NCBI GenBank assembly: GCA_003999685.1
Contig: CP021220.1
Coordinates: 1,798,001-1,862,000, forward strand
Length of the DNA stretch: 64,000 nucleotides
Origin: Taiwanofungus camphoratus
Lineage: Eukaryota; Basidiomycota; Agaricomycetes; Polyporales; Taiwanofungaceae
Direction of reading: 5' to 3'
The notes below the pieces were generated by a model. That model worked only from the letters and a program-made list of their open reading frames with translations. It had not been told where the DNA came from and ran no database searches. Positions 1 to 64,000 of this stretch are shown piece by piece. Numbering within the stretch: the stretch's first letter is position 1; every line of letters starts with the position of its first letter. The position numbers and the translations under genes were made by a program.

Positions 1-3000
1 AGGGCAAGACTATGCTTTACCAATTGAATCTGTGAACAAGTACAGGATCAAATTGCAACCAGATCGTATGTAAAACACTCATTTGTCCTCGAACAGTCCT
101 TATTCGTCCTCTATCATAGAGGGATTCGGCTATAGATGGTCGACTGCCATTCGATGGGAAGACCTTGTTTCGAAGCGAAGATTTCCTATTCGATGCCCTC
201 ATACTGATTCAAATGAGGCCGCATTTCGTTTCCAAGCGTGGGTAGAGACAGACGTGAGCGATCTCAACTCAAGGTGAGGCGGTCCACCATATTTCCAAAC
301 CCTATTGTTCTCAATTTATCGCAGGAAACTGCCGAAGATAACTCTCAAATTGCGTGCTCCCATCGAGTTGGAGAACTTGCTACCTTACAACTTGGAGTAT
401 CGGATCTATGACAAAGACACGGATCAGAATTGGCGGAGTTATCTCCGTAAAGGGGGTGTGATGCCTGTTCACTCCGTGGAGTTAGGTCATTTGATCCTTT
501 TGAACATTCATGTCCAGGATACAGGTAAGTTTGCCCCTTGTGAATTGCGCTGCTGTCATGAGATCCACCCATAATAGCCTTCAAGCAAAGCGACTTTGCC
601 ATCATCAACACGGACGGGAACTCGGATTTCGATACAGAAACTAGTCTGAGCTTGAGAGACACTCTGGATCGAAAACTGGACTTGAGACTCAACTATGTGT
701 ATGTTCAGATGACTCTAGATCCTGGCAGATGACTAACATCGAATCTGAAGCCGTCATCCTGACGCGGGGGGGTCTTTCAAGGTGCAAATTTACTGCCCCT
801 ACCTGATCATCAACAAGACCGGATTACCCTTTGCCGTGAGGCCATCTCGATCCACTCGAATGGGCTCGCAGGACGTTGCTGGAGAGACGAGATCAGGTGT
901 GCTTCCTTCAATCTCGATTAGATGACAATTCCGCTGAACCTTTTAAGACGTCCTTACAAGACCTATTCCGTTCAGTGAGGGCAGACCGCTATGTCTCCAA
1001 CACCTGAGACTAATTGCAGGTGAATTCAGTGTTATCTCATCCAAATGCCCAAGGCAAGGACTTCGTCTTTAAAGTCGGCGAGTCGATATGGTCTCAGGTA
1101 CAGTAGCTATGTCTTTGGTGAGGTGTGGTATTCAGCGAAGACCAAAATTTCTGCAGACTGTCAGCTTTGAGGCCCCCGCTGCCGACACACGACTAGTCAT
1201 CCCTTCGGACTCTCATAGGCCAGAAGAGATACATATTGGTCTCTCATGGTCAGAAGGACTAGGAAAATACAAAATGACCAAAGTGATTACGCTAACCCCA
1301 AGATTTATCATCAAGAATACTTTCTCAGAAGCACTATCCTTTCGTGAACACGGAGTTGCACCGCGAGGCCGCTTTACGCTCGGACCTGGCGAACGCTGTC
1401 CTTTACATTTTACCCGTGCAGGAGAGGAGAAACTTCTTACGCTCGCGCTCCCCGGCCTGAATGCTCAATGGCAAGGCTGAATGTTTTTCAATCCGATTCT
1501 GCCAGTATTCTCATGAGAACTTTGTAGGTCTGCACCCATCAATATGGAGGACATAGGTTCTGTACATTTCCGCCTCCAAGGTCCAGAAGGTCGTCCTATC
1601 ATGTACCTCTTGCGAGCCGATGTCAAGCTTCAAGGATCTACTATCTTTATCCTCCTGTCTGAATCGTCCGAAGGTTGGCCATTTACCATCGAGAACGACA
1701 GTGATTACTCTTTCACATTTTATCAGACGGTACGTTTGCCACTACTTGCTCAGTGCGTTCTGGCAGTTGATGATGTTGACAGGATCAGACTCGTCTCGAC
1801 GTCGAGCCTTCGACCAAATCTATTCCGGTGTATACTGTTCCAAAAAAATCGAAAGTGGACTACGCATGGGATTATCCGGCTGCTAGAGGGAAGAAAATAG
1901 TACTTGGGGTCAATAATTCGCGCCGCGCTGTTGATATTATGGAAATCGGCGATCTTATGCCTTTCAGATTCTTGGTACGTCGAGCGCATGTGGGGCGATC
2001 CGTTGTTTGGTTGATCATTAGATTAGGGGCGGCAGGGCATGAGAATCGTTTCCCTCGATGTCCGTGCTGAATCGCACAAGCAGGTGCTACGGATCACGGA
2101 TTACGTTGCCGAACGAAGTTTCTACAGGCCAAGATACAGTAGTTCTGTCTCTCTCGCACGACAAGATACCGTGAACAGCAGCCAAGAGGCCTTCGAAGCA
2201 GTTCAGGAGGAAATACACCCATCCTTGATAGTCTCTTTGGACTTCGAAGGCATCGGTCTCTCTCTAAGTAATCGAAAGCTGGTTGAAGTGGTTTATCTGT
2301 CCGTGAATAAACTCAAGTTCGAATACACAGACAGCACGATCTCTCAAGCCGTCAACTTGACCTGTGGCAGTGTGCAAATAGACAATCAGATGCATGATGC
2401 TCTCTTTCCCGTAGTCCTTCAACCGACGCCAATCTCGAAGGAAGCAAACGGTGTTGCCTCCCTTCCTACTGTTCAAGGCTCTGCTATATGGCTCAAAGAT
2501 AAAGGTATGGACCTCTTCTGCATCCCGAAATGGATCCCTAATCTTACTCCCGAGGCAGAACATGGAGTATTCTTTGTAAAATATTGTTCAGTCCTTCTGC
2601 AGGCGTTGACTGTGGAGGCAGATGAGGATTTTCTGTATGCCATCTATGATCTGACCAAAATTAAGGGCGCGTCATGGGAAGAAGACCAGGAGGAGTACGT
2701 CCATTCTCTCATGCTTTTCACGGGTCAGGTGCTCATGTAGTAATAAGTATACTCGTACAGCAGCCTGATGAAATAGTAGAGCCTCAGGGAACGTCAAGTG
2801 GCGAGGAGTTATACTTCGAAGTACTGGAGCTGCAGCCAATAAGGTTGTCCATCTCCTTTATGCGGACTGATGGAGTAAATGAAGAGAAGACGTGAGTTGT
2901 TGGCCTCGTGAGGGCGTTCTGCTGATATTGACCGTCTAGCAGCCTGGGTTATCAAAGTCCCCTTGCTGTCGTCATCAACGCTATCACCATGGCAGTAGGC

Positions 3001-4559
3001 AACATAAATGACGCATCTTTACAGATGAACGCTCTAGCGCTGAAGGATGTGCGTTTGACACTGCCAGACCTTCAGGGTCGAATAATGCATCATTACCGTC
3101 AAGAAGTCCTTCGTCAGCTATATCGCATCCTCGGCTCTGCCGACTTCTTCGGTAATCCTGTAGGGCTGTTCACCAACGTGAGCTCTGGAGTGGCGGATAT
3201 CTTTTATGAGCCTTTCAATGGTGTTGTCATGCATGGTGACTCAGAACTCGGCATGGGCATTGCGAAGGTAAAGATGACCTATTAGATGTTGCTTCGATCC
3301 TGATGTTTTTTAATTAGGGAGCGGCTAGCTTCGTAAAGAAAACTGTCTTTGGATTCTCAGATAGCATAACCAAGTTTACAAGTAGCGTTGGCAAAGGTGC
3401 CAGATTTTGGTTCTCGATCTGCTATCTGATTAAATCATGCCCGACTTAAATAGGACTGTCCGCAACGACTTTCGACTCCGAATATCAGCTACGTCGGAGA
3501 ATGGATCAAAGGCGCAATCGGCCTCGTCATGCCATGTAAGCTCTTTGCTCCTGGAAATTGAATGCTATCCTTATGCTATGTAGATATGGTGTCACTGCAG
3601 GAGCGGGAGCACTGGCTAACAGCGTGGTTAGCGGGGTAGAGGGTGTTGTGGTAAGCTCGAATCCAGTCTTCGTCCTTCTCTGGGGCCTTGATGCCGGTTT
3701 TAGATGAAACCGTTAGAAGGAGCAGAGTCGGAAGGGGCAAAGGGTTTCTTTAAAGGGGTAGGAAAGGGTTTGATAGGGTCAGGTTGCCTCCAACGAATTT
3801 ATAAAGCTCCTGCTGACAATAAGTAACATAAACAGCGCAGTTACCAAGCCTGTGGTTGGAGTATTCGATTTTGCTTCCAACTTCAGCGAAGGTTAGTCTT
3901 GCGGAATGCATAACAAGGATGAAACTGATTCACCACAGGTATCCGGAATACCACGACCGTCTTCGATAATCCTGCACGAGATCGGATGAGACTTGTAAGT
4001 ATTCAATGTATTTTTTATACAACTGACGAAGTTGAGTCACTCGCCCTCAATACAGCCTCGTCTGGTTCCTGCTGATGGTGTTCTCGTGGTAAGTATCTTG
4101 TGAACCGTATGGTGGCAGACTCTTGTCTCAACTTTCCAACAGCCTTATTCTGATCGTGAAGCACTCGGACAATATTGGATGAAGGATCTCAATAATGGAG
4201 CATATCGTCAAGAATCCTATATTGCGCATATCAGTGAGCAGCATCATCATTCTGGTCCCGACTGTTGAATGAAAGTCACTATTTACATAGATCTTCCTGG
4301 AGGAGACAACGTAGTCCTTCTCACCGCATCCGGGGTTCTGTCTTTTTGGTCTAACCAGCTTCGCACGGATTGGGAGCTACCCTTCACTCTTGTTCAAGGA
4401 GTCACCGTAGAAGACACGGGATTAAGATTTGCCCACAAGGCGGGCAAAGAGCATGACAAGTTCATCTATATACCGGACAAAAACTCGCAGACGTGGTTCT
4501 TTAGCCAAATTGCATCAGTTGTCAAAGCCTTCAATGCTCGACGGCGGATGGACTCATAA
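1..4559 (+). CDS. VPS13: VPS13-family lipid transfer protein, C-terminal part (5' end outside window)
   Basis: This is the 3' portion of a VPS13 gene; the N-terminal chorein region lies off the left edge. VPS13 proteins are long hydrophobic-groove bridges that move lipids between membranes at contact sites. Roughly 1-1975 encodes the adaptor-binding (SHR-BD/VAB) region, with segments such as NLEYRIYDKD and FEAPAADTRLVIPSDS. About 2036-3285 encodes the region leading into the ATG2-like C-terminal domain (ALTVEADEDFL, LYRILGSADFFGNPVGLF). From 3319 to 4250 several short exons give the glycine-rich amphipathic ATG_C segment (GKGLIG, FDFASNFSEG). The last exon, 4269-4559, looks like the terminal PH-like domain and ends RRRMDS. 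Exons near the start: 1-65, 120-273, 325-524, 578-698, 751-896, 948-974, 1030-1097, 1157-1470, 1528-1729, 1783-1974, 2036 onward. The intron 1471-1527 needs a GC donor. Not every middle exon was resolved. Confidence 0.9.
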
Positions 4560-4794
4560 AGTAGATATACCCTCGACGATCAAACTAAAATGTATTGGTA
4601 GCTATTCTAATGCGCATAATTGTGCTGTGCAGATAAAAATGTTTTGGTAATTGAACGTATGGCTGAATGATCACCTCATCAAATGCATCGGAGGTGATGC
4701 GAGGTCTAGAAATATGACAAATAAACTAAGCAAATGAGGGAAGTGTATAAAGTGAATGAATAAATACGGCTCAAGACGAATGGTAAAAGGGAAT

Positions 4795-7700
4795 TCATGA
4801 GCTACCGACAGTCGGACGGGCCGTAAGGACAGTGTCCCCACTTGCCGTTGTATCTCGACGAACTTTCGATTCGGTCGCTGTGCTGGTACTTGAGTTACGT
4901 TCTCTACCTTGGGGAGTCAGGGCATGGAAGTCTTCATGGAAATACTTGTCCATGGCAGTCGGCGTTCCCTGTTCGCTATCACTGGCATGGTACGTTCTGA
5001 CAGAGATGCTCTCAAAGCTTCCATAACTACCCCTAGGACTGGTGGAATACGCGCTCTGGAAGTCTGTCTCCTCATCATCCGTAGTAGCACTGGCTCCCAA
5101 AGAGAGCGAGGGCGTGGTTGGGGTGATCATACTAGGAGACGTAGGCCGGGTGGCGCTTAGAGACACCGTCGATGGGATCCTGCGCAGAACAGGTATATCA
5201 AGTGTCTGCTTGGTGGGGGTATCATCCGATTGGACATTGAGTTGGATGTGATCCTTTTTACTGTCCTCGGCGATGCGAGAGATATTCGGCGCATCTGAAG
5301 AGACTGGAACGGATGCGCCCTGGAAGCTTGCTGAGCTGTGACCAGTCCCTGGTGGTGATACGGTAAAGTTTCTCCGGTCTTTTGTAGTCTTGTGCCTGCT
5401 GGACGGCCGGCCGCTTCTCGAAATACGGGATCGCAGCGCCTTAGTAGACTCCGACAGATCACTCTCGCTCATCTGACTTTCTGACGAACGTCGTTGGGCA
5501 TCTGCCGCCAATGCCGACTCAAGCTGGTACAAAAAACTCTCATCAAAAAAATCGAATAATGGTCCAGATATCCCGAATACGAACCTTGCGCTGAATCTGG
5601 ATCACCTTCTGTGCTATCTTGTCGCTCTTCTGACTGATACCCTCGTCCATGGCCATCATCCCATCTTGAGGCAGATCACTGTGACTGGCTGAGAAGCGCT
5701 TCTTCTTTGGATGCAACTCTTCTTCCTCGTCTTCCTCCGGCACAGTACCCGTGGGTAGGCCGATCTTCCCCACATCGTCCCTGTTCTCATCCTCGTACGA
5801 CTCTGCCAAAGTCGACTCCGTGCTGAACGACCGCAGCCCTCTCGAGCGTTCGCTCGGCCGGCGATAAGTACTAGGCGCAGACCTCGAAGACATGCGGCTA
5901 CTCGGACGGGAACCGTAGTCCGATTCGTCCATGTCTACCGCCATGGAGGCTAAAGCACGTTCGATCTGCGCCTCGACCTCTGCGATCATCTCAGCACGCT
6001 CCTCCTCCATCTTTTCCATCATCTGCTTCATCTTCTCGAGCTCCGAGAGAGCGTCCTTATGTGCACTCTCTGTTTCCTTCAATTCTGACAAAGGTCACAT
6101 GTGTTAAATGATAATATAAACACAGTGCATCTGTCCACTCACGAGTTTGGAGCTTGGTCTTCTCGGCAGCTGTCATCGTGATCACGCTTGACAGCCTCTT
6201 GGTCTCTCTCTGCTCCTTGTTGATCTTCGTCCTAAGCTCGCCTGCCTCCATGCTCAGCTTTTCCGCATACTGCTCGAACGTAACGAACTTGTCGCGCCAC
6301 AGATCCGACTCAGTCATGAGGAAGTTGAGCCTGCGCGAGAGCCGCCCGATTTTAGTCTCCAAGTCATCACGGGCATCAACGAACGCGGTTGCGCGCTTGC
6401 GAATCGACAATTGGATATGTTGCTCCGCGAGCGTGAGCCGAGGGAGAGGGCGCACAGATCCAAAGGAGCTGATACGTTTCAGCAAGGACGGCTTCTTCAT
6501 CTAAAGTACACAGAAGACGATTCAGAATACGCCTAAAGTAGACACTAAATTATTAACGCACTCTGTCCGCGAGCACGCTATCAAACGCCTGTATGATGCG
6601 GGTGGAGTGCCACCACTCAGGCGGCTTCACCATGTCTGCGACAGCAGTCGACGCGGAGCCTCTCTTGGCCTGAATTTTGCAGACCGGCCTGAACCTTCCC
6701 GCAGGGAACGCTTCTTTGAACTCGCTATAAAATCCCCTTGAGTGGATGCCAAGACAGGAAACAAAAATCGTACACACCTCGGAACACAATGATCAGGGTG
6801 ATAGTGGGGCTCGAACGCAGCGAGCAGTTTCTGCCTGTACCTGTCGCGTTGCTGCTTGGAGGATACAACACCCGGAGGTGGAGCGGGGCAGTTCAAATAG
6901 TTGATGTCCCTATGAGCATGCATGAGGCCCGGTGACGACGAATGCTGCTCAAAAATGAATTCACTCACAAGTCGACAATACAGACTTCAGCGGGCGCTCG
7001 GACGCAGTATCGGGCCTCGGTCGCAAGACCCATGATCCAGGGACCCGGATCATCGACATAGATCTTTGCGTCACGACTATGCACAGTGGGAAGCGCCACG
7101 CCATTCCATCCGCGCAGCTCGACAAGATACTTGATCGTCATCACCGCAATACCGAGGATGGCGGGGTGCCGTGAGAAGAACAAGATGCGCCCCGTGGGGG
7201 CGAGTGCGATCTGTAATCAAGTGATTGAGTACCATCAAGATCATTGATGAGATGCTGCACCATCAGTTACCTCGCATATAGTCAAGATGTTGTCGATGTT
7301 CAAACATTTGAAGAGCGGCCACATCGTGAAATTGACGTCAACCAGTCCGCGTCCGAAGTCCAGACCGCCGGGGAAACGCGCCACGACCTCCAAGTTTGTT
7401 TCCGAATGACCGATTGTATGCATGCTGGACGCAGAGGATGCGTCGAGACGGACAAGCTCGCCGGGGCGTGGGGCAGGGTGCGAGAGGATCTTGCTGATCT
7501 GCAGCGTGTGCGACTGGACATCTTTGGAGAACCGTGCCCAAGAGAGGGTAAGGTAGTCGCGCATAAGGTCGTAGATCGGGTGCCGCGATACCAGCGCTGT
7601 AGCGATCATAGTCAGCTTGGGTCGCAGAAGCGGACCAGGAAAGCTCACTGAGTGCATATGGGAGCCAGAACACGGTATCACCAGGCAAGAACAGCGTGCT

Positions 7701-9300
7701 CTCACCCGGGGTATGCCCGACGGTGCTCGCGACTTCAAAGTCGCTCTCGCTGACCGCGCCGCCCTCCCCGTCCGTCTCGCCATCCGCGTCCGTCTCCACA
7801 TCCGTGCCCGCACCCGCCGCCCACGGGACACGCGCGCTCATCTTCGTGCGGCGGCGCGCCTGCGCGCTCGGGTCGGCGCCCGCGTGGCCCTTCATGCGCG
7901 CGGTGACGAGGCTCTGCGCGGACTCCTTGCGCGAGCGGCCCGCCTCGAGCGTGCGGCGAATCGCGGCGGTGCGCTCCGCGTCCGCGTGCGACCACACGGT
8001 GAGGCACACGCCGTGGTACGTGAGCATGCTGCTCGCGCTCGGCTTCATGTCTGGGGCGGCACGCGGCGCGGCGCCGTGCGCATGTGGCGTGAGGATCGAC
8101 GGGCCGAGGTATGTGGACGAGGGGCGCGCGCGCACGAAGGGGTCGTCTGTGTACGGGTACGGGAAGGAGACGATGGACGAGTGCGGGTCCGTGGTCGTGG
8201 TGAGCACGGACGCGCGGAGGATGTCGCTGGACGCGGAGGGCGCGAGCGGCGTGGAGGGCGCGGGGAGCGTGAACGTGAACGTGTGCACGGTCGACGCCGG
8301 CTGCAGCGTCGAGGCGACGATCTCGACCTCGCGCGGGAAGGACAGCTGCGGGCACGGGCGGCGGGTCAGCGGGAGCCGAGTAGGATGGGCGCCGGTGTGT
8401 ACGTACCTTGAGCGCCTTCGAGAGCATCTTGCCCACCTCCTGCTTGCTCAGGTGGCCCGAGCTGCTGAAGACGGGCGTGTCCTCCGTCTTGCCCTTCTTC
8501 TTGCGCTTGCCACCGCCCGCGCCGGGGCTGACTGTGCTGCCCAAGACCTCTGGCCTCCACCACCTGCCCACGGCGCTGTCGCTGTGGTGCAGGCCCAGCA
8601 CCGAATCGGGATCGGCGAGGGTCCAAGTGTGCGGGCTTTTCGGGAGGCCGGAGACGACATAGAGCGACGCCAGGGGGATGGAGGGGCCTGTCGCAGGGGG
8701 AGGCGCACTGACGACGGCGGTGGGGGGTGCTGAGCGGGCGGACGCGAGAGACGTGCGGTTGGAGGCGGGGATGGGCTCCATTTCCTTGCGGTGCCGGATG
8801 CCAAGCACGCGGGACGCCTTGTCTGGGCGCGACACGACGGCGGTGGAGTCTGGGCTGGGGTGGTCGACGGTTACGTAGTCGAGGTCGTCGATGGGGTCGT
8901 CGGCGAGGGCGCTCTGGTAGCTAGCGGTGCTCTCGCCGGTGGTGGAGGGGGCGGTGTTGCGGTTGGAGCTGCTGCCGTTGAGATGGTTGTGGTTGTTGTT
9001 TGAGTTTGACGCGGCGGAAATGGTGATGATCGGGTCAGGCGCTGGGATCGGGCGCGGGGCGCGGGTCGTATTTGGCCTGGCCTGGTCAGTCTTGCTGAAT
9101 GTGCTCGCAGCGGACCTGAGGCTGAGATTGGACTTTGGGGTGGGCTTGCGAGAGAGCGGGGACGGGAGGAGGCCGGTGCGGGAGCCCTGGTTGCCTTCCT
9201 CGTCTGACCAGCACGACTTGAGTATTTTCTCGCCGATCAGGGGAGTTGCTGAGACAGCCAGGGGCTGCACGGGAGCATTGGCCCTGGTGCGAGCGTGCAT
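4795..9300 (-). CDS. DENN-domain protein (Rab GEF-like) with C-terminal coiled coil
   Basis: Nine exons (9300-8407, 8345-7649, 7596-7271, 7210-6969, 6909-6778, 6724-6562, 6500-6143, 6084-5585, 5523-4795) join to 4041 nt, 1346 residues. The N-terminus is Ser/Pro-rich and probably disordered. The uDENN part includes SMLTYHGVCLTVWSHAD. The cDENN core includes RILFFSRHPAILGIAVMTIK and LVELRGWNGVALP. A dDENN-like part follows, then a coiled coil (LSELEKMKQMMEKMEEERAE) and a Ser-rich tail. DENN proteins usually act as guanine nucleotide exchange factors for Rab GTPases on endomembranes; the Rab partner cannot be read from sequence. The start is the first ATG of exon 1. The gene converges with VPS13, with 235 bp between the stops. 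GC content rises in the N-terminal half, as in other disordered segments of this window. Confidence 0.82.
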
Positions 9301-11113
9301 GGGAGAGAATAGAATGTGCTAGGGGAAAAGAGAACAGAACAGGGAGCGGGCAGAGGAAGAAGAAGAGGAAGAGGGTAAATGAGCGTGGGCCGTAGAGGCG
9401 CGGTGGAGAGTGGAGCGAAGAACGAGTTGGCCGAGGACGCGCTGTCTGGTGCACGCAACATGGCCAACTACTAATTGGCGGTGAGAACGTTCACCCTGCC
9501 CTTCGCCTGCTCAGATCCAGATTCAGGCGCGCGCCATCTCTCACGCTCGCCTATTTCCGCTGTCCGCATGCTGTATTGTCCTTCATAAACTACCAGAAAT
9601 TGGCTTTTGAGAGCGGTGGGATCAGCCGGCGCACAAGGCTACCAGGATGGTGCGATGGAACGGTGAAATTCTGGCTGTCTGAAGAGGGGCCAGCGATGGC
9701 AATCGACCTCCCAAGAGAGATTCGCGGTCACGTGGTGCGACGCGAGAAGCCTGCGTTAGGCCAGGGATTGCCCACGTGGGACACTCCTTACCCGGCAGTC
9801 CAAATTGCCCGAAGCGGCCAAGCGCCCCGACGCCCGACGTCTGTCAGTGTCCGCTGTCCGCTGCTCACTGCGCCACCCCACACGCTGTCCCACATTCTCA
9901 TTTCAAACTGGACAGCCGCCTCGCATGAATCCCCTGTCGACGCCCGTGCCCTGCAACAACCAACGGTCTGCCATCGCCATTTACTTGTGACACCCTCATT
10001 ACTTATTCAGCGGCCATCAAATTACTTACATACACCCTCTCCACTAGGCCTATGCAAGCAACCGCCATACCTCCGCCAGTCCGCCGCGCAGGGAATCCGA
10101 CTGGTCACTGCAATGTTGCCTGACCCTCGTTTCAGCCCCTTGTTGCCCATGGGGATAATACCACCGCATCCACCCACTTCCCAGAATATACGCTCTTCTT
10201 TCTGGGAGATCCATAGTCCAAACCGCAGGCCTGTCTCGCTGCGCCCCGCGGCGTTGAGCTTTCAGGGAGGCAAGCCGCTACTCGTACCTGATCGACCTTG
10301 ACACCCAAGATCATGATCCTGCGTCGCCTTTTCCGACCGCCTTTCTGACTGCCACCATTCACTTATCTCGCGCTCCCGAACAACCAAGTTATCGCAGCGC
10401 TTCTGGCGCCCATGTCCGAGGTTCTCCCTCGTCTTCCCCTTCTGCCACTGACGCTTCTGCTTCCCTCCACAGTCGTCCCCAAGTTCTTGTATCACAATCC
10501 CACACTGAACCAGATGGTGCAGCCCCTTCGCAGCGTTCTCGTGACTGCCATGGCGCTATATAGCACCCCCCGGGCCCTGGAGACGGTGTCGTCTTCCAAT
10601 CTTCCATCCTTCTCAGTGCGGGCAACGCTATACGCATACTAGCATCGCGCTCTCTTCTTCCATCCTTCTCGCAGGACACGACCGCATTGGTCCTGCAAGA
10701 TCAGCCTGCTTTTCGTCGCGACGCCCCTTTGTCCAAGAACTCGCAGGGTCAGCTGCTGATGGGGCCCACCTTGTTATTGGTAACTCTCACTGCCAGGCCT
10801 TGTCTCCATTTGAGCTGTGTGATGGGTGATAACGCCACATCCCCGAGTCGCTGCTCCTTTCTAACATAGTCAGGTTCAACCCCTGACTTCAATAGTAGTG
10901 TACATCGACCTCATCATACTTGGTTACTGTCACCCCGCTACATCCCGTTCTGCGTTAGACCACGATGACGTTCTGTCCAGTAATTCCATGTATGTATAAA
11001 GTCTGGTCCCCAATGCGAAACGAAGCCGTCAAACGAAGAAAGTGCGAGATGGCTCCTTATATACAAAATGTGTAAAGGTCCAGACTGTCGCTGTCGCATA
11101 AATAAGATGCAGA
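9301..11113. other. Intergenic region, no supported gene
   Basis: About 1.8 kb between the 5' end of the DENN gene and the 3' end of the NIPA-like transporter. It presumably contains the DENN promoter and leader, immediately right of 9300, and the transporter 3' UTR. Open frames on the + strand near 9576-10301 have no recognisable domain, low-complexity composition and no convincing splice structure, so I do not call a gene. Confidence 0.5.
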
Positions 11114-13306
11114 TCATCGTCGCACCGCCGTGAACACGTCGTGCAACCACTTCCACCGCCCCTTCGGCCGGGCCTTGCCAGGCCCAGGCAACAACGCACC
11201 CGTAGGCGCCCCTTCCCCGCCCTCTCGCCTTCCATACTCGTCCCCATGCTGTCCTGCATCCAAGCTCGCCACAGATCCATCGCTCACGACCCTCCTTGTG
11301 CTCCTCCTGCTCCCGCCCTCCTCGTCCCCAATCAGGCTCTCCCTCCCGCCCGCCGTCACCCGCCGCCTACGCTCCTTCGGCACGAGCGCGAACCCGGGGC
11401 TCACGGGCGACAGCCCGATCGAGAACCCGCCCAGCGCAGACGCGCTCGGCGACAGCGGGTTCGGAAACGGCGCGGGCGGCGGGCTCTGCGGCGCCGCGAG
11501 CGTCGTGCGGCGGCGGGCGCGGACAGAGTCCGTCAGGCCCGTTGGGCTCGTCGCGGCGTACGATGACCGCGAGCGGCGCGGCGACGGCGTGTGCAGAGCG
11601 GGCTCGGTGAGCGGCCGGGCGCGGGCGGGGAACGTCGCGGAGGTGGGCGAGGCGGAGGCGCGCGGGGGCGTCACGGGCGTCGGGGGCTGCGTGACGACGC
11701 GCAGGTCGGGCGTGACGCGGCCCATGCCTATTTGCTCGCTTTGTGCGTCCGTGGAGCTTGGCAGCGTCCGCGAGCGCCGGCGGGCATACATCGGGAGCGG
11801 CTCGTCCTCGTACGCCGCATGCTCGTCTTCGTCCTCCGACAGCAGCTCACCCTCGTCCTCACTAGCAACATCTTGCTCATCTTCGGCCCAGGTAGCAATG
11901 TCGATGCTGTACCCTCCAGTCGGCGGGGAGCTGACGACCCATACACCTGCCAGAAGCACAGATATTCCAACGATAACGAAAATGAGTTGTGTAGTGGAGA
12001 GCAGAGCGAACTGGTCGAAGTAGACGAGCCCATTCAGGATCGAGGACAAGTTGTAGAGGCAGAACGAAACTAAATATGATGTCAGACTTCTTCCACGTTG
12101 ATTGAAGGCGACAGCACCACTCACGAGGACAGACCAGCGTTGGATCAGCCAAAATAAGACTCTTGTGCATATACCACAACTGCAGCAGTGCACAGACTCC
12201 CAAGCTGAGGATGAGCACCCAAGCCTGCCACCGCCAGAATTGGTTATTGCCACCGATGGTAAGCACTAGTAGTTCCACGCCGCTCTTCGCGAACAGGAGG
12301 CACATGCCAGATATGATGCCCGAAAAGGAGGCGTACGACGAGGCAAGGAGAAGAGGGGTGCGCGTCGATTTGGGTATAAAAGGAATCTTTCCAGATAGAA
12401 GGGAGCTCCCAGAAATCGTCCTAGACGGGGAAGGAGACTTGGAGCGCGAGTGGGAGTGTGGTTTACGGTCGAGGAGGGGTGTCCGTTCACTATGTTCGAT
12501 GACATGAGAAGCTGTCGTCGCTGTCGTAAAGATGGAAGGCTGTGACGTTGGTGTTATGAGGGGTGAAAGAGGGGGGGAAACGTCGGGAAGTGATACACGG
12601 CGGGTATAGGAGTATTCTGCTATATGGGTCTGCATGCCGAGCTTTAGCGGACGCGGTAACATAATCTGGAGAACCCACTTACAATGATGAGGCATACGAC
12701 AGTAAAGATTCCTAGGAGAGAGAAGTATGCTACGAAGAGTGGTCGGTTGAAGAGTCGCAGTAAGTCTTCAAGAGAGTGGGTAGGTTCGGGCACTGTGCCG
12801 AAGACAGCGATGAGGATGGCGCCGCCCGCGATGAGCAGTGTACCAAGAAACATCCATATTGAGAAGACATCTCCGAGGATAATACGGGCAAAGAATGCGT
12901 TCCACAACAGCGAAACGGCGCCTAGAGGCGCGAGGATGACAACTGGTAAGGATGCGATCTGGAAGATGGATCCGAAGAGATTGGTAGAGATGAAGATTGC
13001 TGCACACAAACAGCATCAGTATCTGTAAACTACGCATGACGTCCAGCGCACCGAATCCCAGCAACCAAAGCCTGCACCAGAGTCAATCTGCGAACTTGCG
13101 GAAACGAGACAGCGTGCAACTCACGGTCTCCGATGTTCCACTCTCCTCTCTTCCTCCGGTAAAGATTGGTTCAGCACATGGCTCTTCCGTTGGATTGTTA
13201 GCCCAAGAGACTGAATGAACGATGCTAACAGGCCAACGGTGATGCCAACTGGAATTGAAATTTGGGTATCGCCATCGTAGTCGCCGGCCATGAAATTCAT
13301 GAACAT
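11114..13306 (-). CDS. NIPA-family (DUF803) magnesium transporter with long cytosolic tail
   Basis: Five exons (13306-13125, 13071-13052, 12999-12683, 12629-12125, 12069-11114) give 1980 nt, 659 residues. The membrane core matches the NIPA/DUF803 family, relatives of EamA-type carriers: IPVGITVGLLASFIQSLGLT, SNLFG-like STNLFGSIFQIASLPVVIL, LAPLGAVSLLWNAFFARIIL and LSFCLYNLSSILNGLVYFDQ. NIPA proteins move Mg2+ across plasma or endosomal membranes. Exon 2 is only 20 nt. A loop of about 90 Ser/Pro-rich residues (RTPLLDRKP, SRSKSPSPS) splits the helices. After the last helix comes a charged, probably disordered tail of roughly 300 residues with an acidic run (DEGELLSEDEDEHAAYEDE) and arginine-rich stretches. 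The start at 13306 is the first ATG in frame, leaving about 230 bp to the divergent gene at 13537. Confidence 0.86.
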
Positions 13307-13536
13307 GCGGAGTAATCGCGACACGCCAAACCATTCCCATTTCCGGTGACACGTGATTCCTGGGCAAGCAAACGCGTCCGACTGCCAGATCGCGTCCTAC
13401 TGCGTTTCCCCAGCCAAGACGTCCTAATAGGCGGTCTCCCGTCGATCGTTCTCGACGTGAGATCCCCTTGCACCGGTGTTTGGCTTCCATGTCGGTATCT
13501 CTTCGTGATTTATTATCCAGGCCATTCGGCCCCTAC

Positions 13537-15478
13537 ATGGACTGTAATGCCCTCACTGAGACGTGCAAGAGTATTCCCACCAGAGTCCTAGGCCTTCGGG
13601 AGCTCATGCTCGAATGTGATGGCAGGCCCATTGGGTGAGTACGTTTCTTTTCTGGAAATATCATCTCAGTATGGTTGTTCCCCTAGACTCACTGAGTGTG
13701 AGCCCGATCAACTTGAATACGACCGCGCCCGCATTAACGCCCATGAAGTCCGTTTCCGAGGGGTCTTAGACATCAAGTCTCTCACATGGCTCACACCCGA
13801 ATATCAGAAGAAGATTGAGCACGAACTACGGAGGCGAGACATCGCCACTCGCATCAGAAATGGCGGAAAAAGTCGCTCGTCTGGTCTCACTCTTTCAGGC
13901 ATCTACGGGGAGGGGCCAGTACATAAAAGACGTAATTTGACTGTCAAGGTGGTGATCCAGGGGGTAAAAAACATGACTGCTGTATATCTTATTTGTAAGC
14001 TCTGTCGAAGTTGTTACAGTTACACTTCAATGAGAATCTCATGCGGGCCATGTGCAGCAAAACTAGTGCCGAATGGATTACAGTTGCTCTCCAAGGACAG
14101 GTATGAGATCTGTTGTGCCGTTGACGTTTCCTTACTAGGTTTAACCTAGAGATCGTCTATACGAAGTAGTTAGCATGGACATGGCAACATACGTCCCCAG
14201 TCGCGTAGTAAGCCCTATACTCTCCTCATTTTTTCTCGCAGCTAATTCGAGGATAAAGTATCTCGCACGATATCGAATGCTGAGTATTATGCAAGACCTT
14301 GTAGGTATTGACGCTCGGACGACTTCATCCAATGGTGAAAGCTGTACTCCCGTCGACATGCGTACGCCCGAGTGGTTCGCCGACCTCTACCGTACGCACA
14401 TGGCACAGTCCGCCTCTGCGCGAAGACGTCGCATATTGCATGCTTCCTCTGATTCAGAGATTGAACCAGATACGAGGGGGCGACTCAAGGCTGGACATGA
14501 GCATATACTGCCGCACGTTCCCCATGCACATATACTTTCTCTGCTAGCGACGCACGCAGAATGGATATTGGCCGAGCAGAGAAAACGGCAATCGCCACGA
14601 CGATTAATCGACGTGGACATATGGGAACGGTGGATCACAAAGGTCAGAAAAGCAAGGAAGGAGGCCGCAAGGAATGGCATTCAGTGGGGCATACGGGACG
14701 AAGCACAGTTGGCCTCGATTGACAGTGATGCAGATGACGATGAAGCTCCCGTAAAGGCTCCAACACGAAAAAAGGGCAAGACAAAGCGGAAAGTATGCCA
14801 CTCTTCGCTCATCCTCGATTTTTGTGACCAATCAAAAAGTAGCAGAAACAGCCCCGTTCAAGGATGTCTAGCTCGCGTTCCACGACATTGGTTGGTCCTT
14901 CTCGCTCTGATGATGACATGTCTCTCCATAGACCTGATCCGACCACCCTCCGCACATATGATCCTGACTTCTCCCCAGTGTCCACACCTCCCGCTTCCCC
15001 CTCTAGCTCCAGTGCCTCCCTCCCGTCGCGTCCGTCCACACCACCCGACCCTGCAATCAAGGCTCTCATACCATCCGCCATTATGCACAAGCCTTTACTC
15101 ACATCTACTGACTTTTCATGGGTCTGCCCTGTACCACATTGTCACTACGAGATCGACCTCATGAACCCTAGCGAACCGAATTGTAGGGGGTTACTGCAGG
15201 AGGACGTGAAAAAGCTGAGATCCGGTAATTGGGGTCTCCGCAAGAAATGGTTGCGGCGTTGCTTTCAGGCAATGGTGTCCACACACTATGAGGATCATTT
15301 AAGTGAACTAGGAATCGAGTTCCTGAGAGATGAAAAGAATGTTAGTGTCTCTTTCAACGATGCAGTGAACAAGACTAATTCATCCTTAGTGGAAAGGTGT
15401 ATGGAAGAAGCCCCAGCATCATCCCCAGTGGCCGCCCCCAAGGAGGCAAGCCACCATCCGAGTGAAGGAAGAGGTTGA
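13537..15478 (+). CDS. Protein of unknown function, C-terminal Cys/His cluster
   Basis: I do not recognise this protein. Exons 13537-13634, 13687-14100, 14150-14792 and 14846-15478 join in frame to 595 residues, starting MDCNALTETCKS. The joint at 14100/14150 reads SKDRDRLYEVVSMDMATY, which fuses what first look like two genes. Inside exon 2, 13995-14057 has GT-AG ends and is 63 nt without a stop, so it may be a further intron or be retained. The middle is charged (KVRKARKEAARNG) with an acidic patch before a lysine-rich KAPTRKKGKTKRK. The C-terminal block includes WVCPVPHCHYEIDL and later THYEDHLSELG, a possible CX4C...HX3H metal site with a long linker. The basic stretches suggest a nuclear protein; that is inference. 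Confidence 0.5.
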
Positions 15479-15743
15479 CTAGATTTGTATACTGCTCCAG
15501 GTTTCTCCACGAGTATTCCTGAGATACACCCATTGTCCATGGGCTGTACAAACCACCAATCCCACAAAAATATGCGAGGGCATGCCTGATTTCAAACCAG
15601 CGAATGTGGTGGAAGTGAATAAAATGGATTACAGTATACAGTGTACGAGGTCCTACTATGCTACAAATACATTGCTATTGCGGTCAACCTCATTAACGTC
15701 CGATCTGCGAACTATTACACTATCCTCAATTTATAGCCTGAAC

Positions 15744-18700
15744 TCAATCCATCTCCTCGATCTCTATGTCATCTAAATCATCGTAATCCACGTCCATGGT
15801 GTCCGCACTCGCTTCGTGGTTGGGTATGATCTGCAGGCGGTTGTGTGGCCCGTCGAAGCGTACTTTGACCGTCTCGCCGTCACGGATACGGTCCGAGAGG
15901 ATCATCATTGAGAGTGGATTCAACAACTCGCTTTGGATGGCGCGGTTAAGCGGCCGTGCACCATATACGGGCGAGTATCCACTGGACATGAGGAACTGCT
16001 TGGAGGCATCATCGAGGTCTAGCGTCATCTTCATGTCTGCCAGTCGTTCTTCGACTTCCTTCAGGCGAAGGTCGACAATCTTAAGAACGTTCTTCTCAGA
16101 TAGTGTGCGCTGGGTAAAACAACCGTTAGTCAAGTTCTCACAACTCAATACAGGTGCTGAAGTACTTACGAAGACGACGATCTCGTCAATCCGATTGATA
16201 AACTCTGGTGGAAAGTGACCACGAATAGCACCCATTACGAGCTCTCTCGTTTGGGCCTTTACAGGGCCGTCACCCATGTCGTTGAGATACGCCGCACCGA
16301 GATTGCTCGTCATGATGATCACCGTGTTTCTGAAATCGACTATGCGGCCTTGGCCATCAGTCAACCGACCGTCATCGAGGACTTGAAGGAAGAGCGTGAC
16401 AAATTCCCTCGAGGCTTTCTCGACTTCATCAATGAGGACGATAGAGTATGGCTTGCGACGAATGTATTCAGTCAGCTGGCCGCCAGCATCGTGGCCGACA
16501 TAGCCGGGAGGGGCACCAATAAGACGTGCGATCGAGTGCTTTTCCGAGTATTCTGACCCGTCAATACGAATCATAGCATCTGGCGAGTCGAATAGAAGCG
16601 TTGCGAGCTAAAGAGACAACAGTCAGAACATTCGTAATTCAGAACTAAGTCCAAGCAGACACTTACCGTCTTACTGAGCAACGTCTTACCGGTACCTGAA
16701 GGTCCAGCCATGAGGAAGCTAGCAATAGGTCTCTGAGCGTTCCTCAAGCCGCTCCTGCTCAGACGGATCGCATTTGCCACGGCCCTCACCGCCTCCGGCT
16801 GTCCAACCACCTGCTCGCCCAAGATCTTCTCCATCCTCAACAGCTTCTCCTTCTCCGTGCTCATCAGACGAGTAACAGGAATGTTCGTCCACCGCGCGAC
16901 GATCTCGGCAATTTGGTCGGGAGTGACGACGTCCGAGCCGCTGCCCATCGTCGCGTCCTCCTCCGCCTTCTTCGCCTCCAGCTGCACGAGACGGTTCTGC
17001 AGGTCGGGTAGCGCGTAGTAGCGCAGGTCCGACGCGGTCGCAAGGTCGTAGCGCCGCTCCGCCTCATCTGCCTTTGCCTTAAGCTCGTCGATCTTGCGGC
17101 GTACGTTCTGAATCTCGTCACCACGCGACTTCTCTGCTTCGTATGCGGCTTGGAGGGGTTGCAATTGGTCTTCGACATCGGCGATAGCTTTCCGGGCTTT
17201 CTCGAGACGCTCCTTAGACGCTTGGTCCTTCTCGCGCTCGAGTGCATGAATCTCAACTTCGAGCTCGAGCTTGCGCCGCCGGAGTTTGTCGATTGCTTCA
17301 GGGGCAGTTTCCCGTGTTACACGTACACTAAATGGGGGGAGAATTAGTATTTCTGAGAAGGAATTGAGGCTCAAACATTACGTACCTTGCGCATGCCTCG
17401 TCGACAAGATCGATCGCAGCATCGGGCAACCTTCTTGATGTCAAGTATCGGTGTGCTAATGTTGCGGCCTGGATGAGAGCACCATCCAAGATTTTCACAC
17501 CATGGTGCACTTCATACTTCTCCCGAATACCCCGCAAGATACTGATTGTCTCTGGCACACTGGGTTCATTAACGAGCACCTGCGCAAAACGCCGCTCGAG
17601 CGCCGCGTCCGTCTCGATGTACTTCCTGTATTCCGCAAGCGTCGTCGCACCAATACACCGCAACTTTCCCCGTGCCAGGAGAGGCTTGAAGAGATTTGCG
17701 GCGTCCATGCCGCCGCCTTCCGCGCCACGGCCGGCCATGATGAGATGGAGCTCGTCGATGAAAAGGATGACGCCTGCGCCTTCGTCCGACGCCTTCTCGA
17801 CCTCGTTGAGCACGGATTTTATGCGTTCCTCGTACTCGCCCTTGTACTTCGCGCCTGCCATGAGTGCGCCCATGTCAAGTGAATAGAGGCGGCCCAGGAG
17901 AGAAGCAGGCACGTCGCGGTTGATGATCCGCTGCGCAAGACCCTCTGCAATGGCGGACTTGCCGACACCCGGCTCTCCGATCAAGACCGGGTTGTTCTTT
18001 GTCCTATACGAACCAGTCAGTGTCATTTCGACGCTTGTAATACCCATTTGGGCTTACCTTCTGCAAAGGATACGAATTACTCTACGGATCTCATTGTCTC
18101 GACCTATGACAGGATCGAGTTTGCCTTCTTCGGCGAGCCCCGTCAAGTCGACCGCGTACTTCTGCAACGCGTCAAAGCCTTGCTCGGCATTCTTGCTCTC
18201 GACCCGCCTATTACCCCTGAGTTGATCGATAGCAGTCTTGAGGGCAGCCTCTGTCAGACCCGCTTCTCTCAAGACAGGAGTGATTGACGAGTCTTTGATG
18301 AGGGCAGCAAGAATGTGGTCCTGTGCGATGTAGGAATCGTGCATTGTCTTACGCAAAGACTCTGCCTCGCGGAGTACTTTGAGAGCGCCAGCGCTCAATG
18401 TGATTTCGTCTGGTGGTGGTGACTGGGCGGGCAAGCGGACAATGACTTTCTGGAGACCACGTTTCACAAGTGCCTACAGACCGCAATGAGTACGGTGATC
18501 AACTCGACTAGGTTGACTGACCCACTCACAGGGTCACCGCCAGCCCTCTGTATGACGGAGGTAAATAGAGAATGAGGTTGATGGCTAGCTCCTCCTGGGA
18601 GGCTTGGTTCACCAGAGGCTTCATTGAGTAGTACGAAACCGATGTGCGCAGGATGAACTGAGCAAGGTGGTCATGAGTATGCTACCCTCTATGGTGTATA

Positions 18701-18803
18701 TAACAAGACTCATACCTTGAGCGTTCGCATAATCCTTGGCAAGCTGGATTGCAGCGGTCAGGGACTCGTAGGTTTTGTCAGTGAAATTCATGTTTGCAGC
18801 CAT
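15744..18803 (-). CDS. hsp104: Hsp104/ClpB-type AAA+ protein disaggregase
   Basis: Seven exons (18803-18716, 18657-18530, 18473-18058, 18003-17386, 17327-16667, 16607-16170, 16109-15744) give 904 residues. Hsp104 is the cytosolic and nuclear hexameric ATPase that pulls proteins out of aggregates with Hsp70/Hsp40. An N-domain ([27 protein letters not shown]) is followed by NBD1 with Walker [15 protein letters not shown] and Walker [11 protein letters not shown], the coiled-coil middle domain ([19 protein letters not shown]), and NBD2 with Walker [14 protein letters not shown], Walker [11 protein letters not shown], the pore loop GYVG and arginine-finger region [11 protein letters not shown]. 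The acidic end [12 protein letters not shown] resembles the Hsp104 C-terminal co-chaperone tail. The N-domain and acidic tail favour cytosolic Hsp104 over mitochondrial Hsp78. Heat-shock-element cores lie upstream. Confidence 0.97.
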
Positions 18804-18852
18804 AGCGAAAGTCGTAAGAATACAATTCAGAGTTCGAGATACTGAGCGTTGC

Positions 18853-18864
18853 TATAATATATAG
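18853..18864 (-). promoter_or_regulatory. Putative TATA box of hsp104
   Basis: On the minus strand this reads TATATATTATAG-like, centred about 55 bp upstream of the hsp104 ATG. It is the only strong TATA-like element between the two divergent genes and is placed for hsp104 with a short leader. Inference from position and sequence only. Confidence 0.4.
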
Positions 18865-18889
18865 ACAAAATGTATGCGGTGCAAGGCCA

Positions 18890-18897
18890 TTCTGGAA
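18890..18897. promoter_or_regulatory. Heat-shock element core TTCnnGAA
   Basis: The sequence TTCTGGAA is a palindromic nTTCnnGAAn core, the minimal binding unit of the Hsf1 family. It lies about 90 bp upstream of the hsp104 start, in the region shared with the divergent NDUFS6 gene. Confidence 0.45.
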
Positions 18898-18956
18898 ATG
18901 TACGCCCTACAACGAGCCTGTCCTCACTGTGTTCTCGGTTCTTCTCCGCCCGTCCC

Positions 18957-18964
18957 GAACGTTC
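18957..18964. promoter_or_regulatory. Heat-shock element core GAAnnTTC
   Basis: GAACGTTC is an inverted pair of HSE pentamer cores. With the element at 18890 and a nearby TTCTCGGTTCTTC stretch (about 18932-18944) it could give cooperative Hsf1 binding for hsp104. Its effect on the divergent NDUFS6 gene is unknown. Confidence 0.4.
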
Positions 18965-19118
18965 GACACACGCCCCGTCGGTCCTCTGATGTCACATGAT
19001 GTCACACACATTTCTCTTGCCCTTTTTGGCAAGTATTCGGACTCCTAATTTTGGGCGCAGATTCCCGCGCTCTGAATCGCGTCGTCGGTCGCTGTCGTCG
19101 TCGGTGGCCTCTAACAGC

Positions 19119-19769
19119 ATGCTTGCTCGACAACTACGTTCGCGCCTTGCGCGCCCTCTCGTTCGCTTCAACTCCTCTGCTTCCTCCCCTTCCAAGCCCG
19201 TTCCAAAGTCTGAGGCTCCTTCAGAGGAGGCTGTGGTACCACAAGCACCCAATTATCCGTCAACATGGTCGACTAGTCAACGACCCCGTCCACAGGGCCA
19301 GTCTGGTCCGCGTTTTGAGCAGACCATTATGGAGCTTCAGCCAAACCCTCTGAGCGCTATGGATATGATAAGCAAGGAGCCCGTTCGGGTCGTCCACGGG
19401 CGAAAGGCTGTATGCGACGGTGGTGTGTGAAGTCTTGTGCATGCGCGTTCCTCATACTGATCACTGTGATGCAGGAGCCGGTCCTCTTGGTCATCCCAAG
19501 ATTTTCATCAACTTGGTTCGCGTCCCTAAGGTTGACATTCCAAAGTACCAGCTGACAGTCATGCACAGGATAAACCCGGTCCTCAGCCTTGCGGGTATGT
19601 TTCCTTTCCTCTTGGACTCTCGCTCAGCCTCTAATCTAGAACCCACCTGTCATTGTATAATAGATATTGGTAGGCCTTAGGTTCCCTCTCGTTCGCTGTC
19701 GTTCTCATTTATTTGCTCGACAGCGGGCTGCGATACGAGCAAGCACCACATCACGGACACGAGCACTGA
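19119..19769 (+). CDS. NDUFS6: Mitochondrial complex I zinc subunit NDUFS6 (13 kDa-A type)
   Basis: Five exons (19119-19422, 19475-19515, 19569-19594, 19664-19669, 19724-19769) give 140 residues. This accessory subunit of NADH:ubiquinone oxidoreductase binds zinc at the peripheral arm. The N-terminus MLARQLRSRLARPLVRFNSS is a typical mitochondrial presequence, and the ATG at 19119 was chosen for that reason. The zf-CHCC domain reads VHGRKAVCDGGAGPLGHPKI, then INLDKPGPQPCGYCGLRYEQ, giving the C...H...CX2C ligands. The second CX2C cysteine exists only if the 6-nt exon 19664-19669 is included: TGC GG + A TAT TG + C GGG gives C-G-Y-C-G. Skipping it stays in frame but loses Tyr and that cysteine. 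The gene diverges from hsp104. Confidence 0.93.
19664..19669 (+). other. Six-nucleotide microexon of NDUFS6
   Basis: ATATTG lies between an acceptor (...TATAATAG) and a donor (GTAGGC). The flanking introns are 69 nt (19595-19663) and 54 nt (19670-19723), normal for this window. It encodes Tyr and the first two bases of the zinc-ligand Cys codon. Confidence 0.8.
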
Positions 19770-20834
19770 TCGCATCGGTGCATATTGTACTGTCTCGGCA
19801 TATATAGCAATCACCAGTGATATTTGGTTGTTGGAAATGCCTAAACTGTGTGCGACTGATGAGCCCAAAGTTTTCGGCGTACCCTCCTCCTGGTGTAGAG
19901 CGCCACCATCAGCGGAACAACCTCTACAGGATGCTTGTGTGATATAACGGATATATCGCGGAGGCTTCAAGGTCCTCATGATCAATAAGGTGCAATGATG
20001 GGAGTGCATTGAGCGCCGGTGCATCTGTGGTGGGTTATATTGCCCTCTCGTTTGCCGTCTTGGCCGCATGCATCTCGTGCGTGATTGATGGTCGAGGCAT
20101 TTGAGATCCGCAACTTTCAGCTCCTCCTTCATGAACGTCTCGGCCCCGAGGGAATCTTGGTCTCCCTAATCTGTTATCGTCTCCACTCGCGCTGCGGTGT
20201 TTTTAGTTTTAGCTATCTACACCACTAGCGTAACCATCACGGAAGACGGCTTATCGACAGCTTACTGAGCGTCGCAAGCTGAAAGAAAGTGGCGGGTTAG
20301 ATGAAACGTGCGCTGGAGATAGAAATTGACTTTCATAGAATTACTGAATTTTATACACCCCCGGAACATGCGAGTCCAGTGCTCCTTTTACAGAGGTCAC
20401 GGTGGATAAAAATACATTGGTGTCTATGGTAAACTTGCTGCGCCGCTGGACGCAGAAAAGTGCAGAATAACGAACAACGATAAGGTAAGGGGGGTTGGTG
20501 TGTGAGGGCCCCAGAAGAGTACATGCCTCGAACGCAACCTCCTGGGTCCAGTAACGAAATGCAAGGAATGATCCGATGCGCAATGACAGAGACTGTTGCA
20601 GATAACAAGGGGATATGAGAATGACGAAAGAGGGAGAGGTCTGAAGATGGGAGCGAGTGAGGGTGAAACAGCCGGTGGGCAGTGAGCAGGCAGCAGGAGC
20701 TATGAACATTATCGATGGTGTGCTGAACATGAGATGAGAGCAAGAACGGGAGCAATGGGTTAAATAGAAATCAAAAAAGAGCGTGCGGGTCCTGCAGCCG
20801 AGCCAAAAGAAACGAGAAAAAATTGCAGCCGGGG
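19770..20834. other. Intergenic region between convergent NDUFS6 and kinase genes
   Basis: About 1.07 kb that should hold both 3' UTRs. Short open frames on the minus strand around 20341-20755 lack ATG-led coding character and domain similarity. I see no gene. Confidence 0.5.
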
Positions 20835-23800
20835 TCAGCTCTCCTCATTGCTCATCTCCTCAGGTGATGTGAAGGACATGGGTGATAGCGGTGGGTACTC
20901 CCCGTCTGCAACAGCCTCCAAGTGAGCAAACGGTGGCAACGAGCCTGGCCGACCAGCATTCGTTGTTATTGGCGGCTGCGAAAAATGATGAATTAGATAA
21001 CCAGTAACGGACGGTAACGGCGGCATTCTTCATACCACTTTGAAGATCGGGTTGATCGCAGACTTTGGAGCAACACCTGGACTTGGAGGATGGCCATAAG
21101 GCTGCCCACCAATCTCATACAGACTGCTGTGTGGTCCTGGTGGTTGAAGAAGCTGTGGTTGTCGAGGGGGTGGTGGCATCGACAGCACCGTCCCATCGGG
21201 AAGTTGCCCTTGCCGTCGAGACAGAAGACTATTTGTATCTACAATGCTATGACTTAGTGATGGATCTTGCCATGGGGTTGGTGATGATAATGATAGCATA
21301 TGCATTGGAGGTGGTGGCGGCGATCCGCCGTCCGATAGGGAAGATGTATCGACGGAGGCCCGTACGTGGAAGTCGTTGACCAGCTGCTGCTCCAGAGACA
21401 AAGAGGCCGAGGATCGCCCCCCACGCGTCGAAAACTCATCGATGGATGAAGTCCGTAACGAATTCATGGACGTCATCCTGCTCATCCCCATCATGCTCGA
21501 GCGGTGTCGTGCTCGCGTAGGTCCAGGATCACTGTCCACCGTCGCAAACGAGATGACTGAAACCCCGCTGTGCAAATCCGAAGACGACATCGAGTGATCG
21601 TCGTCGAACTCTCTCCGTCGCGCCTTCGGTACCCGCTCGCTATCTCTCCGCCTATCAGCCCGCGACAACGAGCTCTCCCCTGGATTGGTAAAGCTGCCGC
21701 CAGCAGCCTTGACTGTCTTCGACGACGTGCCATAACTCTGCGTCTGCCGTATCGGCCCAGTCGCGGCCGGTTGCTTGCCCTTGTCTCGAAAGGAGGAGGG
21801 CGGCGCACCCAGCAATGTAGCATGCGTCGACAGCCATTCGACCTCCTGCCCGAATCCGTCGGCATTGAGGAGCCGCTTTTGCTTCTCCATGACCGCCCGC
21901 GCCTGCTCTCGATGCGACTTCTCTGCACGCAGCCGGCGTTGCATCTCCGCCTCGCGTGCCATGCGCTCCGCCTCCTTCTTGCGCAGCTTGGAGTCCATGA
22001 TGGGGTGCGGCGGCGGCGCGTCGTACGTGGGCGACAGCTCCGACAGCGAGCGGCTGTCCGTGCTCGACGACTGCGTGCGCTTGAGCGACGGCGTCGAGCC
22101 CGCAGATGCGACGCTGACCTCCTGCACCGGCGGCAGCTGCTGCGCGCTCTTGTCCCCATGCCCGAACATGCCGAGCCCCCACTTGCTGTGCTTCTTCCCG
22201 AACCCGAAGGGGCCCAGCTTGCCCAGCTTGGTGCCCTGCGAATGCGCGGCCTCGTGTGTGTGCGCGTTGTCCTGGATGGGCTCGGGCTCCACCGGGCGCG
22301 CAGGGTACTCGCGCACCATGGGGGACGTCTGGATCTCTGTCTGCTGGTTCCCGCCGACGATGTAGGCATCCGGCATGATCTCTGCCTGTGGCGACACGTC
22401 CATGGCGTCCCATTCGGGCTGGCTGCCAGCCGCATATAGCGAGTTCGTGACGCGATCGCCGCCACCAAGGGAGTAAACCGACGAGCCGTAGGCCGACGAC
22501 TGGTTGTCGACGACCGGCTGATCCACCGGTGCATGGACTGAATGGAGCAAGTCGCTCCTGTAATCCGATGTCCTTGACGATGTCTCTGAGATCGCCCGTG
22601 GACGTGACGAAGACGAAGAATCGTAGAAAGAAGATCGATGGGTCGAGGATGCAGCCGGTATATGCGCGACGGCTGCAGGCGCGACTGGCTGGAATTCCGG
22701 CTGTAGCGGCGGATGCGAATGCGATGGGGGAAGATGGCGTGGGGAAACAGAATGCAGAGAAGTGGTAAACCCGTTCCGCAAAGCCTGTTTTGAGTTGACG
22801 GAGGGCGCGGTAACAGATGTCTGATTGAGTTGACTAGGGGGACCAGGAGGGTTGTTCAAAGGCGTTGTCTCCAGGAGGTACGGGTGCTCGAGGCATTGCC
22901 GGCTGGTAAGCCTCACGTCGGGATCGTACTTCAGCAGATCTGATATGCACTCAATCAATTTGACTGGGACCGAGCGATCAAACAGCGAGTAGATGTTCTT
23001 GGGCTGCGACTGTATACCGACGTCAACGAGAAAGCACACACGGCGCGGGGGTGCTGAATACCGACCTTCGGAAACGTGAGTCCCACCGCCCTCGCCATCT
23101 TCACACCTTTGGCCCACTTTCCGCCGCCGATCGGTTTCCCTCGTTCATCGAACCCGTAATCTTCACATGGATCCCCCAACAAGTCATTTATACGTATCAC
23201 TTGGTCGAACTCACCCTGCCCGGGAAACAGGGGCCGTAAATTGACCAGCTCTGCCATGATCGTGCCGAGCGCCCACATATCTACAGGATTCGAGTAGTCT
23301 CTGCTCTTCAGTAGCACCTCTGGGGCGCGGTACCACCGCGTGGAGACGTACTCCGTGTATGGCGGTCGGCTCCTCGTCTCTCTTGCTAGACCAAAGTCAG
23401 CCAGCTTAACGATGACGACAACGTCTTTCTCAGGAGGCGCATCGGAGGGAGCGGTGGGCGACAGCGTTCGGTAGTCGTACAGGCCCGTCGTTGTAACGAG
23501 GAGGTTCTCTGGCTTCATGTCACGATGAAAATAACCTGATGCGTGAATGTGGTGCAGTCCGGCGACGACCTGGCGGAAAATAGAGGAGACGAGCCCGCCG
23601 GCTAGGGGCTTGCCCTTGCGAGTCTTGATGAGCTGATACAGGTTGCCCTCCATGGATTCGAAGACGAAATAGAGCTCCTTCATCGCCGGGAGGAGGAAGA
23701 AGTCATATAAGGGAATTATATTGGGGTGATAAGGTATCGCTCGAAGGGACTGCCGGCGGGGGAAGGCGCATTTAAGGTGGGTTAAATGATGGACGAGCAA

Positions 23801-24359
23801 GGGAACACACCTCGAGCTCTTTGAGTTTCTTGCACTCATCCCAGCCGCCATCCCATTTCTTCTTCATACGCTTCACTGCAACAAGCCTCTTGCCCGCGTA
23901 TTCGGGCCGTGCCCCTGCTCCACACTGCATGGCGGACATGGGTGTATTGGGCGGTAGCGTCCCATGCCAATCGCACAGCCAGACTGTGCCGAACGAGCCG
24001 TCGCCCACCACTTTGAGCAGCGTATACGAGCGCGGCGAAGCTGTGAAAATGAGATGCGCACGTTAGACCACGCCGCCCGAGGAATGATGTAAGACAAAAC
24101 GAGAAGGGGCGGGACACTGACTGCTCTGTGCGTCTCCGACGACCAGCCGGTTGTCGTGCACGGTGACGGATGGGATGCCCACGACGGTGATAGGGTCTTT
24201 GGATGCTGGGACCGTGGGGGTGCGGCCGTTCTGAGGGGGCGGGAGGGTGGAGCCATTGGGGACTGGGTGCTGCTGTTGATGGCCGTTTGGCATGTGGTTT
24301 GAATAACCGTTGCGTACTGGGAGAGAATGATGGCCTTGTGGGACATGGTTTGTATACAT
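20835..24359 (-). CDS. CMGC protein kinase, RCK/MAK/Ime2-Crk1 type
   Basis: Five exons (24359-24122, 24040-23811, 23749-23066, 23009-21036, 20975-20835) give 1088 residues. The kinase domain begins at SYTLLKVVGDGSFGTVWL, with catalytic Lys in VAVKRMKKKW, HRD as FHRDMKPENLL, DFG as VKLADFGLARE, a TEY activation motif (PPYTEYVSTRWYRAPEVLL), and DMWALGTIMAELVNLRP. This matches the RCK/MAK family that includes yeast Ime2 and Ustilago Crk1, which act in meiosis, mating and morphogenesis. An insertion of about 20 residues (LSPTAPSDAPPEKDV) sits just before the DFG strand. The C-terminal 650 residues are Ser/Pro-rich and likely disordered, with a basic helical patch (RKKEAERMAREAEMQRRL). The ATG at 24359 is the first in the open frame. 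Confidence 0.9.
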
Positions 24360-25819
24360 GATACGGGTTGGGCTGGCATCGCCCGTCGGTGGAGAGGAGT
24401 CGGGGAGATTAGAGACGAAGGACGGGGACAGCGGGATGCATGAGACAGGGGGAATCAAGTTGGGCCAGCAGTCGGGGGAAAGAGACTGGAAGAGAATGGG
24501 GGCAGGAGGGGGAAAAGACAAGGAGAAGAAGGCGGAAGGCGGAAGGGTAAGCAGGCCAGTGGGCGAAGCAGAAGAATCCACTGGTTCGAGTGTGTGGCGG
24601 ATGTTTGGTGTCAACGAGCCGAAATGTGATCGGTGTGACCGTTCTGGGTAATTGCAACTACCGCCCGCCTGCCATACAGCTCTGCGGTGCTATCCCTGCG
24701 ATTTTTTTATTTTAATTTTTTTCAGATCAGCAGCCGCAGAGTGGACTATCTGATGATGATGAATGCGGAGGCGTGTGGGCTGCGAAGGTGGCCGCGGATG
24801 TGCGGGAACGATGGGGTGTCGGGGGCGGGGAACAGCGATAGACCAATGGAGCCTGGGAGATGCCAGTGGGTTCGTTGTTCTGTGAAAGGGATGGCGCCAG
24901 AGGCCGGACTAAGACGAGCGGCTTGTTATGTCTGGGCATTCGGCAATCGTGGGCTGTGCGCTGTTGAGATCCCGATCCGACTCGCCCGCCATCAACGCGA
25001 CCCCGTTTCTCTTATTCTAGTCGCTGTAAGTATACACTTGCGAGCATTTGCCTCCCAAACCGTGCTCCATCCACAGCCGCTTTCCATGCACGCTCGTCCT
25101 CGACATGTTTTCAGCCAGCCAAGACAACAGGCGGTCTCCGAATCTTGCAGATCATTCGCTCGTACGCTATTCGGCGCGCTGATGGGATGAGACTCAACAG
25201 GCGTGCGCGTGGCCGAGAACACGTCTCATACGTCCATCCGTCTTCCTTTCGCCATATTTTTTGACGGCTCCTCCAGCCGAGACAGACAATCGCTGTCCCG
25301 CTTCTTCCGTCCTTCTCCATTCCATGCATCCTTTCTCTTCCTCTCCAACTCGTTTCCGTTTACAATTGTTCAGCACCTTGTTTTGTATGTCTCTCATGCG
25401 GTCTAGACTACTTCCGTACTTCTGCACATCCTCCGTGGTGGGCGGACGCTGACTGTATGTTCTCATGGTTTCCCTATTTACGTCCAGAAGCCAAACAACC
25501 GCTTCTTCCATTTAACTGCTTACATCGATGACACCCTGAGCGTCTGTTTGAGGATCAATCAACAGTGTGCTTCACATGCACGCCACGCTTGTGGGCCGAC
25601 ATATCTCCTCTTTCGGTCACAACACTGATCGTCGTCGTGTCTCGGTTCCGGAGTCGCCAGTCTCTGTGGTTCGTACAACACCACACGCTCAACTCCCGAC
25701 CATCCCTGCCGTGTGCGACTCGAGTCGACGTCTCTCATGCAATTCATCGCGAGCCACGAAGGAATAAGTACAGCGTGTAATACTTCTCCACACAACCCCC
25801 GTCAAGTGTTCTCTTGTCT
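24360..25819. other. Intergenic region: kinase promoter side and PRPP synthetase 3' side
   Basis: About 1.46 kb. The frame of kinase exon 1 stays open upstream to about 24614 but has no ATG there. A pyrimidine-rich leader and an AT-rich run near 24700-24720 fit a promoter. The remainder shows no domain or spliceable gene. Confidence 0.45.
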
Positions 25820-27134
25820 CTAATATGGAACCTCGTCAAACAACTTCGACACGCTCTCTCCATAGTGACTTCTCCGAATGACCTCCGCGAGCACATTTCC
25901 GACATCGACGACTTCGATCTTGCTGCACTTCGCCTGGTTCTCTTGTTGTGGAAGCGTGTTCGTTACGATGAGCTTCTCCAGGGCACTCTCCTCGATGGTC
26001 TTCAGCGCATTGCCGCTGAGAATCCCGTGGGTGACGAGCCCGTACACTTTCGTGGCCCCCGCCTCGGACAGGTGTTGTGCGGCGAGACACAACGTCCCGC
26101 ACGTGTCGGCCATGTCGTCAACGAGCACGGCAACCTTCCCCTTCACATGACCGACGAGGATCATACGCGAAACTTCATTAGCCTTTTTACGTTCTTTGTG
26201 GAACAGCGCGAAATCAACGCCTAACCGGTCGGCCATCGAGGTTGCTCTGGCTATCATCAGCGGGCGTTCCTCAACAGACAAGACAGCTCACCGCTTGGCC
26301 CCTCCTGCGTCCGGCGAGACGATAACGATGTTTGCGAGGTTGAAATTACTGCGGATGTACTGAATCGCAGAGGGCTCGGCGAAAAGCTGATGACAGGCAC
26401 GTGTGACGAACGTTTAACACATGAGATAGATGGGCGTTACTTACGCTGCAGAACGACGGACGTGAGTGATGGTGACATAGCGTTACGTCGGAAAGACGTA
26501 CTTGTCCACAGGGACGTCGAAGAAGCCCTGGATCTGGGATGCATGCAAGTCCATCGTCTGCTCACACGACAGGGACCAGACAGTGGATGCATCAGCCACA
26601 GACCGCAATATCGGAGGCGCTGGACACTCACGACGACGTGATCGCAGCCCGACTTCTGGATCATGTTTGCAACAAGCTTCGCCGTGATTGGGGCGCGGCT
26701 CTTGTCCTTCTTGTCCTGCCGCGCATATGGGTACAGAGGAACGACGGCCGTGATGCGCTTCGCGCTCGCAATCTTGCAGGCGTGGACCATAATGCACAGC
26801 TCCATGAGCGCGGTGTTGATCTGGCCGCAACCAGTGTTGATGATATAGACGTCGTCCTCGCGGACGGACTCTGCGATGCGCACACTGGTTTCGCCGATGC
26901 CGCTCTTCGTGACTTCTGCTTTGCTGAGTGTGAGACCGAGCCTGAGATCGACGTAATGGGAGTGTAAGTAGAGGTCTAAGATGCATAGCGATTGATACCG
27001 CACCGGCGGGCTATGATCTCAGCAAGCTCAGGGTGGCTGGTGCCTACGACAATGCAAGGATGTTCAGACCGATCCAAGCGATAAAAAGACATGTACACAC
27101 CAGTGAAAATTTTGATACCGTTACCGGTGAACAT
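25820..27134 (-). CDS. PRS: Ribose-phosphate pyrophosphokinase (PRPP synthetase)
   Basis: Seven exons (27134-27101, 27043-27004, 26941-26632, 26557-26502, 26445, 26386-26292, 26246-25820) give 963 nt, 320 residues. The enzyme makes PRPP from ribose 5-phosphate and ATP for purine, pyrimidine, His, Trp and NAD synthesis in the cytosol. Visible family motifs are [27 protein letters not shown], the ATP-binding loop [18 protein letters not shown], metal/ATP site [31 protein letters not shown] and the PRPP loop [13 protein letters not shown]. The invariant Asn of PVDNLFAEP is encoded only if a single-nucleotide exon at 26445 is spliced between AA (end of exon 4) and CTT (start of exon 6). The total length is a multiple of three only with it. 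Length equals yeast Prs3-type subunits. Confidence 0.95.
26445..26445 (-). other. Candidate one-nucleotide microexon of PRPP synthetase
   Basis: On the coding (minus) strand the region reads AA|GTACGT...TTCTGCAG|C|GTAAGT...CATCAG|CTTTTC. The two flanking introns are 56 nt (26446-26501) and 58 nt (26387-26444), both typical here. The single C completes AAC (Asn) and restores the conserved D-N-L frame. A single 115-nt intron would frameshift the enzyme. Confidence 0.75.
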
Positions 27135-29417
27135 TCCGTATACATGAAACGAATAAAGATAGAGAACGAAGGAAACAAGAAAGCGGAAGGAAAGAGAACA
27201 AGAAACTAAGTGGCACTGCTGGCCTGGGCAGTGTGGAGAGGTCCGTGAGTTCGCGGGTACAGCACTTCCAAAAACGGGAGAGTAATTTTGCCGTTACGTC
27301 AGTAAATCTTTCTCAGCCAGATCTTCGCCTCAAAAAGGGTATCATAGAATTCAGTGTCCCTTCCCGACTAGAAATCAAAATACACTATTTGCAGCGTCAC
27401 GAATGTTGGAATCACCTATTTACATTGCCGCGGTCTCATAAAATTCTTCTTTTACGTGGGTAGGAGAGATGGTGAAAGCTGAACAGTTATCATTGGTCTT
27501 GAGATGTTTCCCCGTGTTCATCCAGCCGAGTCAGGGTACTGACGGTACATATTGATGCGTCTCAATTACGTCTCAAAGAAATTGCTAACCAGTCAGGTTA
27601 CCTTGAATAACATGTCTTATTTCCAAAAGCTATTTGATCTGTTGCGTCTCGTGCCTCACTTCCTGACTCGGAGCACTTGAACTACTTTTAGAAGCATCGT
27701 TCTTCCTGAGGATGGTCTGAGTCACTACGGAACATTATAAATATCAAATTCTATCATCTCTATGATTTCTCGGTGCTTGCTCTCCTTGCGAGTTCCCGGT
27801 GGCTTAGTCTTCACCCTGCTTCGGAGATCTGTATGACCTCACACAGTTCCCTCGCTTTCAAATATGTGTGAACCCGAACAGCGTTACTTCAGTGGTGGTT
27901 CACGGGAACGGATACACTGAGTAATAACCGAATCTTACAGGTACAAGCAAAGTCATCGTTCCCTTCATTCTGTGAGACTTTCTCTATTTAAGACGGTGCT
28001 GACAATATTGTCGCTTCTCTCGCGACTGGACGCCGTGATAGACCAACCTACCGAAACAACGCGGCCTGTTGTATTTCGACATCGTGTCTTCATTTGTCAG
28101 GTAAGCACTCCCTCGTATAGTCTGCTTTGTCACAACTGCTAATATGATATCAATGACCGGCTCTCACATGTGCAGTAGCTACAGTTGTATTCTTGGATAT
28201 GGGAACGGACCTTCACGGCAATCAAAGAAGTAAAGGAAGAGACCCTGCTATGGAAAGCTAGTCTGGTAAGTGACGACTTCTCACGCCAGGCGTAGAAAAA
28301 ATGTCATGAATTGGGAAGGGGTCAATTCCATAGTGAGTTTGCCTACTTCCTGTTAGTGTGATGTTATACCTGCCATGGAAGACATTCGGTTGGAACACAG
28401 AATGCACTTATGGCCTTAGAAAAAAGTACAGTAATGAATTACTAATATTTGGAGGAATCTCCGCCCGGAACGCCCTCGATCACCCCAAAAGTACACATAT
28501 AGTTCCTCATTTCCCACCTTGCGTCTCACTTTCCTTTACAAAAAAAGTGGGTAGGCGAGAATAACACCTGGTGAGCAGTGCCGAGATTTTCTGGTATCAA
28601 CCCATGGCTGTGAACTCCGAGCCTCACTATTAGGTTGAGATTGATCTTGCATCATGATATTCTAATTGCCGAGTAGAGTTCAGAACATGTATTGATGAGT
28701 ATCACGAACAAATTAACTGGCTTTTACAAATTACAGGCCATGAAGTGCTCCGGGCTTTACGATAAATATTCGCGACAGCAACGACGGGCACTGTAAGTCG
28801 TGCGGTTTGTCTGTAACATGCAATTGACCACTTCTTGGTCATTCGACAATCACCATACGCTGTCGTCTAGTTCCACACATTGCCTCTCACTGGATTGGTT
28901 AGTCAAAGAGCACAATACCATCAATTACGAACGAAAACCGTAGAAAATATCTTAAGCGTCCTGGAGACGCCCTCCAACTTTGAACACAACATGATATATA
29001 ATTTGCGACTGACGAAAACGGGACATCCGATCACTAAGCTACAAAATTACACAGGTTGGATGTCGGTGATGGAGAAGGAAAGCGATATACGAACGCAAAA
29101 CGAAGTAGCTTTTGTCGATACTGCAATAGGCGAGAAGGGTGTGCAACCAGTTATCAGATGCGTCATATTATAACGAAGGGACAAGAGAAAAAGAAGGGAC
29201 AAGAAACCTCAAGAACGGAGCTCAGAAAACTGGGAAAGAAAAGGAATCGTATCCATGATGGCAGTCAATGTGTGCACTATCAATGCCCTACGGCAGAGCA
29301 AGTGGATATAACGAAATCTCAAAGGGAAGAAGGCAATATTATAAGTATCATATCAGAACCATGCTACAGGGATATGACGAGTAGGACACCCCTGCCCACA
29401 AAGCAAGAAAAAATATA
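27135..29417. other. Gene-poor region with a possible spliced remnant near 27.99-28.27 kb
   Basis: About 2.3 kb. The left end should contain the PRPP synthetase promoter; the right end the DCP2 3' UTR. On the + strand, an open stretch ending at a GTAAGC donor (28101) can join an acceptor at about 28184 and continue as LYSWIWERTFTAIKEVK to another GTAAGT donor near 28266. No start, end or family is clear. It may be a gene remnant, a noncoding transcript, or chance. I see nothing else. Confidence 0.3.
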
Positions 29418-32081
29418 TCATCTAGGTCCCATACCGTCCAAGACGCCGGATTGCATTGGGACCGCGCGAGGGGCGGTGCTAGGGGTGTTTAGGATAGATA
29501 ATAAATGAGCGTTGTTTGCGGAGCGCGATGCGTTGGCACGAGATGATAAATTGAAAGACGGAGAGAGCGCCGGTGCAGAGAGGGGGGGAGGCTCGCCATA
29601 TCGAGGTGTGGCAAGCTGCTGGGGAGGGATGACACGAAGTGGAGGTTGGCCCATGAGGCTATGCGGGATGGGCGCTGCATGCGGGGGGTTATGTGTAAGG
29701 CCTGTCGGAAGCGGTAGCTGGTGAGACTGCTCAAAAATACCCATTGCTTGAGGTTGAGTAGGTATACGGGACCCGGTGTCAATTCCGGGAATCATGAACC
29801 GCAATTGATCCTCAGTCAGGTTGAGTACCGCGTGAGACAGTTGAGAAGATGGATGGAATGCAGCGCTTGTGCGTGGTCGCACAGTGAACGGATCATCATA
29901 AGATGCGGCATCGAATGCGGGCATTTGGCGAGATGCAGGAGGACGTGCAAATAAAGTCGATGCCACAGGAGCGGATGAATATATGACTGGGGATTCGATA
30001 CGACCACCATACATAGACGACGGAGGCACGGACGCGGATGCACTGGGGAAGAGGGTCGACCTTTCTGCCATCTGCACCTGTGATGCTAGCATCGGCGATG
30101 CTCGTTGTTCTAGCCTTGATGACATCCTGTCTGACTCTTTAACAACATTCTCTAACATCGAGATATACCTCATCTCCTTTGGTATATCAGGGGGGCGTGA
30201 AAGGTAAGGAGAAATGTCTGCTGACACCCTCGAATTGCGACGACGATGTGATGCTCGTGCATAGGATTTGGTGGATGCAGTACTTGCGACTACAGCGTTA
30301 GGAGATGTGTTACAGACTGCAACGAAAGGTCCAGGCGACAATGAGGACTGATCAGCATGGGAAGGCCCAAGCTTGTTATGAGCATTGAAAGAGACAGGGG
30401 TTTGTTGGCGAGTATGCATCGAGAACGCGGTCGGAGGAAGAGGGAAATGTCCAGGAGATTGTGAGGGGAGAAATGAGGAAGGAGATGGACCCAAGGAAGT
30501 ACCAGGAACGCGCACAGACCAGTCACTTTGATCTACTTGACAATGAAGGGGAGCTTGTGTGGCTGATGTATTAGAAGAAGATGGCGATTGATGAGACATA
30601 GAGGAGCCCGAGGCGAGCTTTGACTTATTATTCACGTCCGTAGTGGAGGCGGAGGCAGATAATGAGAGTGAGTTGAGTAAGCGAGCGAAATGCGGATCAA
30701 CTCCATCCATATTAAGGAGCGATTCCACTCCTGTGATATTGTTATGAGTAGGGGCATCCTCACTTGTCTGTTGATTGACTCGTGCTGCACTGTACTGAGG
30801 TGAGGGCGTCTGTGGTTCGCCATTGTCCGCAGACGAAGATTGAGAGCTGGATTCTTGCGCAATATTATCATTGCTGATTATGGGGCATGAATCCATGATG
30901 CCACTGTCTTCTTCGCTTGAGATATGGGAATCGTGAATAGTCTGAGGTTGTCTATTCCCTCTGCGTGACAGGGTACGAGGTCTTCTGCCGTTTATGAAAG
31001 CTTTCAAAGGGCTAGAGATACAATCAGAATAGTAATTTTCGACCATAACTGGGCACCTACCCAATAAAAGGGGATATGAGATAGAATTTGCCTGGAACGG
31101 CTTTACTCCTCCTCCACGTCGGTAGATCAGACAACTTGAACCAAGCAATTTTCTGTAACAGAGACCCTCAGTATTTTTCAGAAAAACAGGCTAGAAAGCT
31201 TACACTGATCTCCTTCCGGGTTCTTGTCTTGAAAGGGAAATCTTCCGGAATTCCGGGTACAATATACAATGAAATGGACTGCTCCTTGATAGACAATTCA
31301 ATTACATCTTCTGGAACAATTTGCCCATCCAAATCATAGCCAGTCTCTTCTAGGACCTTAGAAAGAGTTGTCAGGGTATGACAATGGTGTTAACGAAGTG
31401 CATTACTAACCTCTCGCACAGCACAACGAGGACGCGGCTCCTGTTCGTTGATCTTCCCTTTCGGAAAACCCCAGCCAGCCGATGATTTCCAACCCTTCAC
31501 AAGAACACACTGACAAGATGGGTCGGACAGTCAGACGACCGGGACATCAAGTTCCCAACAAGCAGACGACAGACCTTCTCCCACGTGTCGTTGAGCATGA
31601 TAGCACCACACACAGGGACCCTTGTCTTGTATTGCATGAATGTTTCAAATGCTCTCTCATGATCATGAGCCCAATGATGTAACGGCGGACATGCCCGGAA
31701 TAGAGCCTCCGAGAATGTCTTAAGGGAGTAGGAAGGGAATTTGGCCGGATTTTGTTCTCGAATAAAATCCTCATAGTACCAATGTCTGAGTGAGGTCCTT
31801 TCAGTCAATGAAGAAGCAGGACCGCAACAGAATACTAACGCCTGTTCAACTTGAAAGCAAACGCGTTCGAGAGAGGCGAGTTCTTCTTCCGGTAGATTGA
31901 GAATAAAACGGCTGCAGACAGGTCAATAACGTCGCACAAGCTGGATCCATTATGTCTACAACCTTGAGAGTTCCTCGAGCACTTCCTCCCGGCTGAGGTG
32001 GGCGTATTGTACGGACGATTGTTGCGATCCTGTTACAGGAGCAGCTGAAATTTCAGGAGATGATGATGATGATGAAGCCAT
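29418..32081 (-). CDS. DCP2: mRNA decapping enzyme subunit Dcp2
   Basis: Seven exons (32081-31963, 31911-31840, 31785-31575, 31509-31411, 31356-31204, 31152-31061, 31011-29418) give 779 residues. Dcp2 hydrolyses the m7G cap in cytoplasmic 5'-3' mRNA decay with Dcp1. The N-terminal regulatory domain (VLEELSRFILNLPEEEL, AHWYYEDFIREQNP) binds Dcp1. The Nudix fold follows, with VPVCGAIMLNDTWEKCVLVK, and the Nudix box spread over GWGFPKGKINEQE and CAVREVLEETGYDLDG, containing the REVLEETG catalytic glutamates. Box B-like sequence is PLKAFINGRRPRTLS. The C-terminal 500 residues are Ser/Pro-rich and low complexity, as in other fungal Dcp2 tails that bind Edc3/Pat1. The start ATG at 32081 is followed by a serine run. 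Confidence 0.95.
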
Positions 32082-32462
32082 GGTTTAAGAAAAAAGAGAA
32101 AAGAGAGAGCGAACGCCACTGTTATATGTACGATCAGAATCTGAGTATGAGTAGTAGTCAATGCGCAATAATACCAGTATGGAGTCTCTGGGTGGCTTTG
32201 GTGGCCCGGCTATCGTCCTCGTCAAAACGTAAACAGCACCAAAGCTAACATAGCACGTGACAGTGGTACTTAGGGAAGGTCAATTGTTCTCTCACCAGCG
32301 CGGAGATTGACACCACGCTTCACGCTTCTGGTTTTGGTATCATGAGCTTCGAATTTAAATGCTATCAATCCTAGTCCGGAAACAGCCCAGGCTGTTATAG
32401 AATCAGTCTCAACAATGCTGAGGCTCTCAGCGCAGGGTGAAGATACGCATGCTTGATTCCAG

Positions 32463-32985
32463 CAACACTACCACTGGAACAATGTTGGCGAGTTGTACAT
32501 CAAAATGGGTCACCTTGATAAGCCGGAAGAGTACTTCAACAAGGCAATCAGGGTTTGCAGCCCTTTTGGCGACGCCTTTTATGCTGCTGTTTCTTGTGAA
32601 AATCTTGCTCAGGTCTACAAGACGTGAGAGAACCTACAGCGAGCAAGAGCGATGACGCTGTCTGATGCGCCAGATAAGGTGGCATGCAGCAACTACAAGG
32701 TATTCATCATGTGCTCAGAGTCCATTGCCTCAACCATCGATATGTGTCTATCCAGTGCCCCCACCCTGCGACGTTGACACTGGAGGGCTTGTCTCATTGC
32801 GGTCGTTGTAAAGTAAGAAGACAAACTTTCACCTTTTGCACGCACTGATTCGCTTCTATTGGTCAATATATCACTGCTCGAGAGCCTGCCATGCAAGGTT
32901 CTTTACAAAAGATCATGTTCTTCTAACATGCTCTTGTTCAGGCCCAAGACTGGAAATGCCACAAAAAATTACAAGGGAGAATGAG
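32463..32985 (+). pseudogene. Fragment of a TPR-MYND zinc-finger gene
   Basis: A tetratricopeptide-like segment reads NNVGELYIKMGHLDKPEEYF and SCENLAQVYKT, but is interrupted by an in-frame TGA where an Arg codon would continue RENLQRARAMTLSDAPDKVA. After a GT-AG intron (GTATTC...TATCCAG) comes the MYND-like stretch CPHPATLTLEGLSHCGRCK, then a partial YHCSRACHA with no proper acceptor, and AQDWKCHKKL. TPR-MYND proteins are a common expanded family in agaricomycetes. The 5' TPR repeats and the MYND C-terminus are missing and splice sites have decayed, so this is a broken paralogue rather than a working gene. Confidence 0.65.
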
Positions 32986-33366
32986 CATTGATACGACTTA
33001 CCCGTCGATAAGACGATTGCACCCAAATGTGTTGAAGCCAGTCAGGACATACACGGGTTTCGAGTATGTCTTGCATTTCATCAAATTTTCATCAAAATAG
33101 CATCTTTTCACGTTACGAACACGACTTTCCCTTGATGTAATGTCACTTTGAGTCAAGCGTGAGGATCTGTTACTCTGCAAGTGCAAGGAACTTGCTGCTC
33201 TAGTAGTGTTACCCACTGTTCTGTCATGCACGAAGTACAGATACTTGTCACGTGAGACGTGCGTGACTACAGCAGCAATCTACTTGCCATCTTGCTGCTT
33301 TCATCGGTGTGCATTCCTTCTATCACGCATTGCGACAGTCGGCGTTGGACCGCTCATAGCTTAGCA

Positions 33367-35792
33367 ATGTGTGCTCAATCACCATCTTGCTCAGGTATCA
33401 GGCACAGTCAAACCTTTTTACCGCCGCCGACCCATCCTTCTCTTCGCAGCCATTCCTCTCCTGCAAGTCGGCGTATACAGAATGTCATACCCCCTGAGCT
33501 ACCTAGGCAAGCAATATCTGATGCAGTTCTGGTACCTCACCAGTCTGCATCAGACTCGACTACGGCGTCAGATTCTTCCGATAGTATCGATAGTATCGTC
33601 TTGCCGACTGTGGAAGAGGCGTTGTCAGAAACCCAGCTCAGGGAATTCTATGATGACGAAGAGATAAATCGGTTTCTGCAGGTGTTCTCTGCTGTAAGTG
33701 ATATGGTGTCAAGTCGTCCGATGTGCTATGACAGTTGGCACAATATAGTATGTCAGAGAAGTCCGAGTTCCGCACGTATCCGGGACCTCCTCTCTGAAGG
33801 CAGAGCGCAAAGACGCACCCCCTACTATAGACGCTGAAAGTACAATCCAAGCAGGAGGCTCTGATGATTGGGAGGCGGTTCAGGAACCTGTTACCTCCCC
33901 ACATCTACCTCGTCCTCATCAAGACAGGTGTCTATCGGACAAAATAGCGCTGGTAAGGTTTATTTATGGTACGAAGAAATGCATCGATTTCACCTAACAT
34001 TACTTCAGGACTATGTCGTCCCTCTTTTACCTCCTGCTCCTCCTCCACCGCCAGCATTCACACTACAGCGCCTCAAAGTGACAGCGCAAAGAATATACCT
34101 GGCAATTGAACCTACCTACAGGCCTTTTTTCCTGCGTCTTGCGCGACTCGCTACCTGGCAGGAGACAAACAGAAGCCTAGTTTACTGTTTCGTAAGTCAC
34201 CTTCAAATTCTGTACTGTCCATCGCGGGCTCCAGTAAATGCAAGATTAACCTTTCCCCTTCGTCAGATCTATTGGGTGTTATGGTATCACAATTTCCTCC
34301 TTCCCTCTCTTACCTTGAGGATATTATATGCTCTTGTCCGCCGAAAGCTCTTTCCTTACCCCACATTGGCGGAACTTCGTGAGCATAGGCAACAAGTGGA
34401 TAGCGCAGAAGAATTTAGCTCTGCGGTTGCTAAGCATCTCGTGGCGTCTCCGATATTCGACGTCCACGATGCGTGGCACTTGTTCCGAGGGTATAATCAT
34501 GTGCGAAAACTCAAAAAGGCGGCTCGAAGCAGTCGCCAAGAACAGGGCGCAGGGCCAAGCAAAAGGAGCGCAATTGCAGACGAAGAAACAGAGGAAGACG
34601 TCGCTGCAAAGATGCCCAGCGAGTCCGATGATGTGAACCTCAAGCGAACTGTCTTAGCTGTGATAAACGAGACCGCCGACGTACATGAACGTATAAAGAA
34701 GTAAGTCTCGTCAGAACGCTTCATACATCTTCTCACGTTTGAGTATCAAAGTATTTTTTTATGGCGTCAGCCAGCTGTATCCTTGATGTATGGATTGGTG
34801 AGTAAGGGGAGTATGATTCTTATCAGAGGTAAGCTTAAGGATTCCTATAGATCTTGGTTGTCATTTTCTTTGTTTCTCTACTGCCGACACAGTATCTTTG
34901 CAAGGCGGGGGGCTTCATATGCGGAATTTTCTTTTGGCACGTCGTTCCCATCATAGTAACCATTCCTCCTTCAGACCGTGCTCGGTTAGTTCTCTCGCTC
35001 TCACATCTCGTTTACTTTAACATCATTGACCACATCGTCATTTTCAAGTTTTCCGGGTGCTTTCAGTAATGTGCCGACTGATGCAGACTATGCCATGGAA
35101 CTCATCTCTCAGCGTGTCGCACGTGGACTCGATGTGCAACCCAAATGTCGCACGGTCCGCAATTTTGGTCACCAATCATCCAGTGCAGTGAACGAGACAG
35201 AGCAACATGAGAGGGATGACATACACCCTACTGTGGACTGGAAGAAGTGGGGAGAGCGAGCAGAGTCGGCAAAAGCGCGCGCTGTACATGTTAAGCACAT
35301 ATTCCAAGATGGCGGGGTGAGCACGTTGGTCCTAATTCTACGATATATGACTGACTTAGTCGATAGTGGAAGGAGCCGTCAACTTGGCTGTCATTGAATC
35401 CCCTGATTCCGAAGATAGCCGTTCCCTACGGATCCAACATTCGTCTACAGACGTATAGTAAGTCATTTTGAAGACTCTGAGCAGCACCTTCAACTGTGTC
35501 GCCAGCTTTTCCTGCACAGTATGCCAAGGCATCGGGTCTCATTACCTTGACATCCGATACATTGTTCTTCACCTCTCTCCTGTCCTCCACAGCGAAGCTC
35601 GCGATACCATTGACGAACGTGCTCGGTGTGAAGAAGACTGGTCCGATGAGAGGGCTCGACATTCACTGGATGGAAGCTCAAGAAGATGGGCAGATGGAAG
35701 AGCGCGAAGGAAAATTCTTGTGGGTTGGGGCACAGAATGAATTGTTCGCGAGACTTGTCGGATGGGGCGGACGCCGTTGGGCCAAAGTTTGA
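33367..35792 (+). CDS. Membrane protein with C-terminal GRAM-like domain (DUF3292-like)
   Basis: Nine exons (33367-33693, 33749-33952, 34009-34191, 34267-34700, 34752-34797, 34851-34984, 35049-35316, 35367-35457, 35506-35792) give 657 residues. The N-terminus is Ser-rich, followed by EALSETQLREFYDDEEINRF. A helical, partly hydrophobic middle (FLRLARLATWQETNRSLVYC, YHNFLLPSLTLRILYALVRR) precedes a clear transmembrane hairpin (LVVIFFVSLLPTQYLCKAGG, FICGIFFWHVVPIIV) and the motif PPSDRARFPGAFSNVPTDA. The C-terminal 95 residues (YAKASGLITLTSDTLFFTSL, KLAIPLTNVLGVKK) look like a GRAM domain, a PH-like lipid-binding fold. I place it near the fungal DUF3292 family; the assignment is from memory and the role is unknown. 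Acting at an organelle membrane is inference. Confidence 0.75.
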
Positions 35793-35926
35793 CATATCTG
35801 GTGTCGAATCTGGTGTCGGAGTTTGTGGGACTTGTTCGTACGTCAAGCATGCGTCTCCTGCTGCCGCCTTCCGGTATGTATTTGCAGATCCTTGAAACAC
35901 AGAGCTTGCCATTACAGGCAGGTGTC

Positions 35927-36196
35927 ATGCCAGAAACGTTACCGTTTGAAACTCAGCACCGTTATAAAGGTGGGCACTTGAAGTAAGCTTTGCGCGGTAT
36001 TGCCCCATATATTCAGTCCTCGCTCTTCGAGTCGGTATCGCCGCTGGAGTATTCACTCTCTATGCTGCGCGGTATATAAATTATTCAGGTGAGCAATAGG
36101 TTGCACCCCTTATGACCACAGGACTGAGGTTTACCACACAACTTGATAGAGTACTACCCTGTATCTTTTGCGAATAAGGCTTTCATCCACTGCTAG
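35927..36196 (+). CDS. Possible small single-pass membrane protein (53 residues)
   Basis: Three exons (35927-35969, 36017-36088, 36150-36196) with clean GT-AG introns of 47 and 61 nt give MPETLPFETQHRYK, the segment VLALRVGIAAGVFTLYAARY containing a predicted helix, and the tail NYSEYYPVSFANKAFIHC. I do not recognise it. The start could be further left: the frame is open back to an ATG at 35762, which overlaps the end of the GRAM gene. It sits 134 bp after that gene and 12 bp before rec8, so it could also be an unrecognised part of a neighbouring transcript. Support is the consistent splice phase only. Confidence 0.4.
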
Positions 36197-36208
36197 GATA
36201 CGATAACA

Positions 36209-39200
36209 ATGTTCTTTACCCCAGAGCTGCTTGAGAGAAGAGACAGCGGCTTTGGTCTGTTATGGTGCGCCCCCTCACCGCGTGTCATGCTCGACGGACT
36301 AAAACCGCCTGTCAGGTTGGCAGCCACTCTGGGCGCGAAATCGTCGTTCAAGAAACTCCCTAAACGTTCTGTCCTTACCGCTGATATTTCTCAGCTATGT
36401 GATCTCATCGCAGAGCCTGTTGAGCCTTTGGCCTTGCGGTTGTCAAGCAATTTAATGATTGGGGTGGCTCGGTACATATTTCAGCTCGGTGCCCGCATAT
36501 AGTCAGGACTGACCATAATCTAAGCGTGTACAAAGGTCTCTACAGTTGATGATGACGCCTTCCCATGATCTTGACCCGCCTTGTAAATTCTAGTAAAGCA
36601 AGAGATTTTCCTTACTGACGTCACTACCTGTTTCAATTCGCTCAAGAAGGCTGTCCAAGAATTTCACACGCTATCGAGTAGTGCTGAACTACAGATGGGC
36701 CAACCTAGCTTACGGTACATATGTGACTTGATGATTTTGGCGAGATATGTTGATCGATTTCGTACAAAGTTCAGACGCTTTGACACTTATAGCAGATCCG
36801 GGGGTCGCATTTGCCATGGATTTCGATAATATATTTGTTGTGAGCCGCTCTTCTGCCTGTGGCTTGTTCGCACTCACCGTAATGTACCTTATCAGGATTG
36901 GGAGGAGAACCTGAAGGGTTGTCTATGTGCTATCGCAATTTGACGTTTTACTTATCATTTTTCAACGGTTGACTTATCAGAGACTTTTGGCTCCGATATG
37001 GAAGAATTAGACGACGAGTTTGATCCAGCTGCCAAGAAGATCAAACGGAAACAAAAAGCCAGACAAAGACCGCCTTCGTCGCTCATAGAGAATCTGAGAG
37101 CGAATCCGCACACTCTTGATGAACATCACGAGCATTTACTGTCAGGATCTTTCGATGCATCATTCAATGAATTCGGATTCGGGGGCGTGATGCCCTCTTC
37201 GTCCCAGTATGAGCCTAGATTCGGCTTCAGTGATGATATTTTTGGACTATCTGAAGGTATGGATCTCGAAGGAGAGATTGGCGATGAACTAGCGAGAGAA
37301 CTTGGTGAGGGTTGGGGTGGCTCACCAGTCAAGCGAAGACATGAGTGAGTTCTTATTGGATGATTTGGGACGAGGGCTTATGTGCCTGGATTCTGAGCGA
37401 AATGGATGTGAATCCATTCGGATTCGGTCAGGATCATGGAGGTCCTGGCGTGGACCCCCATATCGAAGAACACCAACCAACTGAAAATGATGGTGTGCGC
37501 AGCACTCCGCTGAATGAGATAGCAGAGGTCCGTGACCTTCGTGGGCAAATGCGCTCATATCCCGATGACTCCTGACACCTCCCTAGCCCGTGTTGGACTC
37601 TAACCAAGGTAGGCTTAGACCCTCTTCCATCAAACATAGGATTGATCGAGTTTAATGAAGACGCCTTCGCGCCCAACGGTTCAGTCATAGTGCCCCTCTC
37701 GCCATATAGCCCGATCCGCGATCCGAATACAAACGACCAAACCGAATCCCATAAACCGCCGCAGAAGAAAGGAAAGCGTGTTAGGTTACTCTTGGATGCC
37801 AGGACCGAGTTGACGGACGATGAACTCAAAGTGGGTTTTTCCGGTATTGATTTTCCGTGGCGCTGCGATGACATCCGATTGTCAAAGACTGCGCGCGCAA
37901 ACTATATGGAAGCTCAGGACATGCTCAGGCACGAGATGGCCCAGAAGAAACTCGAGAAGGAAAGCGTGAAACTGCTTGCGGAGATGATATGGGGTGTCCC
38001 CCAGGGAGGTCAGATAAAGCACGCGTAGTCCTTGCTACTCGCTCTAATCCTTGTTGTGTGATTCAGTGCAGGCACCGGTCCTGGTCGACTTCTGGTTGGA
38101 GAACTTCAGGATTCAAGTTGAGGCTCGATCTGGTGCTTTATACCTGGAGTCCTCTGGTATATATCGGTATGCTCAGTTCATATAGGATGCTGATGATGGT
38201 TTAGGACAACCTCCCACGAAGCGGAGAAAGATTGGAGACTTACAGGATGATCCGAGGATTGAGGAAGATGTAGAGACAGTACTGGGAGCGCGAAGAATTG
38301 GCGATAAAGGGATGGACATAGACATGAATTATATGACGGGTGGCGACGACTTTGGCGAATTCCGTATGTATAGAAATGTGATTGATGGTAACGCTGACGA
38401 ATCGCCGATTATAGAAAATGCATCGCGCGGTATGGATTGGGAACCGGAATCTAGACAGCGCTCCTCTGAGGTACAGCTATGCGTTCAATTGCGTGTTCCT
38501 CTTGACAGAAGATTCATATATCCAGGAGCCTGGACAAGCACGTCGTGCCTCTCGACCTCCCTCGCTGCTTGGGAGCCACTTGGATCTCGACCCTCGCATT
38601 GCTCAGGATTTCATGTCGGGCTCCCAGAGAAGTGCTTTTTTCCCCTGGGATAACGCGGGCGCTAGCTCGTCTGTCAATGGAGCATCATTCGACTTCGGCA
38701 GAGAAAGCAGTGCTAAACGGAGCTTCGGGCGTGCTGACGTTGGATTGAGGGGAAGCTTTCTCGGTAGCAGACCAGAAAGTCCCTTAAATCCCGGGAGGCC
38801 TTTGGATTCCCCCACTGACTTTGGAACGAGAAACCCTCAAAGCGGGGATAACTTCGTATTCGAGGGTTGGTAACTCACCTTTGATCCTACTCGCGTATGA
38901 ATGACGTTTCCCACATGCTAGTGCCCGATGAGGACTCCGTACTAGTAGAATCGCAGCGATCGGACATGAATATCTTGACCCTGGAGCGCAACTCTTTCAA
39001 TTTCCTAGAGTAAGTCGCGCATGGTAGGTAATTCCCTGATGTTAGTCCAAGCGATCCCACAGATATGCCAAAATGCAACTGAAGACTTTCCCCTCTCCAA
39101 CTTCTACCTTGACCTTCGACGACGTAGTCCCCACATTGACGAGCACACCGCATGTAGCTGCGGCCGCTTTTTATCATTGCTTAGGTATGTCTCGTCAGTT

Positions 39201-39346
39201 AACAACCACACAATCTTCCGTGAACAGCGGCCTCGGCGTTTTGACTGATCACACCATCCGTTCTGGATGCAGTTCTTGCGACGAAAGACCTCGTAAATGT
39301 CACTCAAGAAAGACCGTACGGGACTCTCAAGATCACTGTGAAATGA
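36209..39346 (+). CDS. REC8: Rec8-type meiotic cohesin alpha-kleisin
   Basis: Seventeen exons (36209-36264, 36316-36471, 36525-36535, 36594-36714, 36770-36839, 36896-36917, 36981-37344, 37398-37527, 37587-37608, 37640-37830, 37888-38008, 38067-38156, 38205-38429, 38509-38865, 38922-39009, 39063-39184, 39273-39346) give 739 residues. The N-terminal kleisin domain reads MFFTPELLERRDSGFGLLWL, ATLGAKSSFKKLPKRSVLTA, LRLSSNLMIGVARVYKVKQE and binds Smc3. The C-terminal winged helix (NFLEYAKMQLKTFPS, HVAAAAFYHCLVLATKDLVN) binds Smc1. The MFFTPELL start and RDSGFGLLW favour Rec8 over Rad21. The middle is acidic and likely carries separase sites. Exon 3 is 11 nt. The exon 13/14 joint (38430-38508) is chosen to keep frame and is the weakest. 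Confidence 0.88.
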
Positions 39347-39348
39347 TT

Positions 39349-39726
39349 CTAGCGTAGTCTGCTTTTTGATCGTGCCCTGAACTTTGCTAGTGCCTTATCT
39401 GCTGCTCTTATTCCTCGTTCGCCTGCATGCTGATGTGCCATTGCAATTTCCAATTTGATTCTCGCGCCCCCTATACCTATACTGTATAAATCAAATGCGT
39501 TGAAATGCGGTGTCACATTTGCCTTCGAGAGTAGTAAAGTCAGAACATCCGTGGTGCATGCTTCAGTCTGAACTTTTGGGCGAGCGTGCGGCCAGTAGGA
39601 CGCCGGTGTTGATGCGCTTAAGTGTGAGAAAAGTTGGACAAGATAAATCTGAAAATGGCTTGATCCTGTACACCCATCTCTCCACGGATGTAGGCGTCCA
39701 ACCGGAAGTCGCGCCATACCATTCAT
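39349..39726 (-). CDS. Doubtful intronless open frame, 125 residues
   Basis: An ATG-to-stop frame between rec8 and idi1, reading MNGMARLPVGRLHPWRDG at the start and a basic end (ADKALAKFRARSKSRLR). It ends 3 bp past the rec8 stop on the other strand. There are no domains I recognise. Most genes here have introns, so an intronless frame of this size may be chance. It could also be the rec8 3' UTR plus the idi1 promoter. Confidence 0.2.
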   Translation of the reverse strand: MNGMARLPVGRLHPWRDGCTGSSHFQIYLVQLFSHLSASTPASYWPHARPKVQTEACTTDVLTLLLSKANVTPHFNAFDLYSIGIGGARIKLEIAMAHQHAGERGIRAADKALAKFRARSKSRLR

Positions 39727-39751
39727 TTTTCTTGGATGTCCGTCCCTGTAT

Positions 39752-40723
<972 letters not shown>

Positions 40724-43700
40724 ATGCAGGAATCGAATATCATGCACGTTGTATATCTGGATTTCCTGGATTTGATGCGATCTCTGGCCGCTGAGGTCTG
40801 GGTATGGTTGACGTGGTATCCACCATACCTATGTATACCGACCTAGGAATTGGCATTGTGAGTTGAGAATTCTTTATTTATCGATGGACAAGAGGGTGAA
40901 AGCCAACATAACAAGCAAGCTGTTAGTTTATCGCTTCGAGCTTAGTATATACGTCAGTCTTCATGTTCTTTGGTGAGTAGATATTGTGTATGGATCGTAT
41001 AATTGCAGAATTGATACTTGCTGTAAGTAAAGAAGGTACACAGCATCCAGGTTCCTTCTGCCTCCGTAGATGCAAGAAATACAGTACCTGGAGGCAACGA
41101 GTAATAGACTGTCAAACTGCTAGTACATTGTGAAATATTCTCGCTTGAGAACGCTAGAGGCACCGCCCAACGTCATTTGAATCTTCGACAGAAGGCACTC
41201 CCCGGGACTATCATCATCATCTTCGAAGCGGCTGTGCCAATACAAATCAGAGGGGCGAGAGCAATAACTTTGACAATAACGCCCGGCTGCTCCGCTAACT
41301 CACTTACTTTACTTTAAATGACAGCAAGCGAGTACCAGTAGTAGTAGTAGGTCGAAGCTTGGTGGTATGTACCAGTGCAGCACTAGACTTCCGAAGTAAG
41401 CGCAGTGACGTGAAATGAGTATCACCGCGCACACCAGAGGCTGAATTTAGACCTTTCAGTACGTTTATGGTTGATTAGGATCGAATGTGGAATTTTAAAC
41501 TACACACCCCCTTCAAAGGCTGAAGCCGTCACATATATTCAGCACCGCTCGCTCCAGTATCTCTAAGCTTGGTCCCTTCCAATGAAGCGAGCCTCAAAAT
41601 GTTCACATGATGCGCCGCATGAGCAGGATTTCTTCATGTTTGACTGATCTGTGAAAGTCCTTTCCCAACTGGTCGGTTGCGTTTGCCTAATAAAGTGCCT
41701 GCAGTTTCAGTTAAAAGAATAGAAAGCGCTGCAATGCTCTGATATTCACGGGGAGAATATGCCGGATTTTGAGGATGGCGCCCTCGAGGTCCCCAAATCA
41801 AACACACTGGCAATGCGTCAAAATTTGAAGCACAGCCCAGTCGACAGCTACAATCTGTCCAACAAACCAATCCGCAGCCAGCCGAGTCTCTGCCTCCTGC
41901 GGTTGGCGTCTATTCCAAGTTGAATGACTTGATGCGAGAAAACTGCCACGCCTGACTAAACTCAGTTGCTGCGGTCTAGGACGCACATTCCTTGCTTTCT
42001 ATGTTCCCTTCCTTCTGACGACATAAACAGATAGTATGCATGACTGTCAGTATCATGTAGAACCTTCACACTGGTGGTCGATCCCTATATACGAAAGTCG
42101 TTGTTCGAGAACGGGATGTGGTGTAGAACGCGGTGAACTGCCGTTTAGTGTCTTGATACCAACACCTTTCGGCATCCTGGTTTACAGCTATTCGAGGATA
42201 GCCCATTGCAATTGTGAGGCCTACATGGTTCGTAGGACACCGTGACGTCACGTTGATTTCCCGTGATCGTGTTCACACTAAGTATAAGCCCGCCCAGGAC
42301 ATAGCTGACGAAAACGTGACTCTGGGCTGTACTGCAGAATAGACCTACAACTATGTAAAAGATTACCTTGGCGTCTGAAGAGGGTCTACCAACAGCAATT
42401 TTTTCTTAATCTTGGCGCCTAGTTAGCAACAGAACCGGTTTGGGTGGACTATGTTGTAGCATGCTTTGCGATACCGGTGGCAATACTCAAGCTGTGTCTA
42501 TCACTGAAGGGCGACCATAAAGATGCATCCAAAAGTGCAATTTTGGAGTACGGCCCATAAAGATCTTAGCACGGACGCTCATTAGGAATTGCTCTCCTCA
42601 AGCCTTAATATCGAAGTACTACTAAGGCATTGTCCTCCATGTCGGATAGAGGCGGTGGCACCTCGGAGGGACATATTTCGTCTACTTCGACCACACTGTG
42701 TAGTGGGCAGTGAGTAAAGTGCGGTATACGATTGACATTCGAATTCACGAGATTCGTTCGACAGGCTCAATAATGCTATCGAACCTGCGGAGCTGGCTAT
42801 TAAGATCGATCAGACTAGTGGGCATGGGCAACAGATGTACGTTTCAAATGACCTCGTTCCTCTTCCTCTGGCGATCAGACATTCAACTCATGTAACCTCA
42901 GATCATCGCCGAATATCCTTTTGGGATGGCGTCCCAGAGGCTCCCAGACAAGACCCACCGCCGTTAAGAACCCGAAACCGAAACCGAAACCGAAACCGAA
43001 ACTGGGAAATGCAAAGCAAGTGAACGATCAAGAGCCGATTTAGCTGCTACGCTTGCTTCAGGAGAGACAATTTCTGAGGAGTTGACTCGCTGATACCTTC
43101 GTCAGGGATGGTCGGATAAGTGTTATTTTTAATAGGACATTGATCAGCGTCATGGTGTGGACTATTGAACGTTTCCTATGTCGTGCACACGGGTCTGGTT
43201 TTTTGAGTGTTAATTCCACCACCTTGTTTGTACCAGTCATAGTGATATCAAGGTTTCGTACCACTTCGAAGTGCATGCAAAGCTACCAAAGTTCAAACTG
43301 CAATCACAAGCCCTTCATTTTCGCGCCCGATATCTCCCATAAGATTCTCCAAGCTGTACTACATCAATTCCGTTTAGCCTCGCATTTTTTGGACTGTCCC
43401 GCTCAAGCCCTCTTGACCACCATACGCCAGCATGTGTCACGTTCGAGCCTCGGTTTCGCGCACTACTACTTTTATCATGACCGGATGCTGGGCTGTCAGG
43501 TGCTTATGTCATAGATGTCAGCTCAAAGTCTCGAGCTGTAAAAATGTAGGCCTCCATTAACTGTGAGTTTGGTGATTTTTGGCTAAGAGCTGTGATTTCT
43601 TCGCAGTTGACCTCTACAAGGCTCTATAGTCTCCTGTCCAATTATCAAGATCTCCACGTCAAATACGTACAGCAATTCTATGTACCGCAGTGGATTTGGG

Positions 43701-44385
43701 ATCTCCATTCGCCTAGTTCACGCACGCAACTATGGCCGCGCACGGGCAGCATGAGAACAGTTGTAACATTGCTTTCCGAGGAGAGGAATAATATTCTACT
43801 CATCTATTAAGGTCCGAGGGCTCTGCAATTCGAATTACCATCCTTCTCAATATGACCCTTACCCTTCAACGAAGCTTGAGATCCGAGTCCCGCAATGGGG
43901 GTATGACTAGGGTTTGTGCGGTTCGCTGTGGTTCAGTGTTAGGCGCTCATTTAACACTCACGCTGTGTAGTCAGGACTGCATATGAACGATGCTAGTCGT
44001 ACAGCATAACCCACATCGTGGTTGCACCATCATGCCCCTTAAACCCTATTCGCCCAAAGACAATACAATCGGTGAACAATGCAACTTATGAGCGAGACCC
44101 TGGAGGCTGTTGAGAAGATGGTGGTCTTGCATTGCAATCCAGTGTTGTGCGTAAGGTCTACAGCCTCTTCTGATTGTTGCTCCGATATGGCACTCCCCAG
44201 AGTCTTATCTAGTCTCAAGTACAATCGACCTGGAAATGGGAAGCCACGAGGCCTGATGTGGTATTACATCTCTGTATATATAGAGCTACTTCATGTTCGA
44301 GGCAGTTAGCGAGTCAAGAGACTACCCCTCCATTGAACTCCCGTCTTCTATTACCGCCACACTTCATTTTCTCATATTCTTAACC
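40724..44385. other. Gene-poor region
   Basis: About 3.7 kb with no gene I can support. Short open frames occur (for example near 41634-41986 minus, 42710-43023 plus, 43140-43514 plus and 43592-43810 plus) but none has an ATG-led, spliceable structure with a known domain. The stretch near 42835-43020 reads YVSNDLVPLPLAIRHSTHV and ends in a hexamer repeat; it may be decayed coding sequence. I see no long terminal repeats, reverse transcriptase or transposase motif. Confidence 0.45.
42972..43001 (+). repeat. Hexanucleotide tandem repeat (CCGAAA)5
   Basis: Five perfect head-to-tail CCGAAA units, 30 bp. Not a telomere-type repeat. It lies in the gene-poor interval and would encode Arg-Asn pairs in one open frame. 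Confidence 0.9.
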
Positions 44386-44710
44386 ATGTCTTCTACCACC
44401 CAGACCGTGACCAACGACCCCGTCGCTGACCTGCCGAGCCCAGACCCGTACGCAACACCTCCCTATACGAATGTTTTTCGAATACTGACTTTTCCTGCGT
44501 AGCACGCTCGTGGTCCCTCCGTAAGCTGGTGGTCGCGTCGTATACTGACCAACTACTCACCCTCCATGACTTCTACAATGCAGTGGTTATGGTGGTCGTG
44601 GTAAACAGATCAAAAACAGTAGCGTCTACAAACCGAACGGCGCGTCCACGAGCGGCAATGCGTCCGGCAGTACCAACGGAAACGCTTCTTCAGATGGCAC
44701 TAGCCGTTGA
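44386..44710 (+). CDS. Small unknown Gly/Asn/Ser-rich protein (68 residues)
   Basis: Three exons (44386-44447, 44503-44520, 44584-44710) with phase-consistent GT-AG introns of 55 and 63 nt give a 68-residue protein. It begins MSSTTQTVTNDPVADLPSPD, passes through TLVVPPGYGGRGKQIKN and ends in a low-complexity NASGSTNGNASSDGTSR. The middle exon is 18 nt. No domain is recognised. The coding reading is supported by splice phase, an ATG preceded by a pyrimidine-rich leader (44340-44380) and a plausible TATA-like TATATATAG at about 44274-44282. Confidence 0.45.
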
Positions 44711-45011
44711 AAGTCGGTCGTAACTGTTCCTATTGCATACAACAAATAATTGACTATGCATCCATCTACTCAGGTGATACTCATTCCCCTTTTCTTCCCT
44801 ATTTTCCATTTGTCTCTGGGTCCCAATCTTAGCTGCATTCTGGGCTTTTATATAGTCAAATGTATTGTGTTCAACCATCGGGGGCTAATGAGATAACGAA
44901 GTACATCCAACTTTGCGTCTGCATTATACATAACTTCTCAACCCGTGCTTTGATGTGCATAACCTAGTATAAAATGGACGAGTGCTCAAGACAGACTAAA
45001 TGTGATTTTCT

Positions 45012-46422
45012 TCATTGTTTTTCGCGTTTTGACGGTCTGCGAATGGTACGTTGGAAGACCCACACTTCTCTCCGCGACCCAAATCCAAGCGCGCCCCTTT
45101 TGCCCAGCGGCACGCTACCGACAAGTTTGAAATTTGCATCGTTGAAGGAATGCAGCATATAAGCAATGAACAAGTCTCTATCCGACTTGCGTGCTGGCGA
45201 TTCATCGAATGATTAACACAGCACAACTTCGTTGACGAGGTGTGTAGAACGAGACTTACATCGAAGTCCTTCCCTTTTCATCTCAATTACATGGACACCG
45301 TCTTCGTTCGCCCCGAAGGAGGATATTTTGCGCGGAAATACTGAGCGAAGGCCGGCGGCGAGTTGCTGAGCAACGTCGGGAGGGGCATCAAGGAGCGATA
45401 GCCTGTTGACCGATCGGGAGAAACTTGTCAGGAATATTTGAGCCTCTTGGTCGGGGTCCGACTCGACGAAGACCAGCTGTGGAGGTCTCCCCTTGGAGAC
45501 ATTGTCAGGCGATCTGTTCAACGCGAGCCATGAATAAGTATTGGTACTAACTGAATTTGCTGTATTCACCGTAGTCCGGTACGAATAACCCTAGTGGTCG
45601 TGTAAGAAGCTCGAGCATACCTCAAGTTACGCAGCATACCTGGTTCGCTAATACCAAGAACAGCCGACATATGAGCCGCTGGGCACTGGTGAGTTCCCTG
45701 AGCGGTGGTTCATTTATGGAATACGTCTCCACTTACAGGATTCCGTCTATGCCAACACTGGTCCAAGGACTCCCTGCGAACCGGACACACCAGTTGCGGC
45801 CACGGCTTTCTTCTGACATGACGCCTGGAGGCCACATTGGCAGAACTGCTTCTCTTAGCTCATCCAATGTACTTTGATAGGCGATGTTGCCTATGCGCAA
45901 TTCATTGACAGAGTGCACGGATAGGAATAAATGGTCTGCGCGGTCACGTAGTAGGATGATTTAGGTCGCAACCATATCCTTGTAAAAATAGGACGAACCA
46001 GGGGTGAATGACGGCATTGAGTTTGACCTCGTCCTCGTCAATGAGTTGACTCTCTGTCGGGCACCCGACGTCGTCCTGTGTCTGGTAAGAGGAGCGCCTC
46101 CTGCTGATGCAGACCGATCCGGTGGTTTCTTCATCGCAGACTTCAAAGGACCTGCGGGGGTGCTAGACCGACTGGGAGGAAGTGTGACAGATGGAGCAGC
46201 GGACGCGCTGCGGCTCAGCTTCTTTCTCGGTGGCGCAGGAGTCGGGAACTGCGAAGGAGGGGCATACTCTGCTGGATATGTGGGGAAGGGGGCAGCAACG
46301 TTGCCTTGTCCAGGAAGATAAGACGGATAGGCCGCAAAAGTCGTGACATAGGTCGCTGGCGGTTGGCCGTACTGATGCTGAGGATAGTACACTTGGTCGC
46401 CGTTGGGATGGAAGGCCTGCAT
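45012..46422 (-). CDS. Conserved-looking protein of unknown function (393 residues)
   Basis: Five exons (46422-45999, 45935-45737, 45685-45640, 45590-45260, 45193-45012) join in frame. The N-terminal 140 residues are Pro/Gln/Ser/Arg-rich (YPQHQYGQPPATYVTTFAAY, KKLSRSASAAPSVTLPPSRS). The C-terminal half looks folded: HSVNELRIGNIAYQSTLDEL, EESRGRNWCVRFAGSPW, ICRLFLVLANQ, PPQLVFVESDPDQEAQIFLT, GVHVIEMKREG and, in the last exon, KLVGSVPLGKRGALGFGSRR then EVWVFQRT. The last exon was found from the open frame after an acceptor at 45194-45196. I believe related proteins occur in agaricomycetes but know no function. It diverges from MPC1 with 477 bp between starts. Confidence 0.6.
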
Positions 46423-46899
46423 GTCGGGATATCCTTCCCGTGGTCAGGGAACCGACGCACGAAGAGGACAGTGGTAGCAGAGCGGGTAGTTGGACAAGTC
46501 GACGGGCATTGTGTTCAATTGAACGGACTTAAATTCGGGCGTCTGAGAAGCTCCGCAACGTGTTGATTCCAAGAACGAGGCCCGGCCTGAAGAGAAAGCA
46601 AGCATACGCATGTCGTAACCTGGGGTACACGAGACTTGAGTGGGCCTAAATTACATATCGGACGGATGCATTGGAGAATTCTGCATACATACGCGAGATT
46701 GAGTAAATGGGACACGAGTACGACGCTACTGCATGCAGAGGCAGGGTCACCTCGAGTCCTGAGCACAGTGGGCCGTGGGCCGCATTGCAGTCGTATAGCC
46801 GCTTCAGGCTCGCTGAGCACGTGCACGAGCGTGCTCAGTCGATCGCTGGCACCGGACAAACCGCTCTGCCTTGCAATCAACGCTCTCCCCACATTCACC

Positions 46900-47473
46900 A
46901 TGGCCTCGACACTGCTTGCGTGGCTGCGGTCTCCAGCAGCTCGCGAATATTTCTTCAGTGAGTATCCCGTAAAACCGTTTGCGGTCTGAATTCTAGCCCA
47001 CATTCTTTACAGGCACACACTTCTGGGGACCGGTCAGTACAGCGTGTCTGATAACCATGGGAAATTGAGAATACGCAGCTCACTGGTCGTTGAGCATAGG
47101 TCGCGAACTGGGGCCTACCCTTAGCTGCTTTGTCCGACTTGAGAAAGGATGAGGATGTCATCTCAGGGGCCATGACAACAGCTCTTGCGGCTTACTCGTG
47201 AGTCCCCCTTTATGTCCGTCATAACTCGTGCTCTCAATCTGTCGCCTAGTATGGTATTCATGCGTTTTGGTGAGCCGTTGCAGTACTGTTCACTTAGATA
47301 CATTGCCTGAGGGCTGTTTAGCATGGCGGGTTCAACCCCGGAATTATCTCCTATTCGCGTGTCACGCCACAAACGCAACTGCACAAACAATCCAAGGCGG
47401 TCGTTTTATCAACTATTGGTATATGGGTGGAAAAGATCGGGCAGATGCAGGGAAAGCAACCGTCTCAAAATAA
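46900..47473 (+). CDS. MPC1: Mitochondrial pyruvate carrier subunit 1
   Basis: Five exons (46900-46957, 47013-47032, 47100-47197, 47250-47269, 47322-47473) give 115 residues, the usual MPC1 size. MPC1 pairs with MPC2 in the inner mitochondrial membrane to import pyruvate. Family signatures are [60 protein letters not shown] and [20 protein letters not shown]. Exons 2 and 4 are both 20 nt, so the family motif THFWGP and the MRFAW helix are each split over tiny exons. The ATG at 46900 begins [12 protein letters not shown] and fits family alignments. Confidence 0.96.
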
Positions 47474-47586
47474 AGCGCCAGTGAGGTGACAGTATCTATA
47501 TGAGGACTAGATGTTTTATCGGATAGTCTACATTAATATGATCATGGCAATCTTGACCTCACAGCAAGGAAGGAGACAGGCAACAG

Positions 47587-50500
47587 TCACCAGAATCCAT
47601 CATCAGCATCACCTCCACCCTTCTTCCTTGCCCCTTTACTTTGGGCAAGTACTTGTCGTTCGTACATCTCTGCTATCTATACGTAATTGTCATCAAGGGC
47701 CTTCATGAGAGAACAGTGCGCGATGCTCACTTGTTCAGGGCCCGTGGCGTCATCGGCAGATTTGTCGTCTCGGATTCTGATGAACCGAGGGAAACGCAAC
47801 GATATACCTCTTTCATCTACCTGCGGATCGCTGTGTGAGTATGCAATCAGTGTTCAGTCATATACGGATACTCACCAGTCCTTGCGCTGCAGTATATATC
47901 GGACTCAAACTCAAATCAGCAGTGAGCACTTCCCACACAACCTTTGGGTCGAACCAGACATCTGGTTTTGCACCTCCGACCTTGACGTCTCCCCGAACAT
48001 TCGCCATCTCGAGCGGCTTGAGCGCCTCATAGTGCGACTGCAATGCTTCCTCACTGAATCCCGTACCAATCTTGCAAATGGTCTGATACTCTTCCGAGTC
48101 CGCATCGTAGCAAGCGAGAAGGAAGGCGCCGTATACGTTCGTGCGCTTGCCTTTTCCGTAGTATCCGCCTACCACGACTAGATCCAGCGAGTCGCCGACA
48201 CCCGCTAGATAGTCCTTCTTGATCTAAAGTGTCATAAAGTATAGGCTTATCTGGTCATATCAGTTGACAGATGGCATACCTTGAGCCAGTTCACACTTCT
48301 CCGGCTAGGCTCGTAGAAACTGGAGTCGCCCTCCAGCATTTTGACCATGAGACCCTCGCAGCCGTCTTTGACACTTTCTTCTAGGAAGGCCTGGATCTCT
48401 TCTGTTGTCTCAGCATCTGATGCTTTCGCGAAGTCGAATTCCCCTGGCACTTGTTGGAAGTTTTCTCTCAATAGCTGCCTTCGTTCTGTAAGGGACTTAT
48501 GGAGCAGCGGCTGATAATGACATGGAAGCATCAATGTCGAATGAATGGATACCTGAGGACATGTGATACGAACTTCACCGTTTAGGTAGAGCAGATCGAA
48601 TGCAAACAGGCAGACCCGGACTTGGATGTCTTCCACTTTGACGTCTTTCCGCTTCCTCCTGCTCAGTTCCTGGAATGGCATCAATTTACCATTGTCCTTG
48701 TCAATAGCTACTGCCTCCGCATCCAGGACGAATGACTTCGTACTCTCTTTGATACACTGGAAGAAGTATATTTCCTTCGTCACGGGGTTCTTTCAGGTAT
48801 CGGGCGCAAACTCACGTGTGGGAGTTGCTCCATCAAGTCAGGGTACTTTTTGCTCATGTCTTCGGAATTTCTGCTGAATACGCCGACTGTGGCGTCCTCT
48901 AGCTTATGCACCTGCACGAAAGTTCCAATAATGTCAAACACAGTTGTTTCAACTAGACTGAAGTCATACCTGTGCCCGCTCACCATCGTACTTGTACTCG
49001 CAAGTAAACCTCTTGTCCTCAAACCGATCGAGGACTTCGCCGATTGCCTTGGTAGGTTTCGCAAGCATGGGCTTCAGCGGAACCCCCGGCGTAAGCTTGC
49101 ACCTCTCGCGAAGCTTAGCAATGCCGACCTCCAGAAGAGCGGGTACTACGAGGTCGTACGTAGGTAGCTCACTGGCGGGGATATGAGTATCGTATTAATG
49201 TCCGGTTCAAGTTAGGCAATGGGAGTGTACCTGTAGACTGATTTGATAATATTTGCGCTCTCTTCCAGTCGAGTAGTCAGGTTTTCCATGTTCAGCTTCT
49301 TGTTCACTTTCAACGAACCACCTCTTCAGCGACCGTACACTTCGGTAAAAGAAAACTGACGCTCACAGCGTTCCTGTTCCGCAAGAACGGATGCATGAGC
49401 GAGGGCAACGAGTACGGTGCGCTCCGCGTTACCTATCCTCAGCTTACCCTCCAGACTTCGGATAATGTACTTCGCTTCTGCTCCCTGACACGCGGCAAGT
49501 AGTTTCGTGATGATGGAGACCTTCTTGTTTTGTGACTTTCAAGATAATAGTATGATGTCAAATGGTCATCCGTCGGCAATGTTATATGGCCGTTTCGACT
49601 CACTGAGTGACCGGTACTTAAAGCAATTTCCTTCAGATGCGTGAAGACAAAAGGGACTGTGAGTGGTTTGGGCTTGAAAATAGTCTTTTGGCTGTTCTTC
49701 GAGTTCTTGAATGGCCCGATCTCTAATCAGCCCGCCTTGAAACACTGGTACCCATGCGAGACTGACCATCGCTACAAGACCCAGGTCGCCCTCTTTCTTC
49801 AGATCAGACTTGATGACTGCGAGGCTTCTACCAGTGGATTCTCCAATTGCTTTGATTAGCAAGCTCTCGCCAATCCCAAGCTCGATGCCAACATAATCCG
49901 GACTCAGCTAGAAAGGTCAATGAGATTGATGTACGGGACTCGAAGCATATGACTGCCCTACACGGTTGATGCAGAGGTAAACAGCCTGCAGGAGGGATTT
50001 GCTATCCCCTTCAGTACTCCGCCGGATAACCAACAGGAAAAAAGCAGTTAGTAGGGACGTCTTCTCAATTCTTTTAGTGGTTGCTTCAATTAGCGAGAAC
50101 ACTTTTGCCAGAGCGGCATACGGGACACTGAAATACGTCATTACTGAGACCTCTTGATTGGACAACATCGGAAGCGAGAACATACGGGTCACCAACTTTC
50201 CAGCCACCCTTGATGTCGACTTCCGCTGTTCGTGAGAGCGCCGCTTCGGCGCTGAGACAGAGTCAGTATGCACCTTATAGTACGTGTATTTCTCACATGC
50301 TTTTGTGAAGCTACGCCTTCTTCTTCTTCTTCTTCCAACTCCTCTTCTGGGTCTTCTCCTTCTCCGCCTTCGTTACCGCCATCTGACGTCGTAGCCTCCT
50401 CCTTATCAAGAGCGCCTTTGGGGGCCAAGCTTAAATTTTTCTTGGATTTCGATTTCGCAGATTTAGTCCCGATGACAGCTTCCATTGGCGAGTCTTTAGC

Positions 50501-51122
50501 ATTAGGATTAGAAGGCTTCTTGCTACGTCTTGTGCTCGAAGCTTCGGGCTCAGCACCGACAGCCTTGGATGTCGAGGGTTGATCATCGACAATGCGATCT
50601 TGTTAAAACGCATTCGTGAGAGTGTTCAACGTCGCCAATAAAATAAAAGCTCACCAGCTGCGGCGCTATCATCATCCGAGTCAATAATCCTGCGTTTCTT
50701 CGGTTTCGGCAGTACTTCTAATGTTGTCGCAGAGCACAAAGTCAAGATAGAGTGTGAGTCTAGTAGAATATGCTTTACTATTTGTATCAGCTGGCGACTG
50801 CTTCCGCTTGGGAGCACTTTCCTCTGGGCCAAATGATCAGTGTCACGTCTGAAGGTGCTGCCGTATGCACGCACCTGACTTTACATCATCCTCGCCAACA
50901 GACACACATCGGTTGAGTAAGGGAGAGATATCTGGGACCGTGGGGGACTCCTTCGCTGCCGCCTTCTTCCTCTTACCTCCCCACATCTCCTCGAGCTTGG
51001 ATTGCTGTGGAGGCGCTGCTTTGACTCCAGAGGGCATCTCAAAGAATTTGCCTGACAGAGGTCACTTGTCGTATAATCAAAGCATACGCTGTTGACTCAC
51101 CGAGAGTTTGTTGACGACCCAT
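47587..51122 (-). CDS. CDC9: ATP-dependent DNA ligase I (Cdc9/LIG1)
   Basis: Eighteen exons from 51122 (last exon 47676-47587) sum to 2583 nt, 860 residues. It seals Okazaki-fragment and repair nicks. The N-terminus [13 protein letters not shown] carries a PCNA-binding PIP box (QTLGKFF). An NLS-like KPKKRR and an acidic low-complexity segment follow. The DNA-binding domain includes [20 protein letters not shown] and [20 protein letters not shown]. The adenylation motif is [10 protein letters not shown] (Lys nucleophile), then [37 protein letters not shown] and [12 protein letters not shown]; the end is [10 protein letters not shown]...GFW. Intron 50252-50300 needs a GC donor to keep frame. 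An in-frame ATG at 51206 adds 28 residues (MPVTVTIRVAQLQPRLKPVS...), basic and without acidic residues, resembling the mitochondrial leader of yeast Cdc9. Confidence 0.95.
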
Positions 51123-51206
51123 GCGAATGCTGTATGGACGTATGAAGCTGACGGGTTTCAGACGCGGTTGCAGCTGCGCGACGCGTATCGTGACTGTGAC
51201 AGGCAT

Positions 51207-52454
51207 GCAGTTACTGAACGCGACTCGGCAAGTTCTCAGCACTTAGAACGGAAGTGTATAGACCGACTCGACGTGGATGGAACCGTGAGCAGCAAGCTTT
51301 AAAGTTTGCTATGGGCTCGGTATACCCTCCTCTGACCTCAAGGCTCTTGAGTTCGTGTGAAGAAGCAATTCATTCGCGTCACAGCGTGGCGCGCAGTCGT
51401 GACCACCTACGGATGGCTGGGTCATGTGCATACAATTGCCTTGATTTGCAGGGAACTTGGCCATACAAAAGGCAGGGCCTTCCTCCTTATTCAAAAGCGC
51501 TATTGTTATAGAGTAAGAGGTACGGCGGGAATGTAGTGAAGACGAGGATATGATGCAAGGTTAGCATGATAGGAAATGGGTGTTGATATATCAGTCGCTG
51601 TTACAATATTTCTTGTGACGCTTCCAATCTCGAGCAATTCTTAGTCATGATGCTCGTTCTTTGATGAAGTAATAGGCCGAATTGTACCACTTAATTCTCC
51701 AACATAGTCATTCCCGTCTGCTCCGTACCAGTGAGTTCGCTTAGGGTGCTTATATGTCAGACAACTACAACTTTCTTGGGAACTCTATTGTGATAAGCTC
51801 GGGGAAGACACATGCAGTGTTGCATCATTAGTCTACTCACACCATTGCGGTAACGGTCTTTCCTAACACACACGCTACCTCGCTGGAAACATCTAACTTT
51901 ATATCAGTGATCCGGACCAAACAGTTCCCGAGCAGTGACCCTGGTCCAAGGCGAGCGCAATATGGGAATTGCTAGAGTTTAATTGCTTCTACGCTGTGCT
52001 CCTGTCTTTGCTTGGAACGTTAACATGTTCACACTGCAATATCGGGCGAAACAGCGTTGACCCGTATGTTTCCTCTATTATAGGAGTGTCACTGACAATA
52101 TCATGAGAATTTGCATTGATGATCATATCCATTGACAACCTTGCAATGAGAGTCTGAGCAACACTTTCATCATCCGATGTCTAAAGGATGAGGTCGTGCT
52201 GTCGGGGCGATGCGAAGTACTGAAGCCACATTCACTTTGACTTATTTTAAGCCAAATCAATCAGACGTCAAGTACACGTACGTCTAAACAAGTCGTTTCT
52301 TCATCATCTGTTGATCAATACCACACTCCTGTCTTCCCGCAGTCTCTAAAGTCCCATGCACAGCTTTGTTTCTTGACTTTGTTCACGTCCAGCCTCATCT
52401 TCATCGGTGCATTTGGTCATTCTTTCGCTCTTCCGACGCTTTCGTCTTGAAAGT
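51207..52454. other. Intergenic region between DNA ligase and 7TM-like gene
   Basis: About 1.25 kb between divergent genes, so it should hold both promoters. It is AT-richer than its flanks. I see no coding stretch with a domain and no RNA gene. Confidence 0.5.
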
Positions 52455-54231
52455 ATGGTCGGGGTCCTTCGCATTGCGGTGATCACTTTGCAGGTGTGCT
52501 CAACATACTGTCTATTGACCTTTTCTCACGGCCAAAGACTAGTTGAGCAACGTTGTCCTACTCTCAGCGCTGCTGGTGACACCTGCAAGGAAGCATCCTA
52601 TAGTGAATGCGCTTATCTTCGCATCATTACTACGCTCTATCTTCGATGTTCCTTCTCTCATATTATACGAGAAGTCGCCTCAACGTTTCGCCCATCTTCT
52701 TGTCCACTCGAGTCTAGGACGATGGTGTGTGGCGGATGCCATGATGTGAGTGCTTCTGTCATTTTGAACCGGCAGTTGTACAGCTGACCTCCCCTCAGTC
52801 TCTCTTATTTAACAGTCGTAAAAGCTGCATTTGCGGTCAGCTTCACATCGGTAAGTCCCTGGGAGTTTTTCCACGTTGTTGATTATCCATCCTTGGTGTC
52901 TCCTAGCCGTGTCTATATTATGCATTGAAGTTCAACCGGAAGAGGGATCCTGTCGATGCCCCAGATTCCAACCCTCACTTCTACACGCTCACGCTTGCAG
53001 TGCTCTGTATTGGCCCTTTCGGTCCGTTGTTGCATCTCCTTGTACATGCATTTTTGACAACAGCCTATAGTTTGGGCATTGCCTACAATTCTGATCCCTA
53101 TTTCCCGCCTCGTGCATGATGTGCAAAGTTTACAGCCGATCTTTCATTCGGTAGGCGCTAGCAAACGGCATGGGACATTTACCATATCTAACTACTTTTC
53201 GCTGCACTTTTATCAGACTGCATGTATTATCTCGGATAGCCCTGCACAGGTCGTGAATTTGGTCTTGATTCTACTTCCACTCACCTTGGCCATTCTCATA
53301 TCTGTTTTACTTCTATTCATTCTGTGGAGATACTACAAGCTACCCAATTTCCGCAGAACTTTCAGTGTGCTTGAGCCTATCCGCCTGATCCGTTTTGTAG
53401 CTTTGGTATCCACAATCATCGTATCAGCAACATTATATTCGATTGTTATGGTGATGTGGGTACGACACCACACTCACTATCAAGAAGGAACCTGTTTTCA
53501 TTCGTGGCTTGCGACAAGTAGCCTCTGGGAAGGTAAGCATAGTCGAATCAATTAGAATTACAATGAATCAGTTCCCCACAGCCATGTGCCCTTGCATCAT
53601 TTTCTGCATCTTTGCTGCGCAGGAAGAGGTTTACACAGTGTGGTATGGGTGGCTTCGTCAGCTATGGTCGCCTATCACAAGATGTTCATGTAGCAGTACA
53701 CTTGCCTCCCCCACGGACGATTCCCACGATCTCCGCTATTCTTGCCCTACCGCATCTCGGTTACTCCACTGGCTATTAGGACTTCGCACAGGACCCGAGA
53801 GTGTGACAGAAGGGACTGAAGTCATTGGCGGCCATTCTGATGCTACCATTTCCATTAGCGAGCGATCCAAGGCTTGCGATAAGAATGCATCATACTGTCC
53901 TCGACAGGAAATGCCGCGATACATACTTGCGAAATCATTCTCGCTGGCGCAGCCATCAGTTCGTTTTTGCGAATCTGGGCTGTCTCCACCTCCTCGGTCA
54001 CCGAGGAGTAGGTGTGAGAGTCCTCAGCATATGCAAGTCTGCAGAAAAATGCCATCGCTGACCGCTTTTGGAGGCAGGGTCTCTGGAGAGGGAGCATCGG
54101 GATCCTCAAGGTCGGGAAACGAAGTGAGCACTGGAGAGGCAGGAGAGCATTCACAGATTAGCGAGGTTATCAATAGCTACGAATCGCAGTCTGCGACGAT
54201 ACACTCCTCTGGAACCTTTGGACATCCCTGA
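52455..54231 (+). CDS. Predicted seven-helix membrane protein, receptor-like, with long cytosolic tail
   Basis: Six exons (52455-52493, 52543-52745, 52799-52850, 52907-53111, 53155-53532, 53582-54231) join in frame to 508 residues. Hydrophobic segments include LRIAVITLQLSNVVLLSALL, IVNALIFASLLRSIFDVPSL, LSYLTVVKAAFAVSFTS, LTLAVLCIGPFGPLLHLLVH, VVNLVLILLPLTLAILISVL, FVALVSTIIVSATLYSIVMV and MCPCIIFCIFAAQEEVYTVW, about seven helices. The roughly 200-residue tail is Ser/Pro-rich. The layout resembles the poorly characterised 7TM proteins expanded in agaricomycetes, some annotated as GPCR-like. No ligand or G-protein motif is recognisable. The intron 53112-53154 (43 nt) was chosen because it keeps the loop to helix 5 open. 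Confidence 0.6.
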
Positions 54232-54605
54232 AAATCTCACAGGTGCCGGTGAATCGTGTAGCACAGCTTTGTATCCATTTCGCTCCCAGGCTAAGACAGT
54301 ACATACCGGTAGTCTGGAAATTTGGGCACCTCACCATGATCGTTTTCAATACTACTTGTAGCAAAACACGATGCACTGATCATGCGGACGTCTATTTCGA
54401 ACGGTCTAACTGCAAGTCTGTAACAGCCTGTGTTTTGAGAGTGAACAACCTCCGTAAAGGGGTAGTCAATGAGGCTAAAGTCTAACCGGCATCTACCGAG
54501 CTATACAGTTGTGGCTTGTCTCCCAGCCTCCCATGTGCTACCAGACCTCTAGTACAGTTATCCGTGCCCTCTAGCCTGCATCGCTTCTGCTTTCAAGAAC
54601 AAGTC
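54232..54605. other. Short intergenic region upstream of ribosomal protein gene
   Basis: 374 bp between a 3' end and the ribosomal protein start. A pyrimidine-rich stretch just before 54606 fits a ribosomal protein leader. Nothing else seen. Confidence 0.5.
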
Positions 54606-55388
54606 ATGGCTGATATTCAAGTAGGTTTGGTTGATTCTAACAGTTCACAGTCGATCGCAATTTATAAATCCCTCGGTTTGCAGATCGAAAAGGCATACCA
54701 GAAGCAGTTCCTCTTCCAAAACGCCAAGGCTCGCGGTATGCATTCATAAGTTTGCTCAGACTAAAGCAAGTTACTCAGACGATTGGTTATATGCCACTTA
54801 TTGCAGGTGGGAAGAAGGTTTCGACGAAGGAGAAGCGGTGGTGTAAGGATGTTGGCCTGGGTTTCAAGACGCCTGCTGAGGCTATCAACGGCACTTACAT
54901 CGGTATGTTTGACATTGTTTCTTCTGTGTATTTGTTTTCGTTTGACGAGTTGACGCTAAACCAGACAAGAAGTGCCCTTTCACTGGTGATGTATCCATCC
55001 GGGGACGTATTCTGACAGGTCGAGTGGTTTCAACCAAAATGACCCGTACAATCATCATCCGACGGGACTACCTTCACTATGTACCAAAGTACAGTACGTA
55101 TCGTGCATCGTTCTATCATTTGTACGTGGCCTTATCTAGCATGACGAAGACCGCTACGAGAAAAGACACAAGAACTTAGCTGCGCACGTATCTCCTGCTT
55201 TCCGTGTCGAACTAGGCGACATCGTTACCGTCGGTGCGTGATTGTGCGAAAATATTAGTGTTTCCACGCAGGCTCAGCGTTGCGTTTGCATTTTAGGCCA
55301 GTGCCGACCGCTCTCAAAAACTGTACGATTCAACGTGGTTCGGGTGGCAAAGAACAAGGCGGCGGCGAAGTCCTTCGGCAAGTTCTAG
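54606..55388 (+). CDS. RPS11: 40S ribosomal protein uS17 (S11)
   Basis: Six exons (54606-54620, 54684-54735, 54807-54902, 54965-55093, 55150-55233, 55297-55388) give 155 residues, close to the yeast protein. uS17 binds 18S rRNA in the small subunit. Motifs are [99 protein letters not shown] and the [16 protein letters not shown] end. The first exon codes for only five residues before a 63-nt intron, a common pattern in fungal ribosomal protein genes. The exon 5 acceptor is the AAG at 55147-55149, not the nearby TAG, because only it keeps NRYEKRHKN. Confidence 0.97.
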
Positions 55389-55908
55389 GCACCCGGCGGT
55401 GCTCGTGGCTGGGGGACGTAGGATATGATTTATTGCTTTCTCATGTGCTATGAACGCGTAAATGACACTGCGCCCATGCAAAAGCAACGCCTTTATGTCT
55501 GCCCCATTGTGAGACAGGCTAATGTGAAGTTCCAATTGTGCGAGGGAAAGTTTAGAAAAAGCCGGAGGCAATAACGCTAGTGAGGGGCGATAAGAGGCAT
55601 AGCAAACATCGCATAAACAAGCGTTAGTGGGGTTCTCCGGGGCTTAGGCTAGGCGGGCCAACAGAGCAATAATTGAGACTCGCGCTCATACTTGAACGTC
55701 CTGTATCATACCCCAAGTTGAACCCTGTGCTAACGGTCCCAGCCAAAGAGGTTTCTCATTTCCTTTCACGACTTCCTTTACATCACCCCCGCAAGTAGAT
55801 CCCAAGCTGGCGCCTACACTCCTCTCTGTGTTCACTTCCAGGCTTGGAAGATCCAGGTCGCAGTCTCCGCAGCCAGGCTCGCCGTCATCGTCGCCTCAGG
55901 CGCTCCCA
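55389..55908. other. Intergenic region
   Basis: 520 bp between the ribosomal protein stop and the phosphatase ATG. The phosphatase frame remains open upstream to about 55828 but lacks an ATG there. Nothing else seen. Confidence 0.5.
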
Positions 55909-57618
55909 ATGGGTCAGCAACAATCCAAGAAGACCAGGAAGAGTGGAAAGGACAGAGATAAGGAGGGGAGTGCGGATTCCGTCACCCTCACCGACGCTGC
56001 TGGCAGTGACACCAACGACAACACGCTGCAAAGCAGTCTCTCCCGCTCAACAGCACCAGACATCGTAAACTCCAGTAACACAGCAAATGGCGCCGTTGCA
56101 GGTACATCAACCGGAGGCAACCCAGCAATAAGCATCACTCAGCCGGAAGGTGATGCACTATTGTTAAATGGACATGCTTCACGACCTCCTCCCGGCTCCG
56201 ACGCCCCTGGATCTCCAAACTCGAGTTCCTCGATGAAGGATATTCAATCTGTCCCTTCTAATCCATCAACATCGCCTTCTGCATCCCCATCATTAACCAC
56301 TAAGCCACCCCCTCTTGATATCCCTGTCACCCAAACCATCCTATCAAATGCTCATTCTCCTACACCGTATCCTACACCAGGATCTACTAATAGCTTTAGT
56401 GTTGGTGACCCTGCCAGTTTTCCAGGCGGAGGCAAGAACGGAGGCGGCCTGAAGCAAGCCGACATCGATGATATGATTCAACGACTGTTGGACGTAGGCT
56501 ACACAGGCAAGGTTAGCAAGTCCCTGTGTCTCAAGAATGCCGAAATTGTCGCTATATGTCTGGCGGCCAGAGAAGTATTTCTGAGCCAGCCTACCCTCAT
56601 CGAGCTATCGCCACCTGTCAAGATAGTCGGTGACGTTCATGGGCAGTACTCTGACCTCATCCGTCTATTCGAGATGTGTGGTTTCCCACCCGCCGCCAAT
56701 TATCTTTTCCTCGGTGATTATGTGGATAGAGGAAAGCAGAGCCTTGAGACCATCTTACTTCTCCTATGTTACAAAATCAAGTATCCCGAGAACTTCTTCC
56801 TGCTGCGAGGCAATCACGAATGCGCCAATGTCACGCGAGGTACGTGGTGCTTCCTTGGCGTTTCAACTTTAGCTTATGATATGCAGTATATGGCTTCTAC
56901 GACGAATGCAAAAGGCGATGTAATATCAAGACTTGGAAGACATTCATCGACGTCTTCAATTCTTTACCCATTGCCGCCATCGTCGCATCGAAGATATTCT
57001 GTGTTCATGGTGGTCTTTCTCCATCTTTGCATTCTATGGACGACATCAAGCGCATACAACGACCTACAGATGTACCTGACTATGGTCTTCTAAACGACCT
57101 GCTTTGGTCGGATCCATCGGACACAGCAGCAGATTGGGAAGACAACGAGCGAGGGGTCAGTTATTGCTTTGGCAAGTCAATCATAAATGACTTCTTGGTG
57201 CGGTACGACATGGATCTAATATGCCGTGCGCATATGGTTGTTGAGGATGGGTATGAGTTCTGGAATGACAGAACACTTGTTACTGTTTTCAGCGCACCCA
57301 ACTATTGCGGAGGTGAGAACGCCTTGACGTGGTGTCGAAAGTATATACTCACGTTGTTTCCAGAGTTCGACAACTACGGAGCATGCATGAGGTTTGGTTA
57401 CGCTTGCATTGAGCCAAGTCCATGCTAACAGAAGCCCATTATTATAGCGTTTCGGAAGAGCTCTTGTGTGCTTTCGAACTTCTCAAACCCTTGGACGGCC
57501 CTGCTTTACGAAAAGAGATGACAAAGGCGAAACGGAAGACGTACGTTACATATCATTGATGTGGGGCATGGTGCTAATAGACGTCATCACTCTCAGGATA
57601 ATGGCTACTACTACCTGA
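55909..57618 (+). CDS. PPZ1: PPZ-type serine/threonine protein phosphatase
   Basis: Five exons (55909-56839, 56887-57312, 57364-57391, 57448-57540, 57597-57618) give 499 residues. The catalytic half has PP1-class signatures: [91 protein letters not shown] and [18 protein letters not shown]. The disordered Ser/Thr-rich N-terminal half before [20 protein letters not shown] and the start MGQQQSKK are typical of PPZ phosphatases, which regulate cation balance and cell integrity. The Gly-2 context fits N-myristoylation. Starting at 55909 rather than reading upstream preserves that signal. The last exon adds only a few residues (TIMATTT), and an alternative acceptor at 57580 would give a longer, less likely tail. 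Confidence 0.92.
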
Positions 57619-58211
57619 CATACTTTATCAGCGTCATTTCGAGGCGGTGGGTATACGATTATAATTGTTCAGCGTTGAGCCTTGGTTACGGCATGAGCGT
57701 CCTATGCATTCAGGTAGACGCGCGATCCCAAATGATGTTCGTCCAAGAAGTTGAAGTTTGGGAACCCATCATACGTTTCTCATCGTATATCCGCTACTGG
57801 TGACAGCGACAAGGATCAATCCTTGCGCATTGCTCATCCCTGCCCGTATTTGAACGATATACGACTAACTTAATCTATCCTTCCATAACACTTCTCGCGA
57901 CCTGGCTTTTAGTGTTGGCAATCCACTGGAATCCTGGACTTTCTTTGTATACGATGTTCGCGCATATATCGAGTCTCTTTTATCTCTTGGTCATCACTTG
58001 CATTGTTCTCATGTCTTCCTGCTAGTTGAGTTCTCATTAGCATTCCGGTACCCGTTGCCTCCATTTGTGCTGTAGCTACACTTGTCAAAATACACATTCA
58101 TGACCACTCAAGAAAGATGATTATTCAGGCTCAGGATCCACTTCATGATTACGCCGGATGGCCGCTTGGCTTAGTGGATGTCTGTCGGAGCAACTATGCA
58201 GACCAATGTAT
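57619..58211. other. Intergenic region between convergent genes
   Basis: 593 bp between the phosphatase stop and the transporter stop; both 3' UTRs lie here. A TGGCTTAGTGG sequence near 58165 resembles a tRNA A box but has no matching B box or cloverleaf. Confidence 0.5.
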
Positions 58212-59700
58212 TTATTCACGTTGTCGATGCAAATCTGCACCTTCCCGTCCCCCCTTCAACATATCGTACGCAAGTATAGCGAATGCGACAATGATAGATC
58301 CAGATCCCAATAGACTCCAAACTGTGATAGAGTCAGCGGCACGCCCAAAGATCATGTCTGAAATGAAGACTAGGACTATGGTGAGCAGACTCCCGACCGA
58401 GGTCACGATGGGACCCCAGACGCCCAATAAGATCTAGAGACAGCTTGAGCTCAGAACGACTCTGTAGTAATTATCCTTACCATGAATCCGGCATTGAAGA
58501 TGCCACCGGTTAGCGAAATCCCGGCGATGACAACAACCTCGAGGGCAGATTTAGGGAGTTCGAATTGTGTGATGTCGAAAAAGTGGAGGAATGGTATAGG
58601 TATCCAAAGAAACAGGAAAGTGCACACTCCAATGGCTGAAGTCAAGAGATTTGGATAAAGACCAAAAGGAGGAGGATAAACCAACCCTCCGTCACTTGAG
58701 ACACCGAGGGGTTGTTCTTCTACCTCTGTCAAGTCCTCGTGGGATGTGGGGATCCGGGTATACAAGGTACTGGATGGCACTTCTGTCTCAAGCACATCTG
58801 GATCAAAAGGTAACGCCGCATAGATCTTGTACAGGACTTGATACAAGCCGTACACAATGGATGCGACCAGAGTCAGTAAGTCTCCTATGAGCGGACTATG
58901 AGAGCCGAACTTGTTGGTTGACTTGGTGGTTTCCGAAGTGGTAGTACCACCATAAACAACGGCCGTGGCTCCTAATGTAGCAAGTACGACAGCTGCTGAA
59001 CGCAAAGAGTCCCACCTCGTCTTCAAGAATATAAGCATGAAAACGTATGCAAAAAATGCATTGGTATTCCACAATGCAGTGACATCAGTGATACTAGTCA
59101 ATAAAGGATATGAATGCATGAATTTCGCAGGAAATCACAAGGCTTACGGTGCTAGCGGTACAGCAACAAACCAAAGAAGGCTTGGGATAGTCGTCCCAGC
59201 TGTCAAAAGCATGACAAGGCGAAGGAACTTCCAAGCGGGGAACTTCGATGATGTGCTCGTGCCCAAAGTACCAGAAGACGCGGACGAAAGGTGACGTTTG
59301 ATCGCAAATATTAAACCTGCCCAAAGCGTGCGAAGGGAACGTTTCGGCGACAGGATAAGAAATATTATATGCAAGGGGAACATGAGGGCGAAACATGAGT
59401 GCACAATGTAGCTGTAATTAATGCATTAGGATAGCCATTGACGACTTGATCACGATATGGAACTGCAATCTGATGATGCCTTGGGCTCACAATAATAGGA
59501 AAGGCTGCCGGAAGCCCAGATCACTTTGCACATACTGCAATATATAGTCATAAATTTGAATACTGCGACATTACAATCATCCAACGCACCTGGGTCAGCT
59601 GCGTCTCGACCACAAAGGCGAGAAGGCTAAGAACAAACAGACCAATGGCCAATTTTCCGCCTAAAAATACCGAAACTGGCTCTTCATGCCTGGTGGGCAT
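58212..59700 (-). CDS. Drug/metabolite-type transporter, SLC35F5/Thi74-like
   Basis: Five exons (59700-59590, 59534-59491, 59411-59148, 59093-58481, 58433-58212) give 417 residues. About ten hydrophobic segments are visible: KLAIGLFVLSLLAFVVETQL, FRLVMLLTAG-like region FLRLVMLLTAGTTIPSLLWF, SITDVTALWNTNAFFAYVFM, VVLATLGATAVVYGG, PLIGDLLTLVASIVYGLYQV, TSAIGVCTFLFLWIPIPFLH, VVVIAGISLTGGIFNAGFM and VTSVGSLLTIVLVFISDMIF. The pattern ALWNTNAFFAYV and GDLLTLVASIVYGLYQVLYK fits the SLC35F5/yeast Thi74-YML018C group of the DMT superfamily, usually vacuolar or endomembrane with unknown substrate. Start at 59700 begins MPTRHEEPVSVFLGGK. It diverges from bL36m with 224 bp between. Confidence 0.85.
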
Positions 59701-59924
59701 ACTACGAGAAGTATAGGCTGTATCACAGGTCTATCCTGGTATGAATTGTTCTAAATTATCATCAAGTCGACCAGCGATAATAAGCAAGTCGCGAGCGTGC
59801 GAACAGAAAGGCCAAAACAACGCTCCCAGCGGTACTCTTCTTCAATGGCGGCAAATGCCACGTGATCTCAATAGCATATGCTTCAGTGCAAATCGGCCAG
59901 AGGGCGACCTTCAGTGTTCACAAT
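59701..59924. promoter_or_regulatory. Compact divergent promoter region
   Basis: Only 224 bp separate the start codons of the SLC35F-like transporter (-) and mitochondrial bL36m (+), so this interval must carry promoters for both. No specific factor site is assigned. Confidence 0.5.
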
Positions 59925-60227
59925 ATGCTCCGTGCCCTACTTGCTTCAAGCAGACCATTATTGAGCCGTCTACGGGCTGTTTCCGTATCTCATTCTCATT
60001 CTCATCCACACCATGTCGTCCCCTCAATCGCGCAGCAAACACCGTTCTTAGCGAGAGGGATGAAAGTTAGATCGTCTGTGAAGAGGATGTGTGATGGGTG
60101 TGCTGTAGTCAGGCGAAAGGGAAGGATATACATTATCTGTTCTAAAAATCCAAAGCACAAGCAGGTATGATGTATTCAGTCGTCACTAGACTCTCCCTCA
60201 TACCTTCGTGCAAAGCGCCAGGGATAG
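59925..60227 (+). CDS. RTC6: Mitochondrial large-subunit ribosomal protein bL36m
   Basis: Two exons (59925-60164, 60216-60227) give 83 residues. The mature part [20 protein letters not shown] and [18 protein letters not shown] is bacterial L36-like with CX2C...C...H zinc ligands. The 45-residue leader ([20 protein letters not shown], then a His/Ser stretch) is a mitochondrial presequence. The second exon is 12 nt including the stop and supplies the family ending RQG; without splicing the frame ends KQV and then TGA. The gene converges with DHFR. Confidence 0.93.
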
Positions 60228-60324
60228 AAATTGCAGACATGCCACGAACGGCAACTATCCTACACCCACGTTGTACCATTGATTGCTTGCAAATATTGGA
60301 GCTTCCACCGTACACGCGGGCTAT

Positions 60325-61019
60325 TCAACGAGTCCACATCTGGAATTCATACTTCACATTGTTTTCTTCCTGTATCCCTTCCGGCACCTCGAAACCTGCC
60401 CATTCCTGCAACTCCTCATGCGATGCTCTACGCCACTGCAAGGACCTGTTCTCCGAGTTCCCTAGTGCTTGAAAATCTGGCATGTACACGTCGCACTGTT
60501 CGAAAGCTGGGGAGATTATCCGCGTAAGAAGTATTCGATCAACGAATGCATGTGCGAATTCTGGAAGCGACAGAGTTTCGCGGTAGAGTGAAGCACCACC
60601 TATAATAAAGGACCGATGTACAGGTGCTTCTAGCCATTTCGGTTGCGACAGTCTTTCCAATGCAGAGTCCAAATTTGAATGCAGATAGATGGGCGCCACT
60701 GGTGTTGCGGCATTCGACGGCATTCTAGCAAAGAGTCAATTCAGCAGTGCGAACGCCTGCCAATCTGCACGGCATACAACTCATACTGCTTGTTGCTACT
60801 GATCACAACGTTGATACGCTTTGGGAGTGGCCTGAATTTCTTCGGGATGCTCTCCCATGTATTTCGGCCCATGAGCACCGCGTTCATGCTGCCTTCCGGG
60901 GCGTTCGAGGTGATGCGCGCAAAATATGCTATTTCCCTTGCGAGTCGCCATGGCAGTCGCGAATCTTGTCCAATGCCGTTCGTGAGGGTCGCAGCGACGA
61001 TTATTGTCAGACGAGACAT
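60325..61019 (-). CDS. DFR1: Dihydrofolate reductase
   Basis: Two exons (61019-60778, 60724-60325) give 213 residues, typical for fungal DHFR. It reduces dihydrofolate to tetrahydrofolate with NADPH for thymidylate and purine synthesis. Visible signatures are MSRLTIIVAATLTNGIGQDS, RLPWRLAREIAYFARIT, the NADPH-binding NAVLMGRNTWESIPKKFRPL, PKRINVVISSN, HRSFIIGGASLYRETLSLPE and ILLTRIISPAFEQCDVYMPD. The acidic active-site residue is expected in the PWRLAREI helix (Glu). The ATG at 61019 matches the family start; the frame is open upstream but contains no ATG before the stop. Confidence 0.97.
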
Positions 61020-61334
61020 ATCGCCTGACTTTTCGAAGACGGTGAGGGATGGAGGCTCTTCATCGGCACCGCTGGCGCCAATCGCGTTCTGGCTCGGAGT
61101 TTGAGCAACGTCATCGGAAGAATTCGATGTTGGTTTGAATATATTCACTGCCTCTAAGTCTTGTTACCCTTGCTGGACATAATATGTTCGTTCGGAATGT
61201 ACATATGTTGACGTTGTAAGCGATCAACACGAATGATGTATACAAGAAAGCTCGAGGTTCTCAAAGATTACATGACTTTGACAAACAGTTGGGCAAACTC
61301 TCAGTCAACTCGTTCCATCCATTTCCTTCGGCGC

Positions 61335-61731
61335 TCACCTCTCCTGAGCCCGGGCATCCTGTACCTCCCTGCGAACGATACTGACCCAGTCAAAGCACGT
61401 CCCGCAGTCTTTCTGATTGTGTGACTTGCACTTGTAGTCCTCTGATCCGCGCCCCACGCGAACTGCGCCAAGATTGTACACATTTCTGGGCTGACGCTCC
61501 TATGGCGGGAAAGTGTGTGATCAGCCACTCAGGCCGAAGCTCCAACAAAAGGGATTATACGGCATGTACATCGAGGTCGAACCCTGTGTCGTCGACGAGC
61601 TCTGCAAGGCTGTTGTCCAGATTATGACCGACGTTGTTCGTCATGCGATAGTCACAAAAGCAGCGGACGCAATACTCATCACCATGACGCTTGCATACCA
61701 TGAAGTCGTTGACGACAATACTAGGTTCCAT
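61335..61731 (-). CDS. Small Cys-rich, probably zinc-binding protein of unknown function
   Basis: Two exons (61731-61561, 61499-61335) give 111 residues. Two similar Cys/His clusters are visible: VCKRHGDEYCVRCFCDYRM and YKCKSHNQKDCGTCFDWVSI, each CX2HX4-5CX2C, which suggests two metal sites arranged as a repeat. ERQPRNVYNLGAVRVG lies between them. I believe similar proteins occur widely in agaricomycetes without an assigned function. The N-terminus is uncertain: the first ATG in the open frame is used, but an upstream exon near 61770-61930 (donor GTGAGA at about 61790) may add residues. Confidence 0.55.
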
Positions 61732-62395
61732 GTGGTAGTTGCAATTCAAGTTCCACAGCTGGACAATGGAGAGTCACGTCGGCTTCTGGGCTTCTCACGT
61801 TCGGTGTAGCTTCTACAGGTTACTTCATCCGTCCAATGATCATTGTTATCCTCTCGGACTTGGGGCGATACCTCGATCCACGGGCGGTCAGGGGCTATAC
61901 ATTGGTGTCGTAAATTATTGATCGGCATGCACACGCAGCGGTACGGCGCAACCCATGAGTTTCTTATCAGTCTCGAAACTCGTCCAACAGCTGGACTTGA
62001 ACTTGTGCATACCTAGGCCCGAGATTGGTCGCATCAAGCCAGGCCGTCAACCTGCCTTGGATGAAACAGCGTATGTCAATTCTTATGTCATTCGGAAATA
62101 CGCCCAATTTCACTAGCCTTTTGAGGGTAGTTTCTTAGGCCTTGTTCCACAGACGTCGCTGCGGTGAGCTTGTCAAAGGGTCTTGATAGGTGGATGTCGC
62201 TGCAGGCTGTCCTCGGCCTTCCCGCGTTCTCTTAGTGCCACGGCCATCTGCAAATGTCGTCTGGTGACGCCAGCGATGGCGCTCGAGGAGATCACCGCCT
62301 TCCTCCAAACGACGTAAACTGCTGCTTGTCCTGCACCAGAGCTGACCGTGTTCGAGCTGTGAAATGACCATTGCCCCTCCGCCGATAGTGACAAT
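61732..62395. other. Region with an unassigned + strand reading frame
   Basis: An ATG at 61955 opens MSFLSVSKLVQQLDLNLCIP and PEIGRIKPGRQPALDETA, followed by a GTATGT donor at about 62071. An acceptor at about 62140 can continue it as PCSTDVAAVSLSKGLDRWMS to a stop near 62235. I recognise no family. The interval also must contain regulatory DNA for flanking genes. Confidence 0.3.
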
Positions 62396-62829
62396 ATGGT
62401 GTACTGCCAGCTGGCCGCGTGCAGTGAGTTTCGGCGCTGTACCTGCATAAGGCAAACGCGACGGATTGACGGGATCCTACCAGTGCTGATCTTCTATGAA
62501 CATGCTACGACCTTGTCGCAAGAGGTGCAGTTGATCTGGGGCCGCAAATGGGCAGGCGCTACGATCGTGTTCCTCCTCAATGGATACGCAACGCTTGTCT
62601 TTGGCCTCACCCTCGTGCTGCATCCCTTCTATTGGTATACCGCCGTCGTATGTATTCTCATTCAGCTGATGAGAAATATTGACCGACAAACTGCATTTAC
62701 AGAAGTACGTGAAGATAAACTAATATGACTGATGGCGTTGGCTGGATGTGCTGGATGTCTTCCAGCTGTGAAGCGACTCTCATGTTCTTTGAAGTCATGA
62801 CGCTGACTGTGCTGCAATGCTGGACGTGA
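62396..62829 (+). CDS. DUF6533-type membrane protein, partial or degenerate
   Basis: Exon 62396-62423 joined to 62484-62647 reads MVYCQLAACMLIFYEHATTL then SQEVQLIWGRKWAGATIVFL and LNGYATLVFGLTLVLHPFYW. The pattern of EVQLIW, a short W-R-K link and LF/FLLNxY is the signature I know from DUF6533 proteins, a large agaricomycete family of 7TM-like proteins. A third exon may be CEATLMFFEVMTLTVLQCWT near 62770-62829, but the joining intron and everything downstream are unclear, and the N-terminus is shorter than usual. It is either a diverged gene whose splicing I cannot resolve or a truncated copy. Confidence 0.45.
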
Positions 62830-63280
62830 GCGGTGCTGCGTGCGCGATTCGGACCGGGCTGCCTGTGCGACAGGTCTCCGAAAGACCGGCAGGAGCGAGA
62901 CGGCGGGGCGGCACGCGGGATCAGCGACGTCAGCGCGCGACGTCGACGGGGTCTCCCACGGTGAAATGGGAGTGCCGCAGTTCAAGCGTGCTCAATCAGG
63001 ACGCGCGGTCAGGTCCAGCGTGCTGATCTTGATAGGCCGGCAGCAGTGACTCTAGCATGTATAGATCGAAAGCAGTGTATATACGGATGTGATCGGATAA
63101 TACAATAATAGTCTTTTGGGGGGGATATACACCATCGAGAGCGTCGTCGTCAGATCGCATACGGAAAGCGGGTATGTACTGGTACCAGCAGATAATCCTA
63201 GATGGAGTGAAAACCACGAGTGGTCAATGCACGGAGGCGCGCATCGCGCGCCACCCACGGGAAACGTGCCACTCTGGCTG
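62830..63280. other. Intergenic region left of SGT1
   Basis: About 450 bp, GC-rich on the left. It should include the SGT1 3' UTR. No domain seen on either strand. Confidence 0.45.
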
Positions 63281-64000
63281 TCACGCGGCCCACTTTTTCC
63301 ACTCGCTGCCCTCGGGGGGCTTGACCTCGACGCGGGACCTGCGGACCTCGTCCCAGTTGGTGCTGAGGGTGGTGCCGCCGCTCTCCTGGTAGCTCTTGAG
63401 CATGGCGCGGCGGGTGTCCTCGTCGGCGTCGGCGTAGAGCTTCTGGAAGAACTCGTTGACGGCGGCGTCGCCGCCGACGTTCGGGTCGTCCTGCGTGGTG
63501 GGCGGGGCGTCGGAGGCGAGCAGGGAGGAGGTGAGCGCGTCCCAGTTTTTGCGCGGCGGGCGGGCGGCGGCGACGGCGGGGGTGGGGGTGGGTGTGGGTG
63601 ACGAGGGGGCGGGGGCGGATGCGGGGGCGGGCGAAGGGGAGGCGAGGGCTGGAGGGGAGGCTGTGAGTGGGATCAGAAGCACGGCGAGACGAGAAGGGAC
63701 GCACGGTCTGGGCTGTCGCCGAGGAGGGTGCCCCAGCGGCCCGGGGCTACCTTGGCGAGGCGGATCTCGACCTTGACCCTGCCGACGGTGTAGTCGCAGC
63801 TGTCGGGGTCGATCTGGCCCTTGAGGGGCTGGAGGAGGAGGGTGTTGTCGCCGTTCTGGTAGGAGAGCTGTGCGCCACACGCGAGGTGGCGGGGTGGGGT
63901 GGGTCAGCTGGGTGGCTGGAGGGAGAAAAAGCGGGGACGCACGCTGCGGGGGAGGAAGGCGACGGCGACGGTGGCAGGGTTCGCGCCCTTGTCGAAGACG
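63281..64000 (-). CDS. SGT1: SGT1 co-chaperone, C-terminal part (5' end outside window)
   Basis: Three exons are inside the window (64000-63943 partial, 63867-63705, 63660-63281). SGT1 links Hsp90 to SCF ubiquitin ligases and kinetochore assembly. The CS domain appears as VFDKGANPATVAVAFLPRS, LSYQNGDNTLLLQPLKGQID, DSCDYTVGRVKVEIRLAKV and PGRWGTLLGD. A Pro/Ala/Ser linker follows, then the SGS domain: RPPRKNWDALTSSLL, AVNEFFQKLYADADEDTRRA, MLKSYQESGGTTLSTNWDEV and EVKPPEGSEWKKW. The TPR domain lies beyond the right edge. The coding DNA is strikingly GC-rich compared with neighbours. Confidence 0.95.
   Translation of the reverse strand, partial: RLRQGREPCHRRRRLPPPQRASPLFLPPATQLTHPTPPPRVWRTALLPERRQHPPPPAPQGPDRPRQLRLHRRQGQGRDPPRQGSPGPLGHPPRRQPRPCVPSRLAVLLIPLTASPPALASPSPAPASAPAPSSPTPTPTPAVAAARPPRKNWDALTSSLLASDAPPTTQDDPNVGGDAAVNEFFQKLYADADEDTRRAMLKSYQESGGTTLSTNWDEVRRSRVEVKPPEGSEWKKWAA

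Follow-up and report, generated by a model that had tools for sequence, protein, structure and literature searches.

A class I PRPP synthetase (ribose-phosphate diphosphokinase) gene lies on the minus strand of the window, by which we mean the whole 64,000-nucleotide stretch of Taiwanofungus camphoratus DNA that was analysed. Its coding sequence is interrupted after the second base of an asparagine codon by 115 nt that begin with GT, end with AG and hold, mid-way, a further AG and GT separated by a single C. The locus thus raises the question of whether the transcript loses these 115 nt as one intron, or as two introns that leave an exon of one nucleotide between them. From the sequence, the reading frame, the quality of the splice sites and the fit of the predicted protein we infer, with a probability of about 0.85, that the transcript of a normal PRPP synthetase is spliced at two ordinary short GT-AG introns, 56 and 58 nt long, on either side of the one-nucleotide exon C.

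The PRPP synthetase gene and its reading frame

The gene is intact, runs from 27134 to 25820 and is predicted to comprise seven exons (Table 1), with a coding sequence of 963 nt including the stop codon and a product of 320 amino acids. The predicted protein falls within class I PRPP synthetases, scoring 365.7 bits against the NCBIfam model TIGR01251 (cut-off 113) over residues 7-316, and its best PDB match by phmmer is Ribose-phosphate pyrophosphokinase 1 (PRPS1; 447.9 bits, query residues 6-319), which we take to be the human enzyme. A start at ATG 27134 followed by a 57-nt intron 1 (27100-27044) restores the segment IKIFTGTSH, and the PRPS1 match begins at query residue 6 and chain residue 3. 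An alternative start at 27092, with a coding sequence of 978 nt, was rejected as wrong at the N-terminus, where the ATG 27134 model instead gives IKIFTGTSH.

On the minus strand the order is GTGGACAA/GTACGT...CTGCAG (26501-26446)/C (26445)/GTAAGT...CATCAG (26444-26387)/CTTTTCGCC, with exactly one nucleotide, C26445, between CTGCAG and GTAAGT. The frame reads GGC TTC TTC GAC GTC CCT GTG GAC AA on the 5' side of the junction and CTT TTC GCC GAG CCC on the 3' side. Removal of the 56- and 58-nt introns around C26445 would give the mRNA GAC AA-C CTT TTC and the protein segment PVDNLFAEP (computed junction GTGGACAACCTTTTCGCC), whereas taking out the entire 115 nt as a single intron would leave 962 nt, a frameshift and a stop at codon 187 (computed junction GTGGACAACTTTTCGCC). 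Because complete removal breaks the frame, one nucleotide must remain if the genomic sequence is right, and C26445 is needed for the conserved protein of 320 amino acids. In the computed transcripts, the frame ends at codon 153 if intron A is retained and at codon 180 if intron B is.

An earlier sequence-only reading of this DNA had placed the paired introns at 26387-26501 with the C between them, and its junctions and coordinates agree with the sequence. It had further held that the 115 nt read as one intron would shift the frame of the enzyme, and that two introns around the C restore the Asn of the family motif PVDNLxAEP in a coding sequence of exactly 963 nt; these points stand as well, the last of them with ATG 27134 and the 57-nt intron 1.

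Table 1. Predicted exons and introns of the PRPP synthetase gene in transcript order (positions in the window)
Feature	Position	Strand	Length	Sequence features and basis
exon 1	27101..27134	-	34 nt	ATG; gene finder (both runs); PDB match from query residue 6
intron 1	27044..27100	-	57 nt	GTGTGT..TCGTAG; gene finder and enumeration
exon 2	27004..27043	-	40 nt	gene finder and enumeration
intron 2	26942..27003	-	62 nt	
exon 3	26632..26941	-	310 nt	homology to PRPS
intron 3	26558..26631	-	74 nt	
exon 4	26502..26557	-	56 nt	3' end GTGGACAA (VD and first two bases of Asn)
intron A (intron 4)	26446..26501	-	56 nt	GTACGT..CTGCAG; best branch-site match CTCAC, 17 nt from 3' end
exon 5	26445..26445	-	1 nt	single C, third base of Asn147 (AAC); aligned with Asn144 of PRPS1
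intron B (intron 5)	26387..26444	-	58 nt	GTAAGT..CATCAG; best branch-site match CTCAT, 35 nt from 3' end
exon 6	26292..26386	-	95 nt	5' start CTTTTCGCCGAGCCC (LFAEP)
intron 6	26247..26291	-	45 nt	GTGAGC..AGCCAG
exon 7	25820..26246	-	427 nt	stop TAG; homology to PRPS

Splice signals, intron length and chance

Splice-site quality was judged against a reference set of 41 introns of 45-81 nt, selected from the window's better gene models, out of 107 introns called in the first run of a purpose-written Viterbi gene finder that was trained on the window. One 67-nt call in the PPZ gene was excluded (reducing the set from 42 to 41), as homology shows it to be coding, and from the ligase and NIPA-like gene models the introns alone were taken. 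On this scale donor A (GTACGT) scores 8.12 bits, the 61st percentile and equal to the median, and donor B (GTAAGT) 9.03 bits, the 76th percentile, while the acceptors of introns A and B score 6.97 bits (83rd percentile) and 6.04 bits (61st percentile). All four sites stand at or above the median of the selected introns, in line with the strong splice signals on every side that had been claimed for the locus, and 56 and 58 nt are typical intron lengths. Two features speak against the one-nucleotide exon: the branch-site match of intron B is more distant from its acceptor than in 37 of the 41 introns, and the base just before donor B is C, where G is usual.

The chance of finding such an arrangement was estimated after the arrangement had been noticed, counting as decent a micro-exon whose splice scores are decent on either side and whose halves measure 45-81 nt. 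Mononucleotide shuffling of intron interiors yielded a decent AG-[C/T]-GT micro-exon in 0.19% of cases (n=200,000) and dinucleotide shuffling of the interior of the 115-nt stretch in 0.55% (n=40,000); the observed scores were reached in 0.002% of the former and in none of the latter. With no demand on the scores, AG-[C/T]-GT appeared in 4.7% (mononucleotide) and 7.9% (dinucleotide) of the shuffles. Among the 15 real 115-nt GT..AG stretches of the window that have decent ends, a decent micro-exon occurs in one, and scores as high as those observed also occur in one; the PRPP synthetase locus has every property that this count demanded.

Introns longer than 81 nt are absent from the 41 selected introns and make up 25 of the 107 called in the first gene-finder run and 6 of the 59 in 12 other gene models, all six of which belong to the ligase, kinase and DHFR models and are calls that we regard as doubtful. 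Since 25/107 and 6/59 introns exceed 81 nt, and the selected set flatters the comparison, intron length is no strong argument for the one-nucleotide exon. The second gene-finder run even calls an intron of 115 nt (50874-50760) close to the 5' end of the ligase gene; an intron of this length is unusual in the window, not impossible.

These counts bear on the main rival reading, an assembly or sequencing error in which a base is missing at an exon edge (for example, CAG/CCTTTTC read as CAG/CTTTTC) and the 115 nt are one ordinary intron. A deletion of one base gives the identical frameshift, the base needed is a C beside another C, and the six longer introns of the 12 other models show that lengths above 81 nt are predicted in the window. 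A 115-nt intron of this kind would, however, need to hold CTGCAG/C/GTAAGT mid-way by chance, for which the frequency of a decent AG[C/T]GT in the shuffles (0.19-0.55%) is the relevant figure. Long single exons that stay open, for example in the kinase gene (2,018 nt) and the phosphatase gene (931 nt), also suggest that indels are not frequent, a weak argument given that the gene finder avoids stops. Taken together, we consider an error of this kind unlikely.

Other genes were modelled in the window. A ClpB/Hsp104-type disaggregase gene with seven predicted exons occupies 15744-18803 on the minus strand, and its product looks cytosolic (Hsp104-like) rather than mitochondrial, judged from the predicted protein start. 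A DNA ligase I gene with 16 or 17 predicted exons lies at 47677-51206 on the minus strand; the borders of its end exons differ between the two gene-finder runs, an 11-nt exon (47876-47886) being predicted in the first run only and the 115-nt intron in the second only. Genes for a DCP2-like protein (Pfam box A; 31057-31922, minus strand), an isopentenyl-diphosphate isomerase (39806-40554, plus strand), a PP1/PPZ-type phosphatase (55909-57428, plus strand) and a dihydrofolate reductase (60325-61163, minus strand) are each split by introns in their models. Scans of the 64,000 nt for tRNA and Rfam families found nothing. By themselves, the density and shortness of the introns and the genes present suggest an intron-rich fungus, probably a basidiomycete.

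Other in-frame splicings and the conserved asparagine

The first run of the gene finder, which was also the source of the 41 introns, picked the one-nucleotide exon unaided. Because the seed of its coding model held the PRS coding sequence, a second run was made with the background, five seed genes (five of six having passed a stop-codon filter) and the 41 introns, none of which comes from the PRPP synthetase gene. With that gene left out of training, the one-nucleotide exon was again picked, at 46.19 nats versus 41.0 for the next-best path. The second run predicts 61 internal exons on both strands, two of which are 15 nt or shorter, namely the one-nucleotide exon and a 3-nt exon antisense to the ClpB gene.

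We enumerated all ways of removing one or two introns of at least 30 nt with GT-AG, GC-AG or AT-AC termini in the region that runs from the first base of exon 4 to the GAG codon of FAEP, with 96 candidate introns. The reading frame stays open in 160 arrangements, seven of them single-intron, and four arrangements, a single-intron option among them, retain both of the anchors GFFDVPVD and FAEP. Only the one-nucleotide exon among these four gives the PVDNLxAEP spacing of the five PRPS alignments shown. The other three are a 111-nt intron with donor GTCTTT and two arrangements with GCCCAT as a GC donor, its score being -5.41 bits on a matrix built from GT donors; non-canonical termini could yield PVDKLFAEP.

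The four proteins that follow from the leading arrangements were compared by score. On the best PDB hit the protein with the one-nucleotide exon scores 447.9 bits, the version with Lys in place of Asn 445.2, the version with a Lys-Tyr insertion 439.8 and that of a 34-nt exon 431.2 (phmmer); the corresponding scores on NCBIfam NF002320 are 388.9, 387.3, 381.4 and 380.9 bits. The protein with the one-nucleotide exon is top-scoring for 30 of the 31 matched PDB sequences, the exception being chain 4twb, on which the Lys and 34-nt-exon proteins both score slightly above it. The Lys protein is 0.2-0.4 bits higher in three of the 13 NCBIfam models listed (NF002844, NF002618 and NF002758), and the 34-nt-exon protein is 0.6 bits higher in NF001815.

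A single 114-nt intron with a border other than GT-AG (GT-CA or TA-AG, one G being ambiguous) would encode the Lys version, PVDKLFAEP, in frame and with a nearly equal protein, the margin of the one-nucleotide exon on the best PDB hit being only 2.7 bits. This reading needs a non-canonical terminus though GT and AG are one base away, and it puts Lys in place of an Asn that is reported, in the available part of PMC5395218, to be strictly conserved in eukaryotic enzymes. With so small a margin in protein score, the missing GT-AG border is what counts against the Lys version, and we hold it to be extremely improbable.

The single 111-nt intron (26497-26387; computed junction AAGTACCTTTTC) has canonical GT-AG borders, is in frame and keeps both anchors, and the length of the loop varies in distant relatives such as the viral locus L001. 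It would nevertheless encode PVDKYLFAEP, with one extra residue and no Asn, from a donor of -0.9 bits that lies under all 41 introns (minimum 1.13) and has the strong GTACGT 4 nt upstream, and its protein is 8.1 bits lower on the best PDB hit, so that such splicing is scarcely credible.

In the next-best path of the gene finder, C26445 opens a 34-nt exon (26445-26412) that is followed by a 52-nt intron (26411-26360), again with canonical sites and in frame. This path is 5.2 nats worse, its protein is 16.7 bits worse on the best PDB hit, and it makes an intron of DNA encoding LFAEPSAIQ, which matches the LYAEP segment of PRPS, thereby erasing the motif; we give it next to no weight. A stwintron, a nested twin intron of which both parts are excised with nothing left between them, would share with this locus the removal of two adjoining short introns in turn, as described in the available text of PMC5639578, but loss of the whole 115 nt gives the 962-nt form that stops at codon 187, which makes it highly implausible here.

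By enumeration, gene finder and protein scores, then, no better in-frame splicing was found, the Lys version coming close in protein score without a GT-AG border, and the one-nucleotide exon is the best-supported model of the predicted gene among the tests run. The sequence-only reading had presented the exon as apparently required; it is upheld as the best in-frame model, although that reading had missed in-frame rivals (the seven single-intron options, the path with the 34-nt exon and the non-GT-AG Lys version).

The residue that C26445 completes, Asn147, aligns with residue 144 of PRPS1. As far as the available part of PMC5395218 goes, Asn144 is one of the residues of the allosteric site that eukaryotic enzymes strictly conserve, and in Mycobacterium smegmatis it is replaced by His. 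A search of PMC9232217 for the Asn residue returned no mention of it, and D143 is the only such residue mentioned in the available part of PMC10227994. Of 18 bacterial or viral loci fetched, 17 were aligned, and in these the equivalent of Asn144 is N in five, D in four and Y in eight; in the two viral loci an alignment gap falls just before this position. The claim that the Asn is invariant thus stands for eukaryotes as reported (PMC5395218) and fails for the family as a whole.

The bacterial and viral relatives came from viral-contig and prokaryote-genome collections and were found with the longer protein that starts at 27092 as the query, one of the six scan patterns (EHPCIVVG) falling in intron 1. 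Two IMG/VR contigs (L001:457-1209 and L002:1093-1845) carry a PRPP synthetase in which the loop that follows the conserved PV has a different spacing (FFNIPVIHMEGKYLFAE). Eleven loci (L005-L007 and L009-L016) have NDAIGGFF or a similar sequence in place of the QIQGFF of others, with Tyr or Asn where PRPS1 has Asn144; ten of them are labelled Patescibacteria or groups such as Parcubacteria, Kaiserbacteria and Nomurabacteria, and one is labelled just bacterium. When viral contigs were scanned a second time, with the C-terminal exon as query, a single locus came up, 43% identical over query residues 32-81.

Intron removal, origin and known one-nucleotide exons

Introns A and B each have their own donor, branch-site-like motif and acceptor, and each could be recognised across the intron. 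The pairing of U1 snRNA with a donor covers approximately three bases on the exon side, which at donor B are AGC and overlap the AG of intron A. Because U1 pairing at donor B would cover the AG of intron A, the two introns could hardly be engaged at once and would be removed one after the other; we infer that sequential removal by intron definition, in either order, is most likely. Removal of intron A first would create the intermediate AAC/GTAAGT, and removal of intron B first the intermediate CTGCAG/CCTTTTC; in both cases the joined mRNA would restore the Asn of the eukaryotic allosteric site.

With regard to origin, a recent tandem duplication is unlikely because introns A and B do not resemble each other: their alignment score of -2.0 is equalled or exceeded by 35% of 2,000 shuffles and by 26% of 468 other intron pairs. 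A second intron may have been gained beside an existing one, or a cryptic AG-N-GT may have been adopted after the loss of an exon base, the latter by analogy with what is suggested for CYP621A in the available text of PMC12940212; both are possible.

Skipping the exon or retaining either intron would truncate the enzyme (at codons 187, 153 and 180, respectively), and on this ground the exon might be read as a metabolic switch, in which the efficiency of splicing governs how much PRPP synthetase is made and the pair of introns is conserved in the lineage for that purpose; we regard this reading as decidedly doubtful. Programmed -1 frameshifting over the skipped form was set aside, as no slippery heptamer was seen by eye at A CAA CTT TTC.

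If the predicted splicing is true, a one-nucleotide exon in an enzyme that is widely needed and presumably well expressed would lend itself better to study than one in a rarely expressed Fusarium P450, and the locus could serve as a natural substrate for determining the order in which abutting introns are removed. Here a conserved enzyme would be mis-called by any gene predictor that sets a lower limit on exon length.

Among the titles listed for the open-licence literature searched, none deals with a one-nucleotide exon in PRPP synthetase. The sequence-only reading had described single-nucleotide exons as extremely rare and named that of plant APC11; APC11 is indeed published, and VPS55 and 20 Fusarium orthologues of CYP621A had been left out. 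Short exons have also been described in a basidiomycete, down to 6 bp in P450 genes of Phanerochaete (PMC1184071, available part).

The closest likeness is to Fusarium CYP621A, as described in the available text of PMC12940212, whose authors call it the first single-nucleotide exon of a fungal gene and find it in 20 orthologues, with 18 RNA reads from two species. Both are fungal nuclear genes with one nucleotide between AG and GT that keeps a conserved motif in frame, and in both the combined stretch is roughly double the length of a normal intron (for F. graminearum, 139 nt against a median intron of 56). The CYP621A exon, however, is a G at the second position of a Gly codon and belongs to a P450 that is seldom expressed, whereas that of PRPP synthetase is a C, the predicted third base of an Asn codon in a housekeeping enzyme.

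Among plants, Arabidopsis APC11 likewise has a one-nucleotide exon required for the frame, there constitutive, and the mechanism offered by the sequence-only reading, in which each intron is defined separately or the two are removed in order, is close to the one proposed for it, namely intron definition with stepwise removal; in contrast to our case, the APC11 exon is an A, lies in what was formerly annotated as a 422-nt intron and was proven by cDNA and GFP constructs (PMC4674806, in the part available). In plant VPS55 a one-nucleotide exon is followed at once by a conserved GTRAGT donor, as it is here by GTAAGT. The available text of PMC8831610 describes the VPS55 microexon as well conserved in flowering and some other land plants and as supported by RNA-seq and RT-PCR, and adds that inclusion and intron retention both occur in some lineages. 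It also notes, of APC11, that an aligner failed to place reads unless the one-base exon was supplied in the annotation.

Two further systems share part of the arrangement. In placozoan mitochondrial cox1 a single C between two introns also forms an exon that completes a conserved codon, but those introns are mitochondrial group I introns rather than spliceosomal ones (PMC5436844, available text). Stwintrons likewise involve two adjoining short U2 introns in fungi and consecutive removal reactions, but there one intron sits inside a splice motif of the other, and not a single exon nucleotide remains (PMC5639578, as far as available). One-nucleotide exons having already been published for APC11, VPS55 and CYP621A, the PRPP synthetase case would be a rare further example, not new in kind.
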